Shown one piece after another: positions 1 through 64,000 of a stretch of 64,000 nucleotides of DNA. The stretch is from Ceratodon purpureus (taxonomy: Eukaryota; Streptophyta; Bryopsida; Pseudoditrichales; Ditrichaceae), in contig CM026431.1 of the NCBI GenBank assembly GCA_014871385.1, positions 6,380,842 to 6,444,841 of the forward strand, read 5' to 3'. A program made the position numbers and the translations under genes. Positions within the stretch are counted from its first letter, which is position 1; each line of letters starts with the position of its first letter. Under the pieces are notes generated by a model. It worked only from the letters and a program-made list of their open reading frames with translations, did not search any database and had not been told where the DNA came from.

Positions 1-572
1 GGTGGCTTATGAAGAAACATCGTCTCCTTTCCCTTCTCCATCCTCTGTGGATGATTCGACGTCCGACTCATCTTCAATTGGAACTGGAGGGAACGAGTTC
101 TCACTTGGCCGTGTCTCTAAGCGGCCATGCTCGAGATAGGCTGAGGCTGAGGAACAACTTCCTCCTCAGATAATTTCTGTCTCTCCTCCATAATGTCATA
201 TGTGCCATCCGCAAGCTGAGACATGCGCTGATTCTGAACAAAATTTAACAGAATCTATGCCCCGGCCGAGGACAATGATGACGATTTCCGTCATCATTCG
301 CCGCCAACCGGATCGGATCCTCATCATGCAGGACCTGATGGCTAGCTCATGGCTTTCCTGATTTGGCACTACAGAGGACTCCTTCGTGTAATGGCTCGGC
401 TCCGAGCTGTCCACCATCAGAGTGATACGCAGACCCTGCCGCCCCTAGGCAGGTGCAATTAACTCCTTCTCCTCTGTTTCCTGTAAATTGGCCATGGCCA
501 TTGTGCGAGTAACTTGTCCTGTTCTATCTCGCTGCGATCTCTCTCGTCTCTGCTCTTGCTGCTCCCATTCGT
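1..572. other. No confident gene; possible exon tail of an upstream gene
   Basis: An open frame on the plus strand enters at base 2 and stops at about base 139. It is rich in Ser, Pro and Asp and could be the end of an exon cut by the window edge, but it matches no family I recognise. The rest of the stretch has only short frames on both strands. I see no RNA gene or repeat in it. Confidence 0.3.
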
Positions 573-1554
573 TTGTTTGCAGCTCCTCCAGGTGGTCGTC
601 TTCGAGGCAGAGGACATTATCAACATGGAGGCTATGAAGAAAAGAGCTGTCGCCGACCTGGAGGAGTGCCGAGTGTGCTACTTCACGCTGATGATTTCCT
701 CGCACTCCCACTTCGCTCAACTGGTAACCCCTCGACTTCCTGCTTCGTGTCACATTCATGAGTTTCCCGTTGTTCTCCTACACCTTTCTTCACCCTCGAG
801 TTGTGTTGGTCTGCGCAGGAGATTCCACACAAGTTCAGGAAACGGACCGGGTGGCCCCGAAACTCCGACTGTAGCCTCATCACGTCGATCACCACGTTGG
901 CGCAGTGGCCCCTCCGGATGGAGCCGTCGGGCAGCTCCGGTGGCCGCCTCGCGTGGCAGTCTGTCGGCGACGGCTACCGTAACTTCCTGAACGATAACAA
1001 CGTCACCCCGCCAGCTTTGCTCGTCTTCGAGGTGGTAGACGACGCAGCGCTGTCAGTCACCATCCACTTGGGCGATGCCTCACCACGGGGTCGAGCGCTC
1101 CCCCCCCCGAAGTACGAGGAAGACCGCGGACACTTTCTGAAGACTTTGCGCGCATGCCATACCCGGCGGCTTCGAGCACCAGACTGGTGAGTGAACCAAC
1201 ATGCTGACCTCGCCGCTTTAGATTTGCCTCTACTCTTGCGCATCCATGCGAGCCCCTGGGATCCCTTCCTGATTTTCTGCTTTGCTGATGCCATTGCGAT
1301 TTCCTCCTCAGGACATCCCCACGGCCTATTGGCGCGCAGTAGGGGACACCAGATTCGACGGCCCCTGTACAACCTCGCTGGTCCTCTCGAAACAGTGAAG
1401 GTGAAATCGGCCCGCTACACTTCTTCGAAGCAGACCTTCTGCCACTTCACCAAAGGGTGGGTGGACTTCGTCGCCCCTAAACCACCTGAAGATGGGGGAC
1501 ACACTGGTATTTGCGGAGGTCTCCGAAGCTGAGTTCGAGGTTCGTAAACTCTGA
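573..1554 (+). pseudogene. Degenerate plant B3-domain gene (two B3 domains)
   Basis: Two B3-type DNA-binding domains are readable. The first starts with C-Y-F-T-L-M-I and crosses a GT-AG intron (724-818) in frame to give L-E-I-P-H-K-F-R-K. It then runs through W-P-L, L-A-W-Q-S-V-G-D-G-Y-R-N-F and L-L-V-F-E-V to V-T-I-H, the usual B3 strand order. A donor-like GTGAGT follows at about 1187. The second domain begins near 1312 (D-I-P-T-A-Y-W-R) and ends with F-T-K-G-W-V-D-F-V and G-D-T-L-V-F-A-E-V before TGA at 1552-1554. It needs two frame changes, near 1390 and near 1480. In B3/REM proteins tandem B3 domains bind DNA in the nucleus. Here the frame breaks indicate a pseudogene. No start codon is clear. 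Confidence 0.72.
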
Positions 1555-2017
1555 GCTTCTGAAATTCCTCCTCAGGACCAGCCTCCCTTTTAAGGAAACC
1601 AAAAACCATCGCTCTTGAACCGGCCCATCGTGAGCCAGTAGAAGGAAAACATCAACAAGTGGATGAACAACACCTGTTCAAGATTTAACCAGGAGGCGGA
1701 AAAAGCACGAAGCTACTACACCAACGAGTAGGTATCCAGCCATTCGTGTACAGTACACTTATTATACCAGACGTACTCAGCTGGATTTTTCTCTGTCACT
1801 TCGACACAATTAGGAGCACAAGCACCAGGAGAATGCACAACGCCAAAACCTGTAAGAAAGCCAAAGTTTGTAGAACGTAGTGCACTATGCCATCGACAGG
1901 GAGCTCCGATGGTCCAACAATACAGAAATCACTCTGAATTTGCACCATGGAATCTCTGACTATGTAGAATAACTCTACTATATTTGAACAGGGCAAGTCA
2001 TGGCAAGTCGTGCTTAC
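1555..2017. other. Spacer between B3 remnant and AUX1/LAX remnant
   Basis: This stretch should hold the last third of the minus-strand AUX1/LAX gene. None of the expected F-T-F-G-F-A and T-P-L-Y-F-V-W-E-K blocks can be found in any minus frame. A minus-strand open frame (1796-2017) runs on from the last AUX exon but looks like intron read-through. The + strand has exon-like scraps after 1576 that I cannot assign. Confidence 0.4.
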
Positions 2018-3649
2018 TTGGTGTGCAATGATGGTAGCAATGGCCAGTGTTTGCCATCCACTACTGGGAAGAACGGCGAAGGCATTTGATTGTTTCAAAA
2101 GAATATCACCAGCTGACCAGTAAACTGCCACGGAACTGGGGCTGGTGACTAGAAGCGCATAGAAAAAGACTGCGAGGTTGACAGACTTGTATGCTGATGG
2201 CCTCTTCATGGTCTCCAGAATCTCTCTGCCACCACAGAAACGTCCCACTTGAGCTCAACCTCTATTCTTCACTCCTATCAATTATGAATTTCTCTGGAGT
2301 TTGCACTTCAGTATTGGAATCATTGTATTGAGGATTGGATTATAAAAGTGCACTTTGAGCACAAATCTCTGAAGTCTGTTCCACAGGATTAATCAACTCT
2401 GTTGTAGTATTTAAAAATAACAGCTTACATGGTAATTCCGTGGCCTCCGTATGCGCCCAAGATATTGCCTACACCCGAGAAGAATTCGACCATGTCGTTT
2501 GCACCACTATGCTTCACTCCTGGTCTCTTTATCATCAGAAAAGAAACCAAACCGTACAATCAAAACAGAGTTCAAGGCATCAAGATTCGTTGTAAAAGAA
2601 ATCATGCTGTTTGGCTAATAAGAGAATTCTCAGTTATTTGCATTCTAAAACAGATTGTAATGGAGATGGGCTCCTATGTCTTCCATTACATAAGATGGTA
2701 ATCATGTACATCCGTCCAAGTATTCACGATGCATCACTAAGGCTGCAAACACAGAACAGTATAAACTTATAACTATGGCAGTGTTGATAGAAAAAAGACC
2801 TGTCCATAAGAGAGCGCAGCAACGAGCAAGTAGATAGATGTGATGGTGGTGGTAATGACGCCAATGAAGGCACCTGAGCGGAAGTGACCAAAGTCTGGAA
2901 CTAAGACAGCTAGAAACGATACCCCTCCCGCAATGTACGTCCACTCCCTCTTGTTCAGACGTGGATTTGCATAATAAAGGTTGCTGGAAAAATTGTAAGC
3001 AATACAACATTAACAGACGATTAGTACTCTCTCTCCAGGTAATTAGACCTGTGACACCATGACAAATTACTCCAAATCACGTTGAACTAGTTGCAATCTC
3101 ACACTACGACTGATTTATGTTCGTTTCTGCAATGGACAGAGAGAAATATGCAAGAGTCCCACCTTCAAGACGCCACGACACAGATGATTGATGCCATAAA
3201 AAGTGTAAGAATAATGTAGAAATAGGTGATTTTGCGGCCCCCTCTGCCAGTTAGTTCCCCAATCACTTCATGGTACTGCACACAGCCGCAGATTCTTTGC
3301 TGTCACTTGCTGGCCATTTGTTGACAACACAAGCGCAAGTAAGACAAATGTGAGGAGCAAACTTAATAAAAACAGTAATCCATCATGTTCTCAGTCAGTG
3401 CAACCTAACACGAGATTATGATGAACTCTGTGTGGAGAGTTGGGACATAATTGCACAAACCTGAACAATATAGTTCTCTGGGCGAACTTTGCCTTGTAAG
3501 TCTACGCGAGACTTGAATTCCAAGTAGAGCCATACCAGAAGGCAAACACACCATGATCCTATTAGTCCATACAGGACAGAGGCAGCACTTCCCCAAGCAA
3601 AGCCCATTTGTGACATTGTATATGGCAGGGTGACCAGCACAAAACCGAT
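2018..3649 (-). pseudogene. AUX1/LAX auxin influx carrier, partial and decayed
   Basis: Five exons with GT-AG borders code successive parts of the AUX1/LAX permease fold. 3649-3461 has V-L-V-T-L-P-Y-T-M-S-Q-M-G and L-Y-G-L-I-G-S-W. 3275 to about 3170 follows. 2983-2800 has N-L-Y-Y-A-N-P-R-L and R-E-W-T-Y-I. 2526-2429 has G-V-K-H-S-G and Y-G-G-H-G. 2225-2018 has K-R-P-S-A-Y and A-V-Y-W-S-A-G-D. AUX1/LAX proteins import auxin through the plasma membrane. An in-frame TGA lies at the end of the second exon (about 3174), and the C-terminal third of a roughly 470-residue family protein is absent, so this is a pseudogene or captured fragment. A possible further 5' exon (3916-3875, phase 0) lies between it and the squalene synthase piece and could belong to either. 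Confidence 0.82.
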
Positions 3650-4070
3650 CTGAAAATCATGTAAACGAATGTGTATATCAGCTGTAGACTCACCATTTCC
3701 TTTCTTTACTATGAAAAATGTAAAATTTTTAAACATTGCGCCTCGTAAGTAATATTGACGCACACCCCCTAAAGCTTTCATCTGCGATGGGGTGCGCAGT
3801 TGAAGTTCACATAACGTTCGATGGCTCTTACGTTCGCGGTTTCCTCTTACTCATTGATTTACATTGACATAAACCTGACCAGCAAATAAAATCTTTGACA
3901 TGACGCCTGATATGAACTGCAAAGGATTAAATGCTGAGGAATGGACATCAAATTGCCTTCACTAAGACCATTGTACAAGATAAGAACATTCAAGAAGTAA
4001 TGAAGTACTGGTAATGTGTAACAAAATCTTCACATCGATTCCGAGGAGCGAAAAAGGATAAGCGAAATAC

Positions 4071-5227
4071 CTTGTCACAAAGTAAGCCGGTGAAGTCAGA
4101 AAAAGCTCCGTAGACATCTGGCATAGTCTTAACGTCGAGAATTTTGGCCGTCAAACCTGCGATACCATACAGCTTCAATAAGGGATGTTTGAACACGAAC
4201 TCAATTCCACGATTCATTGTCGGTACAAGATCGTGGAACAATTTCATGTTTTGAAACTTCACAACCATTATCGCCAGTTTATTCCTTCAAAAGAAAGCAG
4301 GTTCAACGAGGCTATCCAGATTGATCACCTTTTCTCAGTCTCACAGATCCTCTGAATACTTCAACGTTGTTGTAGCACATGGCCAGAGTTCCCAATGCAG
4401 TAATCTGGAAGCCCATACAAACATTGTGAAGAATGTTTAGTCCACTAATATCATCATCCAAGATACTATCTTCAGCGCAAGACAATCACAAATGTAGCAC
4501 ATAATTTGAGTATCATTGCCAATAAAGTTTAACAGTAGCAATGAGAGTTAATATGTTGGTTTACCAAAGACTGCTGTATGCCAGTACCTGAGGAATAGCA
4601 CAAAATCGTAGATTTGCAGGGTCTTGCAAAGAGGCCATGTATTGAAGACAGTCGAGGCCATGTGAGAGAGCGTCTGTCACCATTTCGTTCAGACAAAGTA
4701 AAGCTTCCCTGTTGTTGTTTCCATCCTTGAAATCCTGCAGAATCGAATTTTCTAGTGAGCCCCACAAGAATGTAGACCAAGAGCATTACATGTCGGAATT
4801 GAAGGGAGCTGAAACCATATTCAAGATTGTGAAACAACGTCGTTCTAAGAGGTACTCAGGTGTTCATAAAAATAGCAATTAACTAGTACAGAAGCGAATT
4901 GGAAGGACTGAAAAGCATGAAAAGAGAACACAATACGTGCGTCAAACATGGAATACCTCAAGCTTGTCTGCATATTTCACCCACACTTCTCGTGGCCACC
5001 GTCGCGGGGGTGCAGGTTGAGAATTTACATGCTCCAGGTAGTCTCTTATGAGATTTGTTTTCTGAACACACACAACAGAAAGTGTGATTAAACGAGCAAA
5101 GTTCAAGTGATTAGAAATGCTGCAAATTGATTGTACGTAGTCGAACGGAGGTGTGCAATACATCAAATTATGCAGAGAGCAGGGAAAGTTAGAGAAACGC
5201 GTACCTGAAGGAACAAGCCCATCGCAT
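4071..5227 (-). pseudogene. Squalene synthase, C-terminal-half fragment
   Basis: Five exons keep phase: 5227-5205 (a 23-nt microexon, D-A-M-G-L-F-L-Q), 5061-4957 (K-T-N-L-I-R-D-Y-L-E and W-P-R-E-V-W), 4734-4588 (C-L-N-E-M-V-T-D-A-L, then F-C-A-I-P-Q), 4404-4329 (L-A-M-C-Y-N-N-V-E-V-F-R-G) and 4156-4071 (G-L-T-A-K-I-L and D-V-Y-G-A-F-S-D-F). These are signature blocks of squalene synthase, the ER-bound enzyme joining two farnesyl diphosphates at the entry to sterol synthesis. I see no exon for the first half, including the first D-x-x-x-D motif, nor for the C-terminal membrane anchor. The remaining frame is open, so loss was by truncation. All introns look spliceable, so a chimeric transcript with the AUX piece downstream on the same strand is possible. 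Confidence 0.85.
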
Positions 5228-5449
5228 CTGAAAGATAGTCAGGAGTGAATTGTAACAGAAACCCATACAATGCAGCTCTAGCCACAGCATCCAAATGCAA
5301 GAAACAACATCACCGAAGCTCATTACAATACCAACGCTTCACATGCAAATCCAAAAGACATTCCTCAACATGATTCAGTCTATTCACAAAATCCGGTCAC
5401 ATCTAGCTCCCAATGTGCCAAAATGAAGATTGAACCACTCACATGAGCA

Positions 5450-5635
5450 CTAGGCTCCGTGGACGGGGATCGCCTCCCGGGCTCCCTGGACTGAGACCTC
5501 CGCCTTCACCCGCACCCGCTGTCTCAACGACGTCCCTACAAATTCCACCTCCTTCACTTCGAACAGTACGAACCCATCTTGAACCATCTTCTGCAACGCC
5601 TCATGCGCCTCTTCTTCTGATGCCCCTACAAATTC
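5450..5635 (-). CDS. Terminal exon of an unrecognised protein
   Basis: A clean acceptor (TAAATACAG) at 5636 opens an exon of 61 codons ending in TAG at 5452-5450. It reads E-F-V-G-A-S-E-E-E-A-H-E-A-L-Q-K-M, then alternating hydrophobic strands (F-V-L-F-E-V-K-E-V-E-F and V-R-V-K-A-E-V). The composition is protein-like with no stop. I do not recognise the family and cannot find its upstream exons. It may be one more captured or decayed piece, since it lies in line with the squalene synthase fragment. Confidence 0.45.
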   Translation of the reverse strand, partial: EFVGASEEEAHEALQKMVQDGFVLFEVKEVEFVGTSLRQRVRVKAEVSVQGAREAIPVHGA

Positions 5636-7269
5636 CTGTATTTAGCATAAGGTCAGAAACTGTGGTCCATGGCTGGTTCTGAGTTAGTGAGAATTCCACT
5701 TCGAATAGCTCTCTCAGTAAATTCTGAGGAACAGGAACGTAAAAGCAGAACAGAGTTTAAGGGTCGTAAAACATTGAGAAGAACGATGTAGCTCAGCAAT
5801 GGAAGATCGACTGAACAACCAATTAAGAACTCTCACAAATTTGGTGAGCAAGAAATCTTCCTGATATCTGAGGTACGGAACCGCCTGTGAAGCGCGAGTG
5901 TGTGCAGCAAATCACCAGTTCGATGATCACACACCTTGAGCCCATGTTCAAACGTCAGTCATGTAACACACAACTAACAGGTCCTTCTTAACCAAATTAT
6001 CATTATCCGAAGGCAATTGTTATCACCTGTCATTAATGTCACCAAAAGGGACATGTGAAATACTTACGGCCTACAAGTCGCACACTCGTCTGGCGTACTC
6101 CACGCTATGTAAACCATGAGATGGCATTAGGCAGAGGCATTCAGAAAAGCTCTTAATGTTCTCTCGAAGTACCGTTGCTTTATCTATTCTCTCACGTCAT
6201 TGCTTATTGCAATTTCATGGTTCACACAGCGTGGAATTTCTAACATCAGGCGGACTTCAAGCAGAGAAATTCACACACAAGCAGTTGAGACTTTCGTTCA
6301 GAGTCCATAGCACTAGGTGTCACAGAAATGTATTTCCTTCAGTGAATATCCAATTGCAAGCTTGATTTCACCGTGGCTACTAAACCATACACACGAGTAT
6401 TTGTCACATATTCCGTACCCGTACACAACTTCTACTCAGGCAGGCAAGGACAGCAGTTAGCATAGAGAGCATAGAAATCCCGTCTTCAATGTCACCCAGA
6501 ATTCTCGCCAACTTATACGACGGGAATTACCTGCATGAGAGCCAGCAGGACGAAGTTAATAAGTAATCCTTACGCTGATTTGCATGACAGAAGTGGACAA
6601 GGAAATCCACCCAGACTTCTATCCAAAACAGGTATGGAACTTATAACATTATGAGTTTCAGACAAAGAGAAGCAATGGTTCAAGATTTTCGAATGACTCA
6701 CAATCTCTTCTCCAGAGTGTGCAACATCGATCAATCATAGAGAACTATGACTTCTTTATATACGCGAGGTCTGCCTGCGTGAAATGTGGTAGCCTACGGT
6801 CCAGAAAACCATATAGGTGTCGCTTTCCCTCGACATTTTCCTGCCCCACAGAAGCAGTCACCTGGGAGATATTAATGAATGTGCGCTCAGTGCCAGCTGT
6901 CACCAAGTCAGCCTTCAGATTGTTACTCTCAGAAAGACTTCGTTGTGCACTTGCTCCGGCTTCATCACGAGCCTTATTAAAGACACCATTAACCCTGTTC
7001 TCGAAAGACTGCTTTCATTGTTCGGCCAGGCTGTGCTTCAGGTTGCTTGTCTCGCGCTGAACTGAATTAAGTCTTTCACATTTTAAACCCCATGCAGTAC
7101 GTCCTCGTGAACTACGCAGGGTCTGACCTGAAGAAAAAAGAGCAATGAGCCGTTCACACCTCAAATACCCTGCGTGTCCTCCCTTAACAACTTCGCACTC
7201 GCAGCACGAACCGCAGACGAGTGCCCCTCATATGGCCAGTACACACACACCGCCCATGGCCATCGAATA
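5636..7269. other. Non-coding spacer, nothing recognised
   Basis: Only short frames on both strands, none with family motifs. No inverted end for the transposon that follows could be picked out by eye, though its 3' end should lie near the right edge of this stretch. Confidence 0.4.
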
Positions 7270-8613
7270 TCAGTGTGCGTTATACGATTGTCTTTCCTCC
7301 ACATTGGACAGGATCTCCTCTCTCGTCTCTGCCGACATCTTGAACCGTGGGTTCCTCTTGTTGCTCTTGTATTGCAGCAACTCTACCTTTGACTGAACCA
7401 CGAGATGAGAGTAATTCCAGGCTTTCGGCTCATTTTCGAGGAGTTCATACCTGAACGAATCCTTGTCACGACCCACACTCGGGAGACGCCGATAGTATGT
7501 ACCGCTTATCAACATGGTGTCAGTCGGCCACGTACAGCCCCACCCGTCTGTGAATGTCGCCTTGTTGTTGTGCACTGGCATGTCACAGAGCACCAGAAAA
7601 AAACGGTCGCCATTCTCTGGTCGATCAGTATACACGACATACGTGTCTCCAGTTTCCACTCGCTCGGCCTCCGAATCCAACTCTATATCATCCTCGCCCT
7701 CGTCAATCAGATCATCTTCAAACTCTGCACCGGCGTTCTCCGCATCCGGAGCGACCTCTGGTACAAAAAGCTCGCCTGAATCTCTGCCCGCATCTTCGAC
7801 TCTGCCATTCTGGGTTTCACGCGAACCCGATGACTCCCCCGTTGGTTCACTCGCTCCTTCACCACGTCTCATCGTGCAGGCAACCTCCACATGGAAGCAC
7901 ATGCACAGCATGCCGACAGTAAGCATGACTGACCTCCAATTTTTCCAAAGAATCGACTTACAGCCTCACGCATGAAACAAACCCCCATTATTGCGACAAC
8001 GGCTGCACTCCCTCTCCTCAAACAGTCCTACGTGAGAATCCCGCCATTAAAGCAAAGACAGCAGTTCAAGAATGAGAAGTCTCTCACCGGAATTGGAGTT
8101 AGTGGCTGTAGCACTATCAGTGCCCAATGACGCACGTGTCCTTGCTTTGCACAGAGCATGGGATTGTCATCCATGCATTCTGCACAAAAACATGCAAGCT
8201 GCCGTATATGCAAATATGTAACATGCGTTGGAGACACAGAAGACACGGAGTGAACCGATCTCGTCCCTTCAACCGGTCGGCAATCCAGGTCTCGACTCCT
8301 ATCAACGGAGCTGGGCTCAATCAAATGGAAATATCGTATGAGACTCCTCCTCGCTTTTCCATAGGCTCGATGTTCCTCTTGCTCCTTTCGGTTGCAGAAC
8401 CTCACCACATCAGCGGCAGTTTGCAGCTTCGTCCTTGACTCGAAGTTCATCTCTTCACTCCGTATTGCACATTTTAGCATCGCCCCTGCTCCATCATGGA
8501 GACCCTTCCCGTGCCCACTCCCGAAGTAGGACCAGACCATCCGGCATCCATTAGGCAAGCCGGGCATAACAGTTGTGGACGGATACGTGCAGTGTAGGAC
8601 GGTTCAAAATACC
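7270..8613 (-). CDS. Transposase exons 4-5: H-G-K motif, zinc cluster, acidic C-terminus
   Basis: Exon 4 (8613-8136) carries W-S-Y-F-G-S-G-H-G-K-G-L-H-D-G-A-G-A, the third conserved block (D at about residue 707), and near its end C-F-C-A-E-C-M-D-D-N-P-M-L-C. Exon 5 (7884-7270) has a long Glu/Asp-rich linker, then a folded-looking part with G-D-T-Y-V-V-Y-T-D-R-P and F-T-D-G-W-G-C-T-W-P. The acceptor at 8614 and donor at 8135 keep phase, but the first codons of exon 4 include one in-frame TGA (about residue 670). So either a different acceptor is used or this copy is dead. Confidence 0.6.
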
Positions 8614-8703
8614 CTGTGGACTAAATGCTGGGCATGTAATCTTCATATGAACTCTTCACAAAAAACACAGACAGAAATAACGCACTCGGTAGTTTGGGCA
8701 TAC

Positions 8704-9713
8704 CGTGAGACGTGATACCAGCACCTCCGAGACTTGAACTGTGCAGCGCAGCCATCGGACCACACTATGTGCTCATTCGGCACAATTCCTCTGTTGGTGA
8801 TGTGGGTCCAATGCAAGGCAAAACAGTGTTGAACGAAGAGAGTGTCGTGCTCCATGCCGTCACTAATATAATAATGGTACTCAGTCAAAAGCTTTGGGAC
8901 ACTCGATTGCCGGTCTGCAAGGTAGGCGGGATTCCATCGATAGCAAATATGCACAAGTATGGTGATTTGGTGTTGCAGCCAGTGCATGGACTGCGGTTCC
9001 TGGTACGGCTGGAAGGTGTAGTTCTCTGCAAAATCAACGGCGGACAAAATCGAATCAGGAGGAAAAGTGTCTATGGATACCTTAAACTGCTCTGCTTGCC
9101 ACTTGGCAATGTAGTTGTGGACTATGAAGGCACTCAATTTCGGCTTCAAGTACTCCAGAAAGGTTGGCGCTCCCGTCGTTTTGTACATCATCCTCAGCAC
9201 CTTGTTCTCCTTCCCGGCCCTGGTCCTCCCATGCGGCACCATCTCGAAATTATGCCACTGCACTGTGAGAGGAATATTCCCGTCCTCCTCTCTAGGACAC
9301 AACTGTAGCATATCAACCCCACAGAGGTCGCACAAGCCCTTGACGCATTTTTGCGCATGCCATCCGTCCTCTTCCACCGGGCACAAGACACTATGCCACA
9401 TATCAGTGAGTCCGGTAAAGTGAGCCAGGTCCGCACGGCACGTGCTGGGTTGCCCCTCCCCTGCTGGATGTCCATGTTCCGGAGCTGCGCATACGTCGCA
9501 CGTGCATTCACAGTGGCGCCCATGAATTCCTTTTGTCGCTGTCCGCATGTTATTCCAACCGACTCTGAGCTCCGCAACTTCACAATGGTATTTACACGCG
9601 CACGTATTTCGCTCTTTCAGCCTCCTCACGTAGAAAGGCTTCAGTAACTCGAACGCCCTGAGCCCCACGCTGCTTTCCTCATTGGCTTCCCTGAACCGCG
9701 TGTGAAATTCTAA
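8704..9713 (-). CDS. Transposase exon 3: cysteine region and catalytic core
   Basis: One open exon of 336 codons. It begins with L-E-F-H-T-R-F-R-E-A and A-F-E-L-L-K-P-F-Y-V-R-R-L, then Cys/His-rich stretches (C-A-C-K-Y-H-C, H-C-E-C-T-C-D-V-C, C-V-K-G-L-C-D-L-C) that look zinc-binding. The core follows: V-D-F-A-E-N-Y at about residue 557 of the joined protein, then Q-E-P-Q-S-M-H-W, and W-S-D-G-C-A-A-Q-F-K-S-R at about 650. Two acidic residues on strands separated by about 90 residues are what an RNase-H fold would supply, but that is inference. The donor CACG/GTATGC at 8703 sits in phase with exon 4. Confidence 0.68.
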
Positions 9714-11021
9714 CTGCGAGCAGACACACATGCACACAAACTGAATGAGAGTATGTCGTAGGTAGTAACTTTGGTGCCACTGTACTACCATCCCATGCCG
9801 CCACATGCTCACGCCGTGTAATCTGAACCTGCCATTACAGAGAGAATTACTTTCAGACACAACATGGAGATCAGTGGGGCATCTTTCTCAATTCCAACTG
9901 TCAACCGTCCCCGCACTGGTCGACAGGAGCTGCGACGCTCAGATTGTTGCAAGGCCAATCCACTGTTGCCCGAGAGTCCCGCAGACTCTGATCTCATCTG
10001 CGTTGGTCGAAAGCTAAGTACTGCCTATCAGAAACCTCGGCAGCCACAGGCTCGTTTCCAACCACTGCGGAACTCCTCATTTCCATCACAGATCCAGTCT
10101 CGGCTCTCTTGCAAGGTCCATGGTATCACTGGCATCCACGCAACGAGAGGTCTGCAATGCGTCTCCTTGGCCACCATGACGAGGAGACATAATTATCCTG
10201 ATGCTGCACCTAGAAATACGAAGAACGAATCATCAGAACCATTTCTTACATTCATTCCTAACAGAAATTCTAAACAACCACTTCCACCTAGATGTTTCTG
10301 TCCCAACCTTCGTCGCTTTCCAGAACCTCTGCATAACAGCAGTGTCGAAATTGCCAGTACCCCACATATGTGAAACCTCAGTGACTGACTTCCAGGGCAA
10401 ACTCTAATTACTGCGAATCTAATTTCAGGGGGACCCACTAGAATAGCACTGATTTGTTTTGAAGAGATAACTCAACAGCAGTTCTAGAACCTGCTCACGG
10501 GTTATTCTATGACACGATAAACGGATCAATATGCAACAGTAACCATCACAATCGAACTACGCACGTAAAGTCTCGGCCGGAAGCAAGGATGCTTACCCAA
10601 AGTGTATAGAACTTCAACAACCAGGTCAGTCGAAGTGGATTTCCGAACGCAGCGACTGAAATGTTTGCTCCAGAAGACGTCACACCCACCAGCAAAATCG
10701 ACACCGAAATTCCGATGGCAACTTTGGCAACCGAGTACCTACTCCCATGTGAAAATTGTGTCCACACGGTGACTGGGCACTTAAAGGCACAGAAAGCTAG
10801 TGGGATAACGCTTGCCATATCCCTGTCGACGGGCTTAAATGGAGCGCATTTCCTCCCTACCTCACTCACTCACTCACACATGCACACAAGATTTCCAAGC
10901 AAAGAGGTGATTAATGAATTGTGTCTAACTGAGGAGGTGCTGAAATGGGGAGGTCAGTTGTCATTACAGGGGGGTATTGTCACAGTCCCTCCAGGTCCGG
11001 GTATCACTGTACCTGTGAAAC

Positions 11022-12192
11022 CTGTAAGTAATGAGTCGCATGTTCCTCGTGCTCCTTCGGTCCTATCCGACGCCTCTTCACATCTTTTGAGTTCGGGGAG
11101 ACCGTTGTCTCCGTCTCCCACCAGCCACAGACGGCAGACTGGTCCTCCACACTGAGCGCGTCGCTACGCCGTTTTCTGTCCCCCCCGGCCCATAAATTTT
11201 CCCCAGTTTCGTCAACTTCAGCACGCCGATGGAAAGCTTTTCGTACAAGATACCGAGACGCTCCTAAAGCCTTGGAAATCATCCTCTGGGAATCGCCCTT
11301 CGAGACAGCAGCCGTCAGCACAATGTTCCTCACCTTTGATTTCCCCTGTATGCATGTGGACCGTATGGTCTGCAATGCCCCTCTCAAACTCTGTCCGAGC
11401 ATGGGCACCCCAGCGCGCACCCTCTGGACAGCTGTAGTCAATTCGGGGTCCAGGGCGCGAATCCGTTCATCAGCCAAGCACTTGCGCAACACTATTCTCT
11501 TCTCCTCTTCGGAGAGCCCTGCATCCAGGGTTCGCATGAGGTCATTCATGACCTTGGAAGCTGCCCATGAGCACTTTCGGTTACGGGGGGTCACTATGGC
11601 GCCCTGTATTTCGTCGCCATCAGCTCCTTCTGACTCTGTAGTCTGAGTGCCAATCACAGGTTCCTCCAAGGAGTCTTCCCCGGTGGACGGTGCGCCATCA
11701 TTCTCCTCCAACGTATGCGGCACCTCAGCATTCTCATGTCCCTGCTCTCCCACTGGCGGGTATTCCTCGGCTTGTGCCCCGGAAGGACCCTCTCCACTGC
11801 CGCCGCCAACACCACCCCGTACCTCAGTTGACGCTCTCCGTGTGCGCCATGCCCGGTGATGTTCCCGCTTCTGAGCAGCCCTGCGATGGAAAACGCGTTA
11901 TCCTCAGGTTAGTACATAGGTGGTTCAATGAACATCCCTTCCCTTGCTTCCTTCCCATAAAAGTTCCCGCCACTCCTGGTGAAATACAGCGCTTTAACCC
12001 ACAATCCCACAGCTCTCGCTAGACCTGAAGCTCTCCGACTATACATGTACAATAGGCATACCTGAGTTCACGCACCCGCTCCTGCTCGGCATGTTCCAAG
12101 ATTTCCAGCTCCCGACGTTGGCTGTACTCCAATCTCAGCTCCCGCCGTTGGGGGACAGTCGCCCTCTGAAGCGCTTTCTTCGAATTACCCAT
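11022..12192 (-). CDS. Transposase exons 1-2: coiled coil, acidic linker, helix-turn-helix
   Basis: The start is the ATG at 12192, M-G-N-S-K-K-A-L-Q-R, opening an Arg/Glu-rich coiled coil (R-R-E-L-R-L-E-Y-S-Q-R-R-E-L-E-I-L). Exon 1 ends at 12062 (CTCAG/GTATGC), and exon 2 opens at 11880 and adds a Gly/Glu-rich stretch. Near residues 255-330 lies a probable DNA-binding module: I-S-K-A-L-G-A-S-R-Y-L-V-R-K-A-F-H-R, then S-V-E-D-Q-S-A-V-C-G-W-W and V-S-P-N-S-K-D-V-K-R-R. A HTH followed by a W-W block suits transposon-end recognition (inference). Exon 2 closes with T-H-Y-L-Q at 11022, phase 0. The next intron is long (about 1.3 kb) and might hide a further small exon. Confidence 0.6.
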
Positions 12193-12342
12193 CCCCTGAA
12201 CACTGCAAACTGTACCAAGAGCGCGTCAGATTCCGCTTACAATTTCTTGGATCTCTACCATGTTTCCAAGACCGGCACTATTATCCAGCCCCACTCAATT
12301 TCTTGATACCCGAACGACATGCTCTAAGTCTGACATCAAGAG

Positions 12343-12371
12343 ATTTTGTTGTTGCTGCTACAATCCTCCTA
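12343..12371 (-). repeat. 29-bp motif, inverted partner of 14405-14433
   Basis: A perfect 29-base match, in opposite orientation, to 14405-14433. On the minus strand it starts TAGGAGGATTGTAGCAGCAA. It lies about 150 bp upstream of the transposase start codon, where a terminal repeat of that element would be expected. Confidence 0.7.
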
Positions 12372-12940
12372 CAGAATCGTACAAAAATAATTCAAAACTT
12401 GACAAAAAGTATCACGTGCCATTGCGTAATTCTTTAGACATGTCTAGATGTGTCATCCAGCAATTCAATTTCAACACTAGTTTGTCCGAAACAAGTGGCT
12501 TGTATGGTATATTCTTCAAACCGGAGCACCCAACCTCTATGCTATTTCAGAATATTTGAGGATAAAAATCGTTCTCGGACATCCTCAAAGCAAATCAAGC
12601 GAAAATGAGAATGAGAGGGAAAAAGTAGTAATAAGATAAAACTATGTACCAGGCAAAGTGTTGCTTGGGCAGATTCAGAGTAGAATGTTCATGCACACAC
12701 AGTATTGTTCACATTTGGGTCCTGTTAACACATCAAATTTAGCGCAGTTAGTAAAATTCGAATCAATCTGACTTGGTATGCTATGCTCAATCTCTGAAGC
12801 AAGAAAATGTTCTAGGATCCTGGCTCAATACTTGGCACACAAAGTAATATCATCCATTAGTAAAGGATAAACTGTCCCGACGTGAAGGAACTACGCAGAG
12901 AGCCTGTGCTGGGGAAATAACCTAATTCACCGTGACTCAC

Positions 12941-14336
12941 CAGTCCAGGGGCAACACCGATGTGAAGGCTGTTAAATAATGCTGCCATCTCGGCAAGAGG
13001 GATGGGCCTTACATTTCGCACCTACAGTTCAATCACCGATGTAATGCATTATAATTAATATTATTCTATAAGTTCTTGAAGGAAACAATTGACCCTCAAG
13101 ATAATTAGAACATGTCAAGAAACAGACTATGTACAAACCCAAACCACTTCACCAGATGAAAAATAGAATCTCTACATCTCAGTGAAAAAGTGCCAACCAC
13201 ATCAAGAAGAACTGATGCCTACCACTTCTTGAAGCTTTGTAGGGGGACCAGTTAGCGCTCGCCATCTTCCTACGAAATCATTTGCAGTTACGGGTACTGC
13301 TTGTAGGAATTTGTTTATCAACACTGGAAGTTTAAGAGTCACGCCTACCTGGAAGTCCAACCCCTCAAACCGCTTAACTTGGGGAAAAAACATCATAAAG
13401 AACAATGGTAGGTACTTCCTTTAAACCCGTCGGCAGCTCTAGTATAAATCATTGAACTACAAGGCCCCTGACTCCCCACGTTAACATTGCACAATTAGAG
13501 CGAACCGTAAACAAGTCAACTGACTAAATAGGGCAGAATACAGAGGTGCAGTGAAGATGAGATGGTGACGTACAGGAATGTTGCCATTGTTGTAGGCAAA
13601 TTCCAGAACCGCTGTCTCTCGGCTGGCTTGCAAACAAAATATATCGAAGGGGCATTGCACCTATAGAACACAGAGAACAGTTGACACTTTCAGGCTTCAA
13701 TGCCTAGCCAACCTCATGTAATTTCTAAAACCAATGCGAACCTTCTCGCAAGTCCAGTGTCAACTACAGGCACCTGCTAAGTTGCAGCCACAGAGAGCAT
13801 CTGACAAATAAAAACGATAAAGCCCAGTGTGCGGTTTCATAAACTCACCTGAGCCCTTGGCGGAATAGTATCAGGAACTGGAGGTGACTGAAACCTTAAA
13901 TGAGAGGGTGGAAGCACCACAACTTTAACATTGCTTAAAGACCCTGTGTGCTTGTTACCAATAAACAAGACCATACGGTCCCTTGAATTCCTCTCCAGTC
14001 AGCTTTAACTCCAATCTGTACATGCCCAATGCTAGTGTTACCCTCAATAGAAAACCTTAGAACACAAGATTAAGAATCTACATAGATGTTCAGCATATGC
14101 AACCCATCATCAGTATATAAAAAGTCCTATGAACAAATCAGAATGTAAGTTTGAGTTACACGTACGTGACTATAATGGAGATCTAAGATACATAAATTGC
14201 CAAAACATTATATTGAGATGCTACCCAATATTTCCAATAAAGGAAATAGACTCACCTGAACGTAAGGGTCTTCGTAAAGAATCCCACTATCCTTGATCAT
14301 CAATGCTTTGTACCAATTTTCAATATTTCCAATCGG
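12941..14336 (-). pseudogene. AP-2 complex alpha-adaptin, appendage-domain fragment
   Basis: Five exons code the hinge-to-ear part of alpha-adaptin, the clathrin-adaptor subunit for endocytosis. 14336-14256 has P-I-G-N-I-E-N-W-Y-K-A-L and K-D-S-G-I-L-Y-E-D-P-Y-V-Q. 14015-13849 has I-G-V-K-A-D-W-R-G, then V-L-F-I-G-N-K and P-V-P-D-T-I-P-P-R-A-Q. 13660-13574 follows. 13348-13223 has T-L-K-L-P-V-L-I-N-K-F-L and R-W-R-A-L-T-G-P-P. 13021-12941 has V-R-P-I-P-L-A-E-M-A-A-L-F-N-S. The second exon is 167 nt where 168 would keep frame: a one-base loss after W-R-G. The next expected block (D-P-N-P-N-N-L-V-A-S) is absent downstream, where the transposon begins, and the trunk domain is absent upstream. 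So this is a truncated, frameshifted fragment. Confidence 0.85.
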
Positions 14337-14404
14337 CTGTACAGTACATATAACCATGAAGCTGTAAGTAAGAGGTAGAAGGAATTAGCCAATAGCATAA
14401 TAAA

Positions 14405-14433
14405 TAGGAGGATTGTAGCAGCAACAACAAAAT
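14405..14433 (+). repeat. 29-bp motif, inverted partner of 12343-12371
   Basis: Same motif on the plus strand, inside the putative short intron joining the LRR piece to the AP-2 alpha piece. The match stops abruptly on both sides. The pair brackets the AP-2 alpha fragment, which raises the question of transposon-borne sequence, but the outward orientation does not fit simple terminal repeats of a 12.3-14.4 kb element. Confidence 0.6.
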
Positions 14434-14448
14434 TGCAACAGTTCTGAC

Positions 14449-14648
14449 CTCTTTTCAGAACTCGCCAAGGCCGTGGGTGTTGCAGACAAGCTTTGAAGCT
14501 CGCTTAAAAGGATCTGAAGTACTGGGGATTTGGCACCCTAAACCTCAAGAATAGGATTGTAAGCAAGATGCATCTGTCCGAGGCTTAGAACGGATCCTAC
14601 AACTGCACGTGGCCACTCTGCAATCTTGTTCCGTGATACCGTCAATAC
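14449..14648 (-). pseudogene. Leucine-rich-repeat gene fragment (LRRC40-like)
   Basis: An exon at 14648-14544 (35 codons, phase 0 at both ends) reads V-L-T-V-S-R-N-K-I-A-E-W-P-R-A-V-V, followed by L-G-Q-M-H-L-A-Y-N-P-I-L-E. This is the L-x-x-L-x-x-N pattern of leucine-rich repeats and resembles LRRC40-type proteins. A second exon (about 14519-14449) reads I-L-L-S-E-L-Q-S-L-S. Its donor leads after about 110 bp directly into the AP-2 alpha fragment, so two unrelated genes are joined on one strand. No other LRR exons are seen upstream. Confidence 0.55.
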
Positions 14649-15077
14649 CTGCGTCATTGAACAAATCAAACATCATCACTGTAAACCGTCTAGGTTAAAA
14701 CATGCAGGAAAGATTTAACTTGCCACATTTAAAAAAATTAAAGTAGAACACGTGCTGTAATCAGGATGTTCATTAGTTAGAAAATTAAGAATACTCGCTC
14801 CTTCCCACCCTGAACAGGGTCGAATGCAGAACCATGATTTCACTCCCTCTACCTAAATAAACCGTATGGAAAATGCAATAGATCTTTCTTAGACAATATG
14901 ATACACTGCTTTTCGTGGTATCTCACCTCATATGTTGAACACAGTCGGAGCTCAGTTGGCCACACCTTCCTCTGGTTCTGAGTCAGATCTCAGTTGTGAC
15001 GTCCGTCGTTTCCCACACGGCTGCGGGAACCTCCAGGAGTTTCTTCTTTGGCAAAGCAGGAACTACCCACCCTAAAC

Positions 15078-15145
15078 ATCAAAATATCAACAAAAGGATG
15101 TGTGATCAAAATATCAACAAAAGGATGTGTGATCAAAATATCAAC
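15078..15145 (+). repeat. 27-bp tandem repeat, 2.5 copies
   Basis: The unit starting ATCAAAATATCAACAAAAGG is repeated exactly at 15078-15104 and 15105-15131, with a 14-bp partial copy to 15145. The rest of 14649-15550 shows no gene I can recognise. Confidence 0.9.
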
Positions 15146-15551
15146 TTCACCGAACTCAGCTTCCAGCAAATTGCAGAGCCAAATTCGCATTTGTTTTTTA
15201 ACCAATTATAGAGAAGAAAACCAGTGATCCAGCTTAAATTGTGACCGCAATGAATGCTCCCCTTCAGGGCTTCCATTGAACTTGTCCAGCCACAATTTGA
15301 TTCAGCACCCGTTTTAGGGTTTACGATTCTAGGGTATTGATCATCATCGTTCAAGTGTTAGAACTTCAACTGAGCTACAACATGCTGCAACTGATTCCAG
15401 CATACTACTATTCGCAGTGTTGCCACCTAGAAAGAAAAACGAACTAAAAAATCGTCACTGAATCAGTGACGGAAATGCCCCATGCTTCTCAGGTCCGATC
15501 CAGCATTGTTAAGAGTCTGAGAACAGTACTCCACATTGCAAGTTCTTCATC

Positions 15552-16043
15552 ATTCTCCTACAAGAGCACCCCGTCATCTCCCCTGTACAGAATAGAGCTC
15601 GGAATAACAAAGATTCGGTTGGGGGAGGGGGGGGGGAGGGGGAGGGGGGTCTGAATTTGCAAACAAACCTCTAAAAACTGACGTTCGTACTTGTCAACTC
15701 GTCCCCGATGAAGCTCTAGGTCTGCATGAGCGTGTAATTCTCCTTGCCCCGCACACGATCCGAACGGTCCTTCCTCACCAAGTGGCTTATTTCGCACCTC
15801 TATGCAGCTTCTCTCTCATGTGTTCCACACTGACGTTGCTGGTTCTCATGTTTACTCGCTCGGTCTCAATTTCGTGCAGCAACTTCCTCTCAATATAGAC
15901 CTGGGGGATACGATGCCGCAAATCTTACTCGACTGGGATTCCCCGTGGCCGTGCTCCGGTCCCGCAGAAACCCTAATCCCCCCGGACTGGATTTGCCTCA
16001 CTTGACACCCCCACACGGGTGGTATTCGCAGCTCCATGGTCAC
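15552..16043 (-). other. Exon-like frames, family not recognised
   Basis: On the minus strand, frames read R-K-L-L-H-E-I-E-T-E-R-V-N-M-R-T (near 15890-15800, coiled-coil-like) and L-G-E-E-G-P-F-G-S-C-A-G-Q-G-E-L-H-A-H-A (near 15785-15665). They lie in different frames and could be exons or a frameshifted gene. They may be another member of the fragment series upstream, but I cannot name a family. Confidence 0.25.
15621..15649 (+). repeat. G-rich tract (possible G-quadruplex)
   Basis: A 29-base run of G broken only by three A residues. It provides four or more G-tracts and could form a quadruplex on the plus strand. A C14-class run also occurs near 16097-16110. Confidence 0.85.
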
Positions 16044-16439
16044 ACCGAGATGTGGATTCCGTCATCACCCTAACCCACATTAATGTTGCCGAGCCCCCCC
16101 CCCCCCTCCGATCCCACAGACCCTAGCCAAGATTGGTTAAAAGTATACATAATCAAAACAATCCCACAATCCGCAGGCGGTTTGAATGTAGTTCCTGCGT
16201 CCCCTGACATTCCCGGCACGAACGACGTTACTCGCGTACATGGTAATCCAAAGAGTTCCCATGGAACAGCTCAACCACCAGATGGGACGTGGCACTCAAC
16301 TAAGCCACTTGAGACCCACTGTCACTTTCTCCACAGTGATTCTCAAGTGCAGATCAATTTTTATAATTATATTTTTTCCACTTTTTTTTTTTTTGGGAAC
16401 TCGGTATCATGAAAATGTTCGTAAAAACATATTCCAATG

Positions 16440-16880
16440 TCACAATATTTTCCATGAAGGCCCCTAAAAGTTTCCCGTAAAATCGCGTTTCAAAAACGTG
16501 TTCTGGATACTTTTCGACAACCCTAAAACGCACTCGAAGTACTCATGATCATTTCTACAACATGGGTTCAAAAACGGAGTTCCCCGCGAAATCAAAAGTG
16601 ACTTCCGACAAGTTGATTAATCATTTGAGTCACTTTTCCAAATGACGGAGTTCACTTTGTCCCACTTTAAGTTCCTCATACGACATCATAGAAGTTGCGA
16701 TTTCGCTCAAAATTTTGTCACACTGTAGACAACCAAGTCTATTTCCTATTTCCAAGCTTCTTCTCAACATACAAACAATTTACTCCCCACTTTTTTAACT
16801 ACTCGCAAGCGGGGCTGAAATTGACATTGAGCTAAGCACTTTTGTGGTCCACTTTACCATGCTTCCCCCCATGTGTTAAG
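16440..16880 (+). mobile_element. Nonautonomous repeat, copy A (truncated)
   Basis: It aligns by eye, in opposite orientation, with 23688-24435. Shared blocks in the same order include GATACTTTT...ACCCTAAA, AAAAGTGA, CACTTTTCCAAATGA, GGGGCTGAAATT and GGTCCACTTTA near the right end (about 16849-16859). The right end matches the terminal of copy B. The left end is missing or too diverged to place. There is no coding capacity. Confidence 0.6.
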
Positions 16881-18061
16881 TTAAATTGTCATACCATTCC
16901 ACTCAACTATTGTTCGTTAGCCAAGAATATTCAAGAGAACAATATGCCTTTACAAGCAATCTAATATCCACTTGCACAATACTATTTCTTTTTTTGTGGC
17001 TTTGATTATCAAATTGACTTGGATAAATGTCAAGAGTCCAAATGTACTAGTGGAAATTTGGTATTTTGTAACTAGTTACAAATGGCCATTACTGTCTAGA
17101 AGGATATCTTAGAGCTACTCCGCAGTGAGGCCAAAACAAACCGCCAACCGCAAATCCTCGACACTGTTCACCGCACCAACAATACTTCCTTCCCTACTAT
17201 CGGAGCACCAACACCATGCACTTTGGAAACCAGGCCAAATTTTATGTCTCGAATGCCATTTTGTAGTGAGGAAGACAAACTCTTAGCGCCTAGTTTGGTG
17301 GGTTGACCTTATCATGTTTGGTGTTGGACTTTTTAGAAGACATGTGATATCAGAGAGGGAGCGGCGAGGGTAAGGCTTCGGTGTCACGAAGAAGGGGATG
17401 TGGCCAAAGAGCAGCCCAAAATAGGCCCAAGAAGGGGACCAAAGAGATGCATTGACATTTGTTGCCGTTGGTAGGAGGTTCACCAGTGGGGCCCATAGTA
17501 GCGTTAGCGTAAGTGATCCTAGTGCCAAAAATGGCATCAGATGCCGTTGGCACATTATAACACTCACCACGGGTGGAGAAGCTCTTACCTTGGCAGAAAT
17601 AATTCTCTCGGACAAGTCATTCTAGGCAAGAGTTATTTGGGACCGAAAGTCCAAATTTCTAACTACCGGTAATGTACTCCCAAATGCAGGCCGAAACAAT
17701 CTGAACAACTATATTCCCAGCTTAGAGTCAGTTTGCAGAGTCTGAAACTTAGAGCTCCAGCAGATACAAATTCTCCTTCAACAAAATTGCAATGGTATAT
17801 ACAGTATTGGGATCACGGCAGTTTCAAAATGACTGCCACAAATGAGCACCTCCAGAATGAAGAAACTTCCCCCTCTACATCTACTCCCGTGTGAGCATCG
17901 TCTAGTCTGAATCTCACATGTGCCTAATGTGCTCTTTCAATGCCTTCAACTCACTCTCTGAGTCTCTAAAAATGAATCTTCTGCAAGGGTGATACTCACT
18001 GCGCTTGATTCACCCCTACAGTACCTCCGAGGCAATATTTCTTACTTCAGCCTGGACATAG
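16881..18061. other. Spacer, nothing recognised
   Basis: Contains a 110-codon minus-strand frame (17615-17283) without any family motif. The codon use looks random and I do not count it as a gene. The last part is probably the 3' region of the HHO gene. Confidence 0.4.
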
Positions 18062-20705
18062 TCAATTACTCGTACAGTCAGAGCTTGACTTCTTCAGCTC
18101 TTCGTCTTCGTAGCTTTCATTTTTCCAGCTTGTGCTATCAGATTTTGCTTCTTCTCCACTATCATCATGGTAAACTTCAGTGCTATTGGGTCCCTGAGTT
18201 GCCTCTGAAAATTGGCTTGTTACTTGCAGAGATCCCTGCACACAATGGCCACGACAAAAGAAACTCAGATATGAACACATTTCTACATTGTGTGACAGCG
18301 ATCAAGCCCACATGATCTACACTACAACTAGCTTAGTGTGTGAAATGCTCAAACACAACAGTGAGGTTTTGCTTTAAGTTCATTTTATACGGTTCCTTGA
18401 TTCTTAGCAATTGATGGAGTTTAACGATTCGGCTTTACCTGAGGTGAGCTTTGAGATTGAGATGCAGCTTGCTGAGGCTCAAAAATTGGCTGCCGATGCA
18501 TCTCCACTGAAGGCCCAGAGGGGCCATTGCTAATGCAAGCGAAATAATGGTCTTGAGGAAGAACAGCTGACTGGTAAAATTGCGTTGGTTGTGAATGATG
18601 TCCAGTTGACGAGTCATATACGCCTGCAGAGAGTTGTGAAGCAGACGATGTATATTTTGGTGGCACCCAAATCCCTCCCAATACTACCAGCTGAGGTGAT
18701 TGAGCTCCAGTAGCTGATTGTGGGGACGAACTTGGCCTCCGAGTGTGAAGGCGGTATTTCTACACAAGATGTACTACCATATTAGGTCCACCGGCCTATT
18801 TCTATACAGCTTGGGTACTGAAATTAACAGAGCACCATCTAGACAGTAGAAATAATAACATAAACTTATGCTATTCCAAAGTTATTCATAACCACAATAA
18901 TCACAGATTCAAGCAACACTCACAGTATCGTTCTTCTCTAAAAGACAAGTACTATACGTACCTGCAAGTGGCTCTTGACTTCATCATTCGTAAGCCCATC
19001 AACCTTCATCAGCTCACATATTTGCTTCGGTGTAGCAACTGCACGAATAGTTTTACCTGTTGTCAGTAAAGCTGCAAGATGGACTTCAAAGTAATCATCT
19101 GAACAATCGAACCTCGGAAGAAATCAAAGAACATCTTTTACAGTTTAGTATACCCACATGATTGACAATAATTGAACATTCCAACAGCATAATTAGAGGT
19201 GGATGTGATGTTGGTTGTGGAGAAAAATATGGTCTTGTTTAAAAGAGGCAAAAACCAATTGAGGATGTGACGCGGAAAAAGTACGTACTGTCAGCACCAC
19301 CAAGTTGATGCAGAGCACTAACGAAGCGGCGGTGAAGTTCAGGTGACCAACATCGACGGGCTTTGCGCTTAGACGGGTTGCTTTTGGTGGAGCTTCCGCC
19401 ACCCGAACTGCCGTTGGACAACATGCCCATGTCCTTGCCGGTCTGGGCATCCGAGGTCGGAAGCCCTGCGTCAATACTGCCGGCTTCTGGTTCAGATGCT
19501 GCTTTCGAAGAATTGGGGCTGGCAATGAGATCACCAAAAGAAAGACTCGAGCCTATTCCACAGTGAGCCATCGTAGGAGTAGGTCGAGAGACCAAAGGAG
19601 CTGCTGCGCCATCCGGGTGTTCCCGCAAGAAGGGTAAAAACGCTCCAGTGGACTTCTCTTTGGAGCCCAAACGAAGCTGGGAATCTGTCACACAGCTATG
19701 GTCTTGTTCGAAACGCTCCGGCTCCTTCTCCTTCTGAAGATTCCCACATGCACATGTGCCAAACTTATGAATTTTCCAAACACCGATTGTACGATCCGTT
19801 CCGTTGCCCGACTATTGATCTCTGTATCTCAACACTGATTATATATATGATACGAGATCCCAAATTTTTACGCTAACTGTTTACTGTTTATGCATGCGTC
19901 TCACATCGTAACAGTTCGCAGTAATATGTGGAATTTCGGAACTTGGTTAATATGAAGTCAAGAAGAAGAGACTTAGGGTGCAAATGAAAAGATCATGGAT
20001 GTCAAAGTTATAAACTAGGTACGTAGTATACCTCATGACAAACTTGAGTGGAGGTGGAGTTCTGGATCCAAAGCTGAGGTTCCGTCATCCATGCCGGCCG
20101 TTTTGTCCCTCTGGGTGACTCCAACGAACCCTCTTTATCGCCATCACTGCCTTCAGATTGTTGGGCTGCATCCCATCTTCTTTTCAAGGGCAAGAACTCT
20201 TCCAGCGTGGGACGGCTCTCCATTGCATCGTTGCGCTCCTTCACTGAGTCCATGGAGCTACACGAAAGCTGCAGCGTCGGCATATCGTTCCCATTGGCCA
20301 ACTTCTCCTTCGAAACTTGAATAGCTGAAGACACAGATATTGCGTAAGCCATTCATTTCTTAGATGTGTGACGGATAGCTATTCGGGTTCACAAATGCGG
20401 CAATTTTAAAACTCTTGCACGAAAGTGTTGCAACCAAGGTAACATAAATGATGCTCGTATAGCTTACCATCTTCAAGGAGCTGTATGCAGATGGGAAGTT
20501 CTCGTTTAAAGCCGTCTACTTTGCGGCGCTCATCTTCCATGGACCGCAAGTGTTCCTTTGCCTTCCGTATCGATTCAAGATAGCCTCCTGGATACGCTGA
20601 ACCGACTTTGGGAATAACATCACTCGGATACCCATTACTGGGTGCTTGAGGGCTGCAGCCTAGAGTAAGGTCGATTGGAGAACCCATGCTCTCATGTACT
20701 ACCAC
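18062..20705 (-). CDS. GARP (G2-like) transcription factor, NIGT1/HHO/HRS1 type
   Basis: Six exons (20705-20468, 20324-20032, 19733-19289, 19038-18962, 18759-18439, 18235-18062) join in frame to 515 aa. Residues 1-90 hold I-D-L-T-L-G-C, an EAR-like repressor motif, and the HHO signature helix [13 protein letters not shown] with [20 protein letters not shown] follows. The single Myb-like GARP domain (about 300-355) reads [14 protein letters not shown] and spans exons 3-5 through T-P-K-Q-I-C and V-K-S-H-L-Q-K-Y-R. The tail has an acidic S-W-K-N end typical of the group. HHO/NIGT1 proteins are nuclear repressors in nitrate and phosphate responses; that role is inferred here. The start could also be the internal Met at 20687. 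Every junction is GT-AG, so the gene looks intact. Confidence 0.93.
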
Positions 20706-23687
20706 AACGAGTGCCCTTCTGCAAAAAACACATCAATCCGTATACATATTCAGCTCTAGATCCAGAGTCCTGCCAGGCTTTCGAGATCATGCTTAAGATA
20801 CACTGAGCTACATTAATTCCTAGATATCATCATGTACAATCTTGAGTCTTGACTGGTCGAACTTACACAGGTGGTGCTCAAACATTTCAAGAGAAAATAC
20901 CAAGGGCATACCCACACCATGACTATAGTCTAAGTCTGACTCTCTGTCCATGTGTGCAACCTTCGCTGATGGTAAGTCCTTGAGACAGGTCAAGTATGTC
21001 AAGGTTTGTAGCTAACTAACGTACAGGTCACAGTGCTACATATGTTAAGGTTCTAGCATGGTTGCTCTGAAGCGTTCGATGAGTTCCTTGGATTCTGACG
21101 GATCACAAGTACTTCTAATACAGTGACTGGATTCGTTAGGTGGTCGCACAAGCCCATTCAGGCATGCTGCACAAACGTTTTGATAAGCATAAGTCGAGCG
21201 GCACACAACTTCCGTGTTCCAGTTCGGAATGCATGTCAGTTTTCTAATTAGAAGGTACACGGCAAATAAGGTGATCCATTCATGCGCGGGGTAGAGGTTG
21301 ATAAGTTACTTAAATTTATTCCACCAACAGATAATGGACACTGCGAGACCATGATTACAGAGCGCACCAAGCTAGTGGCCTCTATATTAAACGGCGGAGG
21401 GGCCTCGCTAACTGCTTTCTGATTTTATCAGTTTAGTACACTGCTGCTAGTTTAGCACACTTATTTCATCAGTTTAGTAGGAGTACATCGATTTGAAACC
21501 GATAATACAATATCCTCAGGATCTGATGCAAAACTGCTATGAGCAGCAGATCATCGTTCCGTCAGATATTATCGTTCCGTCACTGCGTGTTTGAAAATTG
21601 TCACCGATACTTCTAGGTCCACTCTTAAGGAGCACGTCAAGATACACTCCAGTTGTACTCTCTCTTTCCAAACCCTTTCAAAGTAGCAGGCTTCGTCAAC
21701 CCCCAGTGCAAGACTACTAGTCTCCCATCAGGTTCAGGTATTCCTGGTGACGATTTTCAATCTGAGTAAAACGTACAGATGGGTTCAGTCGCCTATCGTC
21801 CGGCGTCTTGTATCTATGATGACCACTATGATGTTCTTTGCTACCATAAGGTTACACAGAACTGTAACACCATCATCCCTCATCGTTTCCTGGTCGGTGA
21901 GAGCATTTAAGAAGATTTTAATTCAATAGAGCGGTACCTGTATGTTCACCAGCTCTGCGCACCCAAAAGTACTCAAGATCCAACTCCAAACTTGGCCACC
22001 CTCCGAGATGCTGACGATACGGTCGCCCCGATGGAAACAATATCCAAATCCAACCGTGCACTTCTGTACAACATTCACGTCCAAACACCACGTTCCCTCA
22101 ACTCACCGAAGGACCAACGTCTCTTCTCTTAACAACCCACGTGCAGTCGCCAGGCCACATGGAGGGCCACCAGGCTACAAAAACATGCGCTCCACTCGAC
22201 CCCACTTCACACCTCGTCTGTGTTCACGAAGAACGCTCCAACTATCATCAACTGCATGCGAACCTCTCTACTTTCACACCTCGAACAGATCAGTTGGCAT
22301 CATAGACACACAACGCCGAAACAACGTACTCTGCATTCACAAGAGAAGGAAAACCGTTGTCCATTCAGAAGGACGCCGTGCTCAACAGTACATCAAAGTC
22401 TCCCTGGCAATTGACAAAGTTAGATCTAGAATTTGCAGAATCCCTGAAGCGGAATGCCATTATTCTTGGAGCACGATGATCCCGCCCTTAGGTAGGCCGG
22501 GCCCGGTCTCCCGGCGCACAACGTTCTAGCTCAGAACTGTAGGTACGGAGTAAGAGAGTATACCGGCATATTTAGAGATACTAAGATCAGAAATGGACAT
22601 AGTTTGATGCTTCCTCAGTGACATATCTGAATATACGAGAATATTCCAAAGCGGCCATGATTGATACCGCCCCTTGCCCACTTGGGTTCTACTCTCCGTA
22701 AGTCAAAGTTCACTCAACACACATATATTTATAATTTACTCTTCCAGTGGTACAAGGAATGTAGTACGAAAGTATATCCAAGGCGGATATAACCTCGGAG
22801 GCTCTTCCTGGTAAGGCTGTAATGGGATTGCAGGTGCTATCGTGTCTGGAACATCTCTTGGAGACTGGAAGTCTGGGATTTCTGTAGCTAGATTACCATA
22901 TCTACAGTAGCGGTGACTCGGTTGATGGCCTTGAATCTGAGACTCACTTAGTCAAGCTTGGAAATCACTTTTCACGCCTATATGTTGTAACCTTGCTTGT
23001 GTTACACTGGTTTGCTAGTTTGTATCATAAATCCATATGATATTACCACAAGTTTCACAATTAGAGGTTGATGAAAGATATTTTTAAATTCTAAACTTAT
23101 GTGGTTCCATTTGAAGATCTTTTAAATGCAATATCACATTATCACTAGAGTGTGATGGTAACGAGCCTGTTGAAGTGTATGTAAGTGTAATCAAGTTAGC
23201 ATGATGTTTTTCATCTTCCTGAGAAACTACTTGGCCCATGATCAGTAAGAGGTCCGGCGGTAATCTTATGATAAGATCAGTATTCGTGACTTGTCTGCGA
23301 TAATATTTGGTAGTGCTATCTTCCATGATCCGTGAAATAAGTCAATATTTGTTAAGAACTTTGGTAACTTTCTTAAGAATATAATCAGCGAAGAAAAAGT
23401 CGGTCAATACAAAGTTGTGAATATGCTCTCCGCCAACCTCCAGAATCCAGACTACCGGTATATTGTATTATATTTTCCTGTACAATACCACAAGGTCAAC
23501 CTTAGATATTTCAAGCAGTTAAAGGCTTCTACTTAAGTAATTTTTAATTATTTAAAAGAAAAAATTAATTAATTTTAATTTATGGAAATAATTGTTTAAT
23601 TTTCCTAGTACAATAAGACATGGTTTCATACTTCAATGCAAACAAAATCAATTACTTTAATTTTAATGTATATTTTGATATGGATAA
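20706..23687. other. Spacer with HHO promoter side and unassigned frames
   Basis: The first few hundred bases are the upstream side of the HHO gene. An exon-like plus-strand frame at 21779-22132 follows an AG and reads M-G-S-V-A-Y-R-P-A-S, later I-P-H-R-F-L-V-G-E-S and E-R-Y-L-Y-V-H-Q-L-C. It has one stop near 21910. It looks protein-derived, perhaps from an old gene or element, but I cannot assign it. The rest is AT-rich without signals. Confidence 0.35.
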
Positions 23688-24435
23688 GGGGAGAAGCACA
23701 ATAAAAGGAACCAAAAAAGTGCTTATCTTTTCACCAATTTCAGCCCCTTTTGTAAACACTAGGGAAAGTGGGATCTATGTTATGTCGATGCAAGATTGAG
23801 TTTGGGATACGAAAAGTAGACTTGATCTTCTTCAACTTCCCAAAGTTGCGAGAAACTCAGAAAGGACATTGAGTTTACAATGGAAAACGGAGACGTTGAA
23901 CTCGGGCAAAGTGAATGGACTCATTTGGAAAAGTGAACAAAACGGTTTAGGGTTTTGTCCAAAATCACTTTTAATTTTGTGGGGCCCTCTGTATGTTTAA
24001 AAGGTATTCTAAAATAGTCAATTCATATACTCATTGATTGATTTAGGGTTCCAAAAGTATCGCAAGGATGCTTTTTAAGAGGGTCTTTTCCGCGATACTT
24101 TTTGTCACTTTTTTTTCACCGAACATTGTTTTTTAAATTGAAAAAAACATCATCTAAAGACTATAGAGGGCCCCAAATGAAGAAATCAAGACTTTGGAAA
24201 AGTTCATTTTCATGATTTAGAACTAGTGGTCAAATTTAGTTTCAATTCAGGATGTTCTATTTATGAAGGTGTGTGTAAGATACCTTATGACACCTTAGAA
24301 AGTGACTAAAATGCTCAAAAACTACACCAAAATCCTCAAAATCAGCTTTGAGCCTTCAAAAACAGCACACTTCATATTCACTTGTTAGTGGTCACATTTT
24401 GCACTTTGTGGTCCACTTTATTGTGCTCTCTCCCC
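23688..24435 (-). mobile_element. Nonautonomous inverted-end repeat, copy B (about 750 bp)
   Basis: The left end reads GGGGAGAAGCACAATAAAAG. The right end, read on the opposite strand, starts GGGGAGAGAGCACAATAAAG. Both continue into GGA-ACC-A and AGTGC-type sequence, giving imperfect terminal inverted repeats of about 35-40 bp. There is no open frame of note. With copy A it defines a small family of MITE-like elements. I could not settle the target duplication. Confidence 0.6.
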
Positions 24436-27415
24436 GGTGCAGGGCTTAGAGACCGAGGTTCTTAAAAATATATAGCCCAAATCGAAATTTAGTTAAGATT
24501 TATGTAAAATTGGTAATTTGGAGCTAATTCTACATTTATAAACTAATATCGTCTTTATAAACTTGATTTTCATTCCAAATAGTGACATGAGAAGAATGAA
24601 ATTTAATTTGAAGATATCTCCACTTTGAAATTTTGTTAGATTTTAAATTTATTTCCTTCTCGTTCATCAAAAATTATGAAATTATATCATATGATTATTT
24701 GATTATAGATTTGGATTTCTAAAAGTACAATTCTATGCATTCAGAACAATGATCAAAGTTATCTTACAACAAAACATAGTTGGCTACAAAATCTAAGTTA
24801 CATAAAAATTAAGATGTTAGCACCACTTATCAAAGTTGAATTTCTATGTATTTTAGGAAAAATATAACAAATGATGCAATGACACATGACATTTTTCATC
24901 AATTATTTATCCTATCTTCTTGAAACTACCTTCTCTTTAGTATAACATGTAGTAATAATCATTAATAGGAAGGACCAACTACCTAGCCGAAGTGCACCAA
25001 TAACTAGGACTACATAAATCAACAAATGGGACCATGCCACTAGCTCAAGTCAAAATGAACCCCCTTCTAAGCTGTCAATTGACTTGCACATGGATTTGGT
25101 AGCCTCCTAGTTTTCCTTCCTAATCCTTATCAACAAAAACCTTCAAAAATTGACATACATCACTCACAAGTGGGAACAATGTTGGTTTTTCCCCCTCAAC
25201 TGCCAGATTTTGAGTATTCTCCCCAAGATTTCTTGCTCAAATTCCCAGGCAAGAATCTCCGAAAGTAACTGAATCTGGTGCTCCCACCTTGTTATATGAC
25301 AGTGAAGCAGTTGAACTAAACACTGGAGTGTAGTGAAACCTTTTTCCCTCGATCACACATTAAAGCTAGAAATTAAGAGTCTAAACCTCCAGTGAGAATG
25401 CTTTGACAAAACCATTGTCATTGGAGAGACACTGGTGCTCCACTCTATTGGCGCTGACACATCTTTAATTATGTGAAGTGGCCTGAGCAGCACTCACATG
25501 CCCACTTCCATCCGAAGCCCTCAGCAAGGTGCATCTGAGCACCAACTGATTGATCTAAAGCTCCTCTGGAGCAGATACCTCAAGAGTCCCTTTCCGCATG
25601 GTCCTGTGAAGACATGGAACCGAACACTGCAGCAAACATAGCTTGTGTTGAAAAAGAGGGGCCCCTCTGATCTCGTGTAGCAAGCCGAGTATTTATTTTC
25701 ATTTTTATTTTCTTTCTTTTCAAGCATGAGCAATGAGCCGGTCGGCACGAATTCAACACTCGAGCAGGAGGAGTGCGGTGTTGTGCAAGTGGGAAGGATT
25801 ACAGCAGGTCACGCCTTTCATGCATGGGTGGTCTGGAGGAGAAGAAGAGGCTTCAAGGCTGCTTGAGCCGGAGTCTTTTCAATTTTATTTTTTCAAAACA
25901 ATTGAGTTACCTCAATTACAAGTTGTCTAAAATACACACAAGCTAGCTGCCTGATGAGTTTTTCTCACCTCGTGATCGGAGGGGGCGTGGAAGTTGACAA
26001 TCTTTTGAAAGATTATATAACCCTGTAGGTTCTAATATTCAAAGAATCCGACAGTGCTCTACAAACTCTCTCATTTGGGCGTGCTCCAGAGAGTTTTCTT
26101 TACAGAGTCCGACTTTTTTTTTTTTTTTTGACGCTGGCGGTGCTACAGCAAGTGAGTTTCTCGGGTGCTCTTAGTAACACTAGTGGAGAGCCTCGAAGGT
26201 AATTATCGTTACTATCATGAACAGTGTAAAGCTGCACAATTATCTTTCATTCCATTGCACTGAATAGTCATTAGCGAATCTGTTATCGAGAGCCGTGTCG
26301 ATGAATTATTTTAAGAAATGAAATGAAACATACTAACTTGAATCATTTGAGCTACGGTCGTTTTGGTTTTTGGTTTTTTGGGCACAAATGAATCAATAGC
26401 AATAGAAAGAGACGATTTGTGCTACTTTATGTGTTGACCGTCCAGTAATTTATGAAGATATATTATCCTGAAACAGAAAGCGGCTTCCGAGGTTCATCTG
26501 AAGTGAGTCAACCCCTGCTCCTAATTGTGGGAACCGCGTCACCCAAAACGAGATGCAAATAAGCAATCGGTGTGCTCGTCGCGTGCTCATCGCCTGTTGT
26601 GCGTATCAACTGCGTGCCTGCCAGGCGAGAGGCACGTACTCAACTTACCAGAACACGCTGTTGTTACTGGGACCGGGTGAGTAACTTGAGATTTCTTTTT
26701 TAACTTGTTGATGTTTGATGATAGATTAGGCGCTGACTTCTAATACCGGTACAGTGGTCAACAAAGCCAGTAAGAAGGGGATCGGTAGACTTGAAAAATG
26801 ATGTAATTAGCAAGTTATCATGGACAGTTTCAACGATTGATTAATTGTCAACTGCAAACAGTTGAAGACCAAATCATCATCCCCCTTGATGCCATGCTGC
26901 TCGTGGCATACTTCCAGGAATCTGCCCAACGCGACAACTGACAGCCAGGCTTCCATTATGGTAGAAGCACCTTGATCCACCACTTGCACCAAAACTGAGT
27001 TGTAGTATAGTACATCTAGTGTCACTTTGCACTATTTCCCAAATCACCACATTTTACTATTCACCTATGTTATGTAATGTATTGGGAGGAAATAGTTGGT
27101 GATTAAGGGATCATCATGAGTCGAAAGTAGTAACACATGCTTTGGATATGGGAGAACTTGCATACTATAATGTTGGATTACAAAGAACTTTGTAGTAATT
27201 TTAATGTTGGAGATCAGATCATGAAATGTTTTTGCAATCCTCGTGAAAACTTTCTTCCTATGGGAGATAGTCATTTCCAATTCATGGCTGGTTCAGAAAT
27301 AGTCGCATCACCTTCAGTTGTGAAAATATGTGCTTCAACCTTATCGCGCCTTGGTTCATGCATGTTCTATTCGATATCTTCGAAGACAGCGCGAGCTGAT
27401 CGCTGTACAACGTAT
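24436..27415. other. AT-rich spacer, nothing recognised
   Basis: Two short unrelated frames and a T18 run at about 26110-26128 are all I can see. The frames near 25521-25930 and 26807-27025 have no family motif. Some of the right side is 3' flank of the ceramide synthase gene. Confidence 0.4.
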
Positions 27416-29250
27416 TCAGTCATCTTCCTCTGAATCTGTGACATGCCAAAATGGAATCTCAAATGTCGCTTTTGGATTTGGTTCAAGAAACCTACCGATT
27501 TTAGAACAGTATATTTAGAATGGTGTACTGTAAAAGCTGCAGTAGCCACAGGCATCAGGGGCACACATACCTGATCGAACATCATCGCTCACTTTACCGG
27601 AGTTTTGGAATAACTTCACGAGCATCCGGCAGATGAGCACCCACCAGTAGACATGTAGAATGAAGAGCATGATAAGGAGGGTGTTCTGGAAATAATACTG
27701 GTTGAATTCTTTTCGCCCACCGAGGTCAAGGTATTGTGCTACCTCAATGCTGCAATGGCCATTAGTTAATTTATGCCCATAAAAATTGAGGCGATTCTCA
27801 ATCAGGCTCCTACTTCGTCATGTCTGATTCGATGTTAGGAAGGCAAACCAAATGTTTGAAGAAGGGTTTAGTAGGATGATTATAACAGGTCAAAAATTGG
27901 GAGTTGGAGATTGTGGAAGATGGGAAGTAGAAGGGCATGCACCTGATGCTCCAGATGATCCAGAAAGGGAAGATGAGGAGACGGAGGGTGAACCACGAGA
28001 GGACAAACAAGCCGAACATCAAGCTGGCGCCGACCTCGAAGCCCGAGTATTTGCACAGCTTGGCGCTCTCCAACAACACGTCGCTCACGTCGTGCACCAG
28101 AAGGGTGCTCACCCCAGCTCGGTATGTCCTGCGAGAGCACAAGGTATGTGATCGACTGACAGATGATGCTGTATAGATATCTTGGCATGAAATGGAATTC
28201 CATAATCTGTCGAATTCAGGCTATGCAGATAAATTTTACAGTCTGCATGCGAAGAGTTCGATGCAGGTTCTGACCTATTACAGCATGAGTTAGGATAATG
28301 GAATTAAAGGTACCCATCAATGTAGGAGAAGACCATCAGGAAGATGGTTATAACATGGTGAGTCATCATGACGCCAAAATCCTTCCGCCGAGTTTCCCAG
28401 ACCACCAAGGCCGCAATGCTGTAGACATAAAATCCACATTGGAACGCGTACAGCACCTTCAGCTTGAACCTACAAATTTCAGTACAACAAAATACAGTGG
28501 TTGAGAATCGGGACCTTCTCTCCCTTTTTCTCCCGAGCAAATCAACTTTGTTGGGATTACATGATGCTTAATCAGAGATTTTATGAGCTGAGAGCAATAT
28601 GGGAGAAAACATACTTGATGGTTTGATTGGGCCATCCGATCCAAAAATACTCTGTTTTGCCAAACCATGGCTCGTTACAGGCTGAGACAAGGAGCATGGT
28701 AGTAGAGAGAAGATAGTAAGTCAGCTTCCATGCTGACTCGGTGAACTTGGCGACCTTCTTCTCCCCAGCCTCCTGCTTTCGTCTCCTCATGAATTTCTGC
28801 CCGCTCGGAAAAATTACTCGTCTTGCATATTTCTGTTTCCAGACTGTCACAACATTAGAGTTCGACTTCCTTATGGTGATCATAACTACGAACTTTCAGG
28901 TCATTTTTAGGGACTATAAAAGCGGTCATCAGCTAAGAAAATTGGGTACATTAAAAATCATTTACAGCTTGAGATGAAAGAGGAATGTCAACAGCATTGC
29001 AAATTTCACAATGATCGTGTAAGACTTAAATGAAAGAATTATGGTATTGACTGTAACCTGCACATTGACTGACCATTTTCTTTAGCACATAATTGCACAC
29101 ATAGATGAAAGTCAATTCTGGAATTTGTACTACCTCAAAAATGAAGCTGTCCAGGAGGAGACGTGCAACGGGGAACAATGTGGCAAAGATGATAGCCATG
29201 AGGTAATCTCGCACATGCGGTTGATCTTCGTGCTCCCATATCGACACCAT
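27416..29250 (-). CDS. Ceramide synthase, LAG1/LOH type
   Basis: Six exons (29250-29134, 28832-28615, 28469-28314, 28128-27943, 27749-27571, 27435-27416) join in frame to 291 aa, the usual plant LOH length. The start M-V-S-I-W-E-H-E leads into a membrane segment. The TLC domain follows, with E-P-W-F, then G-W-P-N-Q, then W-E-T-R-R-K-D-F-G-V-M-M-T-H-H (catalytic H149-H150) and the Lag motif L-V-H-D-V-S-D-V-L-L-E-S (H176, D177, D180). It ends Y-W-W-V-L-I-C-R-M-L-V-K and V-S-D-D-V-R-S-D-S-E-E-D-D, an acidic tail possibly phosphorylated. LOH enzymes acylate sphinganine with fatty acyl-CoA in the ER membrane. All splice sites are GT-AG and no key residue is missing. The last exon is only 20 nt. 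Confidence 0.95.
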
Positions 29251-31114
29251 CTGCTCCCACTATGACCTATCTGTCTCGCTGCCGCAAGGAAAGATGATGT
29301 TAAGGATTATGAAGCTAAACTACAGAAGTCAGGCTTATGAACAAGTTTGTGATTGGGACGATATTGAGACCTCCAGGACGAGACTCTCATAAGCAGAGCA
29401 AAGTTCTTTGAACCTTTCTTATGAGTCCTTTACCTATCCCTGCAAGCACGGACGTAGAGATATCCTTAATCTTGGTGTGAATATTACTCTTTTCAACTCG
29501 TAGCCAGCTTTTGAACTCAAATGACAGTCCTCTGAAACCTTGGAGAGCATTTTCCGAGAAGGTTTGGTTTGATATTGTATTGGGCACTCGCTAAACCGTC
29601 TATCCTGAGAACTCTGTTGAAATATGACTCACAAGTGAATTTTAGGGTGGTTCTGCTTGGAAGAGCTGAAAAAATGTCAACGTCGCATTTTGCCCGAGTG
29701 TCCCTCAGTTGCAAGGAAAACTTAACAATGTAGGTGCGCAAGGACATACTCATACCTTGACAATACCTTCACTTCTTGCATGCCACGATCTTGACCATCC
29801 CTAAGGTCGAAAAACCACATAACCAACAGCGACTCGTTAAAAACCCTTGCTTCAACGGTGGTGGTGCAGATGAGGATACGGAAGCAATTCCCTGGAAAAT
29901 GACCTCCTAAGAAACAATGTCAGCTGCACATCAGTGTGCACCACCCAGTAAGTAAATTAGGTTCAGGGGACGAGACAGAATCTCACACGCCAGAGTCAAG
30001 GATCGGAAACTAATTTATTGGAAGGCAGACAGGCTCCGAGCCTCTCGGGTAAGAGTCAGGGCATCCTCGGAATGACAGATGTGGGCGGATTCTTGATCGT
30101 ATCTGCAAGACCCATCTGATGGTTACATCGACGGAAAACTGGGAAACAAGTAACGAACACCATCATTTGCCCCAATAGAACCAAAGAACAAGAAGAGGGG
30201 TTCACTCTAAAGAACTCACCGTTACGTGAGAACAGGCCCCTTTCCGATTCAACCATTCTCTTGGTAGTGCGACCAGATCGCCATGGTTATCAGTTCCAAC
30301 CTTTCCACATATCGATGTGATGCCCTCTGCTGATACATTCAATGTCGGGACTCGGCACTACTATTCATCAGGTTTCTTGACCTGATGCTCTTGAGTTCGT
30401 ATGCCGTTTCCACGAAGGGCTGGCAACCATTATGACGTGCCTCGCTTTAAGCTCAACTTGGCCAACCAGTGTGAATGAGTTCGATGTATATCAAAGGATT
30501 ACTGGTGAGTTAAGTATGTAACGCAGATCACAAGCGGAAGAAAAGTGCAACTTCGAGACTCGATCGATATCGAAGTGATGAAGCACTGCACACGAGTTCA
30601 TGTACTGGCAGATAGGAATGTTTGAATCGTATGTGAGCATATCGGCACGAGGGTACGCTATGAAAAAAGCACATCAACCATAAATGATGAGTTGATGCAG
30701 GACTTCGCCACGATTTACTCTTGATGTAGTGTTAATATAGACTGTCGAAAAGTCTAGACCGTCATTTAAGCTCATCTAACTAGATCGCTCCTCGTTTTAG
30801 GAGACACAAAGGCAACAGAATGCGCATGTAGCCTCGTATTCAGAGCGCAGAAAACAATGAGCGCAATCTAAGTTGGAATGACCACCTTCTTTCAGACAAG
30901 AGGTTACAGCCACTTTTGAGGTGCTAGAAACCAGGCGGACGAAAGAATAAAATTCATACTGACTGCACATCGAGTCATTGCAAAGCCAGCACCGCAGAGT
31001 CGAAAGCTATTGAAGAACAAAAGATCTCGTATCAAAAGAACTTGAATCCTTCACATGATATCATTAAGATCAGGATTGTAAATTCTACAGTTAAGTTCCA
31101 GAGCTTTTACGTTC
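29251..31114. other. Spacer between ceramide synthase and eL27
   Basis: Holds the promoter side of the ceramide synthase gene and the 3' side of eL27. Scattered frames under 80 codons on the minus strand carry no recognisable motifs. No RNA gene or repeat was seen. Confidence 0.4.
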
Positions 31115-33716
31115 TCAGAACCGAAGCTTGGAGAAAAACCACCTGTTCTTGCCAGTCTTAAACCTCTCCTCCAAAACTGCCTTTGCCCCCTGTCGTCACC
31201 AATCACAAACCACTAAAATTAGAAAATTATTCTGATTTATTTTTTATACAAAAAACAAGACACTGTTGAAGTGAACCGTACCGCAGGAAGTGTTTAGATC
31301 ATAGACCACTAGACGGAACACCAAGCTCAACCTTAATATTATACATAAGATCATACACAGTAATAATCCGAGAAAGCAATTACAGAGCTAAACAAAAATA
31401 CTTTAGGTGATTGTGTGGCAGTGCAATTGTTTCTAGGAACGGTTGACCAAAAGTGAACACTCTGATATCCGCGCAGGGATTACCTTCCTGGCTTCTACAC
31501 GGCTGGCGGTAGACTCCAATTTCTCGGCGGTTACAGTGGACTTCAAATCCACGTCCAAAGTGTACCTGTGATGATTACCATATACAAATGAGAAAAACTT
31601 TTAATACTTTTGCGTCCATATAAGCAAGTCAACAAGGTGACTTCCATCCATCCCAGAAAACAGAACCATTCTCCTACCCCAAACATGCTTTAATAGTAAG
31701 GCGATCGACTAGAATCAACTCGGTTAATTTCGTGGCAAAGTTGTGAACTAAATTCTGCACATTTCACAAACTCCTTGATATAATTTCCGTTGACTGTGAA
31801 AATGATGTCTGAGAAGCTACTATCAGATGGCACCCAGTAATAGGGGTGTTGTCAGCGAAACTTTCAGTCTAATTTTTGCCTCCCATGAATCAGACAGACA
31901 TGTGATATCAGGCTGGGATTAAAGGGGCACAAAGGTAAGCCAAACTTGGCATTCATCTGTGAAGATAATTTCCGTTGATGTAAAACGATGTCTGAGAAGC
32001 TACTATCAGATGGCACCCAGTAATAGGGGTGTTGTCAGCGAAACTTTCAGTCTAATTTCTGCCTCCCATGAATCAGACAGACATGTAATATCAGGCTGGG
32101 ATTAAAGGGGCACAAAGATAATTCAAACTTGACATCCATCTGTGAAGATAATTTCCGTTGATGTAAAACAATGTCTGAGAAGCTACTATCAGAGTGCACC
32201 CAGTAATAGGGGTGTTGTCAGCGAAACTTTCAGTCTAATTTTTGCCTCCCATGAATCAGACAGACATGTAATATCAGGCTGGGATTAAAGGGGCACAAAG
32301 ATATTTCAAACTTCACATGCATCTGAGCATATAATTCTGTATCGTCACACCTACGGATTGTAAATTAACCCGGAACATACAGTGTGCTTCTAGAACACAG
32401 GTCACGCGAGCACAATCTAAGGCCAGAAACGAGAGATCCGAAGAGAATAAACGAGTACCTGGTGGGCATAATGTGGTTGTAATTCACCACCTTCGTGAAT
32501 GCTTTCAGTCTGGAGCGCTTGGCAATGGTCTTCTGGGACGCCTTCTTAATTACCTGCAACCAGAAAAAATTCGGAGCGAATTACTTCTCTAATGTCGATT
32601 TCCATCCCCGTAACGATAGCCACTTGTCTGCACCATTCTCCCAGAGCGGAGCAATTCCAAATGACAAAACTCCAGGCACTCTACTGAGCAGCACCACCCA
32701 TCACCATGAACAAAATCTAAGACTGTCCGAAAAGCTACTATCAGATTGCACCCAGTAATACGGGTGTTGTCAGCGAAACTCCCAATTCACTTTTGGCCTC
32801 CCATGAATCAGACAAACATTCGTCACGTAAGGCTGGGATTAAAAAGAGGCACAACCCTCACATCACTACCAAAACCCAAAACCCTACGAATCTCATCTGC
32901 AGATAATTGGTAAATAATAACCCCATACTGACACTGCGCGTAAATAATCTCTCAATCTATACTCACCAATAGCACAAAACCCCGGACGCCCACAAGAACA
33001 TCACCAAAGTCACAGAATTCCACTTCCCCGAAATCACTCCCAAAATGAAAACCTAAATCTCTCCATTCAATCCCTGCAACATCCGAAAATGCTTACCCCC
33101 ACAAACCCCTACATTAACCAAAAATCAGAGAAACTCTGCTGAAACCCCCGAATGTGAACCAAGACTTTAGTAGAAACAATGCTACCAAATAGGCCATCCT
33201 TCAGTGCTTCTCTTAGGAAACCCCCAGCCTAAAAACGATCGTGAATCACGATTCCGTTGAAGTTGCGCGATTAGGTCTATAGCATACAACCTCTATCATT
33301 AACTCTTAGGGATCGTGAGAGTGCTTCATGGCACAGACCATGCCGAACCACTTTACCGTAGACCCCTTAATATTTTCTCTAGTAGAAACTCCAGCCTAAA
33401 TACCAGCATGAATAAGTCAAGAGCCTGTAGAGGCAGTGCCACCAAATAGGTCACCAAATGCCAGGTGCTACTCTTGATACCTCTTCCTCTTTGATGATGC
33501 CCAAGAATGGAAGAGAGAAATGGGGTGCAAGACAGAGAGAGGAAGAGAGAGAGATATTACCTTGCGGGGGTACTTGGCAATGCCGGTGACGATGGCGTGG
33601 CCGTAGGGGCGCTCCTTGGTGCCATCGTCGAAGTTCTTGACGATGACGGCCTTACGGCCGGCGTAGCGCCCCTGCAGGAGCACGACCACCTTGTTGGGCT
33701 TCAGGAACTTGACCAT
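31115..33716 (-). CDS. RPL27: Cytosolic large-subunit ribosomal protein eL27
   Basis: Four exons (33716-33561, 32553-32459, 31565-31484, 31189-31115) give 135 aa, the normal length. [23 protein letters not shown] is the KOW-type start. Next come [11 protein letters not shown] and [10 protein letters not shown]. The end [15 protein letters not shown] is diagnostic. The protein is part of the 60S subunit near the tRNA-binding face. Introns 1 and 2 are long (1.0 and 0.9 kb) and carry four copies of a snoRNA-like unit on the sense strand. Four telomere-type hexamers lie 110-143 bp upstream of the ATG, in the expected leader or promoter. Such telo-boxes are common in plant translation genes. Confidence 0.98.
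31803..31933 (-). ncRNA. Candidate box H/ACA snoRNA, copy 1 (eL27 intron 2)
   Basis: The sense strand folds as hairpin, hinge, hairpin, tail. The 5' arm has UGCC/GGCA with inner UCCCA/UGGGA. The hinge AAAUUA fits ANANNA. The 3' arm has CUGA-AAG paired to CUU-c-UCAG, then inner CACCC/GGGUG. ACA follows the stem at once, three bases before the proposed 3' end. An intron of a ribosomal-protein gene on the sense strand is a usual home for such RNAs. The target uridine is not assigned. Confidence 0.6.
31986..32116 (-). ncRNA. Candidate box H/ACA snoRNA, copy 2 (eL27 intron 2)
   Basis: Same 131-nt unit 183 bp further along, with only scattered substitutions. Stems, hinge AAAUUA and terminal ACA are all kept. 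The 52-nt spacer to the next copy is also related, so the unit was amplified by tandem duplication. Confidence 0.58.
32169..32299 (-). ncRNA. Candidate box H/ACA snoRNA, copy 3 (eL27 intron 2)
   Basis: Third unit, again spaced 183 bp. The main differences from copy 1 lie in the internal loop of the 3' arm (AUGG changed to AGUG on the plus strand), the region that would bind a target. Stems and ACA are unchanged. Confidence 0.58.
32721..32854 (-). ncRNA. Candidate box H/ACA snoRNA, diverged copy 4 (eL27 intron 1)
   Basis: A more diverged copy in the upstream intron. In the outer 3' stem, three substitutions turn CUGA/UCAG into UUGG/UCGG, and every pair survives as G-C or G-U. Inner CACCC/GGGUG and UCCCA/UGGGA and the ACA are kept, while the 5'-arm apical loop has changed. 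The hinge no longer fits ANANNA exactly, so this copy is less sure. Confidence 0.5.
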
Positions 33717-33825
33717 GGTGGCGGTGTTGGCGACGGCAACGCCTGCAAGCGATGAAGCGAGCGCGAGAGAGATGGCGAAAGAGGACCTCCCCTGTCTTGG
33801 TCGCCACACCAAGAAGGCTCCGCTG

Positions 33826-33859
33826 CTAACCCTAACCCTAACCCTAACCCTAATCCTAC
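33826..33859 (+). promoter_or_regulatory. Telomere-type hexamer run upstream of eL27
   Basis: Starts CTAACCCTAACCCTAACCCT and continues for about four and a half CCCTAA units, ending in a variant TCCTAC. On the gene strand this is (TTAGGG)n in the leader or proximal promoter. Plant translation genes often carry an AAACCCTAA telo-box there. A run of the six-base type is longer than usual. It is internal, so not a chromosome end. Confidence 0.75.
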
Positions 33860-33872
33860 ACTTAATCCCACT

Positions 33873-35050
33873 TCCTTCGCAGGACTTGACCAGTCTACGA
33901 GTACCATGCCTGGTTAATCCAAAAACAAGTCTTAAAAAAGAAATTGAACATATGGGGAAAAAATTGGAATAAAAATGGTCATAGCAATGAATTGTCTTAA
34001 ACCGGGAGTCCAGATATTTAAAGCGAGGACACACTCTACAGCATTTGGAACCTTAATCTCGTGAGTCTCTCCACCTCTCTCGGAGCTCTCTGCGAATTAG
34101 AGAAGAAGTCAAATTCGCTTGACTCTGAATATAGAATTGTTGAGATAACTTCGCGAGTGAGTGGGGGATTATCGGTTTGAATAATGGTTTTTTTAAGTCA
34201 TTTGAGGTTGTTTTTAGTATTATTTTTAAGAATGCAAAAATCAATAAAATATATTTTATAGAGTTAGATTTTGTTATTTCAAAGCTAGTATGTAGGACAT
34301 ATGTCTTTTGAAAAAAGTATCCCTACTACTAGCAAGCCAATGAGCTGCAAGTGAATTAGGGTTTTTCCGAGGCACCATGTCCGGAAACATCCAAACAAAA
34401 ACTCTCCCGCTCGGTTGGAGTTTGGAGCTTAGGGAAAGGGGTCAAGGAGAATAGCAGCAAAGACGTAGAAGAACGAGACTTGGGTTTCTTCCATTAGTTT
34501 TTTGCAACATTTTTTTTTACTTTTTCAAAATATTCTTGCTTTTTGAGTCTTAAATGGGGGCTTTGAGTTCTTTCATTTGATCATCGAGATTGAAAATTCA
34601 CCCAAATAAATTTTGTTACAAATATAGATATGTATTATTATTTTTGGTTGTGGATGAATTCTCTTTCATTCTTTCTTACCCAATGTGTCACTTGTGATTT
34701 CATTGTATGTCATTTATATACGTGATTTGAAGGCATACTTCAACGCTATGATGTTTGATTTACTTGATTAGCGCACATGTTTCAATACAAGTATTTGGAT
34801 TCAATGCAAGTTATTTTGGATTTCTCAATTGATTTTTAATATAAAGATGAATTGAAAAATAATTTCATTGTTGCGTGAACTTCGATAAAGTTATTTGAAG
34901 ATTGAAAAAGAGGTTATAACTTTTGCCTTGTCTTTTATTTTGAACAATTGAATTCAGGCTTCACTCTGATCAGCTCTCATTCAACAACTAGCGACTGCAA
35001 ATTATTCACATCTAGCATGGAAGGCCAACTTCAGAGCAGTCAAGACTCAC
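33873..35050. other. eL27 upstream region and AT-rich spacer
   Basis: A TTTAAATAT stretch near 34013-34023 could serve as a TATA-like element for eL27 on the minus strand. The frame 34244-34053 has no motif. No gene is recognised to the right. Confidence 0.35.
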
Positions 35051-35290
35051 CTTCAACACATTGCACTTCCTCACCTCCACCATCTCTTGCGTGCTAACTT
35101 TTTCATGTGGTGAAGGCTTGAAAGATTTAACTTCCCAAGCATTGTGAGTGAAACTGACTTGTACATGTTTCAAGGTGGTGTTTGATTCCAACATTCCTAA
35201 CAGCTCTCTCATGAAGTCTTCTACCATGCACAATAACTTGGTTTCCAGTTTCAGTGATGTCAGATAGAAACACGGGTACCTCCGAGGAAA
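35051..35290 (-). CDS. LRR-like exon, partial
   Basis: An open minus-strand exon ends at a good donor (TTGAAG/GTGAGTC at 35051). It reads F-Y-L-T-S-L-K-L-E-T-K-L-L, then M-R-E-L-L-G-M-L-E-S-N-T-T-L-K-H-V-Q-V-S-F. The N-T-T-L-K block recalls leucine-rich-repeat proteins of early land plants. I cannot find partner exons with confidence, so it may be a remnant. Confidence 0.3.
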
Positions 35291-36162
35291 CCTATTTGAG
35301 GCTTTGCTGAGCCTTTCTAAGTTTGAACCTGAATCAGCTGAGAAGAGCAGGGTGTTCCTGGAGGAGTACCGGAGTGGAGAAGATTGAGGTTACCCACTGC
35401 TACCCACGTACGTCACCCAAACTACACCGGCAAGCGAATATTAGACTACAGAGCGGCATAGAAATGAAAGACGAAGGCCAAAGCGATCATACTCAGCAGC
35501 GAAAGCAGGGCAAGCGCATACCAGCATGGACAAATGTCGACACTGTGGAGTAGATAACCATAATTTGAGCACAAACAGCTCGGTGGTGTATCATCAATTG
35601 ATCCAGAAGAAATTAAGCAACAAGAATTTTTCCAGATTAATGTAGAGCACAAGTTTAATATAACCAGTTGAGTCTCTGTGTGATGTTAGAACTAAACTGA
35701 GACGTGGTCTTTCATTTCTTAAGTTAATTGAAAGATTATTTGTGAAGGCAAACGGAAGGCCAATCACAAGAAATTATACGACAAGAAACATCACTATCTC
35801 CTATTCTCAACATCTGGAATCCATTGTTTATTGCCATGGATAGAAATGGTGCTTGTCTGGATAAGAGATTTTACAAAGCAGGGGATACCTGAAGCCTAAA
35901 TCTAGACTAAGCAACAGCCTCTGAAGTGCAGCTTGGGTTGACGATTGGAACTTCACCGCAGGTAGACCTCTTTGAGAAATGATGATGGGTCAAAGGTTTA
36001 CCTTGCCTAGTTTCTGGAGGAAGCAAAGAAAACAACTGGAGTCGCTATCGTCGTTGTCGGCCGTTTCGCTGCCATTGGTAAACTCGTGAAGGTGCTAGAC
36101 GTATTGGTGCTCGTATGGATTTTTATCAAAAACTGGGAGCCCAGTAATCAAAATAATTGCCA
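35291..36162. other. Spacer, nothing recognised
   Basis: Short frames only on both strands (for example 35323-35553 + and 35652-35446 -), without motifs. The right edge is the 3' flank of the mS34 gene. Confidence 0.4.
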
Positions 36163-37728
36163 CTAAGCTGAGACCTCTGTCTTTGCTTCCTCGACTATCA
36201 GATTCTTCTTTGAAACTATAGATTCCCAAGTTCGTTCAGGTCCATCTTCTACGTACTTCCAACACCGTTTATTTGCTCCACTAATCTTCTGTAACTTTCC
36301 TGCCTCTTCACCTGCGCATATCCAATAAACAAGGTGCAACGCCATCGTCACGCACAGAAAGAGATAGTCGATCAGTCAAATTAATCATATGAATTTTGAT
36401 GCTCTTGCGTATTGCAACATGCTAGGCGAGATCATCCAGAGCAAAACATGTATCAACTTCTTCACAAAAATGAACCCTGGTTGTGATTCTACAAACAAAC
36501 AAGACTCTCGTGAATCTTTACTCTTTACGACCATACCATAGACACTCACAAATGCTTGAAAATTAGCTGAAGCTCACATCTAAAATTTGCGACTAAGAGC
36601 AACAGCTTTTCAGAACCCCCAGCAAATTTATACTCACAGAAAGTAATAACAATCCCAGAGTTGGATGTTAAAGTCCAGCAAAATTTATATGAAACCGTCA
36701 CGCCTGGCCATCATAATTATTTTTGTTATTGACAGAATAGCGAGTCAAATGAGATAATACTTGCCTTCTTCGTGATATATGCCCCATGCAGCTCCATGCC
36801 CGGCATCCTTCAAAAAGAAAATAAAAACAACAAATCAACAATACGTCAGCTTTGCCACAAACCACATGAAACAAAGCGTTCTTAAAATCCTGGAATCCGC
36901 TGCTAAGAAAGCGCGCCTTCCGAATTCACAGCAAACGGCCTGTAATCTATTGACGGCACACTATTCACAGCAAAAACATTCGTTTCCTAGTCCATATATT
37001 AAAGTCCAGATGTTCCTTCAAGCTAAACCTCAATTGCGATGCCATAATTCGACTCAAAAATAGAAGCTGTACACGCCTAGCACTATACCATTGCCGCACC
37101 ACCAAGATCAAGGATCGAAACTAAATACAAAAGACCATCCAATTCTGAAATAACAACTTCAGAAGGAGAATGCAATTCGTGTCCAAGATATGCGCTATTA
37201 TTTTCTACGTTGCCATTCACGACCGAACAACTCAAAGAAACAAAATCCATTCCCTCACTACCACCGAGATCAAAACACTCCACATTCACAAATTCACGAA
37301 ACTGTACTAAACCTCAGACATGCGTAAATAGAAACGCTGCATTCAATTCCGCTCACAAACGGACCCAAAAATACCTCCGCTGATGCAATTCCCGAACGAA
37401 AACCAAGATGCGAAGAAACCAAGACTAGAAGCCAAATTCGATCCTTACTAAATCCTTGCAAGTCCACAGTTCAGCTCATCCACCAACATACCTTCCGCAA
37501 CTTAATGTCTAAGAGCTTGTAATACGTCTGAGGCTTCCAATGCGTCTTGGCGACTTTATGACCCACGCCCCAGCCAGGCAGCAGCCTAGCGACGTCGAAC
37601 AGGTTCTTCTTCTTAGGATGCCCAGTCCCTGGCTTCTTCTGCACGACTTCTGTAGCAGGTTTAGCAGCTGTAGCCAGCGCCCGCCGTAGCAGGAGCATCG
37701 TGGCTGAGGTCCGCGTCCCCATCGCCAT
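36163..37728 (-). CDS. Mitochondrial ribosomal small-subunit protein mS34
   Basis: Three exons (37728-37492, 36807-36765, 36311-36163) give 142 aa. The Arg/Ala-rich start (M-L-L-L-R-R-A-L-A-T-A-A) suits a mitochondrial presequence. N-L-F-D-V-A-R-L-L-P-G-W-G-V-G-H-K-V, then Y-Y-K-L-L-D-I-K-L, and across the first intron D-A-G-H-G-A-A-W-G-I-Y, match the mS34 pattern G-V-G-x-x-V and H-G-K-A-W-G. The second intron must use a GC donor: exon 2 has to end in phase 1 as GAAG/GCAAGT, and the nearby GT at 36760 would give an immediate stop. A telo-box lies about 30-42 bp upstream of the ATG. Met at 37773 or 37722 are alternative starts. Confidence 0.8.
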
Positions 37729-37757
37729 CGCCTCTCCCACCGCTGCTGCAACTGTGA

Positions 37758-37770
37758 AAAACCCTAAACC
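37758..37770 (+). promoter_or_regulatory. Telo-box upstream of mS34
   Basis: AAACCCTAAACCC, the classic plant telo-box of translation-related genes, about 30-42 bp upstream of the chosen start codon (37728) of the minus-strand gene. Confidence 0.7.
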
Positions 37771-38560
37771 CACGAAACTGTGTGTTTAGAAACGACTCGA
37801 GTCTGAATGAGACAGACGGACCGTGCCTTTGGGTGCCTACCTTCCATGACCGAGTAAAATCCATCTCCCCCCTATGACCGTGTTGCATCCACGTCTGAAC
37901 CCTTCTTTCCAGGAAGAGTGAGTTTTCCGTTCTAACTGAACTAAATGAAACCATTTCACTGAACCATTTGGGTTCATATTTATCACGACTTTATTAAAAT
38001 TATTACTAGGGCCCTACACCAGCTCAATAGTGCATTCACTAGTTGTATGGTAATTCTAATTCACTTGTCATAAGATCTGATTCTACTTACTGCCAACGAA
38101 ATCAAAGCTGTACTGTTTGCTCACTCTGTACTAGAGGCCCACACCACACCACAATTGCAAATTCTATAATTTCATTACTTTAACCCCTCATTAACTTCAA
38201 CCCCTAAAGTTCCTTGACTATGTTTCATTAGAAAGCGCTCCAAAACTGCCATTTCCAATGTGAAAGGCATGGATTACTAAAAAAATCATTATTTTCTAAT
38301 TCCAATTTTAGGATCTTCAATTATATTATTATAGTAGATAGCTCAAAATAATTTCATCATAATCGACCGTAGAGATAGAAGATTATAGCGATTGAAATTT
38401 GAAAACAAACGTTTTTGACACAATTTTTGACTAGATCGTCACACTCTAATTTTATTTCCCTTGGACTTTTTGCATTGTGCATTTTAGAGTTTTTGGTGCA
38501 TGACAAAGAAGACAAGGTTAGCTAATTGTATAAAAAAAATACACATTGAAAACAAGTGTA
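37771..38560. other. Spacer before the pogo element
   Basis: mS34 upstream DNA followed by AT-rich sequence with no gene. The TA at 38559-38560 is the left target-site copy of the element that follows. Confidence 0.5.
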
Positions 38561-38585
38561 CCGTACTTTAGGGTCAGCTTCGTCA
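38561..38585 (+). repeat. Left terminal inverted repeat of pogo element
   Basis: 25 bp, exact reverse complement of 42207-42231. Begins CCGTACTTTAGGG directly after the TA at 38559-38560. The match ends sharply at base 26. Confidence 0.97.
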
Positions 38586-38894
38586 CCCGTCAGGCGAATA
38601 ATTAATTAATTTCAAGTTTTGACGTTCGCCACTAAAAAAAGTAATTTTTAAAATTTTGACTTTTTCAAAAAAAAAATTACTGTAAGTTCGACTTTCATCC
38701 AGAAAGTGATGAAGTTTCATTAATTCGCCATCTTGTTTTGAAAGAGACAGCCGACTTTTTAATTAACTATCCCTAAGCGTTCATTTTACTTTGCTTAACC
38801 AACCCTAATTTCACTCTTTTCCATGGAGTTTGCTTGTGCAAGTGGTTGTTTGTCAGCGTTCTTTTGTGTGTTTTAGCTTGAGAGTTATAGGTTT

Positions 38895-40724
38895 TTGATT
38901 TGGATGATTGAGAGTATCGATATGGCAAAGCAGCAGCTTTTGAGCAAGATGTTCACCATTATAGACAAAGAGGAAAGGGGGGATAGAGTTGAGCGTGAGT
39001 TTGCACAGCTGCATGTGGAGATGGAGTTGGAGCAATCAAAGAAGAAAGAAGTTCAAAAACGACCGGTGGGTAGGCCCAAGATGCGAATTGAAGCTGTACT
39101 TCTTCCAACCAAGGAGGAGAAACCAAAGGCAACACCAAGCACTACAAAAACTAGGGGGCCATACACAAACTGGTTCGTTCCATCTCTTTGGGATCCTATT
39201 TACTCAGCTGTTAGTCACCACAGAAGTCTCGGTCATGCTCTAAGGTACTTGCAAGTAAAGTACAAACTGCCTGGTCAAAACAAGAGTGTGTATGACAAAT
39301 TGACTAGAAGTTCCTTGAGAGAGTGGTTCACTAAAACGGGGGAATTAAAGGAGGGCACAAAACAATCAATCTTCAAAGAAACAGCAGTTTTTACAGGTGG
39401 TGCTCAACATTCCTATGCTTTATCTAAACATCATGAGTTAGAGGAGGAGATTATCACTTTGCTGAAGGCCCATCGTGAGGCAGGACAGCCTTTGTTTGCA
39501 ACTTCAGTGAGGACTTTAATTCGAACCCTAATTCAGAAAAGAGAACCTCACCTTCTCGATTTCGAAAGTCCAAATGGCTTTAGAGTTTCTTTAGAATGGA
39601 CAAGGGATTTTATGAGAACAAACCTAGATTGGAGCTTTAGAAAAAGCACAGGTGCAGCAAGAAAGCTTCCAGCAGATTGGGAACAGCAGGGTTTAAACAT
39701 GGCACATCGAACTGCTTACCTTGTCAAAGCTCACTCCATTCCACCTGAGTTGATAGTCAATACAGATCAAACCGGGATACACTTGGTACCAACCGGAGGG
39801 ACCCGCACTTGGGCAGAAAAGGGCTCTAAACATGTTCAAGCGCTTGGCATGGAGGATAAAAGGCAAATTACTGCAACTTTATCCTCCTCAGCTGCTGGAC
39901 AATTATTACCTCTACAGATTGTTTTTACAGGGTCAACTGAGCGGTGCCTACCTCCTCGAAATGCTGGAAGATTAATGTGTGAAGAAGCAGGTTGGCATTT
40001 GACATTCTCTGCAAATCATTGGAGCAACTTGACAACATGCAAACAATTCGTGGAGGCAGTTTTACAACCATACAGAAGAAAGCAAGTGCAAGCAATGGGG
40101 TTAGACTCAAATTCAAAGCTTGTTTGGATTTTGGACTGCTGGAGTGTGCACATTTCGCAGGAGTTTATGTCTTGGCTGAAGGTAACACATGTCGAAATTC
40201 TTCTTATCTTTGTTCCTGCGAATTGCACAAGTATCTTTCAACCTGCAGATGTGATATTACAACGTCCTTTCAAGCATGGATTTCGACAACAATTTGACCA
40301 GTACACAAGTGAGACTCTGGGTCAGCAGATTGACGAAAAAGAACTTCAAGATGTGAAGTTAGACACTAAAATTTCGGTGCTAAAACCTCTCATCCGTGGA
40401 TGGTTATGGCATGCATGGCAACATATCAACAAGCCAAGTATGATACAGAAAGGCTGGTCTATGTGTGGGTTAGATCAAGCTTTTGAACCCACATTTCAAA
40501 CAGCAGCAATGGAAGAACACATGAAAAATTCTTTGTTTAAATCAGTGGTGGATGCTGAGCAAGATTCCAGAGAAAAAGAGGATGATATAGATCCAGATCT
40601 AAGTGTTGAACTTGTAATGGAGAGAAATTTGTGCAATGTTGCAAATGTCACAGCAGAAAACAGAAAATCTACTGTTGCTAACTTGAAGGATCAGGCAAGA
40701 AAAAGGTATGTTCAACACACTTAA
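38895..40724 (+). CDS. Pogo/Jerky-like DDE transposase
   Basis: 609 aa if unspliced. An N-terminal coiled-coil-like stretch is followed by an AT-hook (R-P-V-G-R-P-K, about 56-62) and a helix-turn-helix/CENP-B-like region (about 90-250). The DDE core has D291 in I-V-N-T-D-Q-T-G-I-H, D414 in W-I-L-D-C-W-S-V-H, and D452 in I-F-Q-P-A-D-V-I-L-Q-R-P: a DD37D triad with none missing. It cuts and pastes the element at TA sites (family knowledge). Near the end the sequence AAAAG/GTATGTT at 40705/40706 is a strong donor. Joining it to the acceptor at 40817 (TTTGACCAG) replaces the last residues with about 25 others ending G-K-R-P-R-A-N-K-Q and stopping at 40893. The start could also be the Met at 38904 or 38922. 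Confidence 0.93.
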   Translation: MIWMIESIDMAKQQLLSKMFTIIDKEERGDRVEREFAQLHVEMELEQSKKKEVQKRPVGRPKMRIEAVLLPTKEEKPKATPSTTKTRGPYTNWFVPSLWDPIYSAVSHHRSLGHALRYLQVKYKLPGQNKSVYDKLTRSSLREWFTKTGELKEGTKQSIFKETAVFTGGAQHSYALSKHHELEEEIITLLKAHREAGQPLFATSVRTLIRTLIQKREPHLLDFESPNGFRVSLEWTRDFMRTNLDWSFRKSTGAARKLPADWEQQGLNMAHRTAYLVKAHSIPPELIVNTDQTGIHLVPTGGTRTWAEKGSKHVQALGMEDKRQITATLSSSAAGQLLPLQIVFTGSTERCLPPRNAGRLMCEEAGWHLTFSANHWSNLTTCKQFVEAVLQPYRRKQVQAMGLDSNSKLVWILDCWSVHISQEFMSWLKVTHVEILLIFVPANCTSIFQPADVILQRPFKHGFRQQFDQYTSETLGQQIDEKELQDVKLDTKISVLKPLIRGWLWHAWQHINKPSMIQKGWSMCGLDQAFEPTFQTAAMEEHMKNSLFKSVVDAEQDSREKEDDIDPDLSVELVMERNLCNVANVTAENRKSTVANLKDQARKRYVQHT

Positions 40725-41159
40725 CATTGATTTCAAATCTCAATTTCTGAAATACAAATTGTTAAGATAAAAATTCTAAACCTTACCACTCTTCTGTCCT
40801 CTATCCTGTTTGACCAGAAACCTGCACAACAATGGCGAAACAAGCAATCAGCAAGGTGGGAAGGGAAAAAGACCCAGGGCAAACAAACAGTAGATTGTGG
40901 AAAAGGAACGCCTTTGGTGAGTGTGAGTCTCACCTTCGGCACACTTTGTATGTCGTTTTAAATCAGATTCTTCAACCTCTTTAGCTCCATCTTTTTTTTC
41001 TACCCATAGTGGCAACCTTAATGCTGTAGTAGCGACTTCCATCTTCCAGCGGCGACCTTCATGCTGCAGCAGCAAAGGAAGACACGAGTTACTGAAGGCA
41101 AAGGAACCTACGAAGCTCTGCAAAAGGAAGGCAACGGAATGCTTAGCAGTAAGAGCGTA

Positions 41160-41820
41160 CCTTATGTTATGCAAGCGAACGTTGCTTCAGCACCGAACCT
41201 CAGCAGACCTGCAATCTTCGGCAAAAACACCTTGGGCAACAAACCCTCCATCGGCAGCAAGTCCTCCAGCGGCACCAGAGCAACATCCTCCACCCTCGGC
41301 AGACCCTCGGCCATCTTCTCACCAACGTTCGCTCGGGTTTGTCACCATCTTCTCACCCGAGCAATCTCTCGGCCATTAGTAGCAAACTCTCGGCAGCAAA
41401 CTCTCGGCAGCAAACTCTCGGCAGCAAACTCTCGGCAGCAAACTCTCGGCAGCAAACTCTCGGCAGCAAACTCTCGGCAGCAAACTCGGCAGTCCCGTAG
41501 CAGCAGACTCTCGGCAAACTGTGCCGCAATCTCTTCAGCAGACTCTCGGCGAACTTTCAACCCTTCGGCAGTCTCTCACCAGACCCTTTGCAGTTACTCT
41601 CGGCAGTCACCGGCAGTCACCAGACCCTCAGCAGTCACCGGACTCTCACCAAACCCTCACAAAACTCTCCTTAGCAAACCCTCGAACCACCAAGCGAGAT
41701 GATTCTCCAGACCGCTCCTCCAGATCACCTCTTCGGCAGGCTCTTAAAGTCACCCCGGGCACCGCCGCAGGCCCCTCGGCGGACCTCCTCCACCCTCGGC
41801 AGACCTCCTCTCCCACTTGA
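41160..41820 (+). repeat. CTCGGCAG-rich satellite-like cargo inside the pogo element
   Basis: The octamer CTCGGCAG and near variants recur throughout, and at 41387-41484 a 14-bp unit (CTCTCGGCAGCAAA) stands in seven exact tandem copies. All frames are therefore long but repetitive, so I do not call the 213-codon frame here a gene. GC content is far above that of the transposase part, pointing to a separate origin. Confidence 0.85.
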
Positions 41821-42206
41821 GCCCGTGGATCCATAAACTCTGAGGTGCGATGTGGCTGGATTCTGACTTCCATACACGATGGAATGAGCCCGTTACAATT
41901 GAGATAAGCTAATGGTATGTGTGGTCTGCGACGAGATCCACTTTCTGTGGGTGGTGCCAGGCTTGCCTCGCGCTAAAGTTCAGTTTGACTTTGCATGTGT
42001 CTTAAAAAGGGTTTAAGTTTGTCAGTGCCAGCTTTTGCTTCATGATGCAAGGGGCTCGTGAGGGAACTCCAAACATTTTTTATATTCAGTTTTTGACTTG
42101 GATTTCAAGAGATTTCGTCATTTCTCTAAATGTATTTCCTGGGTTTCCGGCATATTGACACAGTAATTTTTTAAAAATTTCGCCATTTTTGTTTTGAATT
42201 ATTTTC

Positions 42207-42231
42207 TGACGAAGCTGACCCTAAAGTACGG
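42207..42231 (-). repeat. Right terminal inverted repeat of pogo element
   Basis: 25 bp, begins TGACGAAGCTGACCC and ends AGTACGG before TA. Exact inverted match to the left end. Confidence 0.97.
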
Positions 42232-43136
42232 TAGCATGTTGGAATAATATTTTTATTGAATTGCATGCGCATGAATGCTAATTTATATTTCTTTCCTAAT
42301 TATTTCATAAAGTCCCAATCCAATTGGTCAAAGTAAAGATTGATGTCCATCATTTGAGAGGAAAAAAGAAAACTCCTCAAAAAATTAATTTTCTAACTTT
42401 TATAAAAAAGAAAAGAAGTTAGTACACTGCCCGAAACGGTGAAAAAACTTTGATATTTTGTGGAGTGAACACTTCATACTCAAAGAACTTTTTTTTTTGG
42501 GAAATCTCAAAGATGACAACATTAAGTATTTATAGAAATAATCTCAAAGGTAACAAATGTATTTAGCATGGCTACCCAAATTGCCTATTGAGCAGCACAT
42601 TTCACTTTGGATACCATAATTATTTTTAAAAATTTCTAAATTAAAAAAAAAAATTAAAAAAAAAAAAAATCCCTCAAAGTCCGCAAACATTCAAAAAGAA
42701 TTCAGAAAATCTTGATTTAAATTGAAGTCACAGGTCCCAAGTTCTAAAATAGTCTCCAGTGGGCTATTTGTCCTTCAGGGGTTAATCTTTATGCTTAATG
42801 CAGTGGTAAATATGTAGAGTTTTTGAAGTTGGACAGTTTACAACTTTATTTACTTATCAATGAACAAAAAGAAATTCACCTTGTAGATACAGAAGTACCA
42901 AACTGTCATACGCACCTGAGTGAGTCCAAATGAAGTCCCAGAAGTCAGTCCTGTGTCCCTCACAAGGTACAATAAATTCAGGATGCAGACAAATTTATCA
43001 CTGAACGCAATTCTCGGGTCGTTTTGAATTCTTCATTGTATCATATTTAAAATTTTAAAATTTATAGAAAGTATAACTTAATCTAGCTCCAGATCATGAA
43101 ATAGGATCCTGGTATCCCAAACTGAAATTCAAAAAA
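42232..43136. other. AT-rich spacer, nothing recognised
   Basis: AT-rich, with A-runs at 42645-42670 and no gene-like frame. Confidence 0.5.
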
Positions 43137-43303
43137 AGTTCATTGCCTCGCCGGCCCTGGCGGGGCTGGTGTGTCTCTGTTCTTTTTCTCTTTGCAGTAA
43201 AGGGTTCCCTTTATTTGTGTCAAAAACAAAACCAAAAAAAATTAAAAAAATTAAAAAATAAAAAATAAAAAAAATAAAAAAAGAAAGAAAGAAAGAAAGA
43301 GGT
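43137..43303 (+). mobile_element. A-tailed retroposed sequence (SINE or short LINE end)
   Basis: Body from about 43144 starts CCTCGCCGGCCCTGGCGGGG, which can fold as a hairpin. It passes into a long A-rich tail ending in (GAAA)n. GTTCATTG occurs just before the body and again just after the tail (about 43302-43309), giving a target duplication of about 8 bp. I see no clear pol III boxes, so SINE versus truncated LINE is open. Confidence 0.6.
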
Positions 43304-43756
43304 TCATTGACTAAGTTAATATTGAACATGAGTATTCTTTCTGGTATGTCAATAAACTTCAATGTCCAAGTCGCTGGACGGTTGACTCTTTCCAAACATA
43401 TTAATTATTCCCTTTGTCAACAATTTAAAAAGCTCCTAGACACTTCTCACAGACCCCACAGAATGGGCAAACAGAATCACCATTCTCCTCAGCTTGAACC
43501 TCAGGCAATGACAGGTGGTGTGGTTGCAAATAGGAGTACTAAACATTCCCTAAAACAATGTAATTTCTTCCATTCCTGCAGTCTTTATAAGTTGTTAACT
43601 ACTTTGCCAAATTGCTGTTGTGAATTCTAGCATTTCGCCCATTTCTGTTTGAAATTAGTCCACAGATGGCTGTTTTAGATTCCAAAATATAGCCAAACTT
43701 CGCAATAGCAGAGAACTATTTGTAGCCAATAATAAGTCACCTTCAAGACCTTGGAG

Positions 43757-43815
43757 CCATGGTGTTTTTTTTTTTTTTTTTTTTGGAAACAAATGAAACG
43801 CCATGGTGTTCTTAT
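43757..43815 (-). mobile_element. Tiny poly(A) retroposition, target duplication GCCATGGTGTT
   Basis: The 11-bp GCCATGGTGTT stands on both sides of a T20-class run followed by GGAAACAAATGAAAC. Read on the minus strand this is a short 3' scrap with a poly(A) tail, the hallmark of a severely 5'-truncated LINE-driven insertion. Confidence 0.7.
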
Positions 43816-44066
43816 GAAACAATACCTTCGCGGCTTTGCCAACCTGGCTGAGGAATTATATCATCACTTAGCCAAAAAGTAGAGAGTAGGCTTGACTGTA
43901 ATTTTCTCATTGATAAGGGTGTTTCATATTTGAGCCCATTGTTTCATGGTAATGTAGGTATTCCTTCTTGAATTTAGAGTTTACAAGTCACTAAAATGTC
44001 TAGATTCTAGTAAAAAATATTTTGATACAATCATTTTATTTTATTTTAGAATTGAAAACTACAATT

Positions 44067-45032
44067 TTACATAGGTTGTGAATTAATTCTACGAAAAGTA
44101 GACTTATATGATTTAGCAACATTGAGTAGATTGCTTGTTTCTTGAATATGACTTTGAATTTCATTAAGGTAATGGTTGATTTCTTGAAGGTGAATTTGAA
44201 CTAGATTAAGGCGATTATGGCTTTGATGAATTTGATCGTGGTTTTGAGAGTTGAAGTTTATGTGTGGAATTTGATTGTATACGTTGGCTATGCTCTCCAA
44301 GTAATCTGTTAAAGTATTGCCAAAATGATTGACTATGTTTTGAAGTTGAAATTCATGTTGATCAAGGAGATTGTTGATTTGAAGAGTTTGACCTAGAGTG
44401 AGGCCATTGTCCCTTTCAAAAGCTAAATAAAAAAGGTCATTTGTTTTTCCAATCTCGACTTCAATTTCATAAAAGCGATTGTATGTATACCGAAGTTCAA
44501 TTTCTGTTTCTAGACGTTGACATTCAACTGTGTAGCAGTTTATATCGTCACCTTCTCCATCAACATTTTGGTCAAAAAATCTTAAAGGCTCAAATTCATA
44601 GTTATTACTAGGACTCAATAGTTGTGGAGCAGTTGTAACACTAGGTAGTATCATCACATTTCTTGATATTGCTTGAGACGTCAAAATTGCACGGGGACAA
44701 GGTGGAATTTCAACTACATCTTCTGATTGATTTGACATAGAATTTAGAGTGCTTGGGCATTCTATAGATTCACTTGAAACTTTGTTTTCCGAAAGTTCGT
44801 TGTAGATTGGAATGATGTTGGAATTTGCTTCTAAGACTATAGATCTACATATTGGACATGGTTTAGGCTCATCTTTTAGCCATGCACATATACATGACCA
44901 ACAAAATAAATGACCACAAGGGGTGCACATGGGATCTTTCAATTCCTCCAAACAGATCCTACATTCCCAAGCCTTTTTAGAATCACCATCATATAAAAGG
45001 TTTGTGTTGGTTTGAAGTAGTGATTCTTCCAT
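44067..45032 (-). CDS. RING-HC protein, RMA/RNF5-like N-terminus with coiled-coil tail
   Basis: Intronless frame of 321 aa from ATG at 45032. A C3HC4 RING lies at residues 24-62: C-R-I-C, then C-G-H-L-F-C-W-S-C, then C-P-I-C. Its wording (D-P-x-x-T-P-C-G-H-L-F-C-W-x-C, W-L) and a following I-I-P-I-Y block are like RMA/RNF5/RNF185 ER-membrane ubiquitin ligases. Those end in membrane segments. This one instead ends in a long polar helical part rich in Asn, Gln, His and Leu, with no hydrophobic anchor, so it is probably soluble. The lack of introns suggests origin by retroposition. TATA-like sequence occurs near 45157-45173, about 130 bp upstream. The role, E2-dependent ubiquitination, is inferred from the RING alone. 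Confidence 0.8.
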   Translation of the reverse strand: MEESLLQTNTNLLYDGDSKKAWECRICLEELKDPMCTPCGHLFCWSCICAWLKDEPKPCPICRSIVLEANSNIIPIYNELSENKVSSESIECPSTLNSMSNQSEDVVEIPPCPRAILTSQAISRNVMILPSVTTAPQLLSPSNNYEFEPLRFFDQNVDGEGDDINCYTVECQRLETEIELRYTYNRFYEIEVEIGKTNDLFYLAFERDNGLTLGQTLQINNLLDQHEFQLQNIVNHFGNTLTDYLESIANVYNQIPHINFNSQNHDQIHQSHNRLNLVQIHLQEINHYLNEIQSHIQETSNLLNVAKSYKSTFRRINSQPM

Positions 45033-45156
45033 ATTGTGATTTTATCACAAAAGCGTGTATGGACTAGGCCAAATATGATAAATTGTTAAGAGGCTCTAAA
45101 TACACAAGGATTATAGGATATGAAAATATTTTGAAGCCTTTTCCATCAATTACTAC

Positions 45157-45173
45157 TATATATACTATAAAAA
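45157..45173 (-). promoter_or_regulatory. TATA-like element of the RING gene
   Basis: On the minus strand TTATAGTATATATAG lies about 125-140 bp before the start codon at 45032, a fitting distance for a plant TATA box plus a short leader. Confidence 0.4.
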
Positions 45174-45293
45174 TCAAATACTTACATTTTACATTGTCGT
45201 TTTACATTATCATTTTACTTTATTTTTTTGCTTTTATTTTGACATTTTAATTGATATTTTAAGATATCATTTTATTTGGTTTATGAATAAAGC

Positions 45294-45553
45294 AAAATAT
45301 AAATCATTTCAGTACCCTACTTTTATCATGACCCTAGTCTGAATTATAAGCTTCCGGTTATTTAGATTTGAGTCTCATAACATCATTATATACAATTTCT
45401 ACTACAATGTTGTAATATGAAAAAAAATATAAATCATTTCAGTACCCTACTTTTATCATGACCCTAGTCTGAATTATAAGCTTCCGGTTATTTAGATTTG
45501 AGTCTCATAACATCATTATATACAATTTCTACTACAATGTTGTAATATGAAAA
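45294..45553 (+). repeat. Perfect 130-bp tandem duplication
   Basis: The 120 bases at 45301-45420 recur without change at 45431-45550, with matching edges, so two full 130-bp units stand head to tail. They lie 260-520 bp upstream of the RING gene. Perfect identity implies a recent event or an assembly artefact. Confidence 0.95.
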
Positions 45554-48324
45554 CAAGAAGTCTATTCAATTGCAGAATCTCAATCATCAAAAGAATGTGT
45601 AGGCTTAATTGCATATATTGGAGGATTTTATTGATTGAAATGAAGTACATTTTTTTTTTATACCCTTTAAAACAAGATCTATACATACTGTTTTTTCTTA
45701 AAAGTGGATGTTTTGCTCCATTGAGGTTGTTGACCATTCAAAGGATATCATGTTGGTTACTATGTGGCTCAAGTAAGATTCTGAGAAAAAACCTGCTGCT
45801 CTGTACAAATTCTTTACCTCACTAAGGTCGACTGTTCTAAAATCACCGCCTTTCATATTTCTAAGATGTAGACCTTTCTTTGGCCACCATAGTTGAAGGC
45901 GAGTTTAGATAGTGGCCAAACTTCGAGACGAGAAGCGTCCCAATTAATGAAATCACAGAAAAGCACAAAGTTTCTCCTCTCGGCCTTCACACTAGAGCCC
46001 AATGTCCAAAGGACGTCCCTTCCAAACGAGCTTAGGTGGCAACACTTTGAGGAAATTATGGCGCCAAGAGTTTCTCGTCTTGACCAAAATTTGAGTCATG
46101 CAAAATGATCAATCCAAACTTTTATCGAGAAGAGACTTTTTTCTTTTCATTAAAATATGCGCAAGAAGACAAGGCTCATGGGCTATTAAGAGCTGGTGAT
46201 GCTCCACTAGCCTTGTCATGTTCTATTTAACCCCTAAAGCATTCGGCCATAAAATCCCAAATTCTGCCTCAAATTTGCCTTGTTTTAGTTCAAGGTAGAA
46301 ATTATGTAAATTTAAACCTATTTAGGAGAATCTAATTGTAGGATCTAGCATCTAACTTGTACATGTACGTGTACACAAAGTTTTAGAATGTAACTCCTCA
46401 CCATTTGGAAGATAATAAGGTTTGAACTTGAGTGAAAAGTTTTTTCTGATCCTGCCTGGCAGGGACAGCCACCCTTCAGAGAGTGAAACAGCCAACTTTT
46501 TGAGATCTTGTGGTTGGAGGCTCTTCAATTTTGGGTTCTAAAGTGAATTGGGAGTATGCTAAAAACATTTGAAGACAATACAACACACATAAGCATTGGA
46601 AAACCACACTTCTAGTGACGGAAGTCAAATGAAATGCATATATACTACCTCTTTTTCCACACTACAAATGCCTAAGAAATCCATCTATTTTTTGAAATCC
46701 GAACGGTGTATACATGCATCTGTATGGAAAAGAAATTTTAGTGGGAAAAATCTAAAAAATAAATAAATACAAAATAGATATGAATTTTACAGTGGTTTAG
46801 GAGGAGAAAATGGTGAAGGAAAAAATGGTTGACAAAGATGACCCAATCACTGTAGATCTGTGTAACAGTTTTTATAAAACTTGGAACTTTGACTGAATAT
46901 TTCTCAAGATCCGTACGGTCAAAATTTACAAAACTTGGTACGCAAACTAATTGGATGGCTCTAAACAAGATCCTACGGTTGGATTTTTCAAATTAAAGTT
47001 TTAATAAAATTGTGAAACGATTTCAAAAAGGATCATTTGGAAGTCATTGTAGACTGTCATAGATTTGGTACACCACTCCCATCGGCCACAAACCTGCCCT
47101 AGCTGCCCTGAATTGAATTTTGATCTTTAAACATTAATTATTTCTTAACTACGGGCCCGATGAAAGTGAAATTTGGTCTTGTTAAAAAGATATGACAATT
47201 TCCCATGATGTGCCAAAGTTACAGCCACATCCAGTAAAATTTGATTCACAGGGAGCCTGACATGACCTTAAATCATACCAAAACTGTTGAGTTGATGCAT
47301 TAGGGGTTAATAAACCTTTTGATAATCAATGGGTTTAGACCACTGTTGTCAAAAAATAAGCTGAATTTTAATCACTCATAACTTTGTCATAACAATGTAG
47401 AATTTGTTGAAATTTTTCCACATATTCTTCATTAGTTTTTACACCTTCCCTATTTTTTTAGAAGTTTTTGATTTGATTTGATTTTCTGTAAATGTTTGAT
47501 CATTTGGATCATATGTCTTGGCGTGTGGCCTTCTCCTTTGAGCCTTCACACTATGCCCAGCCAAAGCCCCCAAGTGGATTATTTTAAGATAAATTTTCAG
47601 CCCAACGGGCTTCTCCTCTCGACCTAGTTTGGGACAATGGAATCATACTTCTCCTCTCGAATTTGGCACTGAACCGACCCTAAGATCCAAAACCACCAAT
47701 TGAACAATTCAAAATGACCAATCATTGCAAAGAAAAACGTGGTGGTTTTGAATATCATCATGAATGAAAATTAGTACCACATGGTGTGACAATGAAAAAA
47801 CCTATAGATCAGGTTTGGGTCACAAAGTACTTTTGCCTTTATAAATTCATATCTATTTTAGTATTGGGAAAAAATTCTAATTTTTTTTTCTCATTATATA
47901 AGTAAACAACTTTCCCACATGGGAAAAATATATCCAAAAACAACCCTTCAAAAAAAGAAGAAGCTCATAATCCTTAAGTTGGTGGTTTTAGGCCAGTCGA
48001 CCTTATTAACGTGCTGTGTTACTCAGTACCTCAGTGAAAAACTTCCGTAGTGTAACTCCAGAACTATCGAGAGCAGGGACTGTCCGACTGTCCCTTGCGA
48101 CGACGACAAGTAGGAAACTTTTAAAGTCGTCACGAGCAATTCAAATGCCTTGCAAAAGCCCCAAAAAGTAAAAAGTAGGCGGGTAAAAGGCGAGCAGAAG
48201 CGGTCGGGGAAGGAAAGGACTCTGCTCGTCTTCCCTCCCCCGCACTCCGGCCCATTCCTGGCATTTTGAATTCCCGTTTTTGATCCAGTCTTTTCAGCCT
48301 GCCTTCACAGGAACGCATACTCAC
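45554..48324. other. Repeat-like spacer, no gene recognised
   Basis: Short frames only. The phrase CTTCTCCTCTCG and nearby GCCTTCACACTA-type words recur near 45970, 47530, 47610 and 47650, hinting at old repeat copies too diverged to bound. No RNA gene was seen. Confidence 0.4.
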
Positions 48325-48494
48325 CTAAAACCGTCACTATAATCCAAAACCGTCAATATGTACTCCATTTCTACACCTAAGTCTTCGTATCTACGTTTTT
48401 CGTAGATGGTGTTGGATTTGGGGTAGAGTAACGGATTTAGGTCTCCATCCTCGACGTCTGTGTCTCTGCGGAGTTGCAGGCTCTGCGTCGCCAT
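48325..48494 (-). CDS. Possible first exon of a divergent gene
   Basis: M-A-T-Q-S-L-Q-L-R-R-D-T-D-V-E-D-G-D-L runs to a strong donor (TTTTAG/GTGAGTATG). The composition is protein-like, but I find no continuing exon to the left and no family. It may instead be a chance frame in the upstream array of the WDR62-like gene. Confidence 0.25.
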
Positions 48495-48504
48495 GGCTTT
48501 CACC

Positions 48505-49470
48505 TGCTGCTCGCTCCAATTGCATGTGTTTTCGCAGGAGGCACTCCGGACGTTTTCTTTCAATCATCAGGTTCTTACAGCAATCAGAGTGGAGCGTATT
48601 CTATTTCTATTTCTCTTTTTTGATTTAGAGTAGCTTCGCCGTTTTGAGCTCTCCCGGGCCTCTGCCTCTTACTGCTACGGCCTACTTCTGCTGCTCTAAT
48701 TTGCACGCAATCTCGCAGGTGCAATGGATGCATTAGTGTAGTGGTTAGAAAGGAGCGCATTCTTCTGTTAGAGCTCTTTTTAGTTCGGTCCCGGGTTCAC
48801 CTGTCAAGCTCTCGCGGCGCTTCGTTGTCTGTATAGGAGTACGTGCGCCTCGCCTCGGCATTTTACTGCTGGTCTAATTTGCTTGCTATCACGCAGGTGC
48901 TTCGCCGGACGGCTTGCTTTAGTCATCTGGAGAAAGCGTATTTTTCTTTTGATCAGCGCATTTTTTTATTTCGTCCTGGGTTTACCTTTCAAGCTTCCCC
49001 AGCGCTTAGTTGTCTGTTCAGTGTTGCGCGTGCCTGTGTCTCACGGCCTTCATCTTTTGTTCTAATTTGCAGCCAATCACGCAGGTGCTTCCCCGCCTTC
49101 TTGTGGTCATCGGGACAGAGCACTCTCTGGCTTCACCTTTCAAGCTCTCGCGGCGCGTCCTTGTCTTTGTTGTAACTCAGTACCTATGCCTCTGCAGGCT
49201 CTGTCTCGGCCAGGCCTTCAACTGCCGCTCTGATTGAATTATCGCGCACGTGCTTCTCCACCTTCTTTCCGTTATCGCGAGGGAGGCGTTCCTATTTCAG
49301 CTCTGGCTTTCTTGTAAGTGTCGGCTCTTTGCGCTTGTGTTGTTTTCTTCTCGTCAGTTCTTCTGTGATTTTGGAGTTAATGGAACTTCAATCGCTGCTC
49401 TGATTGAATTATCTCGCAGGTGCTCCGCCTTCTTACAATTATCAAGAGGGAACGCACTCTACTTTAAGTT
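48505..49470 (+). repeat. Degenerate tandem array, about 164-188 bp units, six copies
   Basis: A block of the form CTCTAATTTGC...ATC-CGCAGGTGCTTC recurs with its CGCAG core at about 48533, 48714, 48892, 49080, 49244 and 49414. Between them, words such as TTTCAAGCTCTCGCGGCGC, GGCCTTCA and GAGGGAGCGCATTC recur in order. The units are old and diverged. The array lies in the 5' region of the WDR62-like gene. Confidence 0.8.
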
Positions 49471-49526
49471 CTGTCCTTGTAAGGCCCGGCTCTCGGTGCT
49501 CATGTTGTTGGAAGAAAGCACTACTT

Positions 49527-50090
49527 CTTGAAAGGAAGTTTGTAGAATAAGCATATGATGGAGGAGTAACAGATTTAGAACGGGTTTAGAAATGCACCAT
49601 TTCTACCATGCTCCTCTGTATTTCTCATGTTTGTGTGGGAGCCTTTGCTCTGTATCGCTCCTCGCTTCTGTTCATTATTTTGAAGGCCTTCTTGCCTATG
49701 AGCTACAGAGGAAGCAGCAACAACTGTTAGCACGTTTCTAGTTAGTTTTCTTTCATTCTGGAGTTAATGGAGCCCTTGTTGCGTAGGAGCTCTTTTGCTC
49801 TATTTTGACGATTTATTTGTCTCTTTAAGAATGGCGATGCTTAATAGACGCTGGATGTTTAATTGGAAGAGATCTTAACCTCTCGAAAGGAAAATTGTAG
49901 AATAAGTATATTAGGAAAAACCAACAGGTTTAGAAGGGGTTTAGAAATGCACCGTTTCTTGTACGCTTCTTTGTATTTCTCATATTAGCGTTCTAGATTT
50001 TCTTTTCTTTTCTGATCGTCAATTCGGTTGATTATTTTGATAGACTTCCTGCCTTTGAGTCGGCGTACACTGAAAATAGCAACAACAATA
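49527..50090 (+). repeat. Two diverged copies of an approximately 356-bp unit
   Basis: GAAAGGAAGTTTGTAGAATAAG...GTTTAGAAATGCACC at 49527-49630 recurs at about 49880-49985, and CCTTCTTGCC...AGCAACAAC near 49690 recurs near 50045, so a larger unit was duplicated head to tail next to the array upstream. Confidence 0.7.
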
Positions 50091-50351
50091 CTTAGGGAGT
50101 CTCCGTAGAGATACCTTTGAGACTTGACAATTGACATGAAAACAGCTAATGCAGTTAATTCGTGAGCGAGCCATAGCCTGTCTCTGATCAGAAGCGTCTA
50201 TTCCAGTTCAATGAGACAGCACGAAACTGTTGCAAACAATATTAATGTCTTCACGGGGTTTAAAAACCTCAAATTGTTGCAGGATGTCTCCGATTACACC
50301 AGGTTGAACTCGCATTGAGCAAATCATCTACATTCATACAATCTAAGCAAT

Positions 50352-53300
50352 ATGAGGCTCATCAAACGGAAGCCTAGAAAGCCAGATGGTTGTGGAAAAG
50401 TAATTGCTTCTTACTACCTTTACTTGATTTCGATAACGTGAGAATTTGCGAGCTGTATATGTAAATAAAAATGTGTGCGCTCCATCCTTGTCGAGAATGC
50501 AGATCCTCTTAGCCGCTGATCTTGTGATGTTTTAAGATATATATGTTTTTCCGTTCAGTTTGTAGAAAATTTGGCTGAGTTTAGCATCTTTGAAGATCTG
50601 ATTGAGGCTGAATTCTGCATATTTCGTAATACTCCTTGTAACGAAATTGTGCAGCTTGAACTAGAAAGAATCATCGGCTTGACAACAACAACTCCAAGTG
50701 GATTAGCATGCAACGGTGTCAACGACGAACTAGCATACATTGCCGGCTGTGTGATAGTGATTTACAATGCGAGGACCAACTGCCAGACTCATTTTTTTAC
50801 GGCCCGTGGAACTCCCAAACCCTTTTCATGCGTGGCATTCTCGAGTCAGGGGGGGAAGTTTATTGCTGCTGGAGAGGTATTTTACTCAAAATTCTCAAGT
50901 GATCATCTGTTAAACTAAGTAGTATCTCATCTTTCATAACCCTAAACAGATTTTCTTAACATGTCAAATTCTAGAACCTAGTGGGAATCCGCTGTACTTC
51001 TCAACCAACTCCCTCGCACAGGAGTTAGAACGTATGTCCATAGTCTTTACGTCGTGACGATTTAGGACCTTCATTCTTACATGCCTTCCTATCTAACTGC
51101 AGTCAGGGCACCAACCAGCAGTTGTAGTTTGGGAGGTTGCCACGGGCACCTGCATTGCTGAAATGAAGACACACAAGTACGGAGTGTCATGCGTTGAATT
51201 TTCCCCCAATGGTGAGTTCACGTGTGAGAACAGATATTTACAAATTCATATGATTGGGCTGTTTAAGAACGTTGTGCTGGAGTGGACTAGATTTTCTCAT
51301 GGAAGGGGAGAAAGCGACTTTAACCTTATTTTTGGCAATTCATGTTCTGCCTCTTGCTGTTATGGAAGGTGGAAAAAGTCTTACCTCTGACGAATGAATT
51401 GCATATTACAATTTACAGGTAAGCACTTGGTTTCACTTGGTCTACCTCATGATGGATATGTGTGCCTTTGGGATTGGAAAAGTGGTGCTCTGCTCATGAA
51501 AACTCGAGCAGCATCTAGTTCTTTGGCACCGTCCACTCTACACTTCGCCACGGATGGCAGCTATTTTGTGTCTGGTGGCGCCAAACATCTCAAGCAATGG
51601 ACGATTGGAGGTCCTCGGGCAAGATCGTCTGGGATGACCACCAATCCTGGAATGGATGCTAGACCTATTAAATTGGGCAGCCAGAAAGAGAGTATGTTTG
51701 TCTCTCTGTCATCCGCAGCCGCCTCAAAAGAACATACTGCCGGATCTCCTGCATGTCACGCCATTTATGCATTGACAGCTTCTGGTGATTAACAACTCTG
51801 GGCTAGTCGATTCCATTTTGTTTTTCTCCAGCTTTCGTAGTTGAACAAGGCACTTGTTATATTCCTTCCTGTAGTTTGTAATTGGTAGTCTAGGCAGGTT
51901 TGAGGGTTGCTAACATTGAAGACCGATTTTTGCACTTCTGCAGGTGTTCTTTGTCTTCTCCATCGTGGGCTGGCTATCGAAAAATGGGTTGATTTACAGG
52001 TAGATGCTTCCACGAAGCGATGCTTCCACGAAGCGATGCTTCCATGAAATATTTGGATCTCAATGTAGGATTAGGTCATTCTTCCAAACACTAGGTTTGA
52101 CTAGTATGGTGCCTGCTGAGGAACCAATGCTATGCTTTGTATTGTTGAGTCCAATTAATTTGAGCCTGCAGTTCTCTTAGTAACAACTGTACTTTGGTGA
52201 CCAGGTGCGAAAGGCGTATGCATTGACCGTCTCAGAGGGTTATGTAGCTTGTGCATGTGCCGATGGCACAGTACGCATTTTTTTGGAAGGCAGTCTTGAG
52301 TATTCTGCAACTCTTCCCCGTCCTGCTCCCTACGGTTATCATGGCCTTACAGACGTCAACGTTGGTGCTTACTTGGCCTTAGGGAATCGTGTAACAGCTG
52401 GAATCAAATTTCCAGATGCTATTGCCTGTACTTATCTTCAACAAGGTCAAAAGATTGGTAAGTGTTCTACTCTTACTCGGAATGGATATCGAAACCAATT
52501 AAGGTGACACGCATAAAATGAGTGTAGTATGGATTATTGTTAATTTTTACACAAAATACAATTTCATACTTCTAGTTTTGTGTGCTAGGTTCTAATCTTA
52601 CAAGAAATCTGCTTTTGGATGTGCAGCTGTTATTTATGATGATCATAGCTTGTATGTGTGGGATGTTCAGAGCTACGCGAAGGTCCCTATCTAACCAACT
52701 ATACCTCTTCTGCTTGTTTAAATACTGGTTTCTTCAATTTGTTGTTGTGTTATGTGGACAGTGAATGGATGAAGTTGCATATATTGTCTTAACATCGTCG
52801 AATGTAGAAACTCTACGGTTTAAGTAGGTTTATTTGCTTTCAACTCCTTACAGTTGCCACCCTTGCATCAAGTACTGACAGGGTGACATGTATCTTGCAT
52901 ACATGTTCTAATGCCTGTTTGCAGATTGGAAGATACAGCACATTTCTTTCTCACAGTTCCTGCATTTGGGACGTAGTGAGCTTACCTGACCCGTTTCTTT
53001 CAACAAGTGTTGATAGCATGCTCGGTGGGGAAGCCTTCGCAACCTGTTCAGCTGATGGAACCATTCGATTGTGGCACCTAGATCTTGGTCAATTGGACAC
53101 TCCTAAGGTTTCGCCCATCTACTCTTCGAATGACAACGCTCAGCAACAAAATGTGTACAGCAAAGATATTTTGGGGGTTCTCTACATAGGTTTGACGCTA
53201 CCACTGTTGTCTTCACGTATAATAAGGATAAAATCGTTACCGACTTTAGTTCCTGCAAACAAATTCCATAATCTGTGTTTGGGGTTCCTGCTCGTAATAA

Positions 53301-56300
53301 TGTACATACTTCCATCAATCCTTGCTCTTTGGTAAATATGTTATTAAGGTCATCGATGACTTGTGATTTTAATGTTGGACTTGATTGTCATTGGGTCTGT
53401 TCGTACTTCTTGGTCGAAAACCGAATGTTTTATACAGTTGCTAACAGTTTACAATGCACAACATCTTCTGCAGGTCATGATTGCATACGACTTGTTCGGT
53501 TCTAATGGATTTCGTCTGGCTGCAGATACTTTAGGAGAGCAGAAAGAGAAGCTTTCCACTACCGATGCAATTGAAGAACCAGTTGATACAACTTCTGTTG
53601 GATTTCGTTCCATAACTGTCAGCCCTGATGGGAGCCACCTCGCAGCTGGTGACAGCAGTGGAAACCTTCGCATTTATGACCTCAATAGTCTGCTCCTACA
53701 TAGGTTCCAGGTACAAAAAGCTATCATAAACCTTGATAATCTTTGTAGCAACGATAAAATCGACGACGGCCAAGATTTTTAAGGTGGATTGCAAGTCTAC
53801 ATTATTTCAGTAAAATAGTAGTCAGGATATATCAGAAGTGGCTTAACTTCCTCCGAGTAATCTGTGCACAAACTCTTACCATCCGCCAGATGTATTTCAT
53901 TAATGTTTATTTTTAATTTGCAAATTTTTCGGTATTCTGGTTTAGAGTTCAAATCATCTCAGTGAATCTCATTTTAAAGTTGATCTATGCAGGAAGCGCA
54001 TGATGCAGAAATCCTATCATTATGCTACACCACAGTTGCCAATGAAAACCATTCTTGCAATGCAGATCCCTTAACCAGTTCTTTACTGGCTTCTGGAGGG
54101 CGTGACCGACTAATTCATATCTATGATGTGAACAGGTGACTCAATTTCTGTAGGCCATACACCTCCTGCAACAACGTTTTGGTGAAGTACTGTTAAGATT
54201 CAAAGTTATTTATCATTGATGTTTGAGCCTAAAAAATAAGCATAAAAGTGTAAAGGTTTGACTTCAGGAGAATTCCTCAATTAATTTCGGTTCTGCAATG
54301 TACTCGTGAGGTAGGAGTTTTGACCTGATGCGTTCCCTTCATAAATGTGCGTTTGTAGAGACTATGATGTGGTGGAAACATTGGATGACCACACTGCATC
54401 GATTACCACAGTCAGATTCGCTTGCAATGGGTCGAAATTGCTAAGCTGCAGTGCTGACAAGTAAGTGTATGACAGCTACTTTGATCTAGACTTTTGACAC
54501 GATTATACTACTTTAACAGCTTCGATAATACAGTGCCTTCATTTGAATCTCGTTGATTGTAGCACAGTCGATTTGATTGGACAGTGTCTGCTTGAATGGG
54601 CCAAGTTTCTCCTCTGTGTACCCTCAGATCATACCTGGGCAGTTTAGCATTTCGCATCTACTTGCTAATTGTTTGAATGGCTGTTTGTGCCAGGTCAGTG
54701 GTGTTTCGAGATGTTGCAGTGTCTTTGTCGGGATGCAAGACGTCGCGTTATCATCAGGAGATTGCGACACGAGGCACTATCTATGACATGGATATAGATG
54801 CTTCTGATAAGCTCGTTGTTTCAGTTGGTCAGGTCTGGCTTTTGCGATTTGTCGGTCGGAGCTGTGTTGATTGTCTACTTCAAATAACAAGTGATTTTTT
54901 TCTGTTCTTTTTAAGTCGCCGCAAATCGAAGAGGAACTATAATTCACATAGATATCAACCACGAATTTTCAAATCCGTAGCTTGTGATCTTAGTATACAT
55001 TTTATTCATATGTTTTCAAAGTATATAACACCAGGTCTCATGTTGTTATCTGCTCCTGGTGCAGGAAAAGAAAGTAAACATCCTCAGCTTAGCAAGTGGT
55101 AAGCCCGTGCGATGTTTCAAACCTGAGGGTGACATCGGAGAGCCTATCAAGGTAAACTACAACTCCTGAGTAGCAAGCCTCACGAAGACTTGATTTGAGT
55201 CCAAGAGAAACAGTAAGACCAGAGTGTCTTTTTTAGTCATGTGTGATAAATGATGTTACATGCGTCTATAGACAGATTCTTACTAAAATTGGTTTGTTAT
55301 TAAATGTAGGTACGGATGGATCCAAGTGGCGCGTACGTGGTGTGCTCGCATTCGGACAGATGCATGCGTATTTACAACTTCATAACTGGGGAACCTTTAG
55401 TCGAAGCGTCAGGCCATGCCGAAGTGATAACCGGAGTGGCGTTCCTTCCCGATTGTCGGCGTCTCGTCTCTGTGAGTTTCCTGTCAGATATATTGGCAAA
55501 ACCAATTTTAAACTACTTCAAACATCTAATACATCATAACATATGGAGGTGTTTACCCTTTGGGTTAACATAGGGAAATGGAAATTATGAATACTTGGCA
55601 ATGGCATGGCCGTTAAGATTCGTTCAATAGAGGTGGTTTGAAAAGTGGATCTTGACAAAAAAGATCTCTTTAGATACATTTTCGAAAAGTCAAACCCCCA
55701 TTCTTCAAGTATGTCACGATGGTTAACTATCAGATTTGTCTCTCCAGTGTAATGTCGCGCTCACGATGAATCAAGAGTTTAGATTGTGCATCTCCCTTTC
55801 AAGATTTTTTAGTCTAGTAAACTAAAGTTTCTGGTAATCAATTTTGAATGATGTGCAATGATACAGGTAAGTGGTGATAGCTGCATTTTCGTGTGGCGGC
55901 TTCCATTAAATCTTTCACGGGCCATGCGTAAACGTTGCAGCATTATAGCTGATTCCCGCCCGCCTCTTAAAACGCTTAAATCATCCGTGCCACGGTCAAA
56001 TATAAATGAGGTCCCCAGAGCTGCAAAGATGCCTCGTGTTCACCAATTGAAAGGAGGATTTATGGATGACACATCCGCTCTTTCAGAGTCCGTGGCGACT
56101 GACGAGAATGTCTGTCTCACTAAGCATGGAGAAAATGCAGCTGAGATAGCTGGAAGAGACTGCCAGAATGCGGATGCCTCATGTACAGAGACGGAAGGAA
56201 CTGAGGTATGAGCTGCACTTAAAATACTCGGCTTGGTTCAATCATTAAGTCCGAAATGCTCAAAAATACTGTGGTGGTTTCTGCCTTCAAGCGGGACGTC

Positions 56301-59300
56301 AACAATTGTTCTTGATGGTTTCTTGATTATCATTATCGGATTAGTAGAACATGTGATGAAATGCGCGATTGCATGTTTCTGAATTTTCCATAAAATTACG
56401 AATCTTTTTAAGACGGATATGGAGCTCTTCCATCAGAAATGTAATATCTTCTGATACTCTTAATTTGGTGCTCAGGCTGGAGAATTGACTCCTGCAGCTT
56501 TCAAGTTCAGTGTATCAAGGCTCCCCCCATGGGCTCAAGCGAAAATCGTACTTGATGCTGAAGCCCCCACTTCCGGAGGCAATGAGGGACCTGTTGTCAC
56601 GGGAGATAATAAAAAGTCATTCCAATCTCGATGGGCAGAGGTACTAAGAAAGCTGCATTTTAACACCTACACTTGACATTGGCAAGTCCTTGCCAAATCC
56701 TTCACCTCAAAATCATTAGTAAAGGAAATAATGTTTCGATTTAGTTGTCGTGTCGAACATGTTCTCACTTAACGCGTCATCATTCATTTTACAGCGCTTG
56801 GGTCGTGAAGGATACAAGCTTTTCTCTGAATTCATGGAAGAAGCCACACCGCCAGCAACAATACATGCGAGTGGTTTTGGGGCCAAAAGGCGATTCTCTG
56901 TCGAGGGAGGAGTTGGAGCGGACTCAGACAGTTCTCCTGAAAGCGGGGTCTCTGAGAATCAGAGTAGTCCCACGTCCAGCCCAAGATTGGTCCCCAGGTC
57001 AATCACATATTTTCAAACTAGCAAGCATCGCCATTACCTTCCCCATTTTATTTTATTAGAATTAATCTTATGCATAATTTTTTCACATGGACATGCTGAG
57101 GCATTCATTAATGTATACTCGCCTTTGACCCCAATGTTGATGATAAAATTACTTCTCTTAGGCGGTTATCGTCTAGAATTCTTTGTCCATGTGAGGATAC
57201 CAACAAGAACTTATTAAACCAACTTTTCATTGTTGGCTGGATGCAGGAAGGAGAGTCACTGGACTACAGTTCATACTGTATTTTTGGATGATTCAGATTT
57301 TGATGACATTAGTCCTAAAATCGACCGGCTTCCTCATGGCATCCAGACCCGATATACACAAGCTGAGAGTAAACATGCCAAATCTCCTCAAAGAGCTGAA
57401 CAAAGAAAGCATGAGGGCGAGGACACGGATGATGTCAAGGGAGGACCCTCAGATGACGAAGGAGGCTCTATAGACATCAAAGCTGCTGCTGAGGTTGACC
57501 AATCATCTGTGGAGAGCGAAGAAGATGAAATTGCTGAAGATGATGAGTCCGCCCCTTACCGGGATCTTTTCAGTGCCCACTTTGACAAGCTGGCATCAGA
57601 TCGAAAGGCAAAGAAAATCCACCTTTATTTGTTTCTTACCGGTTCTCTATTTTGTGGACTTCCCTAAAGAAAAGTTTTGGGACACAAAACTCAGTTTCCA
57701 GTGATACGTGTACGAATCAGTGTTCCGTCTGCCGTTTAATTCTTTCTCTGACTTCTCCCGAAATGACAATAATACGCGTATTTTGAACAGGTCAGTGATT
57801 CCGCTAGAAGAAGCTTTTCAGCCCGCTTTTTCGAACAGTCGAACCCGAAGTTGCCTGAACCGTCTCTTGTGGGAAACACGATGGCAAGACGAAGTGATAA
57901 TCAAGGGTTGTTGGAAGACAGTGATATTTCTGAATTGGTCCCAGGAAAGCCATCAGATGCTGAAAAACAATACCAAAAAGTACCTGGACAAGAGGTATTA
58001 AACAAAAATGGTCAGATTTGTTTGATAGTTTGGAGTTCTACCTGGTGTATTATAAGAATAATGTCAAAGCTGTTGCATTGAGTCAGGGAATCGAAGATGT
58101 TCCTTATCCAGATGTGCACGTCTATGTCAGCCCTTTCAATGGTCTTTGACGTTTTAAATTTTGTTTTTTATTTTTTATTTTGATACATAAGGAGATTATA
58201 TTTTTTGACATGTTTTAAATTGTCTGATGTTATTTTGTGATTTTCAGCAGGACACTTGTGAAGTTCAGCTTAAGAATATGACATCGGTCAACTTGGATAA
58301 AACATATTCTTGGACATTGAACCGTGCATTTGGCTCAGAGAAAAGTGGTACGAATGGAGCAGTAGAGACAAGTTCAAATGATTTGCACGTGGAAGGGTTG
58401 TCACAGTTACCACATCTTTTGCCTTCCAGAAGTCCCCCATTGACACAGGAAAGAAGAGGAATTCTTCCACCAAAGCATAACACTGGAACTCCAACACCAG
58501 CTTCAACTCCAGGGATCAAGAATAGACTAGCTTTACCTGCTTTGTCCCCTAAGTTGCAGATGGAAGCCGTAGAAGAGAAGGTTTTCGGCTGTGGTGAGCA
58601 GTCGATTTCCAGTTCAAACCTCGAAGTGGATCGCATAAAGGGAAGAGAGGAGTCAAGCTTCAGTGTTGCCGAAGGGGGTATCCCTTCCAGCAGTGACTTC
58701 GCCCACTCAGGAAACCATGAGATTTTAGCTTCGCCAACTGTGATCGAACCACCAACTTCTTGGAACCAGGTTTCATTACCAGGTTTGGATGGCATCCTTA
58801 AACAATGCGCTCTTTCGTTTGTTGGAAGGACTAGAGGGACTGAGGATCAATCTGAGAAGGTCCAAAAAGGCTCCGAGGAAAATGTGAACGCTTCAACAAC
58901 AGGTATAGCAAGAAGGTTCATAACACGGTTTTGTGCACAAGTTACATTTCTATCAAGATCATGCTTAGAATCTAGCTAAGACGAATGTGTTGCTTGTATA
59001 GTGGAAATTCTTTATCCATCGGTTTTGGTTCGTTTCGAACACTTGTTCTAGACGTCATGTAGCCATCAGCATGGCTTTAGCCGGTCGACATGAAGTGCTT
59101 CTGATGTTACTTATCTTCGGTTTTTACGTTTTATTGTGTAAATCCAGGAGTATCTGCAATGGGCAGCGACATGGACGACCCTTTTCACTCATCGCATTGG
59201 GAAAATTTCAGTGAAAGGTCCACAACAAAAGCGTTACCGCGCCCTGTGGAGGATTACCAAACAGCTCTGAAGGAGCTGATGGATGCAGCAACCAAGGCTT

Positions 59301-60075
59301 CCAACCTATTTGATGAAATTTACCCCTTCTGCGACAGAAACAACCCCACTGAGTCTAATCTTGATCCTGTTAATCTTTCAAAGCCAAGCTTGCCACCCGA
59401 TGTAGTGAGTTCTGGCCAAGCTTATCAAAAATTAGTAACAGAGAGTTTTCAAGTGATCCATAAACTTGCAGACAAAGTATCTACTTGTGCTTTTTCTCAG
59501 GATCCATTAGATACTACCAAGTCTTCAGACAATGCCACCTCGTGTTTTCATAAAGCAATTGACTATGGTAAGTTCCATGTACTGTACAATCAGACTTAGT
59601 TCATCAAGCCATGTACTGCATTTTTTTTTGTGCAATGCAGGTCATTGTTTGCCTTCCTGCTAGAATATTTTCTTCTCCCGACAGTTGCTGCTAACTTTGT
59701 TTACAGATAAGTCTCAATCTACTTAGTTACTGCCTAACAAATCCCCAATCCTCCTGCCACTTACTGATGGTTAAACGTATGAGGGCTGAATGCCTTACAA
59801 TTATGACAACTTAGCGATCAGAGGTGGTAGAGAATCTTTTCACAGGTGGTCTTTTGAAATTATTGATCATAAAAGCTTTCAGGTTATTAATACTTATTTG
59901 TTTTCTGACGGCAGGAGGAAATAACAGTCAATCATGGCCAAGGGCCAGTGGAGCATCCTTGGATTCAGTTCTTTCGTCCGTAGATATGGAAAGCTTCATT
60001 TCTCGTTATTCCGAGACTCTGGCAAGCCAAGTGCTTGCGTTGGTGCAAAAATCTCTTCCGCCTACCGCAGCTTGA
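50352..60075 (+). CDS. WDR62/MABP1-like WD40-repeat protein
   Basis: 22 exons join in frame to 1,565 aa, like animal WDR62 and MABP1 (about 1,500). Exon starts and ends: 50352-50399, 50655-50876, 51103-51211, 51419-51784, 51944-51999, 52205-52457, 52627-52682, 52925-53189, 53526-53710, 53993-54135, 54359-54460, 54694-54832, 55065-55151, 55310-55471, 55867-56205, 56476-56640, 56795-56997, 57247-57607, 57791-57994, 58251-58902, 59148-59567, 59915-60075. [12 protein letters not shown] opens. L-E-R-I-I-G-L-T and A-G-C-V-I-V-I-Y-N follow. Two WD40 propellers run to [12 protein letters not shown] (about residue 735). A long Ser/Asp/Glu-rich tail ends in a helical segment. Animal relatives scaffold JNK signalling and mitotic spindle poles; a plant role is inference. 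Exon 18 needs a GC donor (AAAG/GCAAAG). Exon 20 has a tandem CAGCAG acceptor. Confidence 0.93.
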
Positions 60076-61281
60076 TGAAGTCAATAAACCCCACGTTACT
60101 CGTCAATTGTTCTCGTCCAGATGCAAAATTGAGAAGATTTCCGGAGGTATTCCTCGAAATTATTTACAAGAGCCCATACACTTGTACATTTCACTTTGGG
60201 TAGGTACGTGTATCAAAACAATCACCATCTCGCAGTTTCTATCTTCAGATTCTTTAGTTGTGCTATGGGATTGGAATGTGAGGGATAATCATTGGTACTC
60301 TCTTAGTATGGGAACTCCAGTGTCGAAGCCGAATGTACTTTATTCACAAATTGTTAGGGATCACATCTTGTGATTCTAGGTTGTAGAAGCTTGTCCTGTG
60401 GCAGGCGTGGTCGTCAAGAACGTGCCAATGCTTGGTAAACGACCTACTTGTTAACTTAGTAGACAGCAATGAGTTGATAACCAAAATCTCGTTTTTGATA
60501 ACGAATACTAGGGCGAATGATCCTAGTTCCTGGATAACTTGCCATGCTGTGAAGAAACAGTTTTCACAACATACTGTTGTAGCTGCAGCTATTGTAATGT
60601 AATTCATTTGTCCAACAGATGAGTATTTCAATGAAAAGCTGTGGCAATTTGAGATGATCGGTCAGCACATGTGACGATAGTTGTCCTTCCATTAGGCACT
60701 GCATTATCATTTATTGATATTGATGAACTTCTATGAAGCGAACTCTTTTGCAGGGTTAAGGACGCTGAAGTGAACCTTTAAATAACTTATTAGGCGTAAC
60801 AAGTGCAAGATACTTCAAATTTGATACTCAATTTTAACATCTGTCAAGTAGTTAGCCCCTAATTAACTAAATTGCCAAGGCTTCATACACACTAGAGTAA
60901 AATATGAAAGGTTCTCAGAGAAGAGTGAAACTTCTTTACTAAAGAAAATTGACAAGCTTAGCAGCCTTGCTCTTACAGGCTCTACTTGCAGCAATTAATG
61001 ATACAGCCACATGCTTGAGCCTTTTACTCAATGTTGTGGGATAAGAGTGCAAAATTGGGAAATACTTTCACGGCGTCTCTAAACAGCTGTCCCAGGCAGT
61101 ATGCTCTAACTTCGTTCATCTCAGCAATCCTCCATCTTCCAGAGAACAAAGGAAGATCTACTGTACAGGCACTATCTTACGAAGCTTATCCAGCAGAACT
61201 GACGAGGCTAACTTTGAACTCTGAATATTTTCAAAGTGAAGGTGGGGTTCATATCAGCCTCAGCTGTGAATAGTGTCTCTG
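60076..61281. other. Intergenic stretch between convergent genes
   Basis: 3' flanks of the WDR62-like gene (+) and the BTB gene (-). The frames at 60035-60373 and 60631-60344 are short and lack motifs. Confidence 0.5.
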
Positions 61282-62687
61282 TCAGGTTTCGCTGCAAACA
61301 CGCCGGTGCAAAGATGGTTGTAGCCTCAACAAAGCTTGATCCAGTATCCGAAGAAGGTGACGTGCACCTGGGTCAGAGAATAAAACTAAGAAAACGTTTT
61401 AACTCACATGGATCTTGTTCCTCTGTAATGTCGTAGGATCTCCGAGCCTGGACTACTCGCAAAAATCCTCGAATCTTGGGGAATAGCTCCTTCAGACGAC
61501 GCTCCAGCTGCATGATCGCGCCTAGGCTTGGAATGCTTGGAAACTCCACCGTAACGGAGTGTTAAGAGGATAAAAATCAGAGTTCGCTCATCAGCAGCTT
61601 GACCACAACGGGTGCAGAAGGCATGCGAGTAATAAGTACTCACTGCCCACGCAGGCAAGGTTGGACTCTCGCTTTCCGAGCAGTTGTCAGTGACAGCACA
61701 AGGGCACACACAAGACGGCTTCGCATTCAAGAGCTTCAAAGAGCAGGTTGAGTCGCAACCCACTGACCATCTCTGCTTGTTGGCAGAATTCTCCTGGGAG
61801 TAATACATAGCAGCCGCCATGAACATCTCAGCGAGATGCCGGGGCGAGAGAGACGACGGGCATCTGCCACATCCTGTGCAGAAAGTGTGCCTGTAATGGA
61901 AACTGAGAGCCCAGAAGGTGTGTAGATCCTTCCCCATGCACTCGCACCTAACTCCTTTCTCAATGTCGTCCATCCTGGCCACCAAAAACACTTTCGATGG
62001 GTCTTTAAGCTCCTCAGGGAGATCAGGAAAATCCACAACGCTTGTGGGGTGATAAACTGCCCTTCGATGGTGCACATTCTTGGATGTGGAATGCGTTCGA
62101 GCTGCTTGTGATGATGAGGTGGACGGAGACGAGGGTTTCTGTGACTCTGCAGGGACATCGATCCCGTAGCACTCAAGCTCCATCTTGAGCCTGAAAGCCT
62201 CACTTTCGGACATCTTAGGGAGCGCTTCAAAGCTGCCATACCTGAGAATGAGAACCATGTTCTGGAATGTAGCCTCGTCGCAATCAAGCACAACAGGGTC
62301 TGGAATGCGCTGCTTCTCCAGCAAAGAAGCGAAGTAGACGGAGTGCTTCAACGTGTGCGCAGAGATAGTGAAGGGCGCACGGTTGCGTCCTACGTAGAAA
62401 GTAATATCAGAAGGCCGAGGTAAGACCTCGCGCCGATCCTTCAGCTCCCGAGAATGTACTCTCTCCAGTTGGGTTGTGGTGCTAACATGGTGACTGCGAG
62501 ACACGTGCAAATGATCCGTCATCGTGGGTGCCATAACCTCCAGAGCTTCTTCAGAGGCAGATATCACATCCTTCGCGGCAGAGTGCGGGGGCATTCTCAG
62601 AACCGGTAGTTTCCGCTGCTCCTGCTGCTCGTTCCAAACCAGCCGAGACTCCAAAGAAGACGGCAAGAAGAAATCGGACAGGTTCAT
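61282..62687 (-). CDS. BTB/POZ-domain protein with Cys-His motif pair
   Basis: The start is the ATG at 62687. The BTB domain lies at about residues 93-178: S-D-I-T-F-Y-V-G, F-T-I-S-A-H-T-L-K-H-S-V-Y-F, P-V-V-L-D-C-D-E-A-T-F. Cys/His clusters follow: R-C-E-C-M-G-K, then W-A-L-S-F-H-Y-R-H-T-F-C-T-G-C-G, and a second W-A-V-S-T-Y-Y-S-H-A-F-C-T-R-C-G. The unspliced frame ends at 61404, but the real tail lies in another frame: A-I-M-Q-L-E-R-R-L-K-E-L-F-P-K-I-R-G. Two splicings reach it in frame. Donor 61643 to exon 61543-61408 gives 421 aa and drops the second Cys-His motif. Donor 61603 to exon 61521-61408 gives 427 aa and keeps it. A last exon 61367-61282 ends the protein. BTB domains mediate dimers or CUL3 binding; the Cys-His part may bind zinc (inference). 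Confidence 0.75.
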
Positions 62688-63250
62688 GAACGAAGCTAGT
62701 CAATTCAAGACCTAACCAATCGGTCACATAGATCCCATTACCACTAAGGTTGCGTCGGTCCCCTAGCGATCCTTTACACAATGAGAAAGCCACAGGACTT
62801 GGAGAGAATGACAAGATCCAGAGCGGAATAGGACTTAAGGGAAAAACAAAATCTGAGGAGGAACAGGATCATAAAGGAACTACAGGTAGGAGGAGCACTC
62901 TACCGCAAGATTCTCACTCTACAAGACAGAAGTGCTTCCAAACAAAGTAACAAACAAGGAACGGGCTCTGCTTTTCCGACACTATATGAGGCACTTTCGA
63001 AACTGCATCCAAAGAGGGAGAAACTGCATCCAAGGAGTGAGGAGGAGAGAACAATATGAAGCGCGACTACGGTACTCAAGCACGAGCAAACGCAGTTTAC
63101 AAGAAACGACACCCTCAAAACCTAGGAACAGAAGGACGAACAAAAGGCATGATCTCAACCAACTTGCAAGTTGCATTGAAGTTACTGTACGTCCCACAAG
63201 CCAGAATATCCAAGCAGACGTACCTAGTACCACTCCACAATCCGACAATC
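62688..63250. other. BTB gene upstream region
   Basis: Likely leader and promoter of the BTB gene. Short frames on both strands show no family features. Confidence 0.4.
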
Positions 63251-63690
63251 TGTGTAGGACAATCTGCGTAGGACAAACGGGCCCTTACCTCACCTCAGGC
63301 TCGCTTTGCATCAGTGGTGTGTCACAAAGACCCACAAGGCCCTTTCCCCACCCAAACACGAGCGGTAAGGTGGTAAGGTATCTCACGACGGAAAACGGAG
63401 CCCAACCCCACGAGGCTGGGAAATACCGACAATAATATATTGCCCGCCGGTGCCCCCACGGGCCTACGTTCATCCCATCTTGAATGCCAACTTGCGCTTG
63501 GCTCGCCCACAGGCCCCACCCGCCACCAACTCCGGATCCGCCACTCCAGGGCGCCGTCACCCGTGATTGATGATGAGGATCCCCCACATCCCATCCATCA
63601 TTCTTAAGATTCTTCATTGCATCATCAAAAGAAGATATTATGAGATTGCCCAACTAATGCTGCTGTGAGGTGGGAGCACCAATCCCAACA
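63251..63690 (-). mobile_element. Possible solo LTR (fossil)
   Basis: On the minus strand the block opens TGTTGGGATTGGTGCTCCCA, a start seen in many plant LTRs, and a CA end is possible near 63251. It is GC-rich compared with its flanks. I find no matching target duplication, internal region or second LTR, so this is a weak call of an old LTR-retrotransposon relic. Confidence 0.25.
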
Positions 63691-64000
63691 CACTTTAAGG
63701 TTTTTGGTGTACATGTTGCCATGTAATGATGAAAATGTTTGTAAAATTGATTGTAAATGCATGTGGAATCGAACCAATGTTGATCTTTTAGCCCTGTATT
63801 TCGGAATTTATATTTGAGTAAAGCTGAAATTTTATTGTAAAGGGACCACATGCAATGAAATGTGGTATATGTAATATCAGCCATGTTGAATAAAGATAAC
63901 ACCATGTAATTTTTGTGTTTCATACACGAGGACACTTATTATATTACACTACCTTTATCATCATAGTTATTAATGGTCCATTTTGATATGGATACAATGC
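63691..64000. other. AT-rich tail of window, nothing recognised
   Basis: AT-rich with no coding frame of note. It could be the 3' flank of a gene beyond the window. Confidence 0.4.

Follow-up and report, generated by a model that had tools for sequence, protein, structure and literature searches.

The window, a 64,000-nucleotide stretch of the genome of the moss Ceratodon purpureus, carries an intact gene for the ribosomal protein eL27, made up of four exons and coding for a 135-aa product that matches Ribosomal_L27e at 3.4e-34 (Table 1). GT/AG borders were found for all three of its introns, and three eL27 paralogues likewise have four exons with GT/AG introns. Introns 1 and 2 harbor four copies of an element of about 127–132 nt, all in sense orientation with respect to the gene: a single copy lies in intron 1 (1007 nt) and the other three in intron 2 (893 nt). 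The starts of consecutive copies are 183, 183, and 552 bp apart. The 183-bp unit present three times in intron 2 is 100%, 96%, and 87% identical to the reference copy, and TRF described this array as 3.0 copies with 94% matches.

Table 1 Positions of the eL27 exons, the snoR83 copies, and their boxes and guide strands in the window.
Feature	Position in window	Strand	Remarks
eL27 exon 1, with start codon	33561..33716	(-)	
eL27 exon 2	32459..32553	(-)	
eL27 exon 3	31484..31565	(-)	
eL27 exon 4, with stop codon	31115..31189	(-)	
snoR83 copy, intron 1, about 132 nt, from the outer 5′ stem to 3 nt past the ACA (inferred ends)	32721..32852	(-)	Rfam RF01227, 68.3 bits at 32721-32839; conserved 5′ extension outside the Rfam model
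snoR83 copy a, intron-2 tandem trio	32169..32295	(-)	RF01227, 64.7 bits at 32169-32285; 183-bp unit
snoR83 copy b, intron-2 trio	31986..32112	(-)	RF01227, 62.8 bits at 31986-32102
snoR83 copy c, intron-2 trio	31803..31929	(-)	RF01227, 63.9 bits at 31803-31919
5′-pocket left guide UUAAUC, intron-1 copy shown	32837..32842	(-)	10/10 Rfam-positive copies
5′-pocket right guide UUCAUG, intron-1 copy shown	32802..32807	(-)	10/10
3′-pocket left guide GUUUCGCUG, intron-1 copy shown	32771..32779	(-)	10/10
3′-pocket right guide UAGUAG, intron-1 copy shown	32735..32740	(-)	7/10
ACA box, intron-1 copy	32724..32726	(-)	

The original prediction, made from the sequence alone, had described this arrangement of four sense-strand copies, three of them at 183-bp spacing in intron 2 and one in intron 1, and had taken them for a box H/ACA snoRNA hosted by ribosomal-protein introns. 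The arrangement is present as described, and a covariance-model search gave the element a name. All four units match snoR83 (RF01227), a plant box H/ACA family, on the minus strand and over the full 129-position model (1–129), with scores of 62.8–68.3 bits against a curated cut-off of 40 bits and E-values from 8.1e-11 to 1.8e-9. When the whole window was compared with Rfam, snoR83 was the sole family that reached its cut-off. An intronic guide RNA first noticed in the bare sequence is now confirmed by homology search.

At least ten snoR83 matches occur in the 362-Mb genome (four in the window, three in the eL27 paralogues, and three on C7), a lower bound because scoring covered 49 of 23199 first-look candidates. 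Four eL27 genes were recovered with PF01777, namely the window gene and paralogues on C8, C3, and C13, and each of the four has snoR83 in its intron 2, with one copy in each paralogue; snoR83 is in this way tied to an eL27 host in C. purpureus (4/4 genes found). The C7 copies, a separate tandem expansion outside eL27, are three tandem units about 200 bp apart (L009 4037-4556, minus strand). A reading frame encoding an RRM domain precedes them on their own strand, and they probably sit in its intron. An eleventh, degenerate copy was detected in intron 1 of the C8 eL27 gene (L010 4936-5049, minus strand) with a ten-copy profile, which was applied to five loci besides the window. It keeps the ACA, the hinge box, and two of the four guide strands (GUUUCGCUG and UUCAUG) and has lost UUAAUC and the 3′-pocket right strand, making it either a relic or a retargeted guide. 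Given its position, the occurrence of snoR83 in both introns is not peculiar to the window gene.

A two-hairpin fold of the H/ACA type is supported by the ten copies. RNAalifold returned two hairpins with ACA past the last stem, in agreement with the original prediction, and the ACA directly follows the 3′ stem in each of the ten, with the presumed 3′ terminus three bases further on. The full-length matches above the cut-off, the order of the two hairpins, and the ACA tail are what the window copies share with the snoR83 family. An exact ANANNA hinge is found in three of the four window copies (3/3 in the trio) and in six of the ten overall; the four without it (4/10) are the intron-1 copy and the C7 trio. 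Standard pairs fill 96.7% of the cells of the named 27-pair H/ACA structure, compared with 28–42% when the structure is slid by 1–3 columns. Column shuffles of the named structure gave a mean of 95.3% paired cells, and 1/500 was as high as 96.7%. Three of the 27 pairs are changed on both sides, a number matched in 21/500 column shuffles, and the covariation score was reached by 1/500 shuffles; further pair types were no commoner than in shuffles (385/500). Three pairing-neutral stem substitutions reported earlier for copy 4 are real: at columns 75, 76, and 79 of alignment A1, they still pair as U.G, U.G, and G.U.

In the ten-copy alignment, two pairs of the outer 5′ stem are lost from every copy of the window trio, whose register is shifted by a U tract shorter by 2 nt; read in its own (shifted) register, the trio forms five of the six pairs of the lower/outer 5′ stem. 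The Rfam snoR83 model begins about 10–13 nt inside the conserved block (window 32840-32850). The 10–13 conserved nucleotides upstream of the first base of the model (GCCUC...) would complete the outer 5′ stem, which is probably missing from the model. In the structure line of Rfam, by contrast, UCCCA is paired with UGGGA.

The element is conserved far above the intron around it. In a blastn comparison of the 12 eL27 introns (E 1e-3, dust on), different introns shared only the snoRNA segments, at 78–93% identity. Four-fold-degenerate coding sites among the eL27 paralogues agree at 41/62 to 47/61. Tandem repeats are common in introns, and the array could in principle have been of low complexity or a product of chance, with no significance in its folding. 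Such a reading has a very small probability and is already refuted by the Rfam E-values, by the recurrence of the element on C7 as well as in each of three paralogues, and by a conservation that is confined to the snoRNA element.

The copies differ in their history. The members of the intron-2 trio are 96–97% identical to one another, which supports, for the trio, the recent expansion that had been proposed. The intron-1 copy had been called the diverged one, and it does differ from the trio (78–79% identity). Within the family as a whole, however, it is not the diverged copy, being 88–92% identical to the intron-2 copies of the paralogues, compared with 79–81% for the trio. In a ten-copy tree, the window trio (100/100) and the C7 trio (99/99) formed the two fully supported groups, and four of the seven inner branches were left open; the window trio sits on its own long branch, and the degenerate C8 copy also forms a long branch. 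Taken together, the identities and the tree indicate that the intron-1 copy is the window copy nearest to the paralogues and that the intron-2 trio is the derived branch, multiplied after it had diverged.

This history bears on whether all the copies work. Part of the array, chiefly the intron-2 trio, might be a non-functional neutral duplication, with the intron-1 copy and the other copies supplying the RNA. The divergence of the trio and the closeness of the intron-1 copy to the paralogues would suit such a reading, as would the existence of the degenerate C8 unit and of seven other genome matches that could cover the function. However, unlike the degenerate C8 copy, the trio has kept its ACA, its ANANNA hinge (3/3), all its guide strands, and five of the six lower-stem pairs (in the shifted register), and we consider a non-functional trio rather unlikely.

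The guide strands themselves show little change. UUAAUC, UUCAUG, GUUUCGCUG, and UAGUAG are identical in all four window copies, and among the ten copies the deviations are those of the three C7 copies, in which the final base or final two bases of UAGUAG are altered. The differences between window copies are confined to the hinge, the apical part, the outer/lower stems, and the 2-nt-shorter U tract. The original prediction had seen differences in the target-binding pockets and suggested changed targets; with identical guide strands in 4/4 window copies, this part was not supported. The array would then hardly be a set of guides of differing specificity, some of them retargeted. The long branch of the trio would be in keeping with retargeting, and the degenerate copy in C8 intron 1 shows that guide strands can be lost, but the identity of the four strands makes it very unlikely, as does the location of the trio differences, which fall in the hinge, in the apical and lower stems, and in the shortened U tract.

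H/ACA pockets pair with rRNA on either side of a uridine, through complementarity of two strands, and the target uridine lies about 14–16 nt before the box. The 5′ pocket fits the 25S sequence CAUGAA-U-G-GAUUAA with 6+6 pairs in all ten copies, and the 3′ pocket fits CUACUA-U-[C/U]-[C/U]AGCGAAAC, located 35 nt downstream of the 5′-pocket site. Both proposed pockets require a mismatch below the upper stem. A strict pocket scan, which demanded that three stem pairs immediately top the pocket and that the lower stem of the 5′ hairpin end at a distance of 13–18 nt, did not return the 5′ site, which its rules excluded (12 nt distance, mismatch). Among the top three sites per copy in that scan, the 3′ region came up only third-ranked and differently paired, in W_i2b and W_i2c. 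The rules were loosened (one mismatch, 10–16 nt) after the target hypothesis had been formed by eye, and the later scans were not blind.

A scan of eight rRNA pieces gave the 5′-pocket site the best score common to the ten copies (12; next site 9.5), a shared score that 5 of 100 shuffled sets also reached (mononucleotide shuffles, made on four of these pieces). In W_i2c, an 18S site outscores the 5′ site (12.5 vs 12), and a score of 12 is not rare for this single copy, as it was reached in 68 of 200 cases when three rRNA pieces were shuffled; in the per-copy scan (seven rRNA pieces), all nine remaining copies have the 5′ site at the top, two of them with a tie. These shuffles drew on three and four rRNA pieces, and the matching real scans on seven and eight.

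With the assembled rDNA, the 3′ site ranks 4th to 17th per copy, and its common score of 7.5 is lower than the 10.0 of an 18S site. The rDNA was sought by short conserved patterns and one 89-base query, and these searches found no functional rDNA in the assembly. The loci examined with cmscan (L023, L027, and L028) are partial or degenerate, with inserts and deletions; together with C12:15332552-15332579 they make up the partial or degenerate rDNA found, and the assembled rDNA copies are taken to be decayed. An exact pattern for an intact 25S had no match in viral_contigs, and a near search of plasmids was likewise empty. The three copies of the 3′ site found in the assembly all read AGCAAAACC, where the Rfam consensus is AGCGAAACC. 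The reading AGCAAAACC breaks the left duplex in all three. They also read AGCAAAAC compared with AGCGAAAC in the Rfam eukaryotic LSU consensus, which differs from the genome at another base of the 3′ site as well.

Yeast 25S rRNA is modified at positions 2314, 2337, 2340, 2347, 2349, and 2351, according to the excerpted text of PMC8307265. A single offset sets these six positions on matching bases, and the six-position pattern occurs at one of the 3124 positions of the assembled LSU of L023, which is the 5′-pocket site. By this alignment and its pairing, the 5′ pocket probably targets the equivalent of yeast U2314 (Psi2314). With one base set to the Rfam consensus, the duplexes of seven of the ten copies are 9+6 for U2349 or 7+8 for U2351, and those of the C7 copies are weaker, 9+4 or 9+5 for U2349 and 7+6 or 7+7 for U2351, all having been scored at the chosen sites only. 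Taken on the Rfam consensus, U2351 reaches a score of 10, close to the shuffle mean of 8.9. The 3′ pocket may well target the equivalent of yeast U2349, or of U2351 where that base is a U, though we hold this with somewhat less assurance than the assignment of the 5′ pocket. Of the two proposed rRNA pairings, the 5′ site has the best shared score, equaled by the shuffles noted above, and the 3′ site fits only with one Rfam-consensus base.

Overall, the four intronic units of the intact eL27 gene are copies of snoR83, and they would very probably guide pseudouridylation of 25S rRNA. The copies would be transcribed within the eL27 pre-mRNA, excised from introns 1 and 2, and assembled with the H/ACA core proteins, after which the RNA could direct pseudouridylation at both proposed sites. 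The intron-2 array would stem from a recent tandem duplication of the 183-bp unit, and its effect would most likely be a higher dose of one RNA with unchanged targets. What we describe is a known guide-RNA family that has undergone a recent local expansion and has probably gained in dosage. As a further idea, one RNA binding two 25S sites 35 nt apart might, in multiplied copies, act there as a dose-sensitive folding chaperone in addition to its role as a modification guide, and the diverged trio might be a specialized subtype made only from this eL27 gene; we regard this combination as improbable.

In yeast, Psi2314 is guided by snR86, and Psi2349 and Psi2351 are guided by snR82, as stated in the excerpts of PMC8307265 and PMC2551606. 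The sites proposed here are equivalent to these by the alignment of the six modified positions. Yeast, in those excerpts, uses two RNAs for sites that we propose are served by one two-pocket RNA. In the main-text excerpts of the literature covered here, snoR83 was named in lists only, and neither a target for it nor an eL27 host in a plant was found. Two testable 25S target sites can now be offered for snoR83, and this two-site assignment and the eL27 host are possible additions to knowledge.

The general picture is unchanged, as ribosomal-protein introns are known hosts and the paralogues of plant snoRNAs are commonly clustered and scattered. In the excerpted text of PMC5122169, only a small number of snoRNAs in plants are encoded in introns, and the majority of the plant families comprise several paralogues, both clustered and genome-wide. 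The corresponding part of PMC3022908 describes intronic snoRNA genes as frequent in rice and as an exception in Arabidopsis, and, for rice ribosomal-protein introns, it counts 15 intronic snoRNA clusters or single genes that go with a given pair of promoter motifs. In the 1200 bp upstream of the window eL27 gene, a single telo-like motif is present, at -648, whereas site II motifs are absent; such counts are patchy upstream of the eL27 genes and carry no weight as support. The window shares with the rice genes described in that part of PMC3022908 the nesting of snoRNAs in ribosomal-protein introns, and it differs from the rice intronic clusters in that one snoRNA is repeated, in eL27.
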